NCBI RefSeq assembly: GCF_030816855.1
Contig: NZ_JAUSYK010000001.1
Coordinates: 2,480,001 to 2,544,000 of the forward strand
Source: Arthrobacter sp. B3I4
GTDB lineage: Bacteria > Actinomycetota > Actinomycetes > Actinomycetales > Micrococcaceae
Direction of reading: 5' to 3'
DNA length: 64,000 bases
A program made the translations under genes and the position numbers. Shown here piece by piece: positions 1 through 64,000 of this stretch (positions are counted from its first letter, which is position 1; each line of letters opens with the position of its first letter). The notes beneath the pieces were generated by a model. The model was given only the letters and a program-made list of their open reading frames with translations. It was not told the origin of the DNA and did not search any database.

Positions 1-497
1 AGGGCGACCGCGATGAACTGGCCGCCGAAACCGCCACCGAACTGGGGATTGATGCCGTCGTGCCGTGGCAGGCGGAACGCTCGATCGTCCGGTGGAAGCC
101 GGAGCGCGCGGCCAAGGCGCACGCCAAGTGGCAGTCCGTGGTGACTGCAGCCGCGAAACAGGCGCGGCGCGCGTGGATCCCCGAGGTCCGGGCCGCCGTC
201 GACGGCGGGTCCCTCCGGGCGGCCGTGGCGGCCGCGGACCTGGCGGTGATCCTGCACGAGGACGCGGTGCGGCCGTTGCGGCAGGTGCTGGAAGCCTGGC
301 AGCGGGACGCCGGCGGCGGGGGGCCCCGTGAAGTGCTCCTGATTGTTGGACCGGAAGGCGGAATCAGCCCCCGCGAGGTCACCCGGCTGTGCGACGCCGG
401 CGCGGTCACCGCTCTGCTGGGCCACCATGTGCTCCGGTCATCGACGGCGGGGCCCGCTGCCACCGTCCTGGCCAGCGATATTCTGGGCCGCTGGTAG
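1..497 (+). CDS. rsmE: 16S rRNA m3U1498 methyltransferase RsmE, C-terminal part (5' end outside window)
   Basis: The reading frame is open from the first bases of the window, so the N-terminal part, including most of the PUA-like domain, is missing. What remains is the SPOUT-fold catalytic domain. The conserved features are GIDAVVPWQAERS followed by a W-K pair, the PLR stretch, the LLIVGPEGGISPREV SAM-binding loop and the C-terminal VLRSSTAGPAA knot segment. The family methylates N3 of U1498 in 16S rRNA on assembled 30S subunits. It ends 57 bp from the convergent GerMN lipoprotein gene. Identification is firm; only the start is unknown. Confidence 0.93.
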   Translation, partial: GDRDELAAETATELGIDAVVPWQAERSIVRWKPERAAKAHAKWQSVVTAAAKQARRAWIPEVRAAVDGGSLRAAVAAADLAVILHEDAVRPLRQVLEAWQRDAGGGGPREVLLIVGPEGGISPREVTRLCDAGAVTALLGHHVLRSSTAGPAATVLASDILGRW

Positions 498-554
498 GCC
501 CGCTTCAGTCGATGTTCGTCGCGGCCGCGGGCCGTGGCTCGGTGTTGACGGTGC

Positions 555-1451
555 CTACTTGACCGTGAACCCGCGGGTGTCGACGTACAGGTCCTGCACT
601 TTGCCTTCGGGGTCCAGCTGGGAAACCCGCACTTCGTAATTGCCGCGGCCGAGGTTCAGCGAGAAGTTGAACAGGCCGGGCTGGGCAGCGTCGGCACCAG
701 CAGTGACGTTGCCGGTCAGGTAGGGCGTCCGGGCGGCACCGTCCGCGCGAAGGATCTCCCAGCGCAGTTTCCCGCCCGGGACCGTGCTGCGGCCCGAGAT
801 CTTGACCGTTCCCTCGGTCAGGCCGGTGCCCTCCTGCGGATCGATGATCCACACGGGCGCCACCATCCCGGCGCTGCGCGAGGTCGGGGAGCCGAGCCGC
901 ACCCGGTTGAACGCGACGTAGTCGGTGTGGCCGTCCACGAGGATGACCACCTGGATCTGCTGCCCGGTATCAGTCAGGCCGGCACTGGCGCCGGCCGCGG
1001 TGGCGGTGTAGACCAGCTGCTGGATGGCGCGTTCGGCCATGTCCGCATCAACGTTGCTGTTGAAGGCGTCCGCGGAGACGTCCACGGTGATCACGTTCTT
1101 GCCGGAAATCGAAGTCGCCAGCTTCCTCGGGTTCTGCCAGGGGGTGAAGAAATCCGGGTCCAGCGGCTTTTCCGACATCATCACCCGCAGGGCCCGGGTA
1201 ATCGGATTGTCCTGTTCGTTCACGTCGCGGAACTCGCGGTAGAGGAAAACGTTGTTGTTGTTGCTGCGCCCGATCCAGTAGACGGGGGCTTTGTTGGCCG
1301 CCTGCGCGGACTCCAGCGGCGCGCTGGTGGTGGCCGTGCCTGCCGCCGGCCCCGGGACTGTCTGCGTCGGGGTGCCGGCGTCGGTGATCCCGGGCTGCGG
1401 TGTGGCGACGCAGCCGGAGAGCGCAATGGCCGCGGGCAGCACCATGAGCAA
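555..1451 (-). CDS. GerMN-domain lipoprotein with C-terminal Gmad2 Ig-like domain
   Basis: The predicted product has a lipobox (ALSGC), a Thr/Pro/Ala-rich linker, a GerMN-type domain (about residues 55-195: VYWIGRSNNN, then RALRVMMSE) and a C-terminal Ig-like Gmad2 domain (about 200-298) ending RGFTVK. It is probably an outer-face cell-envelope lipoprotein; the molecular role of GerMN domains in non-sporulating actinobacteria is not known. The start is uncertain. The first usable codon is a TTG at 1451. The frame stays open to about 1620 and codes an Arg-rich stretch that would make a normal signal-peptide n-region, but it has no ATG or GTG. A non-canonical or more distal start is therefore possible. 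Confidence 0.75.
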   Translation of the reverse strand: MLMVLPAAIALSGCVATPQPGITDAGTPTQTVPGPAAGTATTSAPLESAQAANKAPVYWIGRSNNNNVFLYREFRDVNEQDNPITRALRVMMSEKPLDPDFFTPWQNPRKLATSISGKNVITVDVSADAFNSNVDADMAERAIQQLVYTATAAGASAGLTDTGQQIQVVILVDGHTDYVAFNRVRLGSPTSRSAGMVAPVWIIDPQEGTGLTEGTVKISGRSTVPGGKLRWEILRADGAARTPYLTGNVTAGADAAQPGLFNFSLNLGRGNYEVRVSQLDPEGKVQDLYVDTRGFTVK

Positions 1452-1876
1452 CAGGCCGCGGCGGGTACGCCGGGCTGCTCTCCTGATTACTCTGCGGTGC
1501 GTGATTGCCGCTGTCCCTTCGCTGGCTCCGGTGTGACTGGTTTTTTGGCCCGCCCCGACCGGCGTCGACTGGGCGGACCGTGAGCGCGCGCGGGTGGCGG
1601 CGCACGGTCCAATCCAGCATTACACGAGGCGCTGCCGCTGCGGGCAGGGTTTGGCGGGCGCCGCCGAACTGCAACGGGAACGATATGAGGACGATATGAA
1701 GTTGATACCTAAGGCCGGATCCAACCAGCCGCCCGCGCGGGCGTGCGGCGCCGCTGGCGTAAGATAGAAGGAACCGCCGGAGCCCGGCGCGGACGGCCAA
1801 GGGCCGTCGGCGAAGCGTCCGCGGCGGGGCGACCATTTCCAAACTGGAGGGGACCAGAGGCCTACGGGCCAACACC
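1452..1876. other. 425-bp gap: phoH promoter and structured 5' leader
   Basis: No gene was found beyond the possible upstream extension of the GerMN reading frame (to about 1620). A -10-like TAAGAT lies at 1760-1765. The predicted leader behind it holds two mutually exclusive stems: CGCGGAC (1788-1794) with GTCCGCG (1817-1823), and GACGGCC (1792-1798) with GGCCGTC (1802-1808). The phoH ribosome-binding site (ACTGGAGGGG) lies just before the start codon region. Confidence 0.4.
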
Positions 1877-2965
1877 ATGACTGAAGCAGCGAACAGCAAG
1901 GCCCGGCTCGGCACGGGCGAGCGCACCGCAGGGGAATTCCCGCACTCCCTCCCAGGTTTGCGGACGGAGGTGGTTCTCTTCGACAACACCGACCAGATGG
2001 TGCAGTCGCTGGGCAGTCACGACGAAGCATTGCGCTTCATCGAAAGCCAGTTCCCGGGCGTCGACTTCCATGCCCGCGGCAACGAGCTCTCGATCAGCGG
2101 TCCGGCCGCCGACGTGCCACGGATCATGCGCCTGCTCAACGAGGTGCGCGGCCTGGTGGCCCGCGGGACGGTCATCACCCCTGCAGTGCTGCAGCAGCTC
2201 GTGTCGATGCTTCGCAGCCAGTCGCTGCAGAGCCCGGTGGACGTGCTTACCCTCAACATTCTTTCCAGCCGCGGCAAGACCATCCGGCCCAAGACCCTGA
2301 ACCAGAAGAACTATGTGGACGCCATTGACGCGAACACGGTGATCTTCGGAATCGGCCCCGCCGGCACCGGCAAGACCTACCTCGCCATGGCCAAGGCTGT
2401 TCAGGCCCTGCAGCAAAAGGAAGTCAACCGCATCATCCTGACCCGGCCCGCGGTCGAGGCGGGGGAGCGGCTCGGATTCCTGCCCGGCACCCTCAGCGAC
2501 AAGATCGACCCGTACCTCCGGCCGTTGTACGACGCGCTGCACGACATGATGGACCCGGAGTCCATTCCCCGGCTGATGGCTGCCGGCACCATTGAAGTGG
2601 CGCCGCTGGCGTATATGCGAGGCCGCACACTTAACGATGCCTTCATCATCCTTGACGAGGCGCAGAACACCACGCCGGAGCAGATGAAGATGTTCCTGAC
2701 CCGGCTCGGCTTCGGCTCCAAAATGGTCGTCACCGGTGACGTCACCCAGGTGGACCTGCCGTTCGGCACCCGCTCCGGGCTGCGGATCGTGGAGGACATC
2801 CTGCAGGGCATCGAGGACGTGCACTTCTCGGTGCTGGATTCCTCCGACGTCGTCCGGCACCGGCTGGTCGGCGACATCGTGAACGCCTACAGCGTCTGGG
2901 ACGAGACCCAAAGGAAACGGGTCAAGCACTCCGTCGCCCGGGAGAACCGCGGGGAGCGGGCATGA
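1877..2965 (+). CDS. phoH: PhoH family P-loop ATPase
   Basis: This is a 362-residue PhoH/YbeZ-type ATPase. The Walker A motif GPAGTGKT is at residues 160-167, the Walker B segment FIILDEAQN has Asp260-Glu261, and the TGDVTQVDLP sensor region follows. A small N-terminal nucleic-acid-binding region comes before the ATPase core. The family is thought to work with YbeY in RNA metabolism, and the stop codon overlaps the ybeY start (ATGA at 2962-2965). An SD-like GGAGGGG precedes the ATG. It heads the phoH-ybeY-corC-era operon. The name reflects family history; phosphate control is not shown by this sequence. Confidence 0.93.
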   Translation: MTEAANSKARLGTGERTAGEFPHSLPGLRTEVVLFDNTDQMVQSLGSHDEALRFIESQFPGVDFHARGNELSISGPAADVPRIMRLLNEVRGLVARGTVITPAVLQQLVSMLRSQSLQSPVDVLTLNILSSRGKTIRPKTLNQKNYVDAIDANTVIFGIGPAGTGKTYLAMAKAVQALQQKEVNRIILTRPAVEAGERLGFLPGTLSDKIDPYLRPLYDALHDMMDPESIPRLMAAGTIEVAPLAYMRGRTLNDAFIILDEAQNTTPEQMKMFLTRLGFGSKMVVTGDVTQVDLPFGTRSGLRIVEDILQGIEDVHFSVLDSSDVVRHRLVGDIVNAYSVWDETQRKRVKHSVARENRGERA

Positions 2966-3435
2966 GCATCGAGATCAACAACGAGTCCGGCGTCGCCGTC
3001 GACGAAGCGGAACTGGTAGCGCTGGCCCGGTACGTTTTCGAACGGCTCTTCATCCACCCGCAAGCCGAGCTGTCTATCCTGCTGGTGGATGAACCGGCGA
3101 TGGAAAAACTGCACATCGAGCTGATGGACGAACCCGGCTCAACCGACGTGCTCTCCGTGCCGATGGATGAGCTCACCCCCGGCACACCGGATAAGCCGAC
3201 ACCGCAGGGCATGCTGGGCGACATCGCAATCTGCCCTCAGGTAGCCGAGCTGCAGGCCGCAAACGCCGGCCACTCCACCCAGGACGAGATGCTGTTGCTC
3301 GCCACCCACGGCATCCTGCACCTGCTGGGCTTTGACCACGCGGAGCCGGAGGAAAAGGAAGAGATGTTCGGCCTGCAGCGCGAACTGCTCTCCGGTTTCA
3401 CCGGCAAGGACGCCCCGGCAGAGACGATTCAGTGA
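2962..3435 (+). CDS. ybeY: Endoribonuclease YbeY (rRNA maturation factor)
   Basis: The protein has 157 residues, the usual length. The zinc-binding signature HGILHLLGFDH gives ligands His116, His120 and His126. The DVLSVPMDE and GDIAIC segments before it are also family hallmarks. YbeY is a metal-dependent RNase in 16S rRNA 3'-end processing and ribosome quality control. It is translationally coupled on both sides: its ATG overlaps the phoH stop, and its TGA overlaps the GTG of the next gene. The acidic tail (EPEEKEEMFG) is typical. Confidence 0.95.
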   Translation: MSIEINNESGVAVDEAELVALARYVFERLFIHPQAELSILLVDEPAMEKLHIELMDEPGSTDVLSVPMDELTPGTPDKPTPQGMLGDIAICPQVAELQAANAGHSTQDEMLLLATHGILHLLGFDHAEPEEKEEMFGLQRELLSGFTGKDAPAETIQ

Positions 3436-4763
3436 CCCCACTGATCCTGGCCGGCATGGCGCTGGTCTTCCTCAGTTTTGCCGCCGTGCTCACCGCGGCG
3501 GAGGCAGCCTTCAACTACCTGCCCAGGCACGACGCCGAACAGGCGGTGCTGCACAGCCGCGGCACCGCAATCAAACGGATCCTGGCCCAGCCCGTGGCGC
3601 ACATGCGGGCGTTGCGGTTCTGGCGGATCTGGTTCGAGATGGCGTCGGCGGTGGCGGTGACGGTGCTGCTGCACAGCCTGCTTGACAACGTCTGGCTCGC
3701 CGGACTGGCAGCCACCGGCATCATGGCCATCATCGGCTTCGTTCTGGTAGGGGTCTCACCCCGCCAGCTCGGCCGGGTACACGCCGCCGGGATGGTCCGC
3801 TTCTCCGCGCCGCTGATCCGCCTGCTGTGCCGCGTGCTAGGGCCTATTCCGGGCTGGCTGGTCACCCTCGGCAGCGCCGTGGCGCCCGGGGCCCCCGCCG
3901 ACAACGAGGCTTTCTTCAGCGAGGAGGAGTTCCGCGAACTCGTCGAGCGCGCCAGCGAGTCCGACGTGATTGAAGACAACGAAGCCGAGCTGATCCAGTC
4001 CGTCTTCGACTTCGGTGACACCCTGGTGCGCGCCGTCATGGTTCCCCGCACCGACATTTTGTCCATCGACTCCGGCTCCAGCCTGCACCGGGCCATGTCG
4101 CTCTTCCTGCGTTCGGGCTACTCACGGATCCCCGTGATCGGCGAGAACACGGACCAGATCCTGGGAATCGTGTACCTCAAGGACGTCGCCGCGGTGATCC
4201 ACAACCTGGCCCCAGGGGATGAACCGCCGCTCGTGGATGAGCTCGCCCGCGAGGTGCGCTACGTGCCGGACTCCAAGCCCGTGAGCGAACTGCTCCGGGA
4301 ACTGCAAAAGGAGTCCACGCACGTGGCCATCGTGATCGACGAGTACGGCGGAACCGCCGGGCTGGTCACGCTCGAGGACCTCATCGAGGAGATCGTCGGC
4401 GAAATCGTGGACGAGTACGACACCGAGGCCGCCGAAGCCGTGGAACTGGGCGATGGCAGCTACCGGGTCAGCGCCAAGATGAGCATCGACGATCTCGGCG
4501 AGCTCTTCGACCTGGAACTGGACGACGAAGAGGTGGACACCGTGGGCGGGCTGCTCGCCAAGGCGCTCGGCCGGGTGCCGATCGTCGGGAGCACCGTCGC
4601 CGTCGACGGTGTCAGCCTCCGCGCCGACCGGCTGGAGGGCCGCCGGAACCGCGTCAGCCACATCATTGCGGCCGCTGTTCCAAAGGAAGAAACTGACCTT
4701 GGCGAGCTTCTCGACCAGGCCGAAACAACGCAACAGGGAGTTCCACGTGAGCAAGCAGAATAA
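3432..4763 (+). CDS. CorC/HlyC-family membrane protein (DUF21-CBS-CBS-CorC_HlyC)
   Basis: 443 residues. Several N-terminal hydrophobic segments (about residues 1-145) form a DUF21 transmembrane module. The acidic [11 protein letters not shown] region and then a CBS pair (about 200-330, with MVPRTDI near 203) follow, and a C-terminal CorC_HlyC transporter-associated domain completes it. Members are linked to Mg/Co efflux and tolerance; the label haemolysin is historical. The GTG at 3432 overlaps the ybeY stop by four bases, and the end overlaps the era start by 17 bp. The gene order ybeY-corC-era is standard in actinobacteria. Confidence 0.9.
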
Positions 4764-5706
4764 GTCCGACGGCGAGGCCCCCTTCGGCGGCTACCACGCG
4801 GGGTTCGCGGTGCTGGTGGGACGGCCGAACGCGGGCAAATCCACCCTCACTAACGCCCTGGTCGGCCAGAAGGTCGCCATCACCTCCGCCAAGCCGCAGA
4901 CCACGCGGCACACCATCCGCGGCATCGTGCACCGCGACGACGCGCAGCTGATCCTGGTCGACACGCCCGGCCTGCACCGGCCCCGGACGCTGCTGGGCAA
5001 GCGCCTCAACGAGCTGGTTGCCGACACCCTCGCCGAGGTCGACGCCATCGGCTTCTGCCTGCCCGCCAACGAGAAGATCGGCCCCGGGGACAAATTCATC
5101 GCCGCCCAGCTGGCAGCCATCGGGAACAAGCCCGTGATCGCGCTCGTCACGAAGGCGGACACGGTGGACCGGCAGGCCCTCACCGAGCAGTTGCTCGCCG
5201 TCGCCGCCCTGGGCCGCGACGTGCTGGGCGAGGACGGCTGGAAGGACATCGTCCCGGTCTCCGCCACCGACGGCTTCCAGGTCGGGACGGTCGCTGACGT
5301 GCTGATCAGCCACCTGCCGCCGTCGCCGCCGCTGTACCCGGACGGCCACCTGACGGACGAGCCGGAAGCGGTGATGATCGCCGAACTCATCCGGGAGGCT
5401 GCCCTGGAGGGCGTCCGGGACGAACTGCCGCACTCCCTGGCCGTGGTGGTCGACGAGATCGTCCCGCGTGAAGGCCGCCCGGAAGACCGTCCGTTCCTGG
5501 ACGTCCGGGTCAACCTGTACGTGGAGCGGCCCTCGCAGAAGGCCATCATCATCGGCAAGGGCGGGGCACGGCTCCGCGAAGTCGGCACGACGGCGCGCAA
5601 GGCCATCGAGGCGCTCCTCGGCGCCCGCATCTACCTGGATCTGCACGTCAAGGTCGCCAAGGACTGGCAGCGGGACCCGAAGCAGCTGGTGAAGCTGGGC
5701 TTCTAG
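4747..5706 (+). CDS. era: GTPase Era
   Basis: 319 residues from the GTG at 4747; CAGGGAG lies in front at good spacing. The frame is open further upstream, but that part is antisense-free overlap with the preceding gene. G1 is GRPNAGKST (residues 25-33), G3 is DTPGLH and G4 is TKAD (a TKxD variant of NKxD). The C-terminal KH domain has IIIGKGGARLREVG near residue 270. Era binds the 3' end of 16S rRNA and helps 30S assembly, which fits its linkage with ybeY and phoH. Confidence 0.95.
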   Translation: MSKQNKSDGEAPFGGYHAGFAVLVGRPNAGKSTLTNALVGQKVAITSAKPQTTRHTIRGIVHRDDAQLILVDTPGLHRPRTLLGKRLNELVADTLAEVDAIGFCLPANEKIGPGDKFIAAQLAAIGNKPVIALVTKADTVDRQALTEQLLAVAALGRDVLGEDGWKDIVPVSATDGFQVGTVADVLISHLPPSPPLYPDGHLTDEPEAVMIAELIREAALEGVRDELPHSLAVVVDEIVPREGRPEDRPFLDVRVNLYVERPSQKAIIIGKGGARLREVGTTARKAIEALLGARIYLDLHVKVAKDWQRDPKQLVKLGF

Positions 5707-5747
5707 GCCCGCGGCACGTCCAACGGGGTTTTCCCAGTTTCGGGCAC

Positions 5748-5753
5748 TAAAAT
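5748..5753 (+). promoter_or_regulatory. Putative -10 element of the LCP gene
   Basis: TAAAAT lies 35 bp before the GTG start of the LCP protein gene. No convincing -35 box is visible. Confidence 0.35.
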
Positions 5754-5788
5754 GGGGCGACTCCCGCCCGTAAAGGAAGGCACCACCC

Positions 5789-7378
5789 GTGGTTCGACCC
5801 CGTGACAACCGTGCAGACGGAACCGGCCCCCCGGTTCGGTCAGGCGCCGCTGCCCGGCACACGGAAGACGCTTCCGTCGGCCCCGCCCGCCATCTGGGCA
5901 CCCAGCACCGTACCCCCGGATGGCTCCGGGCGACGACGATCATCATCTCGGTGCTGCTGGTCGGCGTGATCGCCTTCGGCGCCTACTGGCTCATCCGGCT
6001 GCAGGGGAACCTCTCCAAGCAGGCGCTCGGCGCGGGCAACAGCCGCACCGACGGCGCGCTCGATGAAGCCAGGGACCGGATGCAGATCCTGATCCTCGGC
6101 TCAGACACCCGTGACGGCAAGAACTCCCAGTACGGCGGCGCCGGGGACTCCACCGGCTACGGACACTCTGACGTGATGATGCTGATGGACATCTCGGCGG
6201 ACAACAAACGCGTCAACGTCATCAGCTTCCCGCGTGACCTGCTCGTGGACATTCCGAAGTGCGTGGACCAGGAGACGAAAAAGGAATTCCCGGCCCAAAA
6301 GAACGTCATGATCAACGCCGCTATGTCCGAGGCCGGGATCGGCTGTGCCGTGGACACCGTCAACAAGCTGACGGGACTTGAGATCGACCACTTCATGATG
6401 GCGGACTTCAATTCGGTGAAGGAGCTTTCCAATACGGTGGGCGGCGTCGACGTCTGCGTCAGCGACGCCGTTTACGACCCGGACTCCGGGTTGCGCCTGC
6501 CCAAGGGCACGTCCAAGGTCCAGGGCGAGCAGGCCCTCTCTTACGTCCGCACGCGTCATGCCTTCGGCGACGGCAGCGACCTCGGCCGGATCAAGGCGCA
6601 GCAGGGTTTCCTGTCCTCGCTGGTCCGCAAGATCAAGGATGACGGCACGCTCAGCAACCCCGCCAAGATGCTCGGTATCGCTGACGCGATCACACGGAAC
6701 CTCACCGTCGACGAAGCCCTGGCCTCCGTCCCGACGCTGCTGACGGTCGGCAACCGGCTCAAGAGCATCGACGTCGGGAAAGTCGCCTTCGTCGCTGCCC
6801 CCACCGAACCTGCCGTCTCCGACTCCAACCGGCTGCAGCTGGCTGAACCGGCTGCCTCGCAGCTTTTCGCGGCCCTGCGCAAGGACGTCGACCTGACCGA
6901 CCCCGCCGCAACCACTGCCGCCCCCACCGACAGCGCCTCCGCCGGCGCCTCCGCCAGTCCCGAGCCGACGGACAGCGCCTCCGCGGCGGCGACGGCGTAT
7001 AACAAGGCGCTGCAGCCGGTCACCGTCGCGAACGGCTCCGGGGACGCGGCGAAGGCCAAGCAGGCCGTCGCGGCCCTCACCGCTGCCGGCTTCACGCAGA
7101 CCGGGCAGCTGAGCGCCAGGGCTGTGGCAGCGTCGGCCGTGTACTACGGGACCGGCTTCGCGGACGTGGCCGCTGACGTCGCAGCGCTGCTGGGGATCCC
7201 CGCCAGCAAGGTGCTCCCCGCGGCGGGGGTATCCGGCGTCCAGGCCTACCTCGGCAGCGATTACACCGCCGGGGCCCCGCAACCTGACGCTTCGCCGGCG
7301 CTCCCGCCGGACATCGTCAACCAGACTGCCGGCGACACGGTCTGCCAGCAGGCGAACCCGGCACTCATCACGCGCTAG
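5789..7378 (+). CDS. LytR-CpsA-Psr (LCP) family cell-wall polymer ligase with LytR_C domain
   Basis: 529 residues with GTG start and AAAGGAAGG ribosome-binding site. A cytoplasmic N-terminus is followed by one membrane segment (about 48-68). The extracellular LCP domain starts at ILGSDTRDG (Ser105) and contains SFPRDLLVDIP and a late VRTRHAFGDGSDLGRIKAQQ block, whose Arg and Asp residues bind the polyprenyl pyrophosphate substrate. An Ala/Ser/Thr-rich linker (about 370-400) leads to a C-terminal LytR_C domain. LCP enzymes attach glycopolymers such as teichoic acid or arabinogalactan-like polymers to peptidoglycan. The polymer used here cannot be told from sequence. Confidence 0.92.
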   Translation: MVRPRDNRADGTGPPVRSGAAARHTEDASVGPARHLGTQHRTPGWLRATTIIISVLLVGVIAFGAYWLIRLQGNLSKQALGAGNSRTDGALDEARDRMQILILGSDTRDGKNSQYGGAGDSTGYGHSDVMMLMDISADNKRVNVISFPRDLLVDIPKCVDQETKKEFPAQKNVMINAAMSEAGIGCAVDTVNKLTGLEIDHFMMADFNSVKELSNTVGGVDVCVSDAVYDPDSGLRLPKGTSKVQGEQALSYVRTRHAFGDGSDLGRIKAQQGFLSSLVRKIKDDGTLSNPAKMLGIADAITRNLTVDEALASVPTLLTVGNRLKSIDVGKVAFVAAPTEPAVSDSNRLQLAEPAASQLFAALRKDVDLTDPAATTAAPTDSASAGASASPEPTDSASAAATAYNKALQPVTVANGSGDAAKAKQAVAALTAAGFTQTGQLSARAVAASAVYYGTGFADVAADVAALLGIPASKVLPAAGVSGVQAYLGSDYTAGAPQPDASPALPPDIVNQTAGDTVCQQANPALITR

Positions 7379-7440
7379 GACGCACAAGCGCAGGTAACGG
7401 CAGGTAAGCGCAGGCGACGCGTACTGCCGGGCAAGGACAA

Positions 7441-7478
7441 AAGGCCGGGGCCGGGTGAAGTCACCCGGCCCCGGCCTT
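7441..7478. terminator. Strong bidirectional terminator
   Basis: A perfect 18-bp stem (AAGGCCGGGGCCGGGTGA and its complement) with a 2-nt loop has A-rich sequence before and T-rich sequence after. It lies between the convergent LCP and M13 peptidase genes. Confidence 0.88.
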
Positions 7479-7572
7479 TCGGTTTCCGGCCCGCCCTACG
7501 CTTCCGTCCGGTCCTTCTCCTCCGCCTGAACTCTTCCGCCTGTATTCTTCCGCCTGAACTAGGCGGCCGCCG

Positions 7573-9525
7573 TTACCAGATGCTGACGCGCTCCTCGGGA
7601 GACAGCCACATGCCGTCCTGCTCCGCGGTGCCGAACGCGGCATGGAACGCGTCCAGGTTCCGGGCGATCTCGTTGGTGCGGAACTCATTGGGGGAGTGCG
7701 GGTCCGTCGCGAGCCGCCGGACGGATTCCTCGCCGCGGATCACCTGCCGCCAGATTGCCGCCCAGGACGCGAAGAAGCGCTGGGCGCCGGTGAGGCCGTC
7801 CAGGACCGGGGGCTCGTTTCCGTCCAGGCTGATCAGGTACGCCTTGTACGCAATCGTCAGGCCGCCGAGGTCGCCGATGTTCTCGCCCAGGGTCAGCTTG
7901 CCGTTGACGTGCTGGCCCGCAGCTTCGGCGGGGGAGAGGGCGTCGAACTGCGCCACCAACTTTGAGGTCAGCGCCTCGAACGCGGTCCGGTCCGCTTCGG
8001 TCCACCAGTTCCGGAGCAGGCCGCTGCCGTCGTACTGGGAACCCTGGTCATCGAAGCCGTGGCCGATCTCGTGGCCGATCACGGCACCGATGCCGCCGTA
8101 GTTCACAGCGTCGTCGGCGTCGGCCGTGAAGAACGGCGGCTGCAGGATGGCCGCCGGAAACACGATCTCATTGAGCAGCGGGTGGTAGTAGGCGTTCACC
8201 GTCTGCGGCGTCATGAGCCACTTCTCACGGTCCACCGGCTTGCCCACCTCGTCCAGGTGGCGGTCGACGTCGGCGTTGTGGGCGCGCTCCACATTGCCCA
8301 GCAGGTCCGACTCGTCGATCACCACGGCCGAGTAGTCGATCCACTTGTCCGGGTAGCCGATCTTGGGCCGGAAAGAGTCCAGCTTCTTCAGCGCTTCCCG
8401 CTTTGTCTCTTCGCCCATCCAGGCCAGCCCGGTGATGGACTCCCGGTACGCCTCCGTCAGGTTGCCCACCAGGGTCCGCATGTCCTCTTTATGGCTCTCC
8501 GGGAAGTGCCGGGCGACGTAAATCTGCCCGACCGCCTCGCCGAGCGCGGCCTCGACGACGGCGACGCCGCGCTTCCAGCGGTCACGGTTGCGCGGGGTGC
8601 CGCTCAGAGTGGTGCCGTAGAAGGCGAAGCTGGCGTCCACGAAGGCGGCAGACAGGTACGGCGCGGCCGCGCTGATCACCCGCGTGGCAAGCCATTCCTG
8701 CCACGCGGCCAGCGGGACTGTTTCGAGCAGGGCGGCGGCGCCGGTGAAGAAGTCCGGGGTGCTGACCACCAGCTCGGCACGCTTGTCCGGGTCGATCGCG
8801 GCGGCGTCGAACCAAGCCGGCAGCAGCGGGAACAGCCGGGCCGCTTCGTCGGCGGACTTCAGGTTGTAGGTCTTCTGCGGGTTGCGCAGCGTGACCTTGT
8901 CCCAGTGGTGGGAGGCCAGCGATGTCTCCAGTTCCACCACGCGGCCGGCTGCGGCCCCGGCGTCGGCGAGCCCGGCAAGGTCGAACAGGGTACGGACGTG
9001 GTCCCGGTAAGCCGCGACCATGGGCGCGAACTTCTCTTCCCGGTAGTAAGACTCATCCGGCAGCCCCAAACCGCCCTGGCCGGTGTAGAGCAGGATGCGG
9101 TCCGGGTTGCCCGCGTCCGGTGCCGGGTAGATGGAAAACAGTCCGGAGACGTCGGCGCGGAACAGCCGCCCGGCCAGCTCGACCAGTTCGGCAGCGGAAC
9201 CGGTGGCGAATACCTCGGCCAGCCGGGACCGGATCGGCTCGGCGCCCTTGGCTTCCACCGCGGCTTTGTCCATGAAGCTGTTGTACAGGTCGCCGATTTT
9301 GCGCTCGATGCCGGTCGCCGCCTCACCGCGGCCGGCGGCCTCGAGGATGATCTCCTGGACCGCCAACTCGGAAGCGTCGCGCAGTGCCGTGAAGGTACCC
9401 TCGAGCGGCCTGTCATCAGGGATGGCGGTGGTCTTCAGCCAGCCGCCGTTGAAGTGCCGGTACAGGTCATCCTGCGGTCGGACGGCGTCGTCGATGGTGG
9501 ACTGGTCGATCCCGGAAAGCGGCAC
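7573..9525 (-). CDS. M13 family metallopeptidase (neprilysin/PepO-like)
   Basis: About 650 residues. The zinc motif HEIGH is at His485-Glu486-His489 within VIGHEIGHGFDDQG. The third ligand region is GENIGDLGG, and NAYYHPLLNEIVFPAAILQ is the M13 substrate-binding block. There is no signal peptide, as is usual for cytoplasmic PepO-type endopeptidases. The start chosen is the GTG at 9525 (protein begins MPLSGIDQS), because GAAGGAG lies 6 nt upstream. A GTG at 9564 would add 13 residues without a ribosome-binding site. The likely role is degradation of oligopeptides of up to a few kDa. Confidence 0.9.
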   Translation of the reverse strand: MPLSGIDQSTIDDAVRPQDDLYRHFNGGWLKTTAIPDDRPLEGTFTALRDASELAVQEIILEAAGRGEAATGIERKIGDLYNSFMDKAAVEAKGAEPIRSRLAEVFATGSAAELVELAGRLFRADVSGLFSIYPAPDAGNPDRILLYTGQGGLGLPDESYYREEKFAPMVAAYRDHVRTLFDLAGLADAGAAAGRVVELETSLASHHWDKVTLRNPQKTYNLKSADEAARLFPLLPAWFDAAAIDPDKRAELVVSTPDFFTGAAALLETVPLAAWQEWLATRVISAAAPYLSAAFVDASFAFYGTTLSGTPRNRDRWKRGVAVVEAALGEAVGQIYVARHFPESHKEDMRTLVGNLTEAYRESITGLAWMGEETKREALKKLDSFRPKIGYPDKWIDYSAVVIDESDLLGNVERAHNADVDRHLDEVGKPVDREKWLMTPQTVNAYYHPLLNEIVFPAAILQPPFFTADADDAVNYGGIGAVIGHEIGHGFDDQGSQYDGSGLLRNWWTEADRTAFEALTSKLVAQFDALSPAEAAGQHVNGKLTLGENIGDLGGLTIAYKAYLISLDGNEPPVLDGLTGAQRFFASWAAIWRQVIRGEESVRRLATDPHSPNEFRTNEIARNLDAFHAAFGTAEQDGMWLSPEERVSIW

Positions 9526-9628
9526 TGCTGCTCCTTCGAAGGTGCGCTGTATCCGGCCTGGCACCGGTACAGCGTCTGCATGGTGGACGTTGTCAGAGGT
9601 ATGGCTCCTTCATCTTACGCACCCGTGT

Positions 9629-9634
9629 TACTGT
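9629..9634 (+). promoter_or_regulatory. Putative -10 box giving a leaderless leuL transcript
   Basis: TACTGT is followed by exactly 6 nt and then the GTG of the leader peptide. The same geometry recurs at other genes in this window. Confidence 0.45.
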
Positions 9635-9640
9635 GAAAAT

Positions 9641-9697
9641 GTGCGCGCAGAACTGCTTCTTCTTAGCTGCCGCGGCGAGGCCTCAGACGCGATCTAG
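9641..9697 (+). CDS. Leucine leader peptide (attenuator ORF) upstream of leuA
   Basis: This is an 18-codon ORF, MRAELLLLSCRGEASDAI. It has four consecutive leucine codons (CTG CTT CTT CTT), three of which are CTT, a codon seldom used in this GC-rich genome. It lies 82 bp before leuA. Leu-codon-rich leader peptides controlling leuA are known from other actinobacteria. The stem that starts five codons after the first Leu codon (9670-9680 with 9710-9720) is placed so that a ribosome stalled on Leu codons or finishing at the TAG (9695-9697) would fold the RNA differently. Confidence 0.65.
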   Translation: MRAELLLLSCRGEASDAI

Positions 9698-9720
9698 CGC
9701 ATGGCCAACCCTCGCTGCGG
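9670..9720 (+). promoter_or_regulatory. Attenuator stem-loop of the leuA leader
   Basis: CCGCGGCGAGG (9670-9680) pairs with CCTCGCTGCGG (9710-9720) over 11 bp, with a single G-U pair. The 29-nt loop contains the leader-peptide stop codon. No U-tract follows, so it may act on translation or through a non-canonical terminator. Confidence 0.55.
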
Positions 9721-9775
9721 AGTTTGTGTTGCCCGGCCACCCTTTCACCAAGAACCACAGAAAAGGCCCCGATAA

Positions 9776-11519
<1,744 letters not shown>

Positions 11520-11543
11520 GTGCAGGCGACACCACGTCCTCTT

Positions 11544-11582
11544 CAGCGCTGCGCCGCCGGGCACCCCGGCGGCGCAGCGCTG
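11544..11582. terminator. Long GC-rich hairpin after leuA
   Basis: A perfect 18-bp inverted repeat (CAGCGCTGCGCCGCCGGG) with loop CAC starts 25 bp after the leuA stop. It lacks a T-tract, which is common for actinobacterial terminators. Confidence 0.7.
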
Positions 11583-11656
11583 TTCCCGGCGGTTGCTCTC
11601 CAGGAACCGGCCGGGGCAATGGCAAACTTCCCCGGCACTGAGTGCGAAGATTAACT

Positions 11657-12412
11657 GTGGCCCAACCATCCTCCTTTGCTGCGCGCGCCTACCGCGACGA
11701 CGCCGTGGTCCTGCGCACCCACAAGCTTGGCGAGGCCGACCGGATCATTACCCTGCTGACCAAACACCACGGCCAGGTCCGGGCCGTCGCCAAGGGCGTC
11801 CGCCGCACCAGCAGCCGCTTCGGTGCACGGCTTGAGCCGTTCATGGTCGCGGACCTCCAGCTCATCTCCGGACGTACCCTCGACGTCGTCACCCAGGCCG
11901 TCGCCAAGGGCGCGTACGGCTCCAGCATCGCCGCCGACTACGGCCGCTACACTGTCGCCGCCGCGATGACTGAGACAGCGGAGAAGCTCACCGACGTCGA
12001 CGGCGAAGCCGGCACCGCGCAGTACAACCTGCTCGTCGGGGCACTGGCTTCGCTCAGCCGGGGCGACCACGCGCCGGAGCTCATCCTGGATTCCTATCTG
12101 CTCCGGGCTCTGTCCACCGGCGGCTGGGCGCCCAGCTTCACCGACTGCGCCCGCTGCGGCGCGGCGGGCCCGCACACCGCGTTCTCTGCGCCGTTGGGTG
12201 GCATGGTCTGCCGGGAATGCCGGCCGCCCGGGTCGCCCGCGCCCGCCGCGGAGACGGTGCTGCTGCTCGGTGCCCTGCTGACCGGCAACTGGGGCGCGGC
12301 CGACGCTTCCGCGCCGCTGCACCGCCGGGAAGCGGCCGGCTTGGTGGCAAGCTACCTGCAGTGGCACCTGGAACGGGTCCTGAAATCCCTCAAACATGTG
12401 GAGCGAACGTAA
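11657..12412 (+). CDS. recO: DNA repair protein RecO
   Basis: 251 residues from the GTG at 11657. RecO loads RecA onto SSB-coated single-stranded DNA in the RecFOR pathway and anneals strands. The N-terminal OB fold has the family block [21 protein letters not shown] and the [16 protein letters not shown] segment. A C-terminal four-Cys zinc knuckle (CARCGAAGP ... CRECRPPG) is present. An alternative GTG at 11642 would add five residues but has no ribosome-binding site. The stop lies 2 bp before the uppS start, so the two genes are co-transcribed. Confidence 0.94.
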
Positions 12413-12414
12413 CT

Positions 12415-13275
12415 GTGGCACTTGGTAACAGGGCATTGGGTAAGAAGAATGCGGTCCGTCAGCGCAGCGCCCCCGTGGCGGCGCCGTACCCGCACCCCTC
12501 CGGAGCGGTGCCGCCGGCCCTCCCGGCCGAATTTATTCCGCGGCACGTCGCCATCGTGATGGACGGCAACGGGCGCTGGGCCAACCAGCGCGGGCTGCCC
12601 CGGATCGAGGGCCACAAGGCCGGAGAACCGGCGCTGCTGGACGTCGTCGCCGGGGCCATCGAACTTGGCATCGAGTACGTCAGCGTTTATGCGTTTTCCA
12701 CCGAGAATTGGCGGCGATCACCCGAGGAAGTGCGCTTCCTGATGGGTTTTAACAAGGATGTGCTGCGACGCCAGCGGAACCAGCTGGATGAGTGGGGCGT
12801 GCGGATCCGCTGGTCCGGGCGCCGGCCGCGGCTCTGGGGCTCGGTGATCCGGGAACTTGAGGACGCGGAGGAGTACACGAGAGGCAACAGCACCTGCACG
12901 TTGAACATGTGTGTTAATTACGGCGGCCGCGCGGAGATCGCCGACGCCGTGACCGCCATCGCCGAGGAGGTGGCGGCGGGCCGGCTCAAGCCCGGTGCGA
13001 TCACCGAACGGACGATTCAAAAGTACCTGGACGAACCCGACCTGCCCGACGTCGACCTGTTCCTGCGTAGCTCCGGTGAACAGCGGCTCTCCAACTTCCT
13101 GCTGTGGCAGTCCGCGTACGCCGAATTCGTTTTCCTCGACACTCTCTGGCCCGACGTCGACCGCCGGACGCTGTGGGACGCCGTCGAAATCTACGCCCAG
13201 CGGGACCGCCGCTACGGCGGCGCAGTCGATGCGGCCGCTGCGGCCGCTGAGCCCGGTGCGCCCGCACCGGCCTGA
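12415..13275 (+). CDS. uppS: Isoprenyl transferase (undecaprenyl/decaprenyl diphosphate synthase)
   Basis: 286 residues of a cis-prenyltransferase that makes the C50/C55 carrier lipid for cell-wall synthesis. The catalytic Asp50 lies in [13 protein letters not shown], with [12 protein letters not shown] and the [21 protein letters not shown] block after it. The GTG at 12415 lies 2 bp after the recO stop with GTGGAGCG in front. The open frame upstream of it is a shadow of recO. The N-terminal extension (about 40 residues, basic and Ala/Pro-rich) is normal in Micrococcaceae, and the C-terminal Ala-rich tail is variable. Confidence 0.94.
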
Positions 13276-13292
13276 CCTGCTTCGGAACCCGA

Positions 13293-14342
13293 CTAACCGG
13301 CCCGGGGACCGGCCCCGGTACCGGGCTGGGAACCCGCCTGCCGCCCCGACCCCTCGCCGGGGTACAGGGTGAGCCAAAGCAATAAATCGTCGTAGGCTTC
13401 CTCCCGCACCGCCTGGCGGGAGAGGAAGACGTCGTGGAGCGCCCCAGGGTAGCGGAACACGGCGGCCCGGCGGCCCAGGCCGAGCGCCCGCCGCGCCGTT
13501 TCATCAACGTCGATCACGGCGTCGAGATCCATCAGCTCCTCGGACCACTCGGCCTGGATCCGGGTGCGGCCGGACAGCATCACCAGCACCGGCGAGGCGA
13601 TGTTAAGCCGCCGCTGCACGGCCGCGTGGCCAGCGAGGACCGCCTTTGTCCATCCCGGCCGGATCGGAAATGACGCCCGGGGCCGCCACTGCGGGTTCAA
13701 ATCCCACTCGCCGTGGGCCGTGCCGCTGACACTGTCCCAGTAGCCGGGCATGCTGGGCAGCAGCAACGGCCGCCGCGGGTCGGCGCGTGCCAGCGGTTCA
13801 ACCAGCTGCATGGCCACGTGGCGGATCAGGCTGCTGCCCTGCAGCTCCAGCCACGGCGCATTGAGGACCAAGGTGCTAATGGCGCCGGGGTTCCGGTCCG
13901 CCCACAGTGCCGCGACGAGGCCGCCAAAGGAGTGCGCGAGCAGGTGCACCGTCGGGATTTCCGGACTGGCCGTCCGCTCCGCGACGTCGGCCCGGACGGC
14001 GGCAAGCGCTGCTGCGAGGTCCTCGTCATAGTCCGCGAGATCGGTGGTGTAGCCGGGAGTCTGCCAGCTCCGCAGGCTCCGCCCGAACTTCCTCAGGTCC
14101 AGGGCGTAGAAATGGAACCCGCCGGCGACGAGGCGGCCAGCCAGTTCCGCCTGCAGGAAGTAGTCGGCCCAGCCGTGCAGGTACAGCACCACTTTCCCCG
14201 GCGCCGGTACGTTCGCGCCGGCATGGCGGACCAGGGTGGCGACGACCGGTCCTTCATCGTCGGGCAGCAGTGGCAGCTCCAGGGACTCAAAGCTGCCGCC
14301 CAGGACATCGGGCTGCCATCCCCGCGCCGCGGAACCGGTCAC
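13293..14342 (-). CDS. Alpha/beta hydrolase, tandem copy 1
   Basis: 349 residues of the alpha/beta-hydrolase fold. The oxyanion HG pair lies in VLYLHGWADYF and the nucleophile is Ser138 in LLAHSFGG. The late FRYPGALHDVFLSRQ block supplies the catalytic His. The overall pattern is that of monoacylglycerol lipase or lysophospholipase-like serine hydrolases. The GTG start (14342) overlaps the stop of the upstream hydrolase by four bases (GTGA). It is paralogous to that neighbour, sharing the LHGW-DYF, DLADYD and ALHDVFLS signatures. The substrate is unknown. Confidence 0.8.
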   Translation of the reverse strand: MTGSAARGWQPDVLGGSFESLELPLLPDDEGPVVATLVRHAGANVPAPGKVVLYLHGWADYFLQAELAGRLVAGGFHFYALDLRKFGRSLRSWQTPGYTTDLADYDEDLAAALAAVRADVAERTASPEIPTVHLLAHSFGGLVAALWADRNPGAISTLVLNAPWLELQGSSLIRHVAMQLVEPLARADPRRPLLLPSMPGYWDSVSGTAHGEWDLNPQWRPRASFPIRPGWTKAVLAGHAAVQRRLNIASPVLVMLSGRTRIQAEWSEELMDLDAVIDVDETARRALGLGRRAAVFRYPGALHDVFLSRQAVREEAYDDLLLWLTLYPGEGSGRQAGSQPGTGAGPRAG

Positions 14343-15331
14343 GCGGTGCCGCCGGCGTCCGGCACGTACGCCCGGATCCACCGGGCCATCCGCGCATAGG
14401 CGTCGGCCCGGACCCGCGGCGCGGAGAGGAAGACGTCGTGCAACGCGCCGTCGATGCGTTCGAGCGTGACGGAACGGCCCAGGCTCAGGGCGCGCAGCGC
14501 AATAGTGTTCACGTCCAGCACCGCGTCCGTGCGCCGCATGGATTCCTTCCAGAACATGCCGTTGGCGCTTGCTCCGGAGATCAGCACCAGGATGGGCACG
14601 TCGATGTTGAGTCCCCGGGCCACCCGGGACTGGCCGGCAAGCACGGCGCTGAGCCAGCCGGCCCGCACCGGAAAGGCGCGCGGCGGCCGGTAGCTGTCAT
14701 CCAGCACCCACTCGCCCTCCGCCGCGCTGCTGATGCTGCGCCAGTAAAAGGCGCGCTCGGGCAGCCGGATCACGGACTCGGGACGGAAACGTGCCAGCGG
14801 TTCCACCATGGTCCTGGCGGCCCGGCGGACGGCAGGACTGCCATGCATCTCAAGCCAGGGGCTGTCGAGGACCAGCTGGGCGGCGCCGCCGGGATGCCGG
14901 CTGGCCCACAGCGCTGCGATCAGGCCGCCGGTGGAATGTCCCATCAGGGTCACCGGCGGAGCGGGCGCGTCCTTCGGGCCGAGCGATCCGATGATGCCGA
15001 TCGCGGCCGTAATCTCGGCGTCGTAATCGGCGAGATCGGCCACGTAGCCGCCGTGCGTGCCGGGCCGCAGGCTCCGGCCGTGGTTGTGCATGTCAAGGGC
15101 GAAAAACCCGAAGCCCTGGCCGGTCCAGAACTCCGCGAGCTCCTCGTTGAAGAAGTAGTCGCTCCAGCCGTGCAGGAACAGCACCGCACGCCGCGGGGCC
15201 GGACCGGCCCCGGCCGACGGCAGGTGCCGGATCAGGGTGGCGGTGCGTTCGACGCCGTCCCGGCCGGCGGCCTGGAAGGTGCAGGCCGCGAAGTCGTCGC
15301 CCAGGATGTCCGTCTGCCATTGCATCTGCAT
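14339..15331 (-). CDS. Alpha/beta hydrolase, tandem copy 2
   Basis: 330 residues from the ATG at 15331. A GTG directly before it is an equal choice. The nucleophile is Ser133 in LMGHSTGG, the oxyanion-hole HG is in LFLHGWSDYF, and the catalytic His is in GALHDVFLS. It lies 11 bp after the stop of the flavoprotein gene, so it is translated in the same operon. It shares many blocks with the next gene, so the pair arose by tandem duplication. Lipase or esterase activity is inferred from the fold only. Confidence 0.8.
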   Translation of the reverse strand: MQMQWQTDILGDDFAACTFQAAGRDGVERTATLIRHLPSAGAGPAPRRAVLFLHGWSDYFFNEELAEFWTGQGFGFFALDMHNHGRSLRPGTHGGYVADLADYDAEITAAIGIIGSLGPKDAPAPPVTLMGHSTGGLIAALWASRHPGGAAQLVLDSPWLEMHGSPAVRRAARTMVEPLARFRPESVIRLPERAFYWRSISSAAEGEWVLDDSYRPPRAFPVRAGWLSAVLAGQSRVARGLNIDVPILVLISGASANGMFWKESMRRTDAVLDVNTIALRALSLGRSVTLERIDGALHDVFLSAPRVRADAYARMARWIRAYVPDAGGTA

Positions 15332-15342
15332 CACAGACCCCG

Positions 15343-17040
15343 CTAGATGGCTGCCGCGGCGGCGCGGCCCGCGGAACGGCCGGAGAACAGGCACCCGCCC
15401 AGGAAGGTTCCTTCCAGGGCGCGGTAGCCGTGGATGCCGCCGCCGCCGAACCCGGCGGCCTCACCGGCGGCGTACAGCCCGGCTACCGGACTTCCCGCGC
15501 TGTCCAGAACCCGGGACTGCAGGTCGGTCCGGATCCCGCCCAGGCTCTTGCGGGTGAGGACGGAGAGCCGAACGGCCAGCAGCGGCCCGTGCCGGGGGTC
15601 CAGCATGGCGTGCGGGGGAGCCATCCGCATGATCTTGTCGGTGGTGAAACGGCGGGCGGCCCGGATCGCTGCGAGCTGCGGGTCCTTGCCCAGGCCGCTG
15701 GCGAACTGACGGTCCCGGGAGCGGACCAGCCGGTCCAGCTCCGCGGCATCGATGAGCGGTGAACCTGTGAGCTGGTTCATCCTGGCGGCAAGTTCGCGAG
15801 GGCTGCCGGCCTGCAGGAAGTCGACGCCCCGGTCCAGGAAGCGTTGCAGCGGGCTGTCACCGGAGGGTTTGAGCCGGGAGGCGAGCAGGCGGATGTCCTT
15901 GCCGGTCAGGTCGGGGTTCTGTTCTGAGCCCGAGAGCGCGAACTCTTTGAGCGCGATGGTTTTGTTCAGCACGAACCAGGAGTGGGAGTGCCCGGTGCCC
16001 AGGATGTGCCGCAGTGCGCCGAGCGAGTCGAAGCCCGGGAATAACGGCGCGGGGAGCATCCGGCCGGTGGCGTCGAGCCATAGCGCGGAGGGTCCGGGCA
16101 GGATCCGGATGCCGTGCCGGGGCCAGACGGGGGAGTGGTTGTGGATGCCTTCCGGGTAGTGCCACATCCGGTCCGCGTTGACCAGGTGGCCGCCGGCGCG
16201 GTCCACTGCGGCCAGGAATTCGCCGTCCACCGAGGCCGGCACCCCGCTGAGCATCGATTCCGGGGCGCTCCCGCCGGGCCACTGCCGCCGGACCGCCTCG
16301 TGGTTGCCGCCGATACCGCCGCTGGTCACGATGACGGTACCTGCCGTCGCCTCAAACGCCGCGGTAACGTTCCGGGAGGACCGTTCCCCGCGCGCGGCAC
16401 CGCTGGGTTCCAGCACTTCGCCGTGCACCCCGCTAAGCCGGCCCGCCGTCGTCGTTAGTTCCGTGGCCCGGTGCCGGAAGTAAAACTTCACCCTCCCGGC
16501 GGCCTCGCCCTCGCGGAGTTTGGCGAGGAACGGCGCGACGAGAGCCGGGCCGGTGCCCCAGACGACGTGGAAGCGCGGCGCGGTGTTGCCGTGCCCGTCC
16601 GGGCCGTAGCCGCCGCGTTCGGCCCACTGCACGAGCGGAAACAGTTTCACGCCCAGGGAAGTCAGCCAGGCGCGTTTCTCACCCGCGGCGAAGTCCACAT
16701 ACGCCTCCGCCCACTGGCGGGGCAAGGCATCCTCTGGGCGGTCGAACGCGGCGGAGGAGAGCCAGTCGGCGAGGGCCAGTTCGGCGCTGTCCCGGACGCC
16801 GAGCCGGCGCTGCTCCGGGGTGTTGACCAGGAAGAGGCCGCCGAAGGACCAGTGGGCCTGGCCGCCGGCTGACGCGTGCGGCTCCTGGTCCAGGACCGCC
16901 ACCGTCCGGCCGGCCGCATAGGCTTCTGCCGCGGCCACCAGCCCGGCGAGTCCTGCGCCGACCACGACGACATCAGCTTCGATCCGTGGTCCGGTTGCCG
17001 CCGCCGGGGCGCTGCTGTGAACTGCATCCTCGCTGGTCAT
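15343..17040 (-). CDS. FAD-binding dehydrogenase (fumarate reductase/KstD-like flavoprotein)
   Basis: 565 residues. The N-terminal Rossmann dinucleotide motif is VVVGAGLAGLVAAAEAYAAG, followed by LDQEPHASAGGQAHWSFGG. The C-terminal FAD block is VAGLYAAGEAAGFGGGGIHG. The family resembles 3-ketosteroid dehydrogenases and fumarate reductase flavoproteins and is usually annotated only as FAD-binding dehydrogenase. It is the first gene of an operon with two alpha/beta hydrolases, so ester cleavage plus dehydrogenation of a lipid- or steroid-like substrate is a possible theme (inference). It appears to be leaderless. Confidence 0.85.
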   Translation of the reverse strand: MTSEDAVHSSAPAAATGPRIEADVVVVGAGLAGLVAAAEAYAAGRTVAVLDQEPHASAGGQAHWSFGGLFLVNTPEQRRLGVRDSAELALADWLSSAAFDRPEDALPRQWAEAYVDFAAGEKRAWLTSLGVKLFPLVQWAERGGYGPDGHGNTAPRFHVVWGTGPALVAPFLAKLREGEAAGRVKFYFRHRATELTTTAGRLSGVHGEVLEPSGAARGERSSRNVTAAFEATAGTVIVTSGGIGGNHEAVRRQWPGGSAPESMLSGVPASVDGEFLAAVDRAGGHLVNADRMWHYPEGIHNHSPVWPRHGIRILPGPSALWLDATGRMLPAPLFPGFDSLGALRHILGTGHSHSWFVLNKTIALKEFALSGSEQNPDLTGKDIRLLASRLKPSGDSPLQRFLDRGVDFLQAGSPRELAARMNQLTGSPLIDAAELDRLVRSRDRQFASGLGKDPQLAAIRAARRFTTDKIMRMAPPHAMLDPRHGPLLAVRLSVLTRKSLGGIRTDLQSRVLDSAGSPVAGLYAAGEAAGFGGGGIHGYRALEGTFLGGCLFSGRSAGRAAAAAI

Positions 17041-17046
17041 GGCTTC

Positions 17047-17052
17047 ATGCTA
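17047..17052 (-). promoter_or_regulatory. -10 box of a leaderless promoter for the FAD dehydrogenase operon
   Basis: On the minus strand TAGCAT is followed by 6 nt (GAAGCC) and the ATG. No ribosome-binding site is present. Confidence 0.5.
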
Positions 17053-17154
17053 GCGCCCGGCGGCGAGTGCTCCGGCGAGTGCTGCGGCGAGGGATCCGGG
17101 TTCATGGACTGGAGGTGTTTTGGTTTGCGCGGCCGGAACCGGAAAACTAGGGGC

Positions 17155-18228
17155 ATGCGCGTATATCCCACCTTCTTCCGGCTCGCCTTCTCGTGGATGG
17201 ACGCCGAACGTGCCCACCGGATCGGCTTCCTGGGGATCCGGCTGGCCCACCGCTCCGGCGCCGGCCGGGTGCTGCAGCGGTTGACCGGCCCGGCCGCGTC
17301 GCTGCGGACCGAGGCGTTCGGGCTGACCTTCCCCTCGCCGTTCGGGCTCGCCGCCGGGTTCGACAAGGAGGGCCACGGCATCGAGGCGCTCACCGACCTG
17401 GGCTTCGGCCACATCGAGGTCGGCACCATCACCGGCCAGGCCCAGCCCGGCAACCCCGCGCCGCGGCTCTTCCGCCTCATCGAGGACCGTGCGGTGATCA
17501 ACCGGATGGGTTTCAACAACGACGGCGCCGCGGCCGTCGCGCCGCGGCTCCGCGCCGCCCGAGCCTCGCTGCAGCGCCGGTTCCCCGGCGTCCGCCCGGT
17601 GATCGGCGTCAACATCGGCAAGAGCAAGGTGGTGGAACTCGAAGACGCCGTGGCGGACTACCTGGTGAGCGCCCGCAGCCTGGCCCCGGCCGCCGACTAC
17701 CTGGTGGTCAACGTCAGTTCGCCGAACACCCCCGGGCTGCGCCTGCTGCAGGACGTCCAGACGCTGCGCCCGCTGCTGACCGCAGTGGGGGAGGCTGCGG
17801 ACGCAGCGGCCGGGCGACACGTCCCGCTGCTGGTCAAAATCGCCCCGGACCTCAGCGACGAGGACATCGACGACGTCGCCCGGCTCGCCCTAGACCTGAA
17901 GCTGGACGGCATCATTGCCACCAACACCACGATCGGCCGCACCGGGCTGCGCTCCAGCCCGGACCAGGTAGCGGCGTGCGGAGCCGGCGGCCTGTCCGGC
18001 GCGCCGCTGCGGACGCGGTCGCTGGAAGTGCTGACCAGGCTCAAGGCGGCGACCGGCGGGGCATTGACCCTGGTCTCGGTCGGCGGGATCGAGTCCGGCC
18101 AGGACGTGCGGGAACGGCTGGAGGCCGGGGCCACCCTGGTGCAGGGCTACACCGCGTTCCTTTATGAGGGGCCGTTCTGGGCGGCGCGTATCAACCGCGA
18201 GCTGGCCAAACGCCCGCCCCGCCGCTAG
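17155..18228 (+). CDS. pyrD: Dihydroorotate dehydrogenase (quinone), class 2
   Basis: 357 residues from the ATG at 17155; the longer open frame overlaps the divergent gene and was not used. PyrD oxidises dihydroorotate to orotate in pyrimidine synthesis and passes electrons to the quinone pool. The N-terminal helix (TFFRLAFSWMDAERAHRIG) is the membrane-associating class-2 extension. GLAAGFDKEG, NRMGFNNDG, the catalytic-loop NVSSPNTPGLR (Ser188-Ser189) and the FMN-phosphate segment SVGGIESGQDV are present. The gene stands alone and ends at a strong terminator. Confidence 0.95.
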   Translation: MRVYPTFFRLAFSWMDAERAHRIGFLGIRLAHRSGAGRVLQRLTGPAASLRTEAFGLTFPSPFGLAAGFDKEGHGIEALTDLGFGHIEVGTITGQAQPGNPAPRLFRLIEDRAVINRMGFNNDGAAAVAPRLRAARASLQRRFPGVRPVIGVNIGKSKVVELEDAVADYLVSARSLAPAADYLVVNVSSPNTPGLRLLQDVQTLRPLLTAVGEAADAAAGRHVPLLVKIAPDLSDEDIDDVARLALDLKLDGIIATNTTIGRTGLRSSPDQVAACGAGGLSGAPLRTRSLEVLTRLKAATGGALTLVSVGGIESGQDVRERLEAGATLVQGYTAFLYEGPFWAARINRELAKRPPRR

Positions 18229-18245
18229 CGCGCCAGGCAAAAAAG

Positions 18246-18275
18246 AACCCCCGGCAGTCGAGACTGCCGGGGGTT
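18246..18275. terminator. Bidirectional terminator between pyrD and the DUF3043 gene
   Basis: A 14-bp perfect stem (AACCCCCGGCAGTC and complement) with a 2-nt nominal loop, A-rich on one side and T-rich on the other, lies between convergent genes. Confidence 0.88.
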
Positions 18276-18309
18276 TGCGCGTGAAACTACGCGGTGGAAC
18301 TGTGGGGGG

Positions 18310-18909
18310 CTAGGCCGGGAACTCGCCGCGCTTGACCTGGGGCTTGGGCAGGCGGAGGCGGCGGAACTGCAGGGAGCGCATGGAGCCGTACCAGACGGTA
18401 CCCCGCTCCACCTCGCCGAACTTCTCCGCAAGACGCTTCTTGAGCTTCCGGGACAGGATGAAGACGTCCACGAACACGGCCAGGAACATCACCCAGAAAC
18501 CGCCGAGGACGTAAATCATCTGTTCGCTGCTCGCCGGCACCAGCAGGGAGATGACCACAAAGACGAGGGCGCCGAACATCAGGTATTCACCAAGGCTGAA
18601 GCGGGCATCCACATAGTCGCGGGCGAAGCGCTTCTGCAGTCCCTTGTCCCGCAGCGGCAGGAACTTCTCATCCCCGGTGTCCATGGCCTGGCGCATCTTC
18701 AGGCGCTGATCCGCGACCGCCGTGCGCTCGGCTGCCTTGGAAGCCTTCCGGTCCTCCGGAACCAGCGGCCGCTTCCGGGCAGCCACCTGCGCGCTCCGCT
18801 TGGGCGTCGGGGCGCCCTTGCCGACGGCGGCGTTCCGGGCTGCCGTCTCGGCTACCTGCTGGTCAACGATGTCCTGCGCCGAGGGCGCTTCCTTTTTACG
18901 TCCAAACAC
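18310..18909 (-). CDS. DUF3043 membrane protein
   Basis: 199 residues. A long charged N-terminal half (basic, MFGRKKEAPSAQD...) leads to two membrane helices (about 110-132 and 138-158), then a basic tail ending KRGEFPA. This is the actinobacterial DUF3043 family, whose function is unknown. The start is a GTG that directly follows a -10-like box at leaderless distance. Its neighbours are convergent pyrD and a divergent dipeptidase, so it is a single-gene unit. Confidence 0.85.
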   Translation of the reverse strand: MFGRKKEAPSAQDIVDQQVAETAARNAAVGKGAPTPKRSAQVAARKRPLVPEDRKASKAAERTAVADQRLKMRQAMDTGDEKFLPLRDKGLQKRFARDYVDARFSLGEYLMFGALVFVVISLLVPASSEQMIYVLGGFWVMFLAVFVDVFILSRKLKKRLAEKFGEVERGTVWYGSMRSLQFRRLRLPKPQVKRGEFPA

Positions 18910-18915
18910 CCCTAC

Positions 18916-18921
18916 AGAATA
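18916..18921 (-). promoter_or_regulatory. -10 box of a leaderless promoter for the DUF3043 gene
   Basis: TATTCT on the minus strand is followed by 6 nt (GTAGGG) and then GTG. Confidence 0.5.
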
Positions 18922-19003
18922 CCCTGCGGGGGCGGCCGGAACGCCCAGCCCGCGCCCGCCAGGCCACGCCGGCCCACGGCAGCGTGCCGCTGGCGTGGGC
19001 TGT

Positions 19004-19031
19004 TTGTGGTGATCCGGGACACGGGTAGTGT
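19004..19031 (+). promoter_or_regulatory. Promoter of the M20 dipeptidase gene
   Basis: TTGTGG (-35, 19004-19009), a 16-nt spacer and TAGTGT (-10, 19026-19031), then 7 nt to the ATG. The transcript would be leaderless. Confidence 0.5.
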
Positions 19032-19038
19032 TTTGGCC

Positions 19039-20469
19039 ATGACTTCATCACCCGCGGGGATCCCGCAGCCCTCAGCCGGCGGTACGAACCCCATTGACAC
19101 TGCCGCCCTCCGCCAGGCCGTCACCGAAGCCTTCGACGCCACAGTCGAACAGTTAAAGGAACTGGTGGCCATCCCGGGCATCGCCTGGCCCAGCTTCGAC
19201 CCGGCTCCGCTGAACGCCAGCGCCGAGGCCGTCGCCGGTCTGGTCCGCGCCAGCGGGTTCGAGGATGTCCGGATCCTGCGCTGCGACAAGGAAGACGGCA
19301 CCGCCGGCGGGCCCGCCGTCGTCGCGCGCCGTCCTGCGGCGGCCGGTAAGCCGACCATCCTGCTGTACGCCCACCACGACGTCCAGCCCACCGGCGACCT
19401 CTCGCTGTGGGAGACCGAACCCTTCACCGCCGTTGAACGCGACGGCCGGCTGTACGGCCGGGGCGCCGCGGACGACAAGGCAGGCATCCTCGCCCACGTC
19501 GCGGCCTACACCGCTGTGAGCCGCGTTCTTGGGGATGACCTTGGCCTGGGCGTCACCTTCTTCTTCGAGGGCGAGGAGGAAGCGGGATCACCGACGTTCC
19601 GCGCCTTCCTGGAAGCCCACCAGGAGCTGCTGCGCTCCGACGTGATCGTCGTCGCCGACTCGTCCAACTGGAAGGTCGGCATCCCCGCCCTCACCACCAG
19701 CCTGCGCGGCCTGGTGGACGGCACCATCGAGGTCAAGGTCCTCGACCACGCCGTGCACTCGGGCATGTTCGGCGGCCCCGTCCTCGACGCCCCGACGCTG
19801 CTGTCGCGCCTGATCGCCACGCTGCACGACGACGAGGGCAGCGTGGCGGTCGAAGGGCTCGTCAGCCGCGACGACGCCACCGTCGACCTGACCGAGGAGG
19901 AGTACCGGGCCGACGCGTCCGTGCTCGACGGCGTTCGGCTCGCCGGCACGGGAAGCATCGCTTCGCGGATGTGGACCAAGCCGGCGCTCTCGATAATCGG
20001 CTTCGACGCACCCGCCGTCGACGTCGCTTCCAACACCCTGCTCCCGCGCGCCCGGGCCAAATTCAGTCTCCGGCTCGCCCCGGGCCAGGACCCGGCCGAG
20101 GCCATGGAAGCAGTCCGCCGGCACGTCGAACGCCACGCGCCCTTTGGCGCCCAGGTGGTGTTCACCCCGGGGGAGAGCGGCAACGCTTTCAGCACCGACA
20201 CCAGTTCCGCGGCGGCGCGGACGATGATGTGGGCGCTTGGCGAGGCCTGGGGCGTGCCGGCAGTGGAGACCGGCATCGGCGGATCGATTCCCTTCATAGC
20301 CGACCTGACGGAGCTGTACCCGGACGTGCAGATCCTGGTCACCGGGGTGGAGGACCCCGACTCCCGGGCCCACAGTGCCAACGAGTCCCTGCACCTGGCT
20401 GACTTCCGCAACGCGATCATCGCCGAGGCGCTCCTGCTGGCCCGGCTGAACGCCGAGGGCCTGGCCTGA
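19039..20469 (+). CDS. M20 family dipeptidase (metallopeptidase)
   Basis: 476 residues. The metal-binding blocks are in order: YAHHDVQP (His112, Asp114), GRGAADDKAG (bridging Asp), FFFEGEEEAGSP (catalytic Glu pair) and the C-terminal ANESLHLADF with the last His. A lid/dimerisation domain lies between. Members cleave dipeptides or N-acylated amino acids in the cytoplasm using two zinc ions. The longer reading frame from 19006 is not used, because the -10 box lies just before the ATG at 19039 and no ribosome-binding site exists. Confidence 0.92.
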   Translation: MTSSPAGIPQPSAGGTNPIDTAALRQAVTEAFDATVEQLKELVAIPGIAWPSFDPAPLNASAEAVAGLVRASGFEDVRILRCDKEDGTAGGPAVVARRPAAAGKPTILLYAHHDVQPTGDLSLWETEPFTAVERDGRLYGRGAADDKAGILAHVAAYTAVSRVLGDDLGLGVTFFFEGEEEAGSPTFRAFLEAHQELLRSDVIVVADSSNWKVGIPALTTSLRGLVDGTIEVKVLDHAVHSGMFGGPVLDAPTLLSRLIATLHDDEGSVAVEGLVSRDDATVDLTEEEYRADASVLDGVRLAGTGSIASRMWTKPALSIIGFDAPAVDVASNTLLPRARAKFSLRLAPGQDPAEAMEAVRRHVERHAPFGAQVVFTPGESGNAFSTDTSSAAARTMMWALGEAWGVPAVETGIGGSIPFIADLTELYPDVQILVTGVEDPDSRAHSANESLHLADFRNAIIAEALLLARLNAEGLA

Positions 20470-20670
20470 CCGGAAGGCGCCGGCGCGGGGGAGCCGGCAA
20501 CGGGAGCGCGGCGCCGCGTCGCGGGGAACATCCGGCGGATGCCGGCGGTTACCCAAGGAGTTAGAGCTACACGGCTGCTCGACGTAGCATGTAGCTATAG
20601 CCCGTACCGTATAAGTAGGGGCGGGTGCCGCGCAGGCGGTGCCGCCACCACCGTCGTAAGAAGGTAGGCC
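20470..20670. promoter_or_regulatory. Upstream region of the ErpA-type gene
   Basis: A -10-like TATAAG is at 20610-20615. Upstream an imperfect inverted repeat, AGCTAC (20565-20570) with GTAGCT (20591-20596), may be an operator. No clear -35 box is visible. Confidence 0.35.
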
Positions 20671-21060
20671 ATGAGCACTACAACCAACGAAAACAGCGCC
20701 GACACCACCGTCCAGACGGACCAGGAGCTGGCCAGCCACGAGGTTCAGCTGACCGATGTCGCCGCCGGCAAAGTCCGCAGCCTGCTGGAACAGGAAGGCC
20801 GCACGGACCTCCGCCTCCGCGTTGCGGTGCAGCCGGGCGGTTGCTCCGGTCTGATCTACCAGCTGTACTTCGACGAGCGGCTGCTCGAAGGCGACGCCGT
20901 CCGGGACTACGACGGTGTTGAGGTCGTCGTCGACAAGATGAGCGTGCCGTACCTCAGCGGAGCAAGCATCGACTTCGAAGACACGATCTCGAAGCAGGGT
21001 TTCACCATCGACAACCCCAACGCCGGCGGCTCCTGCGCTTGCGGAGACTCCTTCCACTAA
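20671..21060 (+). CDS. erpA: HesB/IscA-type iron-sulfur cluster insertion protein (ErpA-like)
   Basis: 129 residues. The A-type carrier cysteines are Cys58 (PGGCSGLIY) and the C-terminal pair Cys122 and Cys124 (GSCACGDSF). Such proteins pass [4Fe-4S]/[2Fe-2S] clusters to targets, and the gene lies just upstream of the cytochrome oxidase block and not far from the Rieske gene. The N-terminal 25 residues are a Thr/Asn-rich variable extension. AGAAGGTAGG is the ribosome-binding site. It ends 3 bp before a terminator, so it is monocistronic. Confidence 0.93.
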   Translation: MSTTTNENSADTTVQTDQELASHEVQLTDVAAGKVRSLLEQEGRTDLRLRVAVQPGGCSGLIYQLYFDERLLEGDAVRDYDGVEVVVDKMSVPYLSGASIDFEDTISKQGFTIDNPNAGGSCACGDSFH

Positions 21061-21063
21061 GGT

Positions 21064-21092
21064 CTAAGGCCGGGCATTTTGCCCGGCCTTAG
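21064..21092 (+). terminator. Terminator of the erpA gene
   Basis: Perfect stem CTAAGGCCGGGC / GCCCGGCCTTAG with loop ATTTT, 3 bp after the stop codon. Confidence 0.85.
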
Positions 21093-21265
21093 TGCCGTCC
21101 GGGGCAGGGCTGACCGGACCCGTTAAATTGGCCACGGGCCACGGCGCGGACATGTGGGCGAAAACTCCCGGGGAGCGGTAAGCTCTACACCGAGTAGTAA
21201 AACTTTTAGTGTGCCCGGACCGCCAGCGGCGGCCGGGTGGCAGCAACAAGTAGGAAGGCCCGTCT

Positions 21266-22138
21266 GTGAGTTCGCAGAACCAAACCGGCAGCCGACGCAA
21301 ACAGATCACTACGATCACCGGCTTGGCACTAGCCGGCGCGTTGGCTTTGACTGGATGTTCACCAGAGGTGCAGAAAGGGTGGATGCCGACGGAACGCGGC
21401 ACCACCAACCACACCGACCGCATCATGGACCTCTGGGTCAACTCATGGATTGCCGCGCTGGCTGTCGGCATCATTACCTGGGGTCTGATGATCTGGTGCA
21501 TCGTCGCCTACCGGCGTCGCAAGAACACCAAGGGGTTCCCGGCGCAGACCAGCTACAACCTGCCGCTTGAGGTCTTTTACCTCGCGATCCCGCTGTTCAT
21601 GGTCCTGGTGTTCTTCTACTTCACCGACAACGACCAGCAGGCGATCGACAACCGCAGCCAGCCGGCCGACGTCGTCGTTGACGTCCGCGGCAAGCAGTGG
21701 GCCTGGGACTTCAACTACAAGCAGGGTGACGTGATCAGCGCCGACGTCCACGAAGCCGGCGTGCAGGCGCACCTCACCGGCAACAGCGTGGACAAGGAAA
21801 AGCTGCCCACGCTCTACCTGCCGGTCAACAAGTCGGTTGACCTCGAGCTGAACGCCCGCGACGTCATCCACTCCTTCTGGGTTCCCGCCTTCCTGCAGAA
21901 GCGCGACATGATCCCGGGCAAGACCAACTACATCAGGTTCACCCCCACCAAAGAGGGCACCTACGACGGCAAGTGCGCCGAATTCTGCGGCGAGTACCAC
22001 TCCGAAATGCTGTTCCGCGTCAAGGTTGTCTCCGAGTCTGACTTCAAGGCTCACATGGACCAGCTGCGCCAGAGCGGCAACACCGGACTGCTCGGCGAAG
22101 AGTACGACCGCCTCCCGGCCAAGACCGAGAACAAGTAA
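21266..22138 (+). CDS. ctaC: Cytochrome c oxidase (aa3) subunit II, lipoprotein type
   Basis: 290 residues, GTG start with AGGAAGG upstream. A signal peptide with lipobox (ALTGCSPE) suggests a lipid-anchored N-terminus. Two membrane helices follow (about 50-75 and 90-115), then the extracellular CuA domain with the ligand cluster CAEFCGEYHSEM. The DVIHSFWVPAF segment gives the upstream CuA His. The subunit takes electrons from the cytochrome c domains of QcrC in the bcc:aa3 supercomplex. It is followed by ctaD after 12 bp. Confidence 0.95.
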   Translation: MSSQNQTGSRRKQITTITGLALAGALALTGCSPEVQKGWMPTERGTTNHTDRIMDLWVNSWIAALAVGIITWGLMIWCIVAYRRRKNTKGFPAQTSYNLPLEVFYLAIPLFMVLVFFYFTDNDQQAIDNRSQPADVVVDVRGKQWAWDFNYKQGDVISADVHEAGVQAHLTGNSVDKEKLPTLYLPVNKSVDLELNARDVIHSFWVPAFLQKRDMIPGKTNYIRFTPTKEGTYDGKCAEFCGEYHSEMLFRVKVVSESDFKAHMDQLRQSGNTGLLGEEYDRLPAKTENK

Positions 22139-22150
22139 GGGGAGCGCGAA

Positions 22151-23875
22151 GTGGCAACGACCTACTCTCAGCCCTCCGGGATCCTTGAGGCTCCCGTAGT
22201 ACCAAAATCCAAGGGACGCATCGTCGTCAACTGGATCACCTCCACCGACCACAAGACCATCGGGTACATGTACCTGATCGCGTCCTTCGTGTTCTTCTGC
22301 TTCGGCGGCGTCATGGCGCTGCTGATCCGCGCCGAGCTGTTCGAGCCCGGCATGCAGATCCTGCAGACCAAAGAGCAGTACAACCAGCTCTTCACCATGC
22401 ACGGCACCGTCATGCTGCTGATGTTCGCGACGCCGCTCTTCGCCGGCTTCGCCAACGTCATCATGCCGCTGCAGATCGGTGCCCCCGACGTCGCCTTCCC
22501 GCGGTTGAACGCGCTGGCCTTCTGGTTCTTCCTGTTCGGCTCCACGATCGCCGTCTCCGGCTTCATCACCCCGCAGGGCGCCGCCTCGTTCGGCTGGTTC
22601 GCTTACGCGCCGCTGTCCAACACGACCTTCACCCCCGGCGTCGGTGGTGACCTCTGGGTCTTCGGCCTGGCGCTTTCCGGCTTCGGCACCATCCTCGGCG
22701 CGGTCAACTTCATCACCACCGTTATCTGCATGCGCGCCCCGGGCATGACGATGTGGCGCATGCCGATCTTCACCTGGAACATCCTGGTCACCGCCATCCT
22801 GGTGCTCATGGCGTTCCCGCCGCTGGCTGCCGCCCTGTTCGCTCTCGGAGCGGACCGCAAGTTCGGCGCCCACATCTTCGACCCGGAAAACGGCGGAGCC
22901 GTCCTCTGGCAGCACCTGTTCTGGTTCTTCGGCCACCCCGAGGTGTACATCATCGCGCTGCCGTTCTTCGGCATCGTCTCCGAAATCTTCCCGGTCTTCA
23001 GCCGCAAGCCGATCTTCGGTTACAAGGGCCTGGTCTACGCAACGATCTCCATCGCCGCGTTGTCGGTGACTGTGTGGGCCCACCACATGTACGTCACCGG
23101 CTCGGTCCTGCTGCCGTTCTTCTCCTTCATGACGATGCTGATCGCCGTACCCACCGGCGTGAAGTTCTTCAACTGGATCGGCACCATGTGGCGGGGGTCG
23201 CTTACCTTTGAGACCCCCATGCTGTGGAGCATCGGCTTCCTGGCAACCTTCCTCTTCGGCGGCCTGACCGGCATCATTCTGGCCTCGCCCCCGCTGGACT
23301 TCCATGTTTCGGACACCTACTTCGTGGTGGCGCACTTCCACTACGTGGTGTTTGGCACCGTCGTGTTCGCCATGTTCGCGGGCTTCTACTTCTGGTGGCC
23401 GAAGTTCACCGGCAAGATGCTCAACGAACGCCTCGGCAAGATCCACTTCTGGATGCTCTTCCTGGGCTTCCACGGCACCTTCCTGATCCAGCACTGGCTC
23501 GGCGTCCTGGGTATGCCGCGCCGCTACGCGGACTACATGCCGGAGGACAACTTCACCTGGATGAACCAGTTCTCCACCTACGCGTCCTTCCTCCTGGGCG
23601 CTTCGCTGATCCCGTTCTTCTGGAACGTCTACATCACCTGGCGCAGCAACCAGAAGGTTCTGGTCGACGACCCGTGGGGCTTCGGCGCCTCGCTGGAATG
23701 GGCCACCTCGTGCCCGCCGCCGCGGCACAACTTCACGTCGCTGCCGCGGATCCGGTCCGAGCGTCCCGCCCTGGACCTGCACCACCCGGAGCTCTCCCAG
23801 CGTGAGACCATCGACTCCCCGGCGCCGGCAGCTGCGGCGCTTGGCAACGCCGACCAGAAGGACACCGCACAGTGA
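22151..23875 (+). CDS. ctaD: Cytochrome c oxidase (aa3) subunit I
   Basis: 574 residues with twelve predicted membrane helices. It has the low-spin haem ligand region [11 protein letters not shown], the CuB/Tyr signature [10 protein letters not shown] with VWAHHMY, and the haem ligands in [10 protein letters not shown]. It reduces oxygen to water at the haem a3/CuB site and pumps protons. GTG start with GGGGAGCG in front. The end overlaps ctaF by four bases (GTGA). Confidence 0.97.
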
Positions 23876-24273
23876 AGATCGAATCACGCATTTTTGGACT
23901 CGGAGTATTCTTCTTCGTCCCCGTCTCCGTGATTTACGGGTTCCTCACCGGCTGGTCCGAGTGGGTCGGCATCCTCGGCGTTCTGCTGCTCGGGGGCCTG
24001 GCCGGCATGATCGGCGCGTACCTCGGGTTCACCGGCAAGCGTGTAGGTCTGCGCCCCGAGGACCGTACCGATGCTGAGATCCACGAAGGTGCCGGCGAGC
24101 AGGGCCACTTCAGCCCCTGGAGCTGGTGGCCGCTGGTTCTGGGCCTGGCCTGCGCCGGAGGCTTCCTCGGCCTCGCCGTGGGCTTCTGGATCACGTTCAT
24201 CGCCGGCGGCCTGGCCATCGTGGCGCTGATCGGCTGGGTTTACGAATACAGCCGCGGTGACCACGCGCACTAG
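23872..24273 (+). CDS. ctaF: Cytochrome c oxidase subunit IV (actinobacterial CtaF)
   Basis: 133 residues with four predicted membrane helices (about 5-25, 30-53, 80-103 and 105-128) joined by a short charged loop ([15 protein letters not shown]). This is the actinobacteria-specific accessory subunit IV of the aa3 oxidase. The GTG start overlaps the ctaD stop, so it is translationally coupled. It is the last gene of ctaCDF and is followed by a very strong terminator. Confidence 0.93.
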
Positions 24274-24288
24274 CGCCGGTTCCTGACG

Positions 24289-24329
24289 ACGACGGCGGGC
24301 CCCACCGAAAAGGTGGGGCCCGCCGTCGT
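24289..24329. terminator. Terminator after ctaCDF, shared with HPr
   Basis: An 18-bp perfect stem (ACGACGGCGGGCCCCACC and complement) with loop GAAAA. It lies between the convergent ctaF and HPr genes. Confidence 0.92.
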
Positions 24330-24337
24330 TCTGCTGC

Positions 24338-24628
24338 TTAACTGCCCTGCGACTCCAGCAGGGCACAAAGCTCCCCGAGGGCCCGTTCCGCGTCCCCGGC
24401 GCTGGTGCCCGGCGGGAGCCGGTCTGTGCGGACCTCAAGCCGGACTTCGCAGCCGCAGCCGAAGTCCGCACTCATCACCTCAAGCAGCGACCGGGCGTCC
24501 ACAGCCGGTCCGCCGTCCTTGCTGATGGTGACCGGAAGACCGGTGTCCGTCACGGCGCGGACGAAGACCGCGGCCGGACGGGCGTGCAGTCCGATGGAGG
24601 CCTGGACGACGGCCGTTCGTGCTGGCAA
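24338..24628 (-). CDS. ptsH: HPr phosphocarrier protein of the PTS
   Basis: 96 residues. The active-site His15 is in SIGLHARPAA; DARSLLEVMSADFGCGCEV corresponds to the usual Ser46 regulatory region, with the first Ser conserved. HPr relays phosphate from enzyme I to sugar-specific EIIA proteins. The start is a TTG at 24628 with AGAGGAG upstream; the longer open frame extends into the divergent regulator and was rejected. It is divergent from a DasR-like repressor and shares its operator region, fitting N-acetylglucosamine/PTS control. Confidence 0.9.
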   Translation of the reverse strand: MPARTAVVQASIGLHARPAAVFVRAVTDTGLPVTISKDGGPAVDARSLLEVMSADFGCGCEVRLEVRTDRLPPGTSAGDAERALGELCALLESQGS

Positions 24629-24662
24629 AGGTGGCTCCTCTGGGTGGTGGCTGTTTCGTTTC

Positions 24663-24668
24663 AGCCTA
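24663..24668 (-). promoter_or_regulatory. Putative -10 box of the HPr gene
   Basis: TAGGCT on the minus strand lies 34 nt before the TTG start, upstream of its ribosome-binding site. The dre-like operator begins 30 bp further upstream. Confidence 0.4.
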
Positions 24669-24698
24669 GCCGGGGGAGCGGCCGCGATCGAAACCGTG

Positions 24699-24714
24699 GT
24701 TGGTCTAGACCTGT
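24699..24714. promoter_or_regulatory. dre-type operator for DasR
   Basis: The 10-bp perfect palindrome GGTCTAGACC (24702-24711) sits in a 16-bp context close to the published DasR consensus ACTGGTCTAGACCAGT (13 of 16 positions). It overlaps the expected -35 position of the GntR gene promoter (-10 TACGCT at 24728-24733) and lies upstream of HPr, so both divergent genes are likely targets. Confidence 0.8.
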
Positions 24715-24739
24715 CGGGAAGGTGACCTACGCTTAAGGC

Positions 24740-24775
24740 ATGCACGTTTCCAACAGGGGCCTTCGTGGGTTCTAA
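24740..24775 (+). CDS. Possible 11-codon upstream ORF overlapping the GntR start
   Basis: TACGCT (24728-24733), then 6 nt, then an ATG opening MHVSNRGLRGF and stop. The ORF runs across the GTG start (24765) of the regulator in another frame. If the transcript is leaderless, this ATG would be translated first. It could be chance. Confidence 0.3.
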   Translation: MHVSNRGLRGF

Positions 24776-25553
24776 CGCCGCGACGATGGCCGGCGAGATT
24801 GACCGGCACAGCGGGGTCCCCATCTACGTCCAGCTGCGGGAGATTCTCCGCGCCCACATCACCAGCTCCTGCCCGCCCGGTTCAGCGTTGCCGTCGGAGC
24901 GGGACCTCTCCGAGCGCTTTGGCCTGGCCCGGATGACGGTGCGCCAGGCCATCGACGCCTTGGTCGGCGAAGAGGTGATCGAACGGGTCGTTGGACTGGG
25001 CACCTTCGTCCGCAAACCGAAACTGGACCTGCAGGTCAAACTCACCTCCTACAGCGAGGAGATGCAGCGCCGTGGCATGGTCCCGGCGGCCAAGGTGCTC
25101 AGCTTCGAGCAAATCAACGCCAGCGCGTTCCTGGCCCGGGAGCTGCAGCTCGAGGAAGGCACGCCGCTGGTGCGGTTCCGGCGGCTCCTGCTCGCCGACA
25201 ACGAGCCCATGAGCGTTGACGAGAACTTCATTCCCGCGCACCGCGCCCCGGGACTGCTCGACGGGGAGCCTCCGACGTCGCTCTACAACGTCCTGAGCGA
25301 GCGGTACGGCCTCGTGATGGAGTGGGGCGAGGACATGATTGAGGCGACGGCTGCGTCACCGTCCACGGCCCGCCTGCTCAATGTTGAGGTGGGGTCCCCG
25401 CTGTTAAAGATCCAGCGGCATGCGTTTGTGGCCAGGGCGATGGTCGACTACTCGGTTTCCTACTACCGAGCCGACCGGTACAAGCTCTGGGTGCCCCTGC
25501 AGCGGCCCGGCGTCCGTCCCACCCGGAACTACGCCACTGGCTACCGCCCGTGA
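24765..25553 (+). CDS. dasR: GntR/HutC-family transcriptional regulator, DasR-like
   Basis: 262 residues. An N-terminal winged helix (about 15-80: GVPIYVQLREILRAHI, LPSERDLSERFGLARMTVRQAIDAL) and a C-terminal UTRA effector domain (about 95-245) define the HutC subfamily. DasR binds glucosamine-6-phosphate or N-acetylglucosamine-6-phosphate and represses GlcNAc and PTS genes. The symbol is inferred from the HPr neighbour and the perfect GGTCTAGACC palindrome upstream. The GTG at 24765 has AGGGG upstream; ATG 24786 is an alternative. Its place between ctaCDF and ctaE-qcrCAB is unusual to me. Confidence 0.8.
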   Translation: MGSNAATMAGEIDRHSGVPIYVQLREILRAHITSSCPPGSALPSERDLSERFGLARMTVRQAIDALVGEEVIERVVGLGTFVRKPKLDLQVKLTSYSEEMQRRGMVPAAKVLSFEQINASAFLARELQLEEGTPLVRFRRLLLADNEPMSVDENFIPAHRAPGLLDGEPPTSLYNVLSERYGLVMEWGEDMIEATAASPSTARLLNVEVGSPLLKIQRHAFVARAMVDYSVSYYRADRYKLWVPLQRPGVRPTRNYATGYRP

Positions 25554-25706
25554 CCGCCTGGGGCTGAGCCGCAGCCTGTCTAGGTGGCCGCCAGGCAAGC
25601 AGCAGTTCGGTCTAGGTAGTAGGTCGGGCTAGGCAGTAATCCCGGAAACGCTCCGGCGGGCCGCCGGGCGTGCTGCCGGGCGGGACCCCGCGTTTGGGGG
25701 AGAGTA

Positions 25707-25744
25707 CAGAAAAGGCCCGGTCCAAAGGGACCGGGCCTTTTCTG
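25707..25744. terminator. Bidirectional terminator between the GntR gene and qcrB
   Basis: A 17-bp stem CAGAAAAGGCCCGGTCC with complement and loop AAAG has T-runs on both outgoing strands. Confidence 0.9.
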
Positions 25745-25761
25745 CTCACTGGAGCCGGAGG

Positions 25762-27441
25762 CTAGTGGCTGAGCGTTTTCTGCCCTGCCGCTGCTTCAAC
25801 CGCCTCGTGCTCGCCGTGGTGGCTGTGGGCCGCCGCGAGCTCGGCCGGGGTCGCCGGGGCGACGCGGTCCTCGAAGAACCAGCGGGAAAGGCGCGCACGG
25901 CGCTTTTCCTTGCGGTCCACGACACCGCGGAGGTTCGGCTGTGCTGGCAGCGGCGTCGGGGATTCGAAGCCCACCAGCTTGTAACGCTTGTACTCGTCCA
26001 GCGGGGCGTGAACCTCGATGAACTCACCGTGCGGCAGGCGCACAATACGGCCGGTCTCGCGGCCGTGGAGGGCAATCTCGCGGTCCTTGCGCTGCAGGGC
26101 GAGTGCGACGCGCTTAGTGACGATGAACGCGATGACCGGGCCAATAAAGAACAGGGCCCGGAGCCAGTACGTGACGTCATTGAGGGACACGTGGAAGTGC
26201 GTGGCGATGAGGTCGGAACCTGCCGCCGCCCACATGACGCAGTACCAGACAAACCCTGCCATGCCGATCGCGGTGCGCGTCGGTGCGTTGCGGGGCCGGT
26301 CCAGGACGTGGTGCTCGCGGTCGTCCTTCGTGATCCAGCGTTCAATCCACGGGTAGGCGAACATCACGGTGAACAGGATGCCTGCGGGGACCAGGGCCGG
26401 CAGCAGCACGTTGAAGGTGAAGACATGTCCGAACCAGACCTGCTCCACGTGCCAGTTGCCCAGGGTGCCGGGCATCAGGCGCAGCGCGCCGTCGACAAAG
26501 CCGATGTACCAGTCAGGCTGGGTGCCGGCCGAGACGGGGGAGGGGTCGTACGGCCCGTAGTTCCAGATCGGGTTGATGGTGAAGAAACCGGCCATCAGCG
26601 CGATGACACCGAACACGATGAAGAAGAAGCCGCCGGCCTTAGCCGCGTAGACCGGGCCGAGCGGGTAGCCGACGACGTTGCCGTCATTGCGTCCCGGGCC
26701 GGGGTACTGGGTGTGCTTGTGCACGACCACCATGAACAGGTGGATGGCGATCATCAGCAGGATGAGCGCCGGAACCAGCAGGATGTGAAGCATGTACAGC
26801 CGGCCGATAATGGCGGTGCCGGGGAACTCCCCGCCGAACAGGAAGAACGAGATGTAGGTGCCGATCACCGGGATGGACTTGATCACGCCGTCGATAATGC
26901 GCAGGCCGTTGCCGGAGAGCAGGTCATCGGGGAGCGAGTAGCCGGTGAAGCCGGCGGCCATGGCCAGGATGAGCAGCACGCTGCCCACCACCCAGTTCAT
27001 TTCGCGTGGCTTGCGGAACGCGCCGGTGAAGAACACGCGGAGCATGTGCACGGCGATCGAGGCGACGAAGAGCAGCGCCGACCAGTGGTGCACCTGGCGC
27101 ATAAAGAGCCCGCCGCGGACGTCGAAGGAGATGTTCAGCGACGAGTTATACGCCACCGACATTTCGACGTTCTTGAGCGGCAGGTACGAACCCGCGTAGT
27201 GGGTTTCCGCCATGGACGGGTCGAAGAAGAACGTGAGGAAGGTGCCCGAGAGCAGCAGGATCACGAAGGAGTACAGCGCCACTTCACCGAACATGAAGGA
27301 CCAGTGGTCGGGGAAGACCTTCCGGCCGAATTCACGCAGGATCCCTGATCCGCCGACGCGCTGGTCAACGAAATCGGTAATGCGGCCGCCCTTGGTCTTG
27401 GCGACAAAGGTGGGGGTGTCAGCTGTTGATGTTGCGCTCAT
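25762..27441 (-). CDS. qcrB: Cytochrome bc1 complex cytochrome b subunit
   Basis: 559 residues from the ATG at 27441; the frame is open further but that part overlaps qcrA. N-terminal cytochrome b core with eight or more membrane helices: HHWSALLFVASIAVHMLRVFF and HILLVPALILLMIAIHLFMVVVHKH carry haem-b His ligands, and GPYDPSPVSAGTQPDWYIGFVDG is the Qo-site region (PDWY instead of PEWY, usual in actinobacteria). A long C-terminal hydrophilic extension is typical of QcrB of Actinobacteria. Its ATG lies 23 bp inside the 3' end of qcrA. It oxidises menaquinol in the bcc:aa3 supercomplex. Confidence 0.95.
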   Translation of the reverse strand: MSATSTADTPTFVAKTKGGRITDFVDQRVGGSGILREFGRKVFPDHWSFMFGEVALYSFVILLLSGTFLTFFFDPSMAETHYAGSYLPLKNVEMSVAYNSSLNISFDVRGGLFMRQVHHWSALLFVASIAVHMLRVFFTGAFRKPREMNWVVGSVLLILAMAAGFTGYSLPDDLLSGNGLRIIDGVIKSIPVIGTYISFFLFGGEFPGTAIIGRLYMLHILLVPALILLMIAIHLFMVVVHKHTQYPGPGRNDGNVVGYPLGPVYAAKAGGFFFIVFGVIALMAGFFTINPIWNYGPYDPSPVSAGTQPDWYIGFVDGALRLMPGTLGNWHVEQVWFGHVFTFNVLLPALVPAGILFTVMFAYPWIERWITKDDREHHVLDRPRNAPTRTAIGMAGFVWYCVMWAAAGSDLIATHFHVSLNDVTYWLRALFFIGPVIAFIVTKRVALALQRKDREIALHGRETGRIVRLPHGEFIEVHAPLDEYKRYKLVGFESPTPLPAQPNLRGVVDRKEKRRARLSRWFFEDRVAPATPAELAAAHSHHGEHEAVEAAAGQKTLSH

Positions 27442-28489
27442 GCTCAGCACGCTCCCAGTAGCTAGGTCCAACAGGTTCTTTGAAGTCGCTCGTGGCGTAG
27501 AGGTAACCCTCGTCGTCCACGGCGATGGGCAGCTGCGGGAGCGGCCGGCTGGCCGGGCCAAAGATAACCTTGCATTCCTGGGTCAGGTCGAAGGTTGACT
27601 GGTGGCACGGGCAGAGCAGGTGGTGGGTCTGCTGCTCGTACAGGGCAACAGGGCAACCAACGTGGGTGCAGATCTTGGAGTAGGCAACGATGCCGTTGTA
27701 GCTCCAGTCCTCACGGCCCGGGGAGGGCTTGAGGGATTCCGGGTTCAGGCGCATGAGCAGAACAACGGCCTTGGCCTTTTCGTTCAGCTTGCCTTCCTCC
27801 AGCTCGTTGAGGCCTTCCGGAATAACGTGGAAGGCCGACCCGGTGGTGACGTCCGAAGCCTTGATGGGGGTGCCATCAGGGTCACGGGTGAGGCGCTTGG
27901 TCTTGCCGTCGACCGGGGCCCACATCGTGTGTGCCAGCGCCTTGTCCGGGCGGGGTCCCAGGTCACCGAAAATGGCCAGGGCCGGGAGCGGCGCCAGAGC
28001 GACAGCGCCGAGCAGGCTGTTGCGGATCAGCGGGCGGCGCTTGATGCCGGTCTCCTCGACGATGTCGTCGACGATGCGGACAGCGGCCCGGCGGTCTTCC
28101 TCGGTGCGGATCGCGTGGCGTTCCTCCGACACTTCGTGGTCGGGCATAAGGGCCTTGGCCCAGTGCACGATGCCGGTACCGATGCCGAGCATGGCGAAGG
28201 CGGTGCCGATGCCGAGCAGCATGTTCTGCAGCCGGATCGTCGAGATCGCGGAGTCATGGCCAAGATCGATGGCGAAGTACGCCACCAGGAATATCAGGGT
28301 GCCAACGACAGAGACGCCGAACAGAAGGGCCACCTGCCGTTCCGCTCGCTTTGCGGCCCTCGGGTCCGTGTCGGCCAGGCGCAAACGATGCGGGGGAATT
28401 CCAGGATCCTGGAACTTCTCCACCTCATTCTGACCAGCCGTAGCTACGGTGCCCGAGTGGTTCGGACTGCCGTCACTATGGTTGCCCAT
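27419..28489 (-). CDS. qcrA: Rieske iron-sulfur subunit of the cytochrome bc1 complex
   Basis: 356 residues. Three predicted membrane helices (around 55-80, 90-115 and 165-190) in a long N-terminus, the actinobacterial form, are followed by the Rieske fold. The [2Fe-2S] ligands are in CTHVGCP and CPCHQS. The ATG at 28489 was preferred over one at 28501, because GGATGAGG lies at proper spacing only for the former. It is the middle gene of qcrCAB. Confidence 0.95.
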   Translation of the reverse strand: MGNHSDGSPNHSGTVATAGQNEVEKFQDPGIPPHRLRLADTDPRAAKRAERQVALLFGVSVVGTLIFLVAYFAIDLGHDSAISTIRLQNMLLGIGTAFAMLGIGTGIVHWAKALMPDHEVSEERHAIRTEEDRRAAVRIVDDIVEETGIKRRPLIRNSLLGAVALAPLPALAIFGDLGPRPDKALAHTMWAPVDGKTKRLTRDPDGTPIKASDVTTGSAFHVIPEGLNELEEGKLNEKAKAVVLLMRLNPESLKPSPGREDWSYNGIVAYSKICTHVGCPVALYEQQTHHLLCPCHQSTFDLTQECKVIFGPASRPLPQLPIAVDDEGYLYATSDFKEPVGPSYWERAEHERNINS

Positions 28490-28592
28490 AATTCGCCTCA
28501 TCCTTCTCTCGTCTCGACCTGTGTCGAGTTAGTTTTTCAATTCAAACTGCTGACGGATCAGCAGAAAATTCTTACAGGTGCCGCGGGGGCGC

Positions 28593-29381
28593 CTAGGACG
28601 TCCGCGAAGTCAGCCAGATGGTGAAGGCGATGATGACGCCCAGTCCAGCGATCCAGACAAACAGGCCTTCGGAAACCGGGCCGAGGGCACCGAGGTCGTT
28701 GCCGCCCGGGGAGCCGTTGCTTTCGATCGTCTTCAGGAAGGTGATGATGTCGCGCTTGCCCTCGGGGGAAACGTTGGCGTCGGAGAAGACCGGCATGTTC
28801 TGCGGACCGGTGACCATGGCTTCGTAGATGTGCTTGCCCGAAACGTCGGCGAGAGCCGGTGCGAACTTGCCCCGGGTCAGTGCGCCGCCGGCGGCAGCAG
28901 CGTTGTGGCACATGGCGCAGTTGGTGCGGAACAGCTCGCCGCCCTTTGCGGCGTCGCCCTTCTCGTCGAGCACACCTGCTTCGGGAATGGACGGGCCGGG
29001 GCCGAGCGAGGCAACGTATGCCGACAGCTGGTGGGTCTGCTCATCGTTGAACTGGACGGGCTTCTTGTATGCCTGCGGGCCGTTCGCCTGCATGGGCATG
29101 CGGCCGGTGCCAACCTGGAAGTCAACAGCGGCAGCGCCGACGCCCACGAGGGACGGTCCGGACGCCGATCCGCTGGCACCCATGCCGTGGCAGGTGGCGC
29201 AGTTGGCGGCGAACAACTTGCCGCCTTCTTCTGCGTCGCTTGCGCTGAAGCTCGTGGTGTCGGCCTTGGCCTGGTTGACGGTGGTGGCGACGGCGTACAG
29301 CCCACCAGTGATGAGGAGGCCCATCAGCAACAGTGCAACTGCTGCCAGTGGGTGACGTCGCTTCTGCGAGAGTGCCTTCAC
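28593..29381 (-). CDS. qcrC: Di-haem cytochrome c subunit of the bc1 complex
   Basis: 262 residues. A TM helix near the N-terminus (about 12-32) acts as signal anchor. Two cytochrome c domains have CATCHG and CAMCHN haem sites, and a C-terminal membrane helix (about 235-257: LFVWIAGLGVIIAFTIWL) anchors the protein. Two haem c groups joined directly to the oxidase mark the supercomplex that needs no soluble cytochrome c. GTG start with AAAGGAA upstream. It lies between ctaE and qcrA. Confidence 0.95.
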   Translation of the reverse strand: MKALSQKRRHPLAAVALLLMGLLITGGLYAVATTVNQAKADTTSFSASDAEEGGKLFAANCATCHGMGASGSASGPSLVGVGAAAVDFQVGTGRMPMQANGPQAYKKPVQFNDEQTHQLSAYVASLGPGPSIPEAGVLDEKGDAAKGGELFRTNCAMCHNAAAAGGALTRGKFAPALADVSGKHIYEAMVTGPQNMPVFSDANVSPEGKRDIITFLKTIESNGSPGGNDLGALGPVSEGLFVWIAGLGVIIAFTIWLTSRTS

Positions 29382-29467
29382 GTGGTGGTTCCTTTATTCG
29401 ATCCTGCGTTGGCTCGGAGAGCCGCTTCTTGGAATTCTATCCCTTGTAGAAACAGAGACAAGTGGGG

Positions 29468-30106
29468 CTACTTGAGGACGTAGATGACCAGGAAGAGGCC
29501 GATCCACACCACGTCCACGAAGTGCCAGTAGTACGAAGTGACAATCGCGGAGGTTGCTTCAAAGTGTCCGAACTTCTTCGCTGCGAAGGAGCGTCCGATG
29601 ATGAGCAGGAAGGCAACCAGGCCGCCGATGACATGCAGGCCGTGGAACCCGGTGGTCATGTAGAAGGCCGACCCGTAGGCGTTGGAGGAAAGCGAGACGT
29701 GCTCGGAGACGAGCATGGCGTACTCGGTCGCCTGGCCGGCCACGAAGAACGCACCCATGATGAATGTGAGTGTGAACCACTCGTTCATTCCCCAGCGGGT
29801 GATGCTCAGGGGACCGCCAAGCCGGCGCGGCTGGAGCCGTTCGGCGGCGAAGACGCCCATCTGGCAAGTAAAGGAACTGGCCACGAGGACGATCGTGTTA
29901 ACGAGCGCAAAGGGGAAGTTGAGCTTGGCTGTCTCTTCGGCCCACATCTGTCCGGAAGTCGAACGGAGCGTGAAGTACATGGCAAAGAGACCGGCGAAGA
30001 ACATCAACTCACTGGACAGCCAGACGACGGTTCCAACGGAAACCATATTCGGGCGATTCAGCGTCGGGTGCGCCGGGGTACTGGGGGCATGGGTCGCAGA
30101 TGTCAC
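29468..30106 (-). CDS. ctaE: Cytochrome c oxidase (aa3) subunit III
   Basis: 212 residues from the GTG at 30106, with five predicted membrane helices and the family blocks [33 protein letters not shown] and [14 protein letters not shown]. It begins the minus-strand operon ctaE-qcrCAB. The longer reading frame upstream is not used, because a -10 box (CATAAT) lies 6 nt before the GTG, giving a leaderless message. Gap to qcrC 86 bp. Confidence 0.94.
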
Positions 30107-30112
30107 ATAGAC

Positions 30113-30118
30113 ATTATG
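30113..30118 (-). promoter_or_regulatory. -10 box of a leaderless promoter for ctaE-qcrCAB
   Basis: CATAAT on the minus strand, 6 nt (GTCTAT) before the GTG. TTGGGC lies about 18 nt upstream as a weak -35. Confidence 0.55.
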
Positions 30119-30242
30119 TCTGCAAAAGTCGGTCCTGCCCAACGCAAACCGCCTTTTAGGAGGACTTTTTCTACAAAGACGCGAAATCGCGCGGAAAAGT
30201 TCCCGGGCCCCTTCGCATTGGGCATTGCAGCCACCGGCTCGA

Positions 30243-30248
30243 TAGCAT
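30243..30248 (+). promoter_or_regulatory. -10 box of a leaderless trpD promoter
   Basis: TAGCAT, then 6 nt (CGGATC), then GTG. There is no ribosome-binding site. A TTGGGC at 30218-30223 may serve as -35. Confidence 0.5.
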
Positions 30249-30254
30249 CGGATC

Positions 30255-31313
30255 GTGACTTCTCAGGCATCCTTCCCGGCGGCAGGCAAGACCTGGCCGC
30301 GCCTTATTGGCGCTCTCATCGCCGGCGTTGACCTCAGCTCCGCCGACACCGGGTGGGCGATGGCTTCGATTATGTCCGGTGAAGCCACCCCGGCACAGGT
30401 GGCCGGCTTCCTCGTGGCGCTGCGCGCCAAGGGGGAAACGGTTGCCGAGCTCACGGGTCTGGTCGAAGCGATGATCAACTCCGCCAACCCGCTCGAGATC
30501 GCCGGGGAGAAGCTGGACATCGTCGGTACCGGCGGGGACCAGCTCAACACCGTGAACATCTCCACCATGGCCGCGCTTGTTTCCGCCGGCGCCGGCGCGA
30601 AGGTCGTCAAGCACGGCGGCCGGGCTGCGTCATCGACGTCGGGCTCGGCCGATGTCCTGGAGGCCCTCGGTGTGCGGCTGGACCTGCCGATTCCGCGCGT
30701 CGCCCGCAATGCCGAAGAAGCCGGCATCACGTTCTGCTTTGCCCAGGTCTTTCACCCCTCGATGCGGTACGCCGCCGTGGCGCGCCGCGAACTTGGCGTC
30801 CCCACCGCGTTTAACTTCCTGGGTCCGATGACGAACCCCGCCCATGTGCAGGCATCTGCCGTCGGCGTGGCGAATGAACGCATGGCGCCGCTGGTTGCCG
30901 GCGTACTCGCCCAACGCGGCAGCCGGGGCCTGGTCTTCCGAGGAAACGACGGGCTCGATGAACTCACCACCACGGGCCCCTCCCGGATTTGGGAGATCCG
31001 CGGCGGGCAGGTGACGGAGGAAACCTTCGACCCGCGCGAGCTGGGCATCCGGCAGGCCACGGTGGCTGAGCTGCGTGGAGGCGACGCCGCGGCCAACGCC
31101 GCCGTCGTGCGTTCGGTGCTGGCCGGAGAGCCAAGTCCCGCCCGTGACGCCGCGCTGCTCAACGCCGCCGCCGGCCTGGTTTCCTTTGACCTTGACGCAA
31201 CGGGCCCGTTGACGGAGCGGATGGCGGCCGCCATGAAGCGGGCGGAAGAATCCGTCGGATCCGGTGCTGCTGCTGCGGTCTTGGACCGCTGGGTCGCGCT
31301 GTCTCGCGACTAG
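30255..31313 (+). CDS. trpD: Anthranilate phosphoribosyltransferase
   Basis: 352 residues. The PRPP and anthranilate binding blocks are [38 protein letters not shown] and [17 protein letters not shown]. The enzyme joins phosphoribose to anthranilate in tryptophan synthesis. The usual KHGNR is KHGGR here. It stands alone, not in a trp operon, divergent from ctaE and convergent with a RAM-domain protein, which is the arrangement usual in related actinobacteria. Confidence 0.94.
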
Positions 31314-31320
31314 GATTCCG

Positions 31321-31602
31321 TTACTGCTCGAAGCCCAGCGCGAAGGCCGCATCGAGGTCGTGCTGGGAGTAAGCCCGGAACGCGATGTGGGTGGTGGTGT
31401 GCACCACGGCGGGGACCTTGGAAAGCTTGTCCGCGATGACGTCAGCGAGATCCTCGTGCTTGGCCACGCGTGCGATGGCGATGAGGTCCCACTCTCCGGT
31501 CACGGAGTAAACCTCGCTGATGCCGGGGATCGCGGAGATTTTTTCTGCCGTTTCCGGGATGGCCGAAGCGTCTGTCTTGATCAGGACGAAAGCGGTGATC
31601 AC
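31321..31602 (-). CDS. Lrp/AsnC-type RAM ligand-binding domain protein without DNA-binding domain
   Basis: 93 residues from a GTG with GAAAGG upstream; the upstream continuation of the frame was rejected. It starts MITAFVLIKTDASAIPETA and shows the alpha/beta RAM fold (VYSVTGEWDLIAIARV, VVHTTTHIAFRAY). No helix-turn-helix is present, so it cannot bind DNA by itself. Stand-alone RAM proteins may sense amino acids or modify full-length Lrp partners (inference). Convergent with trpD, 7 bp apart. Confidence 0.85.
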   Translation of the reverse strand: MITAFVLIKTDASAIPETAEKISAIPGISEVYSVTGEWDLIAIARVAKHEDLADVIADKLSKVPAVVHTTTHIAFRAYSQHDLDAAFALGFEQ

Positions 31603-31690
31603 GTGGGGACCTTTCGGATCTGTTGCGCCGTTGCCGGCACCCTGTTCGGCCCTGGAAGGGATGGTGCCGTCTGCTTGCAAGCCTAGTGCA

Positions 31691-32104
31691 TCAGGCACGG
31701 CGGCGGCGGGTGCGCAGCCGCTGCACTGCCAGGGCGAGGAGGCGCCAGCCGAGGAGGAAAGCCCCGACGGCAAGCAGGGCAACAATCACGAACGGCAGGA
31801 CGACAACCTGCCCGGTGAAAGCGCGCAGCAGCATGCCGAGCGCCACTGTTCCAATCCAGACCGCGACGCCGGCCGGCCACAAAGCAAGCGGGCCACGCCA
31901 TAGCCGCAGGGCGAGCCAGGAGACGGCGGCGCCGGCCAAGAACGGCCACGCAGTGGACAGCACCCCGGTGATGATGTCGCCGCGCTGGTGGGCATCCCGG
32001 CCGATCGCGGCAAAGAGCAGGATCAGCCCCGTATCGGCGGCGGCCGCCAGGATGACTGTTTGCGGCGCCGACGTGCGGGGCGTTGCGGTGGCGGTGATAG
32101 GCAT
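31691..32104 (-). CDS. DUF3054 family membrane protein
   Basis: 137 residues with four predicted membrane helices (about 16-34, 44-66, 72-94 and 100-125) and an Arg-rich C-terminus (RLRTRRRRA). GRDAHQRGDIITGVLSTAWPFL matches the DUF3054 pattern. Function unknown. It lies 88 bp from the end of the RAM-domain gene and is divergent from the isochorismatase gene. Confidence 0.82.
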   Translation of the reverse strand: MPITATATPRTSAPQTVILAAAADTGLILLFAAIGRDAHQRGDIITGVLSTAWPFLAGAAVSWLALRLWRGPLALWPAGVAVWIGTVALGMLLRAFTGQVVVLPFVIVALLAVGAFLLGWRLLALAVQRLRTRRRRA

Positions 32105-32182
32105 GAATCCAGTTTAACCGTGGCGTTCGGCTGCCTGCGCGGTCTAGGATGTCGCCGATGCCGCCGACAGGAGGAGACCGTC

Positions 32183-32797
32183 ATGACCACGCTGAGCAGC
32201 CGTCCCGCCACCGCGTTGATGGTGATCGACGTGCAGAACGGCGTCGTGCAGGGAGCGCACCGGCGTGAGGAGGTCATCGCCAACATCGCGGCCCTGGTTG
32301 ACAAGGCACGGCAGGCAGGCGTTCCGGTGATCTGGATCCAGCATTCCGACGGGCAGCTGGAACGGGGGAGCGAGGCGTGGAAATACGTCCCGGAGCTTCC
32401 CCGGCGGGAATCGGAACCGCTGGTGCACAAGTCCTACGGTGATTCCTTCGAGGCGACCGAGCTTGAGGACGTGCTGGCCGCAGCCGGTGTGGGGCGCCTG
32501 CTGGTGGCGGGTGCGCAAACGGACGAGTGCATCCGGTCCACCATTCACGGCGCGTTCGTCCGCGGCTACGATGTGACCCTCGTCGCTGACACCCACACCA
32601 CCGAGGACCAGTCTGCCTGGGGCGCGCCGCCGCCCGAGCTCGTCATCGCGCACACCAACCTTTACTGGCAGTCCCAGTCGGCGCCCGGCCGGACGGCGGG
32701 GGTCGTGCCGGCGGACGAGGTAACGTTCGACGGCGGAGAGGCGGCGGCCGGAGTGCCGACGGACGTCCGACCCGCGGGGGAGCGGTTCACGGAGTGA
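32183..32797 (+). CDS. Isochorismatase-like cysteine hydrolase
   Basis: 204 residues. The catalytic triad of the family is visible: Asp16 (MVIDVQNGV), Lys83 (VHKSYGDSF) and Cys116 (AGAQTDECIRS). Such enzymes hydrolyse amides or carbamoyl compounds, e.g. nicotinamide or N-carbamoyl substrates; the substrate is not predicted. Strong ribosome-binding site AGGAGGAG supports the ATG at 32183 against the longer frame. The 3' end overlaps the convergent GAF-ANTAR gene by 11 bp. Confidence 0.9.
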   Translation: MTTLSSRPATALMVIDVQNGVVQGAHRREEVIANIAALVDKARQAGVPVIWIQHSDGQLERGSEAWKYVPELPRRESEPLVHKSYGDSFEATELEDVLAAAGVGRLLVAGAQTDECIRSTIHGAFVRGYDVTLVADTHTTEDQSAWGAPPPELVIAHTNLYWQSQSAPGRTAGVVPADEVTFDGGEAAAGVPTDVRPAGERFTE

Positions 32798-33524
32798 GCA
32801 TTTCGCCGCTGCTCGCGAGACGCTCGGCGATATCCCGGAGCTTGACGTTGGACCTGGTGCTGGCCCGGCTGAGGAGGATGAAGGCCTGCTCTGCAGTGAT
32901 CTTGTACCGCTCCATCAGGATGCCTTCCGCCTGACCGATCGTCTGGCGGGCTATCAGTGCCTCGCCGAGCTGACTGATCTTCTTCGTGTCCGCGAAAGCC
33001 ACCGCGGCGTGGGCAGCGACCAGCAATCCGACCTGCTCGGACTCTGCGTCGAACGCGTTCGGGCCGCTCCCGTAAAGATTCAGTGCGCCCATCCGGTCAC
33101 CGGCGACGAACAACTGGATGGAGAGCATGCTGCGGGCACCAAGTTCCAACGCGCCGGGGGAGAAGTTCGGCCACCGTTCCTCGCTGCTGAGATCCGGAAC
33201 GCGGACCAACCGGTGCTCGTAGGCGGCATCGAGGCAGGGGCCTTGCCCGGAGGAATTCTGCAGCGCATCAACGAGCCGCGGCAATTCTCCCGAGGCGACC
33301 TCGGAGTCGATCTTCTTTCGGCCGGTAATCAGGCTGATGGAGGCGTGGGCGGTTCCGGGTATCAGGCTAAGCGCGGCATCGACAATCCCGGAGAGGACGG
33401 AGTTGACGTCTTCTTCCTGCTGCAGTTCCCTAGCGAGATCCCCAAGCTGGGCGGCCAGCTCAGCACTGATCGGGTTTGGGGCGGTCCCGCTGCTGCTAAG
33501 CACCGCTGATGGGTCCGGCACCAT
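32787..33524 (-). CDS. GAF and ANTAR domain regulator
   Basis: 245 residues: an N-terminal GAF sensor (about 25-165, with ASISLITGRKKI, GQGPCLDAAYEHRLVRVPDL and DRMGALNLYG) and a C-terminal ANTAR RNA-binding domain (about 180-240, with ALIARQTIGQAEGILMERYKITAEQAFILLSRAS). ANTAR proteins bind paired hexaloop RNA hairpins and prevent termination. The ligand and RNA targets are not identified. The small protein gene upstream is on the same strand but 226 bp away. Confidence 0.9.
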   Translation of the reverse strand: MVPDPSAVLSSSGTAPNPISAELAAQLGDLARELQQEEDVNSVLSGIVDAALSLIPGTAHASISLITGRKKIDSEVASGELPRLVDALQNSSGQGPCLDAAYEHRLVRVPDLSSEERWPNFSPGALELGARSMLSIQLFVAGDRMGALNLYGSGPNAFDAESEQVGLLVAAHAAVAFADTKKISQLGEALIARQTIGQAEGILMERYKITAEQAFILLSRASTRSNVKLRDIAERLASSGEMLTP

Positions 33525-33750
33525 GAGTGGCCTCCGCTGCTCTTAGGATGTCTCATTCTACGGCGATCCCGCACGTTTATGCAGCGCGGATATGGCCCCC
33601 CCAACCGTTCCGGGCCACATCCGCGCTGCAAGCTTTAAGGGACGGCCGGGGCCAGGTTCCAGGAGTTGAGGCGGTAGCGGAGTCCGGCGGGATCAGAGCT
33701 GACGTCACGCCGCGTGCCCCGGCCGCGGGGGACTGGGCGCTTAGCAAGAC

Positions 33751-34041
33751 TCATGCTGCGAACCTCGTCCGCCGTTCGGACCGGCGCGAGTCCCGCCGCC
33801 TGTCGGGCAAGGGGAGAATGAGGGCGCCGGCGACTCGAAGGTCTTCAAAGGCGTCCCCGGACGCAGCCGACACGTGGCCCGGGTCCACGTGAACCGCAAA
33901 TCCCGGCAGCGTGCGCTCGGCGCGGTGCACTACCGCGAGGAGGCCACGCACATTCTCGTGAGTTAGTGTGCCGGCGGGTCGGATGGCGACGGACCTGCTG
34001 TCCAGGTCAACGGCAACTGTGACGGTGAGTTTGGCGCTCAT
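33751..34041 (-). CDS. Small unknown protein, possibly STAS-like
   Basis: 96 residues with a very good ribosome-binding site (GGAGGAATTTCC before ATG). The core alternates beta-type and helical stretches (VTVAVDLDSRSVAIRPAGTL, then ENVRGLLAVVHRAERT, then FAVHVDPG) and ends in a basic tail (RRRDSRRSERR). This order resembles small STAS-like domains, but I see no conserved phosphorylatable Ser/Thr motif. It sits upstream of the GAF-ANTAR gene on the same strand, so a shared signalling role is possible. Confidence 0.6.
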   Translation of the reverse strand: MSAKLTVTVAVDLDSRSVAIRPAGTLTHENVRGLLAVVHRAERTLPGFAVHVDPGHVSAASGDAFEDLRVAGALILPLPDRRRDSRRSERRTRFAA

Positions 34042-34208
34042 GGAAATTCCTCCGGAAAAAATTCCGTAAGGCCGCGCCCTGACCTTCTTAAAGCATACGT
34101 CAGGTCCGGTTTATATGTGATATTCATTACGTCCTAACCTCAGGACGGCCATGGATCCGTGCCCACCCGCCGGAGGGCCCGCCAGTTGAACCAAGAAGCG
34201 GAGATGTG

Positions 34209-35570
34209 ATGGCTAATGGAGGAAACCGGGGTCCGGCCCGGGGTGATGGCCGCGTCGCCCGCTGGATGGAGGCGCTGAGGTCGCAATTGTGGCCCCTTCC
34301 TGTGGCGGCCGTGGTCGCGGCCGTCGCCGTCGGGACGGCGCTGCCTGCTCTCGACGCTGCCGTTGACGATCAGGTGCCGGACACTTTCGCCGTCCTTCTT
34401 TTCACCGGTGGCCCGGAGGCGGCCAGGGCAGTCCTCCAGGCGATCTCCGGGTCGTTGATCACCGTGACTTCCCTGACGTTCTCCCTCACTGTGGTAACCC
34501 TGCAACTGGCCAGCAGCCAGTTCTCGCCGCGTTTGCTCCGGACCTTCTCCTCCGACCGATTTGTGCACGCCACGCTGGCCCTCTTTCTGGCGGCATTCGC
34601 CTTCGCGTTGACGGTTCTGCGGAGTGTCCGTGCCGAGAGTGCTGGCGGCACGCAGTTTGTTCCCGCGATCTCCGTGACGGTTGCGTTCGCGCTGGCGATG
34701 GCCAGCGTGATCGGGCTGGTCCTCTTCCTCGCTCACCTCACCCGCGAGATCCGGGTGGAAACCATGATGCGCCTGGTCAACCAGGAAACCCAGCAAACCA
34801 TGGAGCGGGTTTTCCCGCTCGACCGGCCGGTTCGCGCACCGCTGCCGCCGCCGGGACCCGGTGCGTTTCGGATCAGGTCTGCCCGCTCCGGGTTCCTTAC
34901 CTCGCTGGATCGGGCGTCGCTGCTGGACGCGGCGGTCACAGCCCGGATGGTCGTGCGGCTGGACTACGGGCCGGGCAGTTCACTGGTCAGGGGAGTGCCG
35001 TTCGCGACGGCATGGCCGGATGCACCTGGAACAGCCGTGCGGCCGGATGACCGGGAAAAGCTGGGGGAGGCTGTCGCTGCCTCAATCGTGACCGGGTTTG
35101 AACGCACCAATGTCCAGGACGTCGGCTTTGGTTTCCGTCAGCTGGTGGACGTGGCGGTACGTGCGCTCTCGCCGGGCATTAACGACCCGACCACCGCGGT
35201 TCATGTCATTGGACACCTCTCCGTGCTTCTCTGCTCGCTGGTTGAAAGAGACCCTGGGCCGGAACTCCTGACCGACGACGACGGCAGGGTCAGGGCGGTT
35301 ATCGCGTTCCCTGGGTTCGAGGAGCTTCTGGACGCAGCTGTGGACCAGCCGACGCACTACGGGATGGCGGATGCGGCAGTAGCTGCGCGTCTTCTTACTT
35401 TGCTCCAGGAAATCAGTTGGTGCGACCAGTCCGGTCGGTACCGCGGCGCAATCCTGGAGCACCGTGAACGAATGTGTGCGGCGATACGGGCCGGTGACTA
35501 TTTCCCGGCGGAACGTCGGCGGCTTCTGAAACTGGCTGAGGCGGTTGGATCCATCCAGGCCGGGAACTGA
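34209..35570 (+). CDS. DUF2254 family membrane protein
   Basis: 453 residues. Four membrane helices in the N-terminal 175 residues (about 28-50, 75-100, 118-136 and 150-175) precede a large soluble domain. The block ITVTSLTFSLTVVTLQLASSQFSPRLLRTF is the DUF2254 hallmark, and RALSPGINDPTTAVHVIGHL is conserved later. Function unknown. ATG at 34209 fits GGAG spacing better than the GTG at 34206. Followed after 51 bp by a PAP2 gene. Confidence 0.85.
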   Translation: MANGGNRGPARGDGRVARWMEALRSQLWPLPVAAVVAAVAVGTALPALDAAVDDQVPDTFAVLLFTGGPEAARAVLQAISGSLITVTSLTFSLTVVTLQLASSQFSPRLLRTFSSDRFVHATLALFLAAFAFALTVLRSVRAESAGGTQFVPAISVTVAFALAMASVIGLVLFLAHLTREIRVETMMRLVNQETQQTMERVFPLDRPVRAPLPPPGPGAFRIRSARSGFLTSLDRASLLDAAVTARMVVRLDYGPGSSLVRGVPFATAWPDAPGTAVRPDDREKLGEAVAASIVTGFERTNVQDVGFGFRQLVDVAVRALSPGINDPTTAVHVIGHLSVLLCSLVERDPGPELLTDDDGRVRAVIAFPGFEELLDAAVDQPTHYGMADAAVAARLLTLLQEISWCDQSGRYRGAILEHRERMCAAIRAGDYFPAERRRLLKLAEAVGSIQAGN

Positions 35571-35621
35571 TGTTCTCGGAAAGCCATTTCAGCCGGCTTC
35601 CCGACGTAGCGAAGGTAAATT

Positions 35622-36374
35622 ATGGCGACGGACAAGCCAAGCAGGACGACCACCCCGGTGCGCACTCCGAGGCACTTCAGCCTGGAAAATGAGCACTCGG
35701 CCACCTTGGGCAGCCAGCTGGTCCTCTACCTGGTGTCGCTGGTGTTGGCTCTGGGCGGCGCGGCCTCGTTCTTCATAACCCTCGGCAGCGTGCTGCACGA
35801 CGAGGGGATCGCCGGACTGGATGAACCGCTGGGGGACTGGTTCGTAGGCCATCGCACCGTCTGGCTTACCGCCGTCATGACCGTGTTGGCCAGGCTGTTC
35901 GGCCCGGTGGCAATGCCGGTGATCGTCCTGGTCGTTACCGCCGGGTGGAGCCTGCTGACCCGCCGGCTGTGGCGTCCGCTGCTGCTTGCCGGAGCGATGA
36001 TCAGCGGTGTGATTCTCACCGAGATCGCCGCCCACCTGGTGGGCCGTTCGCGTCCCGCGTCGTCGCTCATGATGCTTGGTCCCGACGGCACGTCGTCTTT
36101 TCCCTCCGGCCATGTGGTGGGTACTGCGAATTTCCTTTTGGTCGGGGCGTACCTCGTGGCGTCCCGCTTTTCCAAAGCCTGGGCATCAATCGTTGCCTTT
36201 GGTGCTGCTTTGGCGGTTATCGTGGCGGAGGCGGCGAGCCGCTTGTACCTGGGGTACCACTGGTTCACCGACACAGTAGGTTCAGTGTGTTTATCGCTGG
36301 TCCTGCTTGCGGTCGTCATCTTCCTGGACGTCAGCCGTGCCCGGGTCCCAACCAGGCCGGGCGCCCGCGGGTGA
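35622..36374 (+). CDS. PAP2 superfamily membrane phosphatase
   Basis: 250 residues, six predicted membrane helices. Phosphatase motif 2 is FPSGHVVG and motif 3 is SRLYLGYHWFTD. Motif 1 should be K-x6-RP; here AHLVGRSRP has Ala in place of the Lys. Arg, both His and the Asp remain. It may dephosphorylate lipid phosphates such as phosphatidic acid or polyprenyl pyrophosphate. The changed motif makes activity less certain. It is the last gene before the accessory region. Confidence 0.85.
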   Translation: MATDKPSRTTTPVRTPRHFSLENEHSATLGSQLVLYLVSLVLALGGAASFFITLGSVLHDEGIAGLDEPLGDWFVGHRTVWLTAVMTVLARLFGPVAMPVIVLVVTAGWSLLTRRLWRPLLLAGAMISGVILTEIAAHLVGRSRPASSLMMLGPDGTSSFPSGHVVGTANFLLVGAYLVASRFSKAWASIVAFGAALAVIVAEAASRLYLGYHWFTDTVGSVCLSLVLLAVVIFLDVSRARVPTRPGARG

Positions 36375-36620
36375 AGCGCTGGGAGCTGCCTTTGCCAGAC
36401 CGGGAGCAGGGGGGTGAATGTAGGGTCTGGCTTCGGCGGGCCGCCCATTGTGTCTGGGCCCCTGCATCCCGGGTGAATTACTTCTACTTTACATAATGTT
36501 GATTATCGGCGTTCAGGCGGTGCGGGTTGGAGTACCTGCATCACGCCCGATATGACGATGCAAAACCTCGGATCGACGCCGTGATCAACGATCACAGCGC
36601 AGCCAGTCCGGCCGCCGGTC
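36375..36620. other. Gap between PAP2 and MFS genes, containing a dif-like site
   Basis: Less GC-rich in the middle (36476-36512). It carries the XerCD-like 28-mer described separately. A plus-strand frame from 36527 codes a plausible short stretch but runs into the antisense of the MFS gene. Confidence 0.4.
36486..36513. other. dif/XerCD-like recombination site
   Basis: An 11-6-11 layout: arm ACTTTACATAA, centre TGTTGA, arm TTATCGGCGTT. The inner ATAA-N6-TTAT core and arm lengths match bacterial dif sites. It is not in front of any gene that reads away from it, so an operator is less likely. Confidence 0.4.
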
Positions 36621-37916
36621 CTAGAGCCGTCGTCGTGCCAGCGGCCTGTCGCCGCCGCGGCGCAGCGTCAGCATCACAAGACCCGCAGCCAACAGACAGC
36701 ATGCTAAGAAGATGGATGTGGCCAGGAAGCTCCCGTGCGTCACGTCCTGCAGGTACCCGCCGACATACGGACCGACGAATCCGCCCAGGTTGCCCACCGC
36801 ATTGATCAGCCCCATGGCGGTGCCGGCGACGGCCACCGGCATGGCACGGGACGCAGACGCCCAGAAAGGTCCGTCGTAGGCCAGGGCGCCAGCGACGGCG
36901 ATGCTGATGAGGGTGACCGCAAGGAACGGGAAGTTGTCCCCCGTCGCCACGGAAATCACGAGGGCCACGGCGCCGACTGCCATCGACAGGAGCACGTGCG
37001 TGGAATAACGGCCGGAGCGGTCGGCCGCCTTCGCGTTGTACCAAAGGCCGAACATCGCCAGAACGTACGGAATGGCAGTGATCAGCCCCACCTCGACGGA
37101 CGAACCGGACGTGATCGTCTTGATCACGTGGGGCAGCCAGATGTTGATCCCGTAGAAGCCGATCTGGATGAGGAAGTACACCAGGGTCAGCCGCCACACC
37201 ACCGTGTTTGACATAACGTGGCGGAGGCCCAGTTTCTCCTGCTGGGGATGCGCTGCGGCGTCAGCAGCAAGTCCCTTCTCGATGTACTCACGCTCCTGAA
37301 CGGAACACCACTTCGCGTCGCGTGGATGGTCTGCGATCAGGGCCCACCACAGCGGCGCAGCGATAATGAACGGGAAAATGCCCTCGATAATGAACAGCCA
37401 CCGCCAGTCGGAGAAGGAGAGAATCCACCCGGAAAGCGGCGCGGTGATGATGGAAGCGATGGCAATATTCATCATCCAGAACGCGTAGGCCCGGGCACGC
37501 TCGGCGGCCGGGAACCAGTGGCTGATCAGGACAAGGATTGCCGGCCAGATCCCGGCCTCGGCCACGCCGAGGAAGAAACGCACCACGAGCAACTGGGTGA
37601 AGTCCTGGATGAAGCCGGACAGGATGGCCAGCACACCCCAGATCAGGACCATGATGCCCACGAACTTTTTCGCGCTCCAGTGTTCGGCGAGGTAACCGCC
37701 GGGTATCTGCAGGACGAGGTAGCCGATGAAGAAGATGCCGGCGGCCAGGCCCTGCTGGGCGGCGTCAATACCCAGGTCCTGGTGGAGCCCGTTGAGGGCG
37801 AACCCGATGTTGGTTCGGTCCATGAACGAGATGATGTAGACGACGATTGCGACCGGAATCAGCCGCTTCCACCTGGCGTTCCCCACCGCCGGTGCGGATA
37901 ACAGGTTCTGTGCCAT
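36621..37916 (-). CDS. MFS transporter, anion:cation symporter type
   Basis: 431 residues with twelve predicted helices. Start ATG 37916 with AGGAG upstream. VYIISFMDRTNIGFAL in helix 1, GYLVLQIPGGYLAEHW in helix 2 and RFFLGVAEAGIWPAIL in helix 4 are the signatures of the ACS family (hexuronate, phthalate, tartrate and other organic anions). A sugar-acid substrate would fit the nearby oxidative genes (inference). Its promoter (-10 TATAGC at 38086-38091 on minus) is overlapped in the -35 region by a TTGC-N6-GCAA palindrome. Confidence 0.88.
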   Translation of the reverse strand: MAQNLLSAPAVGNARWKRLIPVAIVVYIISFMDRTNIGFALNGLHQDLGIDAAQQGLAAGIFFIGYLVLQIPGGYLAEHWSAKKFVGIMVLIWGVLAILSGFIQDFTQLLVVRFFLGVAEAGIWPAILVLISHWFPAAERARAYAFWMMNIAIASIITAPLSGWILSFSDWRWLFIIEGIFPFIIAAPLWWALIADHPRDAKWCSVQEREYIEKGLAADAAAHPQQEKLGLRHVMSNTVVWRLTLVYFLIQIGFYGINIWLPHVIKTITSGSSVEVGLITAIPYVLAMFGLWYNAKAADRSGRYSTHVLLSMAVGAVALVISVATGDNFPFLAVTLISIAVAGALAYDGPFWASASRAMPVAVAGTAMGLINAVGNLGGFVGPYVGGYLQDVTHGSFLATSIFLACCLLAAGLVMLTLRRGGDRPLARRRL

Positions 37917-38109
37917 CGGAATTGCTCCTATGCGATTCGTCCGATCAGACCGCGCCCCAGCACGCAAACGCTCCCCCGCGACCCCGGCGGGCCGCTTTCC
38001 GCCACAGCGGAACGAGCAGGATGGCCGGGTGGGCAGGCCCGGCCGCGCACCCGGCACCTAGGCTGACTCTCCCCCACCCCTCGGTGCTATATTCATCTTC
38101 ACGCAATTG

Positions 38110-38123
38110 TTGCGGTTACGCAA
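38110..38123. promoter_or_regulatory. Operator-like palindrome A (MFS promoter)
   Basis: TTGCGGTTACGCAA (TTGC-N6-GCAA). A second overlapping repeat CGCAATTGTTGCG occupies 38102-38114, so three half-sites are present. It covers the predicted -35 of the MFS gene. Confidence 0.6.
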
Positions 38124-38196
38124 TAACATGTCTGGCGATTTCTCTTTGAGCCGCCCGGGTCCTCCCCTACGTCCCCGGCTACCCCGGCTGGCCTGG

Positions 38197-39264
38197 TCAA
38201 CGCGCGGCCGCGAGGTTTCCCAGGGTGACACGCAGGCTCTGCGATGACTGGCCCCGCTGCACAGTGACGTCGACCTGCTGCCCCGGGTCCTGCTTCCTGA
38301 GGGCCGCGAGCAGATCCGTCACATTCTTAACTTCCGACTGGCCGAACTTGGTGACGATGTCGCCCGCCTGCATCCCGGCTTGCTCCGCCGGGCTCCCTGC
38401 GGCCACGCTGACGACCAGCGCTCCGGACGCAGCCGGCAGGGAAAACCGCTGGGCGAGTTGCGGCGTGATGTCGGTGGGGACCACCCCAAGGGCAGCATGC
38501 TTGACCGAGCCGTTGGCCAGCAGTTGATCGGCCACGTCCATAACGGTCCGCGAGGGTGTAACAAAGCCGATCGCGACGGCTCCCGAGCTTGGCGGCAAAT
38601 ACGCCTCGGAGAGTCCGATTACCTGCCCGCTCGAATCGGCCACGGCACCGCCGGAGTTTCCCGGAGAGATGGGTGCGTCGGTCTGCAGCAGGTCGATGGC
38701 GCCGTGCGGAGATTCCTGGGAGGGTGGCATATTCCGGTGAAGGCTGGATACGATTCCGGCGGTGACGGTCTCCTCCAAGCCCAGCGGACTGCCTATGACG
38801 ACGGTCATTGAGCCAACCTCCGGGTCCGATGCGGCAAACCTCGCAGCGGGAAGGCCGGAACGGTCAACTTTGACCACTGCAACGTCGGTAACGTCGTCGA
38901 CGCCCGCAATCGTGCCCTGGGCCTCAGAACCATCTGCGAACCGGACCTGAACGTTGTTGTAGGGCTGCTTTTGCTGATTCTCCACGACATGGGCGTCCGT
39001 AACGATCGCGCCGTCGCTGTGGTAGATGACTCCGCTGCCGAGGCCGACAGCCGTCCGGATGGTAACCACGGACGGCTCCACTTCCTTCACCACGCCCGGG
39101 ACTGCAGGCAGGCCTGAGCCGGCAGCCACGGTAGCCGCTGGGGTTGAAACGCTCGACGACGGTGCTGACGACCCGGTTCCAGACGCTGGATTACCGGTGC
39201 ATGCGGTGAGGGTGATCATCGCTGCCGCGACTCCGGCAGCCGCATTGGTTCGCAAGGAATTCAT
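38197..39264 (-). CDS. Secreted S1C (HtrA/DegP-like) serine protease, lipoprotein
   Basis: 355 residues from ATG 39264 (GAGGGAAG upstream). Lipobox ITLTAC with Cys22, a Ser/Thr/Ala-rich linker, then a trypsin-like domain with His92 (TDAHVV), Asp127 (DVTDVAVVKV) and Ser204 (ISPGNSGGAV). A PDZ domain (about 265-350: SPAEQAGMQAGDIVTKFGQ) ends the protein. It probably works on misfolded proteins at the outer face of the membrane. The much longer open frame upstream overlaps the next gene and is not real. Confidence 0.92.
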   Translation of the reverse strand: MNSLRTNAAAGVAAAMITLTACTGNPASGTGSSAPSSSVSTPAATVAAGSGLPAVPGVVKEVEPSVVTIRTAVGLGSGVIYHSDGAIVTDAHVVENQQKQPYNNVQVRFADGSEAQGTIAGVDDVTDVAVVKVDRSGLPAARFAASDPEVGSMTVVIGSPLGLEETVTAGIVSSLHRNMPPSQESPHGAIDLLQTDAPISPGNSGGAVADSSGQVIGLSEAYLPPSSGAVAIGFVTPSRTVMDVADQLLANGSVKHAALGVVPTDITPQLAQRFSLPAASGALVVSVAAGSPAEQAGMQAGDIVTKFGQSEVKNVTDLLAALRKQDPGQQVDVTVQRGQSSQSLRVTLGNLAAAR

Positions 39265-39352
39265 GGTCTTCCCTCTTTGTAGTGGGCCGCGAGGCCGAAA
39301 CGGCTGGTGCAGCAAGCAAACGCGAGGCGCTCTCGTCCGGCGGGAAAAGCTT

Positions 39353-40069
39353 CTAATCGACGCCTTCCGTGATGCCGGGGTAGGGCGCAGTCTCATCCTC
39401 AAGGGCCTGTACTCCCCCGGGCACGTAACGCACGTGCACGCCGTGCTCCTGTTGTGCGGCCGACTGTTCCAGAACCGGCAGAACAGCGCGCGTAAACGCC
39501 TGGTCCTTGTCCGCGAGGTAGCGCGTGTAGGATCCGGGCAGCCGTGACAGCGGCCCCCTTCGCGGCTCGGACCGTGAGGCGTCCTTGGCCGCCCTGCCGG
39601 CGGGCCCGGCGTCGGCCGTGGAAGTGGTAAGGCTTTCGAAGGTCTTTCCCAGCGTGGCGCCGTAGAGCAGATGTGCGGCCAGCATGGTCCAGGCCCGGCC
39701 CGGTTTGTCCCGGTGGGCAGGCGGAAGGACGCCCAGTGCCGGCAACCATCCCTCGTAGCCTGCGGCCCAGAGAACCGCCCCGTAGGCCAGGCCGGTGGCG
39801 GGAGTGGACTTCTTTTTCCCGAGCATGGCGTAAAGGGCCCCGGCCGCCATCCCGTAGCCCAGGTGGGCGCCGACAGCCGCGCTTTTTGTGAGTGGCAATG
39901 GAAGGCGGGGGAAGAACGCGTCAATGATCCGCTTGGGAGGCTCATTGTTCATCACGCCGGAGGCGTCGGCGGTCAGGAGCAGTGTACTCATGGCGGCAGT
40001 AGCGGCGAGGCCCGCTAAGCCGCCTCGGGCGAGGGTCGGAAGGGGGCTGTCGCGGCGATCGATATCCAT
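39353..40069 (-). CDS. Membrane protein, DUF1440/YagU-like
   Basis: 238 residues. Hydrophobic, glycine- and alanine-rich segments (about 13-33, 64-84 and 90-108) come first; FPRLPLPLTKSAAVGAHLGYGMAAGALYAML is like the inner-membrane YagU/DUF1440 group. The C-terminal third is hydrophilic (TRYLADKDQAFTRAVLPVLEQ). Function unknown. ATG with AAGAGAT upstream. A TTGC-N6-GCAA palindrome lies 22-35 bp before the start, at the position of a promoter or operator. Confidence 0.6.
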   Translation of the reverse strand: MDIDRRDSPLPTLARGGLAGLAATAAMSTLLLTADASGVMNNEPPKRIIDAFFPRLPLPLTKSAAVGAHLGYGMAAGALYAMLGKKKSTPATGLAYGAVLWAAGYEGWLPALGVLPPAHRDKPGRAWTMLAAHLLYGATLGKTFESLTTSTADAGPAGRAAKDASRSEPRRGPLSRLPGSYTRYLADKDQAFTRAVLPVLEQSAAQQEHGVHVRYVPGGVQALEDETAPYPGITEGVD

Positions 40070-40090
40070 CTCTTTATGGAACGCCTATAT

Positions 40091-40104
40091 TTGCAGATCC
40101 GCAA
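40091..40104. promoter_or_regulatory. Operator-like palindrome B
   Basis: TTGCAGATCCGCAA, 22 bp upstream of the YagU-like gene (minus strand). Confidence 0.6.
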
Positions 40105-40125
40105 GCAATGTCGGGTGGCTGCGGC

Positions 40126-40587
40126 TCAGTCAGCTGCGATCAGTGCCTGTGGTGCGGCTTGTTTCATCCGCGTCTGGAGCCATTTCAGGTGCGTGCTGGT
40201 CTGGGCGTCACACTTGCCCACAACCGCCAGGAGTTCGGTGTCGCGCAGCCCCTGGCCGGCCTGTTTCACAAGGGTCCACGTGATATCGACCAGGGTGGCA
40301 ATCAGGTAGAGGTCTTGAAGGTCCCGGAGAAGTCCTACCGGTCCGGACCGGGTCTCTGAGAGTCCGTCGGCGTGGAGACGCTCGGGCTCATCGTCCTCGG
40401 TCACTTCTCCATACCGCTCAATGACCGGCGCCAGGGCCTTTTGATGTTCATCGCACTGTTGCGCGAGACTGTGGCACAGGAAGTGGACGTCGGGTTCTTC
40501 CCCGTGCCCGTCCGCGACCTGCCGGAAGGATTCGGCGAGGATCCCCTCGGACTTGTGCAGCAAACCAAGATAGACGGGAAGTTTCAT
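40126..40587 (-). CDS. Small helical protein coupled to the molybdopterin oxidoreductase
   Basis: 153 residues, predicted all-helical, no signal peptide. It has many His, Glu and Asp residues in helices (LLHKSEGILAESF, HFLCHSLAQQCDEHQKALAPVIERYGE, LVDITWTLVKQ). The spacing of Glu/His pairs resembles ferritin-like or haemerythrin-like metal sites, but no exact family was recognised. The ATG overlaps the stop of the molybdopterin gene (ATGA), so the two are made in step, suggesting a partner, maturation factor or redox subunit. Confidence 0.6.
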   Translation of the reverse strand: MKLPVYLGLLHKSEGILAESFRQVADGHGEEPDVHFLCHSLAQQCDEHQKALAPVIERYGEVTEDDEPERLHADGLSETRSGPVGLLRDLQDLYLIATLVDITWTLVKQAGQGLRDTELLAVVGKCDAQTSTHLKWLQTRMKQAAPQALIAAD

Positions 40588-43073
40588 GCCCTCTCCTCCT
40601 GCGTTGCAACAGCCGGTGGTGCCACCGGTGCGGTAGTTTCCTGTGCCTGAGCCGCCGGCCCGCCCGCTGTTGGGAGGATGGCCCGCACGCCGCGGCGGCC
40701 CTTGGCCGGGCGGGACGCCGTGGTGGTGGGCGCTAGGGAGGGTCCTGCACCGTCCGCGATTTTCTGGACCTTGACTGCAGCGTTTTTGAGGACCGGCTGT
40801 TTGGAAACGGGGTCCCACTCGGTAATCGTGAGTTCGTTCGCAGCCCGGTGGGTGGCACCGGGCTCCCCGGCCTGGTCCCAGTATCCGTAGTGGAACGGAG
40901 CGAAGACGGTGCCGTCACGGATGTCGCTGACCCGGACCGGCGCCGTGACGTACCCGCGTCGGGACTCGACCCTGGCGATGTCGCCTTCCTCCAGCCCCAG
41001 GCTGGCGGCGTCGGCTACAGATAATTCCACCCACACGTCCGGGGCAGCCCCGTTCAGTTGCGGAGAACGTCCGGTCTTGGTGCGCGTGTGGAAATGGTAG
41101 ACAGTCCGCCCCGTGGTGTACCGGTAGGGGTACCCATCATCCGGGGTTTCGTGGGCGGGCTGGTAGGTCGCCGTTTTGAAAATTGCCCGGCCCTTCGGGT
41201 TGTTTGCCTTGTAAGTCTCCGGCCCGACGGAGGCTCCGGTGAGCAGGTCGTGCCCGTAGGTTTCGCAATAGTCCGGATCGGTGGCGAACACCCCGTCCCG
41301 GTACATCCGCACCGTACCGTCCGGGTGCTCCTCGTTGCAGGGCCACGGGACGCCGCTGCCGCCGCGGAGCTTGTCGTAGCTGAGGCCCGTGTAGTCACAG
41401 GGACGGCCGCGGGTGCACTCACGCCACGCGTTGAAAGCTTCCTCGGGCTCCTGCCACGTGAGCAGCGGTGTCCCGTCCTGCTGGGTGAACCCCATCCGGC
41501 GGGAGTAGTCGAGGAAGGTGTCCAGATCGCTGCGCGCCTCCCCCGGCGGTTCTACTGCCTTTTCGGAGAGGTGAACGGTGCGGTTCACGTTGGTAAAGGT
41601 GCCCGTCTTCTCCCCCCACCCCGCGGCCGGGAGGACGACGTCGGCGTACTGGGCCGTCTCCGTCAGGTACATGTCCTGGACCACAAGGAAGAGGCTGTCG
41701 CTGTCGAGGATGTCCCGGATGCGTGGCAGCTGCGGCATCGAAACGGCAGGGTTTGTCGCCGAGATCCACAGGAACTCGATGGACCCCTGCTCCACGTAGC
41801 GGAAGATCTGCATCGCGTGGGTTGGGGGCGCCCAGTGCGGAATGATGGCCGGGTCAACGTTCCAAAGCTCCGCCAGTTCCTTGACATGTTCCGGGTTTTC
41901 CCAATTCCGGAAGCCCGACAAGTCGCCGTCGGCACCGCATTCGCGATTGTTCTGCGCGGTTGGCTGCCCGTTCATCTGCAGTATTCCGCAGCCGGGTTTG
42001 CCGATGAGGCCACGCAGCAGGTGCAGGTTGTTCACGGCGCACGAGGCGGCCGTGGCCTGGGAGGATTGGTAAAAGCCTTGAAGGACTGTGGAAAGGACGC
42101 GTTCGGAGGTGCCGAAAATTTCAGCTGCACGCCGTACATCGGCAGGGTCCACACCGCAGGTTTCGGCGACGGCTTCCGGTGTCCATGGCTCGACGGTGGC
42201 CCGCAGCTCCTCGACGTTGACGGTGTGCCGGTCGATGTAGTCCTGGTCGATCCATTCGTTGGCGAACAGCTCCCGAACCAGCCCGTGCATGAGTGCCAGG
42301 TTCGTTCCCGGCCGGACAGCCAGGTGCACGTCGGCGTGCCGGGCGACTTCGGTTTCGCGGGGATCCACGCAGACCAATCTCGGCCGGTCCGGACCCGCGA
42401 GGCGGTCGAGGACGCGCATCCACAAAACAGTCTGCGTTTCAGCCATGTTGTGCCCGAAGAGGAACATGGCGTCGCACTCGTCGATATCGACGTAGCTGCC
42501 GGGCTGGCCGTCGGAGCCGAAAGACTCCTTCATGGCTGCGGCTGCTGTGGCGGTGCAGAGACGGGTGTTGCCGTCCATGTGCGGAGTGCCGATGCCGGCC
42601 TTGCCAACAATGGCCTGGGCGTAATACTCCTCCAGGAACAATTGGCCGCTGGTGTAGAACCCGTGGGACAAGGGACCTTTCGTCTCCAGGAGCCCGCGGC
42701 TGCGTGAGACGATCCGTTCCATCGCGGTGTCCCAGTCCGTTTCAACCAGTTTCCCGTTCTCCCGCACCAGCGGGCGGGTCAGCCGATCCTTGTTCTGAAC
42801 TCCCTGCCAGCTCGCGAACAAACCTTTGGGTCCCAGCCGGCCGTGGTTGACGATGTCCGTGGCCCGGCCGCGGACCCCTACCATGGCTCCGCCCCTGACT
42901 CCGATGTCGATGCCGCACCCGTTGCTGCAGAGGACGCACGCGGACTGGACCCACTTTTCCACATCAGCTTCAACGACCCCCTGGGCGAGTACCTGATCAA
43001 CCCGCACCGGCCATCGCTCGCCGCGGGCAAACGGCGTCCGGGTCCCCCAGATCTCGGCAATACGATCAACCAC
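40584..43073 (-). CDS. Molybdopterin oxidoreductase (nitrate reductase/formate dehydrogenase-like catalytic subunit)
   Basis: 829 residues; GTG start with GGAGGAG about 10 nt upstream; no Tat signal, so cytoplasmic. Cys46, Cys49 and Cys53 (SACVLCSNGCG) form three ligands of the N-terminal [4Fe-4S] site; the fourth, usually in GRLCxKG, is Gly81 (GRLGPKG). Cys173 in DGNTRLCTATA is the likely Mo ligand, as in NapA/NasC-type enzymes. Later blocks bind the two pterins (NGQPTAQNNRECG, ATNPAVSMPQ, VVLPAAGWGEKTGTFTNVNRTVH), and a C-terminal DMSO-reductase-type barrel follows. The substrate is unknown; no separate electron-transfer subunit lies beside it. A Pro/Ala-rich tail of about 60 residues is unusual. 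Confidence 0.85.
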   Translation of the reverse strand: MVDRIAEIWGTRTPFARGERWPVRVDQVLAQGVVEADVEKWVQSACVLCSNGCGIDIGVRGGAMVGVRGRATDIVNHGRLGPKGLFASWQGVQNKDRLTRPLVRENGKLVETDWDTAMERIVSRSRGLLETKGPLSHGFYTSGQLFLEEYYAQAIVGKAGIGTPHMDGNTRLCTATAAAAMKESFGSDGQPGSYVDIDECDAMFLFGHNMAETQTVLWMRVLDRLAGPDRPRLVCVDPRETEVARHADVHLAVRPGTNLALMHGLVRELFANEWIDQDYIDRHTVNVEELRATVEPWTPEAVAETCGVDPADVRRAAEIFGTSERVLSTVLQGFYQSSQATAASCAVNNLHLLRGLIGKPGCGILQMNGQPTAQNNRECGADGDLSGFRNWENPEHVKELAELWNVDPAIIPHWAPPTHAMQIFRYVEQGSIEFLWISATNPAVSMPQLPRIRDILDSDSLFLVVQDMYLTETAQYADVVLPAAGWGEKTGTFTNVNRTVHLSEKAVEPPGEARSDLDTFLDYSRRMGFTQQDGTPLLTWQEPEEAFNAWRECTRGRPCDYTGLSYDKLRGGSGVPWPCNEEHPDGTVRMYRDGVFATDPDYCETYGHDLLTGASVGPETYKANNPKGRAIFKTATYQPAHETPDDGYPYRYTTGRTVYHFHTRTKTGRSPQLNGAAPDVWVELSVADAASLGLEEGDIARVESRRGYVTAPVRVSDIRDGTVFAPFHYGYWDQAGEPGATHRAANELTITEWDPVSKQPVLKNAAVKVQKIADGAGPSLAPTTTASRPAKGRRGVRAILPTAGGPAAQAQETTAPVAPPAVATQEERA

Positions 43074-43220
43074 GACCGACCAACTCCTCCATCGCAGGAG
43101 CCCGGGCAGGAACGTTCCGGCGGATCAGCATGGAGCCGCTGACGCGCCGGTGATGACGAGTCCTTCCCGGACAGGCAGCCGATTTGACCGCCTCCACTGA
43201 CGCTACGCTAGACCCGATAC

Positions 43221-43234
43221 TTGCAAGGGCGCAA
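43221..43234. promoter_or_regulatory. Operator-like palindrome C1
   Basis: TTGCAAGGGCGCAA, in the divergent gap between the molybdopterin oxidoreductase and glucose dehydrogenase genes, on the oxidoreductase side. Confidence 0.6.
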
Positions 43235-43278
43235 CCGCCGCTTGTCTCCTGGCGTGATACCGCAAAGTAAGCGAACCG

Positions 43279-43292
43279 TTGCGCTTATGCAA
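43279..43292. promoter_or_regulatory. Operator-like palindrome C2
   Basis: TTGCGCTTATGCAA, exactly 58 bp from C1 and 47 bp before the glucose dehydrogenase ATG. Confidence 0.6.
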
Positions 43293-43339
43293 ATAGTGCG
43301 GGAAGCTTGGCAGTGAATGCCCTTCTTAAAGGAGAGACG

Positions 43340-44410
43340 ATGAAGGCGTTGGCTGTTACCCCCGGCAAAGAGAATTCCCTGCGGCTGCTTGACGTCCCCG
43401 AGCCGGTTCCCGACGAAGGTCCCGTTCTTGTGCAAGCACTGGCCGTCGGTCTCTGCGGAACTGACAAGGAGATCATCGCCGCAGAATACGGAGAGGCCCC
43501 GTCCGGCCGCGAGAACCTGGTTCTCGGCCACGAGAACCTGGGGCGGGTTCTCGAAGCGCCGACCGATTCCGGGTTGGCGGAAGGTGACCTGGTGGTGGGA
43601 ATTGTGCGCCGCCCCGATCCCGAGCCCTGCGCCGCGTGCGCGGCCGGCGAATGGGACATGTGCCTGAACGGGAAATACACCGAACACGGCATCAAGGGCC
43701 TGGACGGGTTCGCCCGCGAACGGTGGCGGGGTGACCCGGAAGACATGGTCAAGCTCGATGCCAGGCTGGACGAGGTGGGGGTGCTGCTGGAACCGACTAC
43801 CATCGTGGCTAAAGCCTGGGAACAGATCGGCCGGATCGGACGGCGGGCGTACTTCAACCCGCACACTGTCGTGGTGACCGGCGCTGGCCCCGTTGGCCTG
43901 CTGGCGGCCTTGCTTGGTGTTCAGCAGGGCCTGGACGTGCACGTCTTCGACATCGTGAAGGATGGTCCGAAACCTGGCCTGGTCCGCGATCTTGGCGCGA
44001 CCTACCACAGCGAACCGCTGCCGGAATCCGGGATCATTGCGGACGTCCTGGTCGAATGCACCGGGGTGACGCCTGTGGTTCTTGACGTTCTCACGACCCA
44101 CGCCCGGGACGCCATCACCTGCCTTACCGGCGTCTCCAGTACCGGTAAGCAAACGCGGGTGGACGTCGGCGCCCTTAACCGCGAGACGGTATTGACCAAC
44201 GGGGTGGTATTCGGCAGCGTCAACGCCAACCGCCGTCATTACGATGCTGCGGCGAAGGCATTAAGCGAGGCCAATGAGAGCGTGTTGCGCCGCTTGATAA
44301 CGCGCAGGCTGCCGTTGGCAGAATTTGCCGACGCTTTCGAAGCCCATCCCGACGACGTAAAAGTCGTCCTCGACATCCCGACTGGCGGCGGCGTTGGCGG
44401 GACGCACTAG
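43340..44410 (+). CDS. Zinc-dependent glucose 1-dehydrogenase (archaeal-type MDR)
   Basis: 356 residues; AAAGGAGAG precedes the ATG. A medium-chain dehydrogenase with catalytic zinc ligands in VGLCGTDKEI and LGHENLG, the Cys cluster CAACAAGEWDMC (structural zinc region) and KYTEHGIKGLDGFARE, typical of archaeal-type glucose dehydrogenases. The Rossmann motif is VVTGAGPVGLLAALLG and NRETVLTNGVVFGSVNANRRH is the NADP-discriminating and C-terminal part. It oxidises glucose or a similar aldose to the lactone. The aldose epimerase gene follows after 2 bp and would supply the right anomer. Confidence 0.9.
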   Translation: MKALAVTPGKENSLRLLDVPEPVPDEGPVLVQALAVGLCGTDKEIIAAEYGEAPSGRENLVLGHENLGRVLEAPTDSGLAEGDLVVGIVRRPDPEPCAACAAGEWDMCLNGKYTEHGIKGLDGFARERWRGDPEDMVKLDARLDEVGVLLEPTTIVAKAWEQIGRIGRRAYFNPHTVVVTGAGPVGLLAALLGVQQGLDVHVFDIVKDGPKPGLVRDLGATYHSEPLPESGIIADVLVECTGVTPVVLDVLTTHARDAITCLTGVSSTGKQTRVDVGALNRETVLTNGVVFGSVNANRRHYDAAAKALSEANESVLRRLITRRLPLAEFADAFEAHPDDVKVVLDIPTGGGVGGTH

Positions 44411-44412
44411 CT

Positions 44413-45375
44413 ATGACGACACCACCGGCGCACCGCCCCGCGGACAGGGGGCACCGGCTTTCCTCCGGCCGGCAATACGAGCTCCGTTCGGGCCGGCAGC
44501 ACGTGGCGTTGACCGAGGTCGGCGGAGCCTTGCGGGACTACCTCGTGGACGGGCGTCCCCTGCTGGACGGGTACGGCCCGGATGAGATGTGTACCGGTGC
44601 CAGGGGACAGTCCCTCATCCCCTGGCCCAACCGGGTCAAAGACGGACGCTACGAATGGGACGGCCGGCCGTTGCAGCTTGACCTCAGCGAGCCGGACAAG
44701 GGAGGGGCAATCCATGGGCTCACCCGGTGGCGGAACTGGGAGCTCCTGGAACAAGCAGAGGACAGCATCTCGTTCACCTACATGCTGCACGCCTGCCAGG
44801 GCTGGCCCTGGGTGCTCGAGTGCCGCCTCGACTACCACCTCGGCGATGACGGCCTAAGCGTGCGGACCACTGCCGTGAACCGCAGCGCCGCACCATGCCC
44901 CTACGGGACAGGGGCCCACCCCTATCTGAGTCTGGGCGGGCCGGCCATTGACTCCGGGTTGGTCCGGGTTCCCGGGCGGACCTACCTGCCGGTGGACAGT
45001 GCAGGCATCCCCACCGGCCGCCGGCCGGTCGAGGGTACGGTGTACGACCTGCGGGAACTTCAGCAAATCGGGGACCGCCCCGTCGATGTCGCCTACACAG
45101 ACCTGATCAGAGGGGCGGACGGCCGGGCCCGGGTCACATTTGCCAAACCGGACCGTTCCGCCGGGGTGGAGTTATGGGTCGACGAGGCCTACCCCTATCT
45201 GGAGATCTTTACCGGTGACACACTCCCCCAGCAGGACCGGCGGCGGACCGGGCTGGGAGTCGAGCCGATGACCTGCGCCCCCGACGCCTTCAACTCGGGC
45301 GAAGGCCTGGTCACCCTGCGCCCGGGCGAATCGCACACGGGCCAATGGGGCATCAGCCCCAGCCCTGTGCTCTGA
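44413..45375 (+). CDS. Aldose 1-epimerase family protein
   Basis: 320 residues. Conserved acid/base residues are His in AIHGLTRWRNWEL, His in GAHPYLSLG and Glu in TGLGVEPMTCAPDAFNSG; substrate contacts are near LIPWPNRVKDGRYEWDG. Mutarotases interconvert alpha and beta aldopyranoses. It starts 2 bp after the glucose dehydrogenase stop and serves the same pathway. Cytoplasmic. Confidence 0.9.
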   Translation: MTTPPAHRPADRGHRLSSGRQYELRSGRQHVALTEVGGALRDYLVDGRPLLDGYGPDEMCTGARGQSLIPWPNRVKDGRYEWDGRPLQLDLSEPDKGGAIHGLTRWRNWELLEQAEDSISFTYMLHACQGWPWVLECRLDYHLGDDGLSVRTTAVNRSAAPCPYGTGAHPYLSLGGPAIDSGLVRVPGRTYLPVDSAGIPTGRRPVEGTVYDLRELQQIGDRPVDVAYTDLIRGADGRARVTFAKPDRSAGVELWVDEAYPYLEIFTGDTLPQQDRRRTGLGVEPMTCAPDAFNSGEGLVTLRPGESHTGQWGISPSPVL

Positions 45376-45421
45376 TCCGCGTTCCGGCCCCATCCACGCC
45401 GCAGGTTCCTCAATGAAACCA

Positions 45422-45435
45422 TTGCGTTTGTGCAA
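45422..45435. promoter_or_regulatory. Operator-like palindrome D (not in front of a gene)
   Basis: TTGCGTTTGTGCAA, in the convergent gap between the epimerase (plus) and the MarR gene (minus). A relic of a promoter or an auxiliary site are both possible. Confidence 0.5.
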
Positions 45436-45485
45436 TTACTGCGGTTCAATTAAGTCATGTGCTGCCATTGCTGGCGTCGGCCGCC

Positions 45486-45986
45486 TTACTTCGTCGCTCC
45501 CAAGGTGAAGCGGCCGTCAGAGGTCCCCTGGCCCCCGGCTGCGGATGCGAAGGCCTCCAGTGCCGAAGCCAGCGCAGGCCGCTTTCCGGCCGGCATTCGT
45601 GAAATGACCTCGGCGATGGCTTGTCGCCGGTGCTCCAGCACAGTCTGGACGAGGTCCTGGCCTTTCCCGCTCAGTTCCAGCCGGACGTACCGACGGTCCA
45701 CCGGATCGTCCCGTCGTTCCAGCAGACCAGCCACCACCAGGCGGTCGCAGATGCGGGTGGCGTTTGAGGCGTGGACACCCAGCTCGGCAGCTACTCCACC
45801 CAGGTTCTGCGCCCCGCGCGAATGGATGAGCACCAGCACCCGCAGTTGTGGAGTGTTCACTGTGTCTTCGACTTCGGCAACTGATTTCGCCACCACGCGC
45901 AGCAGCACGTCGGCGGCTTTCATCACGGCATCCACTTCGCGGCCGGCGAAACCCGGCATCCCGTTCAAAGCGTCAGATGTATCCAT
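45486..45986 (-). CDS. MarR family transcriptional regulator
   Basis: 166 residues from ATG 45986. Helical dimerisation N-terminus (VDAVMKAADVLLRVVAKSVAE), winged helix (LRVLVLIHSRGAQNLGGVAAELGVHASNATRICDRLVVAGLLERRDDPVDRRYVRLELSGKG) and a C-terminal helix. The QLRVLVLI-HASNATR-D-RYV pattern is classic MarR. A TTGC-N6-GCAA palindrome 23-36 bp upstream suggests autoregulation; MarR operators are often such palindromes. It is the only regulator inside the region and is the candidate for all six sites (inference). Confidence 0.88.
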   Translation of the reverse strand: MDTSDALNGMPGFAGREVDAVMKAADVLLRVVAKSVAEVEDTVNTPQLRVLVLIHSRGAQNLGGVAAELGVHASNATRICDRLVVAGLLERRDDPVDRRYVRLELSGKGQDLVQTVLEHRRQAIAEVISRMPAGKRPALASALEAFASAAGGQGTSDGRFTLGATK

Positions 45987-46008
45987 GAGGACTAGTTTCC
46001 ACTGATAT

Positions 46009-46022
46009 TTGCCAGCCTGCAA
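46009..46022. promoter_or_regulatory. Operator-like palindrome E (MarR and oxidation operon)
   Basis: TTGCCAGCCTGCAA in the 98-bp divergent gap between the MarR gene and the GMC operon, so it can control both. Confidence 0.6.
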
Positions 46023-46084
46023 AAGTTGCGGGTTTGGGAGCCGGCAGCCCCGCCAACCAGCCAGCACGGCAGGGAAGGACAGCA

Positions 46085-46552
46085 ATGAAACTGCACCACA
46101 CAGCGGAGCCGGTGGCCGGCCCGCTCACCGGAATCGACCGGCTCATCAGGAACGTGCAGACGGGCCGGTTCGAACGGTCCCTGTCCGCGCTGACCGCAGC
46201 CGGCGCCCTGGTTACAGCGGCGGAGATTTTCCTGGAACACGACAAGGCCAGTTTCGGCAACAAGTGGATGTGGGTGCCGGTTGCGCTCGGCCCCGTGGGT
46301 GCGGCAGCAGGAGTCGCCGGTGTCTTCAGCCGCCGGATGGCCAAGACGGCCCTTCCGGTCGCCAGCGCAGCCATCGTCGCCAACGGCCTGCAGGGCACCT
46401 GGCTGCACCTGCGGGGCGTGAGGCAAAAGCCCGGCGGACTGTCCAACCTGCGCTACAACCTGGAAATGGGTCCCCCGCTGTTCGCGCCGCTGCTGGTCAC
46501 GCTCGTCGGCGGCATGGGTCTGCTGGCCTCCGTGCTCCGGAGGGAACCGTGA
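46085..46552 (+). CDS. Small four-helix membrane protein of the GMC operon
   Basis: 155 residues with GGAAGGA before ATG 46085. Four predicted membrane helices (about 35-55, 61-83, 90-108 and 130-150) and a soluble N-terminus with a short loop (RGVRQKPGGLSNLRYNLEMGPP). Not recognised. It overlaps the following subunit-3-like gene by four bases (GTGA). As GMC-type gluconate dehydrogenases are normally held at the membrane by a cytochrome c subunit absent here, this protein may take the anchoring role (inference). Confidence 0.65.
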   Translation: MKLHHTAEPVAGPLTGIDRLIRNVQTGRFERSLSALTAAGALVTAAEIFLEHDKASFGNKWMWVPVALGPVGAAAGVAGVFSRRMAKTALPVASAAIVANGLQGTWLHLRGVRQKPGGLSNLRYNLEMGPPLFAPLLVTLVGGMGLLASVLRREP

Positions 46553-47190
46553 CCGGGCTGCCGCTTGAGGACGCCGACGGCGGAGGCCGGTACCCGGGTT
46601 TCAGCGCGCTCGCCCAGGCAAAACACTGGGACCGCGCCACGGCCGCCGTCGTACAGTCCCGCCTGGGGCTCCCTCCGGATGTCCGTTTTTTCAGCCCCGC
46701 CGAGGAAGCCGCGGCGCGTGCCCTTTTCGACCTGCTGCTGGACCAGCACGCTGAACCCCGGGTGCCGGTGGTGAACCTGGTGGACGCGCGCCTGGCCGAG
46801 GAAGAAACCGACGGCTGGCATTACGACAACATGCCGCGTGACGGCGAGGCGTGGCGTGCCTCCCTGGCCGGATTGGACCAGGAGGCGCGGGTCCGTGAAG
46901 GTTGCGCCTTTGCCCTGCTTAGCCGGGACGGGCAGGCCCGGCTGCTGCAGGACATCTGCGACCTGGACCGCGAGCTCTGGCAGGGCATGCCTGCCGACCG
47001 CGTCTGGGGGTTGTGGACCCGGTACGCCTGCACCGCTTTTTACTCCCACCCCCTGGCCTGGGACGAAATCGGTTTCGCCGGCCCGGCCTATCCCCGCGGT
47101 TACAAGAACCTGGGCGTGGACCGGCTGGAACCGTTCGAGGTGCGCGACGTCCGTCCCGGTGCGGACCCGACCCACGGAGACAACCGGTGA
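46549..47190 (+). CDS. Gluconate 2-dehydrogenase subunit 3-like protein
   Basis: 213 residues from a GTG overlapping the preceding stop. The helical order FFSPAEEAAARALFDLLLDQHAEPRVPVVNLVDARLAE then RLLQDICD and WTRYACTAFYSHPLAWDEIGFAGPAYPRGYKNLG is that of the small subunit of GMC-type sugar acid dehydrogenases (Gluconate_2-dh3). No Tat signal is present, although it is usual in the family, so the complex may stay inside the cell. Overlaps the GMC gene by four bases. Confidence 0.82.
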   Translation: MTGLPLEDADGGGRYPGFSALAQAKHWDRATAAVVQSRLGLPPDVRFFSPAEEAAARALFDLLLDQHAEPRVPVVNLVDARLAEEETDGWHYDNMPRDGEAWRASLAGLDQEARVREGCAFALLSRDGQARLLQDICDLDRELWQGMPADRVWGLWTRYACTAFYSHPLAWDEIGFAGPAYPRGYKNLGVDRLEPFEVRDVRPGADPTHGDNR

Positions 47191-48842
47191 ACCGCGTCCG
47201 CGAACGCAACCAATCGGCCTGGCTGTTGCCCGCCGGGCCCGGCAGCAACCTCCGGCTGCGGGAAAACATGCGCAGGTACGGCGAGGACGATGAAGTGGAC
47301 ATCGTGATCGTCGGCTGCGGGGCCGGGGGCGCGACACTGCTGCAGCGGCTCACACGCGCGGGATGGCGCGCCGTGGCCCTGGACGCAGGACCCTTCTGGG
47401 AACCGGAGCAGGACTGGGTCAGCGACGAAGCCGGCTCGCACCACCTGTACTGGACGGAACCGCGGGTGATCACCGGTACGGACCCGGTGCCGCTGGGTTC
47501 GAATAATTCCGGCCGGGGCGTCGGCGGCTCGATGGTCCATTTCGCCGGCTACACGCCAAGGTTCCACCCAAGCGACTTCCGCACGCTCAGTGCGGACGGC
47601 GTAGGAGCTGACTGGCCGCTGGAGTACGGGGATCTGCGTCCCTTCTACGAAGACATCGAGGCAGAACTGCCCGTCGCGGGTGAACACTGGCCGTGGGGCG
47701 AGGCGCACAGCTACCCGCACCGCCCGCACCCGGTGTCCGGTAACGGCGAGCTGTTCCTGCGCGGCGCCCGCGCCTGCGGCATCACGGCGAGGGTGGGGCC
47801 CGTCGCCATTGCCAACGGCCGTTTCGGCAACCGCCCGCACTGCATCTACCGCGGGTTCTGCCTGCAGGGGTGCAAAGTCAACGCCAAAGCTTCCCCGCTG
47901 ATCACCCACGTCCCGGATGCCCTGGCACACGGCGCCGAGATCCGGCCGGACTCGATGGCCACCAGGATCGGCTTCGACGAGCGCACCGGCATGGCAACCG
48001 GCGTCGAGTACCTTCACGGCGGTATCCGGCGGTTCCAACGCGCCCGGCTGGTCGCGGTAGCGGGCTACTCGATCGAGACGCCGCGACTGCTGTTGAATTC
48101 CACGTCACCGCGGTTTCCGGACGGCATGTGCAACGACTTCGACCAGGTGGGCCGGTATCTGATGGTGCAGGGGGCACCGCAGACTGCGGGACGGTTCCAT
48201 GCGGAAGTGCGGATGTGGAAGGCCCCTCCCCCGGAAGCCAGCACCGAGGACTTCTACGAAACCGATCCGGAAAAACCCTACAAACGCGGGTTCTCCATCC
48301 AGTGTGTGTCCCCGCTGCCCATCACCTGGGCCGAGCACGTGGCCGCCCAGGGACACTGGGGCCCGGCGCTGCGAAGGTACATGAGCGACTATCCGCATTG
48401 GGCCTGCCTCGGCGCCTTGTGCGAGTTCCTTCCCCTCGAGGGGAACAGGGTGACGCTGGCGGACGAAACGGACCGCAACGGCATTCCGGTGGCCCGCTTC
48501 AGCTATAGCCAGTGCGATAACGACCGGCAGCTGATGACCGCAGCGCAGCAGGTCATGGAGCGGATCCTGGCCGCTGCCGGCGCGGAGGAAGTGATCACCA
48601 TCGACCGCTACGCCCACCTGGTGGGCGGCGCCCGGATGGCGGCCACGGAACAGACGGGCGTGGTGGACGCCAACTCCCGCAGTTTCGCCGTACCCAACCT
48701 GTTGATCACCGACGGCAGCGTCCTGCCCACCCAAGGCAGCGCCAACCCGGCCCTGACCATTATGGCGTTGGCGGCACGGGCCGCCCGTGTCCTGATAGAA
48801 GGCGCCCGCACGGGCGCCCCGATGAGCACGAAGGAAGACTGA
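47187..48842 (+). CDS. GMC oxidoreductase (large subunit)
   Basis: 551 residues from GTG 47187. The FAD motif IVIVGCGAGGATLLQRL is followed by GRGVGGSMVHFAGYTPRFH, the ThR-binding region. A Cys-rich block CIYRGFCLQGCKVNAK is typical for gluconate/sorbitol dehydrogenases. The C-terminal GMC-C part has TIDRYAHLVGGARMA and LITDGSVLPTQGSANPALTIMALAARAA. The usual HN pair near the active site appears as H..GG and N. It probably oxidises a sugar, sugar alcohol or sugar acid together with the preceding subunit. No signal peptide. Confidence 0.85.
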   Translation: MNRVRERNQSAWLLPAGPGSNLRLRENMRRYGEDDEVDIVIVGCGAGGATLLQRLTRAGWRAVALDAGPFWEPEQDWVSDEAGSHHLYWTEPRVITGTDPVPLGSNNSGRGVGGSMVHFAGYTPRFHPSDFRTLSADGVGADWPLEYGDLRPFYEDIEAELPVAGEHWPWGEAHSYPHRPHPVSGNGELFLRGARACGITARVGPVAIANGRFGNRPHCIYRGFCLQGCKVNAKASPLITHVPDALAHGAEIRPDSMATRIGFDERTGMATGVEYLHGGIRRFQRARLVAVAGYSIETPRLLLNSTSPRFPDGMCNDFDQVGRYLMVQGAPQTAGRFHAEVRMWKAPPPEASTEDFYETDPEKPYKRGFSIQCVSPLPITWAEHVAAQGHWGPALRRYMSDYPHWACLGALCEFLPLEGNRVTLADETDRNGIPVARFSYSQCDNDRQLMTAAQQVMERILAAAGAEEVITIDRYAHLVGGARMAATEQTGVVDANSRSFAVPNLLITDGSVLPTQGSANPALTIMALAARAARVLIEGARTGAPMSTKED

Positions 48843-48844
48843 TC

Positions 48845-50635
48845 ATGGCAACTACAGTGGCTGACTACCTGCTTTCCCGCCTGGGCGAGTGGGGCATTGA
48901 CAAGGTCTTTGGTTTCCCCGGCGACGGCATCAACGGCATCCTCGCCGCCTTCGAAAAAGCGGGCAACAAACCCAAGTTCATCCAGGCCAGACACGAAGAG
49001 ATGGCCGCGTTCGAGGCGGTGGGCTACGCCAAATTCGGTGGCCGGGTGGGCATCTGCATGGCGACCTCCGGTCCCGGGGCAATCCACCTGCTCAACGGGC
49101 TGTACGACGCCAAGCTGGACCATGTACCGGTGGTGGCCATCGTGGGGCAAACCGCGAGGAGTGCCATGGGCGGCTCCTACCAGCAGGAAGTTGACCTGGT
49201 GTCCCTGTTCAAGGACGTGGCCTCCGATTACGTCCAGATGGTCACGGTTCCGCAGCAGCTGCCCAACGTCATCGACCGCGCCATCCGGATAGCGGAGGCG
49301 CAGCGGGCCCCCACCGCCGTGATCATCCCGGCCGACGTCCAGGAACTCGACTACGCCGCCCCCACCCACGAGTTCAAAATGGTGCCCTCCAGCGTCGGCA
49401 TCCGCTGGCCTGACATCCAGCCCGACAGTGACGCGATCCGCGGAGCCGCGCAGCTGCTGAACGAGGGCACCAAGGTGGCCATCCTGGTCGGACAGGGAGC
49501 CCGCGGGGCCGCTGCCGAGGTACGGCAGGTGGCCGAGCTCCTCGGCGCCGGCGTGGCCAAGGCACTGCTGGGCAAGGACTCGCTGCCCGATGACCTGCCC
49601 TACGTCACCGGGTCCATCGGACTGCTCGGCACCCGGCCCAGTTACGAGATGATGCGTGACTGCGACACCCTGCTCACGGTGGGCTCCAGCTTCCCCTACA
49701 CCCAGTTCCTCCCCGAACCGGGGCAGGCCCGCGGGGTCCAGATCGACGTGGACCCGAAAATGATCGGGCTGCGTTACACCAACGAGTTCAACATCGTCGC
49801 CGACGCCGCCACCGCCCTGCGGGCACTGATCCCGCATCTGGACCGCAAGCAGGACCGGTCCTGGCAGGAGGACCTGGAGGCGTCCATCAGCCGCTGGTGG
49901 GAAACCATGCACGAGGAGGCCATGGTCAGCGCCGACCCCGTCAATCCGATGCGGCTCTTCGCCGAGCTCTCCACCCGGCTGCCGGAGGACGCGATGTTGA
50001 GCGCCGATTCGGGCTCGTCGGCCAACTGGTATGCGCGGCAGCTGAAGTTCCGGGGCGGGGTCCGCGGTTCACTGTCAGGGAACCTCGCCACCATGGGCCC
50101 CGGTGTTCCCTACGCCATCGGCGCCAAGTTCGCCCATCCCGGCCGCCCGGCCATCGCTTTCGCCGGTGACGGGGCGATGCAGATGAACGGTCTCGCCGAG
50201 TTGATAACCATTAAGCACTACTGGCGGGAGTGGGATGATCCGCGCCTGGTGGTGGCCGTCCTGCACAACAACGACCTTAACCAGGTCACCTGGGAAATGC
50301 GGGCCATGGGCGGGGTGCCCGCGTTCCGGGAGTCCCAGGCCCTCCCCGACGTCGACTACGCCGGATTCGCCGAGAGCCTGGGGCTGCAGGGCATCCACGT
50401 GGACCATCCCGACGACGTCGGGCCGGCCTGGGAAAAGGCACTCAGCGCCGACCGGCCCACGGTCCTGGACGTCCGCACCGACCCGGACATTCCGCCGATC
50501 CCGCCGCACGCCACGTTCGAGCAGGCCCGAAAGACGGGCGAGGCCATGATCAAGGGCGACGACAGTGCCTGGGGCGTGGTCAAGGAAGGGGTTAAGACCA
50601 AGATCCAGGAATTCCTGCCACACAAGGAGGGCTGA
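48845..50635 (+). CDS. Thiamine diphosphate-dependent enzyme, pyruvate oxidase-like
   Basis: 596 residues, 2 bp after the GMC stop. The catalytic Glu51 is in ARHEEMAAFEAVGYAKF, the ThDP site is GDGAMQMNGLAEL (Gly441-Asp442) with NN in VLHNNDLNQ, and a central FAD/ADP-type domain lies between. Sequence features match pyruvate oxidase/acetolactate-synthase-like enzymes (POX5 type), though substrate cannot be told. It could cleave a 2-keto acid produced by the other enzymes of the operon (inference). Confidence 0.85.
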   Translation: MATTVADYLLSRLGEWGIDKVFGFPGDGINGILAAFEKAGNKPKFIQARHEEMAAFEAVGYAKFGGRVGICMATSGPGAIHLLNGLYDAKLDHVPVVAIVGQTARSAMGGSYQQEVDLVSLFKDVASDYVQMVTVPQQLPNVIDRAIRIAEAQRAPTAVIIPADVQELDYAAPTHEFKMVPSSVGIRWPDIQPDSDAIRGAAQLLNEGTKVAILVGQGARGAAAEVRQVAELLGAGVAKALLGKDSLPDDLPYVTGSIGLLGTRPSYEMMRDCDTLLTVGSSFPYTQFLPEPGQARGVQIDVDPKMIGLRYTNEFNIVADAATALRALIPHLDRKQDRSWQEDLEASISRWWETMHEEAMVSADPVNPMRLFAELSTRLPEDAMLSADSGSSANWYARQLKFRGGVRGSLSGNLATMGPGVPYAIGAKFAHPGRPAIAFAGDGAMQMNGLAELITIKHYWREWDDPRLVVAVLHNNDLNQVTWEMRAMGGVPAFRESQALPDVDYAGFAESLGLQGIHVDHPDDVGPAWEKALSADRPTVLDVRTDPDIPPIPPHATFEQARKTGEAMIKGDDSAWGVVKEGVKTKIQEFLPHKEG

Positions 50636-50638
50636 CGC

Positions 50639-51760
50639 ATGGCCGTGCCAGCCCTATCCGTTGCCGAGGCACCCATCACGGCCCTGCAGGCCACCGTCTA
50701 CACCGTGCCCACCGACGGTCCCGAAGCTGACGGCACGTTCAGCTGGGACTCCACCACCATGGTGCTGGTCCACGCGGCCGCGGGCGGAAAGACCGGACTT
50801 GGCTGGACCTACGCCCCGGCGGCGGCGGCGCGGCTGGTTGAAGGGCTTTTGGGCCCCGCCGTCCAGGGCGTCGACGCACTTGACGTGCCCGCCGCAGCAG
50901 CGGCGATGGCGCGGGCGGTGCGCAACCCCGGCCGCACGGGCCTGGCGTCCTACGCCATCTCGGCCGTCGACTGCGCGCTCTGGGACCTGAAGGCCCGCCT
51001 GCTGGACCTGCCGCTGCACCGGCTCCTCGGAGGAGTCCGGGACAAAGTGGACGTCTACGGAAGCGGGGGGTTCACCACCTATTCGGACGATCAGCTCCGG
51101 GAGCAGCTTGAGGGCTGGGCGTCGGGCCAGCGCATTCCCCGGGTGAAGATCAAGATCGGTCAGGACGGCGGAACAGACGAGCCCCGGGACCTGGAGCGCA
51201 TCCGGCAGGCACGCGCCGCCGTCGGGCCCGGGACGGAACTCTTCGTCGACGCCAACGGCGCCTACACCGCCAAGCAGGCGGTCCGTGTTCTCCGCAGGGC
51301 TGCCGAAGACCACGTCACGTGGTTTGAGGAGCCCGTCTCCAGCGACGACCTCGCGGGCCTCCGTGTTGTCCGCGGCGCGGTGGACGCCGACGTTGCCGCG
51401 GGTGAATACGGCACCGGGCTCCCCTATTACCAGCGCCTGTGCGCAGCGGACGCTGTGGACTGCGTGCAGGCCGATGTGAGCAGGTGCGGCGGCATCAGCG
51501 AATGGCTGCGCATCGCTGCCGTGGCCGCCGCCCACGGGCTGGAAGTTTCGGGGCACTGCGCTCCCCACCTCAGCGCCGCCGTCGCCGCCGCCACCCCCAA
51601 CTTCCGCCACCTGGAATGGTTCCACGACCACGTCCGCATCGAGAACCTCTTCTTCGACGGCACCCTGGACCCGGATGGCGGGTGGGTGCGGTCCGGACCC
51701 GGGCCCGGCAACGGACTGACACTCCGAAGCGCCGCCGCCGAACCTTACCGGGTCCGCTGA
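50639..51760 (+). CDS. Enolase-superfamily (mandelate racemase-type) sugar-acid dehydratase/racemase
   Basis: 373 residues, starting 3 bp after the ThDP gene. Catalytic residues are visible: KxK motif Lys170-Ile-Lys172 (VKIKIG), metal ligands Asp204 (DANGAY), Glu230 (WFEEPV) and Glu256 (AGEYGTG), and His306 (SGHCAPH). A capping domain lies at the N-terminus. The set is that of acid sugar dehydratases or of the muconate/dipeptide epimerase groups; the KxK and GEYGTG suit dehydratases. A sugar acid from the dehydrogenases would be a logical substrate (inference). Confidence 0.85.
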   Translation: MAVPALSVAEAPITALQATVYTVPTDGPEADGTFSWDSTTMVLVHAAAGGKTGLGWTYAPAAAARLVEGLLGPAVQGVDALDVPAAAAAMARAVRNPGRTGLASYAISAVDCALWDLKARLLDLPLHRLLGGVRDKVDVYGSGGFTTYSDDQLREQLEGWASGQRIPRVKIKIGQDGGTDEPRDLERIRQARAAVGPGTELFVDANGAYTAKQAVRVLRRAAEDHVTWFEEPVSSDDLAGLRVVRGAVDADVAAGEYGTGLPYYQRLCAADAVDCVQADVSRCGGISEWLRIAAVAAAHGLEVSGHCAPHLSAAVAAATPNFRHLEWFHDHVRIENLFFDGTLDPDGGWVRSGPGPGNGLTLRSAAAEPYRVR

Positions 51761-51787
51761 CAAACGAGAGACAGGACGAGGGAACAG

Positions 51788-51835
51788 ATGGAAAACCGAC
51801 GCACCGGCCAACACCGGCAGCCCGGGGGCTTCTGA
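51788..51835 (+). CDS. Possible 15-codon coupled leader ORF before the ZIP gene
   Basis: MENRRTGQHRQPGGF then TGA, which overlaps the ZIP start (TGATG). A ribosome-binding site (GAGGGAACAG) precedes this ORF, while none precedes the ZIP ATG. The ZIP gene may thus depend on it for translation. Confidence 0.4.
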   Translation: MENRRTGQHRQPGGF

Positions 51836-52590
51836 TGGCCATGTGGCTGCAGGCCTGGATGTGGGGCACCATCGCCGGGGCGGCACTGGTTGTGGGATGC
51901 GCGCTGGCGTGGAAATGGCAGATCCCGTCCAAGATGGTCTCCTCGGTGATGTCCTTTGGCGCCGGCGTGTTGATCTCGGCCCTCGCCTTCGGACTGGTGC
52001 AGGAAGCCGTCAACGGCGGCGGCCTCTGGCCGACGATCGGCGGGTTCGCCACCGGGGCCGTGGTCTACGTCGCCGCCAACGCCTTGCTCGCCCTCAGAGG
52101 CGCCAAACACCGCAAGCGCTCCGGCGGGAAGCAACCTTCGGAGCAGCAGAAGCCAGGCAGCGGCACCGCCATCGCAATCGGAGCCCTTTTGGACGGCATT
52201 CCGGAGTCGGTGGTGCTGGGCGTGGGGCTGGTGACGGCCGGCGCGGTCAGTCCGGCCATGCTGGCCGCGGTCTTCATTTCCAACGTCCCGGAAGGCCTTT
52301 CCAGCACCGCTGGGATGAAGAAGGCCGGACGCAGCGCAAAATATGTGTTCGGAGTGTGGGTCGGCATCGCCGTTCTGTCAGGACTTGCCGCCCTGGTCGG
52401 GTTCCTGGTCCTGCAGGGCGCGCCAGCTCAGGTCGTCGCCTTCATCACCGCCGTAGCCGCCGGAGCCATCCTGGCGATGCTCGCGGACACGATGATCCCG
52501 GAAGCTTTCGAAGAACACCATCTCCTTACCGGCCTTATCGCCGCTGTCGGTTTCCTGGCAGCCTTCACCGTCGACCAGGTGGGCGGCTGA
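51835..52590 (+). CDS. ZIP family metal transporter
   Basis: 251 residues, eight predicted membrane helices. The metal-path segments are ALLDGIPESVVLG (helix IV) and FISNVPEGLSSTAG (helix V); the first-position His of the usual HN-PEG pair is Ser here. Substrate would be Zn, Fe or Mn. ATG 51835 overlaps a short upstream ORF. It is the penultimate gene of the GMC operon, perhaps supplying metal for the enolase-type enzyme or exporting excess. Confidence 0.85.
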   Translation: MAMWLQAWMWGTIAGAALVVGCALAWKWQIPSKMVSSVMSFGAGVLISALAFGLVQEAVNGGGLWPTIGGFATGAVVYVAANALLALRGAKHRKRSGGKQPSEQQKPGSGTAIAIGALLDGIPESVVLGVGLVTAGAVSPAMLAAVFISNVPEGLSSTAGMKKAGRSAKYVFGVWVGIAVLSGLAALVGFLVLQGAPAQVVAFITAVAAGAILAMLADTMIPEAFEEHHLLTGLIAAVGFLAAFTVDQVGG

Positions 52591-52611
52591 ACCATGAGCG
52601 AAAGGAACCCC

Positions 52612-53019
52612 ATGAGCACCGATCCAAGCAACCGTGGACCCGCCAGCGCGGTCGTCGACCGCCACTCCGTCCTCCGGCGCTACTACGCGGTCCTGCGCGG
52701 TGGCGCGGACGCCTACCGCGACGGTCGCGACCTCCTGCCGCTGCTGGCCGATGACTTCGTGTTCGAAGGCCCCATCGCCGGCAGGATAGCCGGCGGCGCC
52801 AGGTTTCTTCACGGGGTACGGGGGTTCATCGAAACCGTCAAGGACCTCACTGTCCTGCAGACTGTCACCGCGGCGGACGGCGCGGCAGTGCTGTACGACG
52901 CCGAGCTGCCCGGGGGTGTGGTCCGGTTCTCCGAGTTCTTCGAGTTCGACGGCGGCAAGATCCGCGAACTTCGTATCCAGTACGACGCCGCAGACTACCT
53001 CGCCAAGGGCGGCCGCTAG
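52612..53019 (+). CDS. SnoaL-like/NTF2-fold protein
   Basis: 135 residues from ATG 52612 (AAAGGA at 6 nt; the ATG at 52594 has no ribosome-binding site). The NTF2-like cone fold is suggested by DRHSVLRRYYAVLRGGADAYRD, LLADDFVFEGPI, FIETVKDL and the terminal FSEFFEFDGGKIRELRIQYD. Some relatives are isomerases or cyclases, others binding proteins. It closes the operon and is convergent with the UvrA-like gene, 8 bp away. Confidence 0.75.
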   Translation: MSTDPSNRGPASAVVDRHSVLRRYYAVLRGGADAYRDGRDLLPLLADDFVFEGPIAGRIAGGARFLHGVRGFIETVKDLTVLQTVTAADGAAVLYDAELPGGVVRFSEFFEFDGGKIRELRIQYDAADYLAKGGR

Positions 53020-53027
53020 CGCCCGGA

Positions 53028-55421
<2,394 letters not shown>

Positions 55422-55488
55422 AGCTTAGAACAGGGGGTCCCCTTCGGCCCGGACCGGCTGGCGGCACAACGGGACGCCGGGGCGGCAA

Positions 55489-55517
55489 TTGTGATATTCC
55501 GCGGCCTCCCACAGAAT
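55489..55517 (+). promoter_or_regulatory. Promoter of the type III PKS operon
   Basis: TTGTGA (-35, 55489-55494), 17-nt spacer, CAGAAT (-10, 55512-55517), then 5 nt to the ATG. The message would be leaderless. Confidence 0.5.
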
Positions 55518-55522
55518 GAACC

Positions 55523-56746
55523 ATGACGGTCTACCTGAGGTCCCTTGAAACTGCTGTTCCGCCCACCGTGCTGATCCAGTCCGAAGCCCGGGACGTGTTC
55601 GCCGCCCAGCCGGGATTGAGCCGGCTGGGATCCCGGCTCATCAGTACGTGTTTCGACTCGGCAGCCATCGACACCCGCTACACCGCAGTGAGCGAGCTGA
55701 CCACCGGCAGCAGGGCCGAGAATCCGCAGTTTTTTGACCCCGGCACCGGCCAGTTGCTGAGCCCGAGCACCAAGGTGCGGAACGACATCTTCGCCGTCGA
55801 GGCCACCAAACTCTTTATTGAGGCAGCGGAGAAGGCGGTCGCCGCGTCCCCGGGCATCGATCCCGGCGACATCACGCATCTGGTGACGGTTTCCTGCACC
55901 GGGTTTTTCAACCCCGGTCCCGACTACAAGATTGTCCGGGCGCTCGGGCTCAATCCGTCCGTCCAGCGCTACCATCTCGGTTTCATGGGCTGCTACGCCG
56001 CCTTCCCTGCCCTCCGGGCGGCAAAGTCCTTCTGCGACGCCGACCCGGAAGCAGTGGTGATGGTGGTCTGTGCCGAGCTGTGTTCCCTGCACGTGCGGAC
56101 CTCCAACGATCCGGACACCATTATGGGTTCGGCCTTATTCGCCGACGGCGCTGCTGCCGCGATCATCAGCGCCCGAGACTTCCCGGGCCAGCCGGCGCTG
56201 ATGACCCTGGACCACTTCGAGACGGTCCTGACGCCGGTCGGTGAGGAAGCGATGGCCTGGAACATCGGCGACGAAGGCTTTGAGATGGTCCTGGGGACCT
56301 ACGTTCCGCACATCATCGACGACCATGTCGTCGGTGCCCTCGAACCGCTTTTGTCCCGGGACGACTCGCTGGCCGGACTTCCCTATCGTGACATCCAGCA
56401 CTGGGCCATCCATCCCGGCGGCCGCAGCATCCTGGACAAGGTCCAGACCCGGCTGGATCTCAGCGACGACCAGCTGGTCCCGGCCCGCGAAACGCTGCGC
56501 AACTACGGCAACATGAGCAGCGCCACGGTGCTCTTCGTGATCCGGCACATCCTGGACCTCCCGGCAGGAACCGGCCCTGCGGCGGCCGGCGACGCCGGCG
56601 CGGAACGTATCTGCTCGATGGCGTTCGGGCCCGGGCTGACGGTGGAAACCGCGCTCTTCACCAGGCTTCCGGCGCCGCCGGCGGATCAGCCGGACCCGGA
56701 TGCGGCACTGGCCGCTGCGCTCCGGCCCGCGTCGGCCCTGGCCTGA
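55523..56746 (+). CDS. Type III polyketide synthase
   Basis: 407 residues of a chalcone/stilbene synthase-fold enzyme. The catalytic triad is Cys157 (GFMGCYAAFPAL), His297 (WAIHPGGRSI) and Asn330 (NYGNMSSAT). The enzyme extends an acyl-CoA starter with malonyl-CoA units; fatty acyl starters giving alkylresorcinols or pyrones are usual in actinobacteria. It heads an operon with a methyltransferase and a FAD monooxygenase. The C-terminus is extended by a Pro/Ala-rich tail. Confidence 0.93.
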   Translation: MTVYLRSLETAVPPTVLIQSEARDVFAAQPGLSRLGSRLISTCFDSAAIDTRYTAVSELTTGSRAENPQFFDPGTGQLLSPSTKVRNDIFAVEATKLFIEAAEKAVAASPGIDPGDITHLVTVSCTGFFNPGPDYKIVRALGLNPSVQRYHLGFMGCYAAFPALRAAKSFCDADPEAVVMVVCAELCSLHVRTSNDPDTIMGSALFADGAAAAIISARDFPGQPALMTLDHFETVLTPVGEEAMAWNIGDEGFEMVLGTYVPHIIDDHVVGALEPLLSRDDSLAGLPYRDIQHWAIHPGGRSILDKVQTRLDLSDDQLVPARETLRNYGNMSSATVLFVIRHILDLPAGTGPAAAGDAGAERICSMAFGPGLTVETALFTRLPAPPADQPDPDAALAAALRPASALA

Positions 56747-56750
56747 GCGC

Positions 56751-57470
56751 GTGCTCCTGCTGCCGGCCCGCGCCGTAGACGCCGTCGAGGAAATGGACCG
56801 GGAGGACTGTGAACCGGTCCGGCTGGACCGGACCTACGCCCAGTTCTCCCTGGTCAACCGGGCGGTCTCCGGCTGGCGTGGCATCTACCTGCGGCAGCTG
56901 CGACCGCTGCTCACCCGGGAGAGGGTGACCACCCTGCTGGACATCGGCTGCGGCGGCGGCGACGTCCCGGTGCAGTTGTCCCGCTGGGCGGAGCGGGACG
57001 GGCTGCGCCTGGAGATCACCGGCATCGACCCGGACCCGCGGGCCGCCGCGTTCGCCGCCCGGCGGAGCCGCTCCGGCGTGGTCTTCCGGCGGCAAACCTC
57101 CACGGAGTTGCTGGCCGCCGGTGAGCGCTACGACGTCGTGGTCTCCAACCATGTGTTGCACCACCTGAGCCCCGAGGTTCTCCCGCGTTTCCTGGCCGAA
57201 TCGGCCGCGCTGAGCACCGGCGCCGTTCTCCACAACGACTTGCGGCGCAGCGCGGCCGCCTTTGCGCTGTTTTCCGTCGGCGCCCTGCCGTTCCGCGGCT
57301 CCTACATCCGGCAGGACGGCTTGACCTCCATCCGGCGCAGCTACACACCGGACGAATTACGGGCCGCCGCTCCCCCAGGCTGGGCTGTACTCCCCGGCTT
57401 TCCGTACCGCAACGTGCTGATCCACCGCGCAACCACTTCGGGGGAACCGAACAGTCGGGCCGGCGCGTGA
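56751..57470 (+). CDS. Class I SAM-dependent methyltransferase of the PKS cluster
   Basis: 239 residues from GTG 56751, 4 bp after the PKS stop; an in-frame ATG at 56793 is a second choice. SAM motif I is LLDIGCGGGDVP, the Asp/Gly acid loop ITGIDPDPRAAAFA follows, and VVSNHVLHHL is motif post-I/II. The YAQFSLVNRAVSGWR segment is a family hallmark of UbiE-like proteins next to type III PKS. It probably methylates the resorcinol product. It overlaps the next gene (GTGA). Confidence 0.88.
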   Translation: MLLLPARAVDAVEEMDREDCEPVRLDRTYAQFSLVNRAVSGWRGIYLRQLRPLLTRERVTTLLDIGCGGGDVPVQLSRWAERDGLRLEITGIDPDPRAAAFAARRSRSGVVFRRQTSTELLAAGERYDVVVSNHVLHHLSPEVLPRFLAESAALSTGAVLHNDLRRSAAAFALFSVGALPFRGSYIRQDGLTSIRRSYTPDELRAAAPPGWAVLPGFPYRNVLIHRATTSGEPNSRAGA

Positions 57471-58624
57471 GTGACGTCCTCATCCTCGGCGGCGGGCCCG
57501 TCGGGCTCTTCATGGCCGCGCTGCTGCTGGAGCAGGGAATCAGGGTGCGGGTGCTCGAACAGCGCCATGAACCGGAACAGCACTCCCGGGCCATCGGCAT
57601 CCACCCGCCCGCCCTGGAGGCGCTTGCCCGGGTAGGCGTGGACCAGGAACTCGTCCGCCTGGGCGTTCCGATCCGCCGCGGCGTCGCGCTCAACGGCGGC
57701 AGTACGCTGGCCGGCATGTCCTTCGCGGGCGTCTCCAAGCGGTACCCGTTTGTGCTCTCACTGCCGCAGGGCTGCACGGAAGCGGTGCTCCGGCGGCGGG
57801 TGCAGCAGCTTGACCCGGAGGCCCTTGACCGCGGGGTGCGCGTGACCGGCCTTCAGAACGACGGCCGCCAGGTTTCCGTAGAGGCGCTACGGGACGGACG
57901 TGCGGCCGGATACTCCGCGCCGCTCGTGATCGCAGCCGACGGTGTCCGGTCAGCTGCCCGCGCCGCGCTCGGAGTCCCGCTGCGGGGCAAGGAGTACCCG
58001 GACCGGTATTTGATGGGCGACTTCGCCGACAGCACGGCGTTCGGCCCCGACGCGGCACTGTTCCTGGCCCGTGACGGCATCGTCGAATCGTTCCCCCTGC
58101 CGGGAAAGCTGCGCCGCTGGGTCGTCCGGCTGGGGCCACACGACGCGGACGCGGCCGGCGCCGGGACGAACGGCTCCCCAGCCGACGCCGGGTGGCTGGC
58201 CGGGGAGGTGGAGCGGCGGACCGGAATCGGGATTGATGCCGCCAGCAACAGCATGCTCAGCGGTTTCGGAGTGCGCTCGCGCGTGGTCCGCCGGATGGTC
58301 ACCGGCCGCTGCGTGCTGATCGGCGACGCGGCGCACGAGATCAGCCCGATCGGGGGCCAGGGCATGAACCTGGGCCTGCTCGACGCCCTCGCACTGGCGC
58401 CGCTGGTGCCGGGGCTCATAGCCGGCGGCCGCAGCGGCGTCCCGGCGTTCGAACGGCGCCGGATGCGCCAGGCAGCCCGGGCAGCGCGGCAGTCCGAAAT
58501 CAACATGGCGCTGGGACGGCCGCTGCCGGGAGGGCTGCTGGCCGCCCGCAACGGTGCGGTGGCAGCCGTTGGCGCCGTCCCGGCCGTCAACCGCTTTGCG
58601 GCCCGGCGCTTCACTATGCAGTGA
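57467..58624 (+). CDS. FAD-dependent monooxygenase (PHBH-type) of the PKS cluster
   Basis: 385 residues from GTG 57467 overlapping the methyltransferase stop by four bases. FAD-binding motif VLILGGGPVGLFMAALLLEQG, the DG fingerprint VIAADGVRSAARAALG and the GDAAHEISPIGGQGMNLGLLDA motif are complete. Members hydroxylate aromatic rings. With the PKS and methyltransferase this forms a set like srsABC, which makes methylated, oxidised phenolic lipids or quinones. Confidence 0.9.
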   Translation: MSDVLILGGGPVGLFMAALLLEQGIRVRVLEQRHEPEQHSRAIGIHPPALEALARVGVDQELVRLGVPIRRGVALNGGSTLAGMSFAGVSKRYPFVLSLPQGCTEAVLRRRVQQLDPEALDRGVRVTGLQNDGRQVSVEALRDGRAAGYSAPLVIAADGVRSAARAALGVPLRGKEYPDRYLMGDFADSTAFGPDAALFLARDGIVESFPLPGKLRRWVVRLGPHDADAAGAGTNGSPADAGWLAGEVERRTGIGIDAASNSMLSGFGVRSRVVRRMVTGRCVLIGDAAHEISPIGGQGMNLGLLDALALAPLVPGLIAGGRSGVPAFERRRMRQAARAARQSEINMALGRPLPGGLLAARNGAVAAVGAVPAVNRFAARRFTMQ

Positions 58625-58672
58625 ACGCTTTAGATGCAGTGGGGGGCCGACGGCGGTTGGCGCCGGAACAGC

Positions 58673-59077
58673 CTAGGCCGGCTGGTAGTAGCAGTCGTAG
58701 CTGTGCTGGCTGGTGATCCGGCCGTTCAGGACCTCAAACACCGAGGCGGTGCGTGCCCGGATCTCATCCCCCCTGTCCCAATACGGCAGGTCCATTTCCG
58801 CCGTCGCGGACCACTCGGCCTCAACGACCACCCTGCCGCCCTCGCAGGTGCTCCGCAGGATCTCGAACCGCTGCCCGGAAACAACCTCACCGCTGCGCTC
58901 GGCACCGTCCAGCACTTCCGAACGGTTCCGGGTCGACCCCTGCGGCGCCAGCAGATGGGGTGCTTCCGTCAGCACGAAGTCGCCGGCCAAAAACGGACCC
59001 AGTGCCTCGGCGCCGCCCCCGGTTTCAATGGCCCGCAACAGGCCCAGGACGCATTCAAGGGGTGCGGGGAAGGTCAT
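58673..59077 (-). CDS. SnoaL-like/NTF2-fold protein
   Basis: 134 residues from ATG 59077. NTF2-like sequence: ECVLGLLRAIETGGGAEALGPFLAGDFVLTEAPH, ending RITSQHSYDCYYQPA. It follows the PKS operon convergently but does not share its strand, so a link is uncertain. Its -10 box (TAGTCT) lies 7 nt upstream, so it is leaderless; the upstream frame extension was rejected. Confidence 0.75.
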   Translation of the reverse strand: MTFPAPLECVLGLLRAIETGGGAEALGPFLAGDFVLTEAPHLLAPQGSTRNRSEVLDGAERSGEVVSGQRFEILRSTCEGGRVVVEAEWSATAEMDLPYWDRGDEIRARTASVFEVLNGRITSQHSYDCYYQPA

Positions 59078-59084
59078 GAGCTTC

Positions 59085-59090
59085 AGACTA
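59085..59090 (-). promoter_or_regulatory. -10 box of a leaderless promoter (SnoaL-like gene)
   Basis: TAGTCT on the minus strand, 7 nt before the ATG. Confidence 0.5.
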
Positions 59091-59110
59091 GCGGACGCGA
59101 GGAGGCGGCC

Positions 59111-59116
59111 TAGACT
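59111..59116 (+). promoter_or_regulatory. -10 box of a leaderless promoter (lipoprotein gene)
   Basis: TAGACT, 6 nt (GGCCGC) before the ATG; faces the divergent box of the SnoaL-like gene 21 bp away. Confidence 0.55.
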
Positions 59117-59122
59117 GGCCGC

Positions 59123-60079
59123 ATGGGCAGCGTTCCCCAGCTCCTCCAGCGTGCCGCCACAGTCCTGGCCCTGCTGGCTGCTGCCTCCTGCAGCGCGGCA
59201 CCCGCCGGCACGCCCTCCGCGCGTACGGCACCCGCCGGCGCACCCTCGGCGTCCGCCACCCCCGCCGGGCCGTTGACGGCGGCGATCAACCAGTTCCGCG
59301 ACAACTACAGCAAACAGATCATCGAGATCCAGTTGACCAACACGACGGACAAGACGGTCACGGTGCGGGCAGCGGTGGTCCAAAGCCCGCTGTTCCAGGC
59401 CGGGATCAGCTGGACCTCAGCGGGAGCGGGAACCGAACTGCCGCCGGGCCAGACAAAGAGCCTCCCGGCACTGCTTCCGCCGGCCTCGTGCCCGGGCCCG
59501 CGGCCTGACGCCAGTGAGCCGGCAACCGCAGCTGGGGCAACCGTCAGGATCCAGGTCGCCCCGGAGAGCGGGGCGGAAGAACCCGTCACGGCAGCGGCCG
59601 ACCCGTTCGGCGTCCTCGCCCGCAACCAGGCCGAGCTGTGCCTCGCGCAGGCTGCCGCCGCGGTTGCGGTCTTCCGGTTCAGCCCAGACCTGGAGGTGGC
59701 AGCGGACGGCCGCACCGGCGTCCTCCGCCTGGAAATCATGCCGCGCAACCACGCTGGCGCTGCCGGTGATGGACCCGGTGATGGCAGTGGAAGCCTGACC
59801 ATCGACAGCATCGCCGGAACGACCCTGCTCGAAGAGGACCCCGGCGCGCCCTGGCCCGCCGGCCTCTGGGTGCACTCGACCGGCCCGGCCAGCACCGTGC
59901 GGCTGGGCATCAGGCCTGCGCGCTGCGATCCGCATGCCGTCGCGGAGGACAAGGTCGGCACCCTGATTCCGGTGCGGGTCACGGTCGGCGGAAGGGAAGG
60001 AGTCCTGAAGGTGGACGCCGGGACGCAACTGCGGGGACGTCTTTACAGTTTTGTCACGAGCGCGTGCGGCCGGCAGTAG
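59123..60079 (+). CDS. Secreted lipoprotein of unknown function
   Basis: 318 residues. Signal peptide with lipobox LAAASC near residue 23, then a repeated Thr/Ala/Pro/Gly linker (APAGTPSARTAPAGAPSASA). Two beta-rich parts follow (KQIIEIQLTNTTDKTVTVRAAVV and VRLGIRPARCDPHAVAEDKVGTLIPVRVTVGG), separated by a Cys-containing loop. No recognised domain. Leaderless start. Ends 9 bp before the def gene. Confidence 0.75.
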   Translation: MGSVPQLLQRAATVLALLAAASCSAAPAGTPSARTAPAGAPSASATPAGPLTAAINQFRDNYSKQIIEIQLTNTTDKTVTVRAAVVQSPLFQAGISWTSAGAGTELPPGQTKSLPALLPPASCPGPRPDASEPATAAGATVRIQVAPESGAEEPVTAAADPFGVLARNQAELCLAQAAAAVAVFRFSPDLEVAADGRTGVLRLEIMPRNHAGAAGDGPGDGSGSLTIDSIAGTTLLEEDPGAPWPAGLWVHSTGPASTVRLGIRPARCDPHAVAEDKVGTLIPVRVTVGGREGVLKVDAGTQLRGRLYSFVTSACGRQ

Positions 60080-60082
60080 TCT
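60077..60082 (+). promoter_or_regulatory. -10 box of a leaderless def promoter
   Basis: TAGTCT, 6 nt (GTTCCC) before the ATG; it overlaps the stop of the lipoprotein gene. Confidence 0.5.
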
Positions 60083-60088
60083 GTTCCC

Positions 60089-60814
60089 ATGTCTGTTCCG
60101 ATGTCCGCAGAGACCAGAAACACCGCCCCCCACACCACGTACAGCACCGAGCGCATCCGGGAAACGGTGCACCAGGTCCTGGACTCCGAGGTGCTGCCGC
60201 CCATCGTCCAGGCCGGGCACCCGGTGCTCCGGCACCAGGCGGCGCCGTTCACCGGCCAGCTCGACGACGCCGAACTCGTGCGCTTGATCGACCTGATGCG
60301 CCGGGTCATGCACAAGGCTCCCGGGGTCGGCCTCGCCGCGCCGCAGCTCGGTATCCCGCTGCAGATCGCCGTCCTTGAGGACACGTTCGACGTCGGCCCC
60401 GAGGTTGCCGCGGCCCGCGGCCGCGAACCGCTTCCGTTCTTCGCCATGTTGAATCCGGTATACGAGCCGCTGGGGCCGGGGTATAAGGCGTTCTACGAAG
60501 GCTGCCTCTCGGTGAACGGACTGCAGGCAGTGGTCAGGCGGCCGGAGTCGGTGCGGCTGGAGTACACCGCACCGGACGGTTCGGCCCGGCAGCGGGACTT
60601 CACCGGCTGGCAGGCGCGCATTGTGCAGCACGAGACGGACCACCTGCGCGGCATCCTCTATGTGGACCGCGCGGAGCTGCGCTCGCTCAGCAACAACGCT
60701 GAATACGCGGCACGCTGGGCTCAGCCGGATATCAGCTACGCCCGGCAGGAACTGGGGTTCCTGCCGGGCGCAGCTGCTGATGATTCGGAGCCTGGTACCC
60801 CGAACGCGGGTTAG
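60089..60814 (+). CDS. def: Peptide deformylase
   Basis: 241 residues. The three deformylase motifs are GVGLAAPQLG (79-88), EGCLSV with metal ligand Cys139, and QHETDHLRG with His181, Glu182 and His185. A long N-terminal extension (about 40 residues) and a C-terminal tail are usual for actinobacterial type I PDF variants. It removes the formyl group from nascent proteins. Convergent with the S9 peptidase, 4-bp overlap of ends. Confidence 0.94.
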   Translation: MSVPMSAETRNTAPHTTYSTERIRETVHQVLDSEVLPPIVQAGHPVLRHQAAPFTGQLDDAELVRLIDLMRRVMHKAPGVGLAAPQLGIPLQIAVLEDTFDVGPEVAAARGREPLPFFAMLNPVYEPLGPGYKAFYEGCLSVNGLQAVVRRPESVRLEYTAPDGSARQRDFTGWQARIVQHETDHLRGILYVDRAELRSLSNNAEYAARWAQPDISYARQELGFLPGAAADDSEPGTPNAG

Positions 60815-62889
60815 TCCCGCGGAGCCGGGTTGGCCGCCGTCGGGATGTGCCGGGACCACCACTGCAGGATCTGATCGAAGCGCTGCTTGCGGTGGTGCGG
60901 GGTGCCGGAGCGCGACAGCTCGTGGTTCTCACCCGGGAAAACCAGGAACGCGGCCTCCACGCCCAGCTGCTTGAGGGCAGTGAAATAGCGCTGGCCCTGC
61001 TCCACCGGGCAGCGCAGGTCCTCCTCGCTGTGGATCACGAGGGTGGGTGTGCGCACCTGGTCCACCCGGGCCATCGGGCTTTGCGCCGCCATCTGTTCGG
61101 CCGACCGTCCGGTGTACTCGCCGCCGAAGAACCAGCCGATGTCCGCGGATCCGGTGAAGCTCACCGGGTCCAGGAAACCCCGTTCGACGATCGCTGCCTT
61201 GAACCGGTGGTCCTGGCTGATGGTCCAGGCCGTCAGATAACCGCCGTAGGATCCGCCCATGATGCCCAGGGAGCCGCCGTCGAGTTCCTCGAACTTCTCC
61301 AGCGCCCCGTCGAGGAAGGCCAGGACGTCCTGCATGTCGACGGTGCCCATCCGCTCTTTGATGGTGCGGCCGTGCGCCTGCCCGTAGCCGGCGGACCCGC
61401 GGGGGTTGCACATGAGCACCGCATAACCTGCCGCGGCGTACACCTGCGCCTCGTCGAACAGCGCGCCGGTGAACTGGGCGAATGGGCCCCCGTGGATGTT
61501 GAGCAGCACCGGGTGCGGTCCCTCGCCCTCCGGCTTGACCAGCCAGCCGTGGACCGGGTAACCGTCCCCTGAAGCGAAGGTGAGTTCCTGCGGGAGGAGG
61601 ATCCCGGCCTCGTTCCGCAGCGGCGCTGAGAAGTCGCTCAGCACCCGGAGGCCGCCGCCGGCTTCGAGTACCGCCACGTCGCCCGCGGTTTCCGCGTCGC
61701 TGACGCTCAGCAGCACCGTGCCGTTGCCTTCGGCGGCGCCGGTGACGACCCGCTCCCCTTCGACCAGCAGGCTGCGTTGCCCGTCGGGGCCGAATTCGAG
61801 CAGTTGCACGGCCCCGCGATGGTTGTTCAGCACCAGCGCCCCGTCGTCGCCGCGCAGTTCGATTCCGCCGGTGATGTCGGCAGTTTCGACGTCACTGAGC
61901 AGGAGGGCGTCGCCGCCTTCGGCCGGCAGAACGTAAAGTGCCGTGTTGCGGGCCACGAAGTCCAGGCCCGAGGCGCCCATGTCCTGGGCCGTGAAATACA
62001 GCCACCGGCCGTCGCGGCTTTGGCGCACGCTGGACACCGACTGCCGGCCGGCGTTGCCTGGCGTGACCGGTTCCGGTTCCGCTCCCCCGTCCTCCGGATC
62101 GAGGCGGAGCCGGTAGATGCCGCTGGCAAGGTCGCTATCGCTGCCCTCATGCAGGGCGGCAGTGAAGTACACGGCCCGGCCGTCGGTGCTGTACGTGGCA
62201 CCGTCGTGGTCGGTGGTGCCCGCTGTGAGCTGCCGGGCCGTCGGCAGGCTCCCGGAGTCCTTGCCCGCGCCGCCCTTGCCCGCGCCGCCGGCGCTCTCCG
62301 CCGAGGCGGCCTCCGCCGAGGCGGCCTTCGCCCGGCCGGCCGGGGCGACCGGGGGCTCATCGTCGAGTGCGGGGACCTGGACGACGAACAGCTGGAGCGG
62401 CTTGTCCGCCGTGTAGCCCACACCGTTCATCCGGTACTTGTAATCGGTGATCAGGCGGGCGTCCTCCCCGCCGGCGGAGACGCCGTCGACCGTTCCGTAG
62501 CGGCCCTCTTCCGGTGTCCTGGCACTGAAGACGATGCTTCGGGAGTCCGGCGACCAGGTGAAAGCGCTGACGCCGAGCGGAGCGTCCGTTAACGGGACGG
62601 GCTCACCGCCGGAGGCCTCGACAAGGTGCAGTTGCGGTTTGCCGCCGGCCTTGGCGCGGAGGAAGGCCAGCACCTGGCCGTCGGGGGAAAACCCGGGCGA
62701 GGTGTCGCGGAATCCCCGGGTCAGCCGGCGCGGCCGCAGCGCCGGATCGGTCGGCACGCTCCACAACTGGCCCACGTAGGCGTCGGCGTCGAAATCAGGC
62801 CGGACCACGGACACGACGGCGAGGGAGCCGTCCGGGTGCACAGCGGGGGCTGAAACGGACTTGAGCAGGGGCAAATGTTCAGATTTCAC
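60811..62889 (-). CDS. S9 family prolyl oligopeptidase-type peptidase
   Basis: 692 residues from GTG 62889. N-terminal beta-propeller made of WD40/TolB-like repeats (SPGFSPDGQVLAFLRAK, STDGRAVYFTA), interrupted by an Ala/Ser/Gly-rich insert (AKAASAEAASAESAGGAGKGG). C-terminal alpha/beta hydrolase: Ser in IMGGSYGGYLTAW, Asp in HSEEDLRCPVEQG, His in PGENHELSRSG. It cleaves short peptides, perhaps acylaminoacyl or dipeptidyl substrates. Leaderless start. Confidence 0.92.
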   Translation of the reverse strand: MKSEHLPLLKSVSAPAVHPDGSLAVVSVVRPDFDADAYVGQLWSVPTDPALRPRRLTRGFRDTSPGFSPDGQVLAFLRAKAGGKPQLHLVEASGGEPVPLTDAPLGVSAFTWSPDSRSIVFSARTPEEGRYGTVDGVSAGGEDARLITDYKYRMNGVGYTADKPLQLFVVQVPALDDEPPVAPAGRAKAASAEAASAESAGGAGKGGAGKDSGSLPTARQLTAGTTDHDGATYSTDGRAVYFTAALHEGSDSDLASGIYRLRLDPEDGGAEPEPVTPGNAGRQSVSSVRQSRDGRWLYFTAQDMGASGLDFVARNTALYVLPAEGGDALLLSDVETADITGGIELRGDDGALVLNNHRGAVQLLEFGPDGQRSLLVEGERVVTGAAEGNGTVLLSVSDAETAGDVAVLEAGGGLRVLSDFSAPLRNEAGILLPQELTFASGDGYPVHGWLVKPEGEGPHPVLLNIHGGPFAQFTGALFDEAQVYAAAGYAVLMCNPRGSAGYGQAHGRTIKERMGTVDMQDVLAFLDGALEKFEELDGGSLGIMGGSYGGYLTAWTISQDHRFKAAIVERGFLDPVSFTGSADIGWFFGGEYTGRSAEQMAAQSPMARVDQVRTPTLVIHSEEDLRCPVEQGQRYFTALKQLGVEAAFLVFPGENHELSRSGTPHHRKQRFDQILQWWSRHIPTAANPAPRD

Positions 62890-62896
62890 GATTGCG

Positions 62897-62902
62897 AGCC
62901 TA
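62897..62902 (-). promoter_or_regulatory. -10 box of a leaderless promoter (S9 peptidase)
   Basis: TAGGCT on the minus strand, 7 nt before the GTG. Confidence 0.5.
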
Positions 62903-62987
62903 GCCCCCGCCGCCCAAGAGGTGAAACACATCACACCGGCGTTGCGCGCCGGGCCGCACCGCCGCCGGTGCCCCGGCGTGCCGGCCC

Positions 62988-62993
62988 TACGAT
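62988..62993 (+). promoter_or_regulatory. -10 box of a leaderless promoter (RlmA-like gene)
   Basis: TACGAT, 7 nt before the ATG at 63001. Confidence 0.45.
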
Positions 62994-63000
62994 GGAGACC

Positions 63001-63864
63001 ATGGTCCCCGCTTCGCTCGCCGCCCTCGTGTGCCCCGTCTGCCGGAGCCCGTTCGCGGCAGATAGTACGGGGCGCTCACTTCTCTGCCCGGACGGGCATA
63101 GTTTCGACGCCGCCAAACAGGGCTACTTCAACTTCCTCACCGGAAAAGGAACGGTCTTCGAGGCGGACTCCCCGGACATGGTCGCCGCCCGCTTCGACTT
63201 CCTGTCCGCCGGGCACTACCGGGGACTCGCGGAATCCGTTGCCGACCTCGCCGCCCCGCTTCTGGCAAGACCGGGGGCCGCCGTGCTGGATGCCGGAACC
63301 GGTACCGGACATTACCTCCGCGCCGTGCTGGACCGCGCCCCGGCAGCAGCGGTCGGACTCGACATTTCAAAGTTCGCACTGCGCCGGGCCGCCCGACTGA
63401 ACCCGGAGGCGCTCAACGTTGTCAGCGACGTGTGGCAGCGGCTCCCCCTTCCGAATGACGCTGTGGACGTGATCATGGTGGTTTTCGCGCCGCGCAACGC
63501 CGCCGAGTTCGCCCGGGTGCTGCGTCCCTCCGGCCGGCTCATCGTGGTGACGCCAAGAGAGGGCCACCTGGCTGAGGTCGCCGGACGCACCGGCATGCTC
63601 GGCATCGAACCGGCCAAGGATGAGCGGCTCTCGGCTTCACTGGCCGGGCGGTTCGGGGCGCGGCCGGCGCAGGATGTGGACCTGGCCCTGGACCTGTCGC
63701 CTGCCGACGTCGCCAACCTCGCACTGATGGGACCCGCCGGCCACCACGTGGACCGCGGCGCCCTGGCCGCCCTTGTGGCTTCCCTGCCCGCCCGCACCGC
63801 CGTTGCGGCCCGCTTCCGGATCAGCGTCTTCGAACCGCTCCCGGAGCCGGCCCAGCCGGAATAG
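63001..63864 (+). CDS. rlmA: 23S rRNA (guanine) methyltransferase, RlmA type
   Basis: 287 residues from ATG 63001 (62992 is an in-frame alternative). N-terminal zinc finger Cys11, Cys14, Cys29, His33 (CPVC, CPDGH), then the SAM motif VLDAGTGTGHYLRA, DVIMVVFAPRN and the conserved loop AARFDFLSAGHYRG. The family (RlmA I/II) methylates N1 of G745 or G748 in 23S rRNA; in Gram-positives such enzymes can give tylosin or mycinamicin resistance. Divergent from the S9 peptidase gene. Confidence 0.9.
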   Translation: MVPASLAALVCPVCRSPFAADSTGRSLLCPDGHSFDAAKQGYFNFLTGKGTVFEADSPDMVAARFDFLSAGHYRGLAESVADLAAPLLARPGAAVLDAGTGTGHYLRAVLDRAPAAAVGLDISKFALRRAARLNPEALNVVSDVWQRLPLPNDAVDVIMVVFAPRNAAEFARVLRPSGRLIVVTPREGHLAEVAGRTGMLGIEPAKDERLSASLAGRFGARPAQDVDLALDLSPADVANLALMGPAGHHVDRGALAALVASLPARTAVAARFRISVFEPLPEPAQPE

Positions 63865-64000
63865 GAGCACCTGGCCTAGGTAACGACTTGGCCACTTTCC
63901 CCGCCGGGCGTTCCCGGCCCGCCCTTTGCGGGGCGGTCCGGCCTAGGATGGAACCACGTTACGACGGCGCGCCGCTGCACGCCGGGCAAAACATCCAGGG
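63865..64000 (+). other. Window end: intergenic, possibly the start of a further gene
   Basis: A short hairpin-like GC repeat (CCCGCC-CTTTG-CGGGGCGG region) follows the RlmA gene. An ATG at 63948 opens a frame (MEPRYDGAPLHAGQ) that stays open to the end of the window. A TAGGAT box overlaps it. Too short to judge. Confidence 0.25.

Follow-up and report, generated by a model that had tools for sequence, protein, structure and literature searches.

Six clustered palindromes as candidate operators of a MarR-family regulator encoded among putative sugar-oxidation genes of Arthrobacter sp. B3I4

MarR-family autorepressors with local regulons include E. coli MarR, HpaR, PcaV and others. The gene cluster described here lies in a 64,000-nucleotide stretch of DNA from Arthrobacter sp. 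B3I4 (the window), and shares with these systems a winged-helix MarR protein, a dyad in front of its own gene and adjacent catabolic genes. The regulator family is known and the regulation is of an ordinary kind. By comparison, the plan of E. coli marO differs from the operator proposed here, TTGCG-N4-CGCAA, and the cluster is further distinguished from the autorepressors by an additional putative operator behind marR.

The regulator (166 amino acids; 45486..45986, minus strand) contains a MarR winged-helix domain (PF01047, 49.6 bits against a cut-off of 24.6), and its AlphaFold2 model (mean pLDDT 74) retrieves MarR proteins as the top PDB matches, with 2nyx first. This entry, Rv1404 of Mycobacterium tuberculosis, is the closest solved relative (E 1.2e-34 by sequence, 39% identity by fold match). 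Passages on Rv1404 describe acid-stress adaptation coordinated via Rv1405c, a neighbouring methyltransferase (among PMC10312376, PMC9044949, PMC6536590, PMC7525159, PMC13002591, PMC5526998), and these passages give no operator. The two proteins are alike in sequence and fold, whereas their neighbours differ, being sugar-oxidation genes in the cluster and a methyltransferase at Rv1404. Since no methyltransferase gene, the Rv1404 type of target, is found among the scanned neighbours of marR, the protein is not classed as an Rv1404 orthologue. In the mycobacterial loci fetched, a dyad occurs near marR in three of four, lying before marR in L117 and behind it in L118 and L119, with none in L116; in L117 there are, besides, genes related to those for the TPP enzyme, the MR/MLE protein and glucose dehydrogenase introduced below. 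No description of the operator or regulon was found in the literature covered, a scope outside which most subscription papers fall, so that absence from print is weakly supported.

Gene identities were assigned by Pfam, NCBIfam and PDB comparisons, and operon limits were inferred from gene spacing. The minus strand carries an MFS transporter (36621..37916), whose best NCBIfam model is a D-galactonate transporter with a score below its cut-off, an HtrA-type serine protease (38197..39264), a DUF6789 protein (39353..40069), and a small protein without a Pfam family (40126..40587) that overlaps the end of the molybdopterin oxidoreductase gene (MoOR, 40584..43073). On the plus strand, a zinc-type glucose dehydrogenase (GDH, 43340..44410) is followed by an aldose 1-epimerase (mutarotase, 44413..45375). 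Beyond marR, the divergent GMC operon on the plus strand comprises a hypothetical head gene (46085..46552), a gluconate 2-dehydrogenase subunit 3-like protein (46549..47190), a GMC oxidoreductase closest to FAD glucose/fructose dehydrogenases (47106..48842, start codon provisional), a pyruvate-oxidase-like TPP enzyme (48845..50635), and an MR/MLE enolase-superfamily protein that resembles sugar-acid dehydratases, which are among its named solved relatives (50639..51760). The predicted gene set fits an oxidative sugar route.

The six palindromes reported by the first-pass annotation were all recovered as exact TTGC-N6-GCAA at 38110, 40091, 43221, 43279, 45422 and 46009, within 38110-46022. One hundred dinucleotide-preserving shuffles gave a mean of 0.93 matches per window and a maximum of three, with none of the 100 reaching six. 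When TTGC/GCAA spacers of 0 to 15 were compared, N6 alone recurred; N10, N14 and N15 appeared once each and the remaining spacers not at all. Placement outside genes, as the annotation had it, holds for all six sites if overlapping spurious ORFs are ignored and not otherwise. Five sites precede genes; the one at 45422 is not in front of any annotated gene, and sits where mutarotase and marR converge with their 3' ends.

Across the 3.61-Mb genome the bare frame occurs at 36 places against 41 for a reversed control, and is thus not enriched genome-wide. Thirty of these places fall outside the cluster, corresponding to about 0.07 expected per 7.9 kb, and a GC-frame heuristic places 25 of the 30 within predicted coding sequence. 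The annotation had held that a motif spread over the chromosome, also within genes, would speak against a regulon; outside the cluster the bare 14-bp frame does show such a spread, the cluster itself does not, and the grouping of the six palindromes is real and local. Three of the five outside-cluster places not in predicted coding sequence are copies of GGAGGGTTGCCGGCCAGCAA: the intergenic matches at genome positions 1910096, 3235838 and 3237387 (L048, L055) share this near-identical sequence, which is a dispersed repeat and has no relation to the regulon. Further regulon members in the same genome were sought with an extended pattern at up to three mismatches; 52 places were obtained against 37 for reversed controls, and additional members are not proposed on this basis. 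Among the matches listed are five of the six window sites, without 45422.

The sites are conserved with their genes to different degrees. MarR relatives at E <= 1e-20 are present in 24 of 150 genus genomes, our own included, by searches in which a portion of each genome's first-look candidates was scored. From 73 exact sites with full flanks, in 21 stretches around MarR relatives, the consensus is TTGCG-N4-CGCAA with A/T-rich arms. Every marR copy in the genus stretches is preceded by a site (22/22), with no mismatch in 16 and one in six. A site also lies 59-79 bp upstream of 16 of 17 GDH matches, the sole exception being a 68%-identical copy in genome G009, and 158-227 bp upstream of all 12 MFS matches, with varying N6 in both sets. 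Searches for GDH at E <= 1e-60 and for MFS at E <= 1e-150 gave matches in 14 and 11 of the 150 genomes, respectively, all of which carry MarR. The MFS site is retained even where the gene is distant from marR, about 0.8 Mb away in G133 and on a separate contig in G003. The marR copy of G133 itself (L060) has no exact site on either side. By comparison, an exact site lies within about 300 bp of only one of five DUF6789 orthologues (L080), no site stands upstream of the close orthologues of MoOR found in L079, L098 and L104, and the nearest site to HtrA in relatives, if any, is several hundred bp off. Conservation support is thus weak for 40091 and little or none for 43221.

The occurrence of the sites follows the regulator. 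Among 55 of 61 named loci, six duplicates having been dropped, a site precedes marR in 12 of 13 at MarR identity of at least 60%, 7 of 17 at 55-59%, 1 of 6 at 45-54% and 1 of 19 below 45%, as compared with 9 of 1774 control windows, relatedness being uncorrected. L081, at 79% MarR identity, nevertheless has no exact site before marR. A stricter site pattern was matched in 17 of 21 MarR-bearing genomes (E <= 1e-30) as compared with 28 of 129 others, again uncorrected for relatedness, and 33 of its 36 places in the MarR genomes lie within 20 kb of marR; in our own genome this pattern has zero matches. A search of 347 genomes of the order gave the GMC-operon head gene in nine. In six of these the genome has a MarR match (E <= 1e-25) and the head-gene locus one or more exact sites; the other three have neither, although MarR absence is not absolute, ten candidates having been scored in each genome. 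The head gene of G379, about 6 kb from marR, has two exact sites, and the marR locus itself has none. The conserved placement, co-occurrence with MarR and decay with MarR identity support the idea, put forward by the annotation, of a single local regulon centred on MarR. The longer consensus, the coincidence of a half-site with a -35-like hexamer and the antisense-directed element at 45422, both of the latter described below, go beyond what the annotation had noted.

A promoter-like geometry is seen at the palindromes. Read toward the regulated gene, the first half-site forms a -35-like hexamer, and a -10-like hexamer lies 17-18 nt further. At the putative MFS operator (38110..38123, minus strand) this is GAAGAT at 17 nt, and at the putative MoOR operator (43221..43234, minus strand) TAGCGT at 18 nt. 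The putative GDH operator (43279..43292, plus strand) has GAAGCT at 17 nt, and TACTTT at 17 nt on the opposite strand. The site assigned to DUF6789, in a probable DUF6789-HtrA operon, lies 21 bp before the gene (40091..40104, minus strand) with TTCCAT at 17 nt, and that of marR lies 22 bp before the gene (46009..46022, minus strand) with GAAACT at 17 nt. In these two cases the ATG follows the hexamer by 6 and 7 nt, respectively, a spacing as in leaderless messages. Four of the six proposed -10 hexamers fit NANNNT, while on the opposite strands only that of 43279 does. Among 177 oriented flanks of the genus, NANNNT occurs 46 times at 17 nt and 17 times at 18 nt (other offsets, 1-15), and among 100 flanks from other taxa 16 and 15 times (other offsets, 0-8); at other sites in our own genome (60 flanks), the counts are three and zero. 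A generic sigma-70 scan called none of the proposed promoters, which consequently rest on comparison, and for the GMC operon no -10 could be recognised adjoining 46009.

From these positions, their conservation, the hexamer geometry and the co-occurrence with MarR, we infer, with a probability of roughly 0.84, that the MarR protein encoded mid-cluster uses the palindromes as its operators. MarR, presumably as a dimer, would bind TTGCG-N4-CGCAA with its A/T-rich arms. Because one half-site doubles as the -35-like hexamer, bound MarR would cover the -35 region and block RNA polymerase, which suggests repression by promoter occlusion. The predicted targets are marR itself, the MFS transporter and GDH-mutarotase, with the divergent GMC-TPP enzyme-MR/MLE operon as a probable further target and DUF6789-HtrA and MoOR as possible ones. 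Release of MarR would most likely be brought about by a metabolite of the oxidative sugar route, such as a lactone, an aldonate or a later intermediate, a guess from gene content. If so, a conserved actinobacterial MarR clade gains a concrete candidate operator, a target list and a testable mechanism, and one regulator is tied to a largely uncharacterised oxidative sugar route of GDH, GMC dehydrogenase with its subunit 3, TPP enzyme and MR/MLE protein.

The palindromes could instead be chance matches, or mere promoter -35 signals without a common regulator, as might be read from a bare frame no commoner genome-wide than its reversed control and from TTGCNN at -35 spacing. We consider this the least probable of the alternatives, since six sites fall within 7.9 kb, and since a -35 hexamer constrains one half whereas both halves are kept as N6 changes. 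A different regulator might also own the dyads, with MarR as a bystander or a target. Crp/Fnr-type sites follow the plan TTGAT-N4-ATCAA, which the TTGCG-N4-CGCAA layout resembles. However, the sites track MarR across genomes, decay with MarR identity and adjoin marR, and those outside the cluster in our own genome lack a regulon-like pattern, making such an owner improbable.

The position of the palindrome at 45422..45435 between convergent gene ends would suit a transcriptional terminator or RNA hairpin as its only function. This is very unlikely: the region folds no better than shuffles (z 0.05 on the plus strand, -1.26 on the minus strand), a scan, itself weak, gives no terminator-like match there, and conservation is one-sided, reaching a hexamer and an ATG. 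The dyad is exact at this place in 14 of 22 marR copies. The conserved flank lies on one side only, the other not being conserved past the arm, and among 17 loci with a convergent site, TTCAAT or TTGAAT stands at 17 nt antisense to marR in 16, with ATG 6 nt on in 15. In the window, the plus-strand TTCAAT (45445-45450) is followed 6 nt on by the ATG at 45457, within a putative antisense start region at 45451..45459.

The site at 45422, a putative MarR operator, carries a conserved promoter-like element that is directed antisense across marR toward the divergent GMC operon. As the GMC operon lacks a -10 next to 46009, this element may start the GMC message as a long leader. No terminator-like match was found on the plus strand before the GMC operon, by a scan whose yield does not exceed chance. 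We put forward, tentatively and at less than even odds, that 45422 marks a MarR-repressed promoter reading antisense through the whole of marR, yielding either an antisense RNA or a GMC-operon leader of about 630 nt, as a feedback switch. When MarR is inactivated, fresh synthesis of the repressor would then be opposed as well, and this positive feedback would make the sugar pathway switch-like; were the antisense element real, it would constitute a compact repressor-antisense feedback switch. In excludons, a long leader runs antisense to a neighbouring gene. The cluster shares with them a promoter-like element, here behind marR and aimed through it at the divergent GMC operon, but differs in that MarR would repress the very promoter, proposed at 45422, that runs against its own gene.

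The antisense transcript may be leaderless, opening a frame of about 182 codons opposite marR. This frame is open in 15 of 16 convergent-site loci (codon-shuffle expectation, 0.11-0.20 per gene), and also in 16 of 24 marR copies without the convergent site (expectation, 0.04-0.45), so its openness is not specific to that site. Its first residues are poorly conserved, and a protein gene is not claimed. DNA looping across marR was likewise considered and is not claimed: in the 11 loci with both flanking sites these are separated by 587 or 590 bp, a spacing that also follows from the constant length of marR.

Several further observations were made in the relatives and in the window. In some relatives marR is present in two or three copies, of which several have sites of their own (G055, G017 and G140; L062, L063, L066, L067 and L072); one of the G140 copies is split into two pieces (274730-275014 and 274998-275222). 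In the window, an ABC/UvrA-like ATPase gene adjoins a type III polyketide synthase-like gene at 53028-56746. In four relatives (L159, L162, L166 and L167), an extra exact dyad, TTGCGAAGGAGCAA, lies about 19 bp before the MFS start, over the likely ribosome-binding site, and represents either chance or a second control point.
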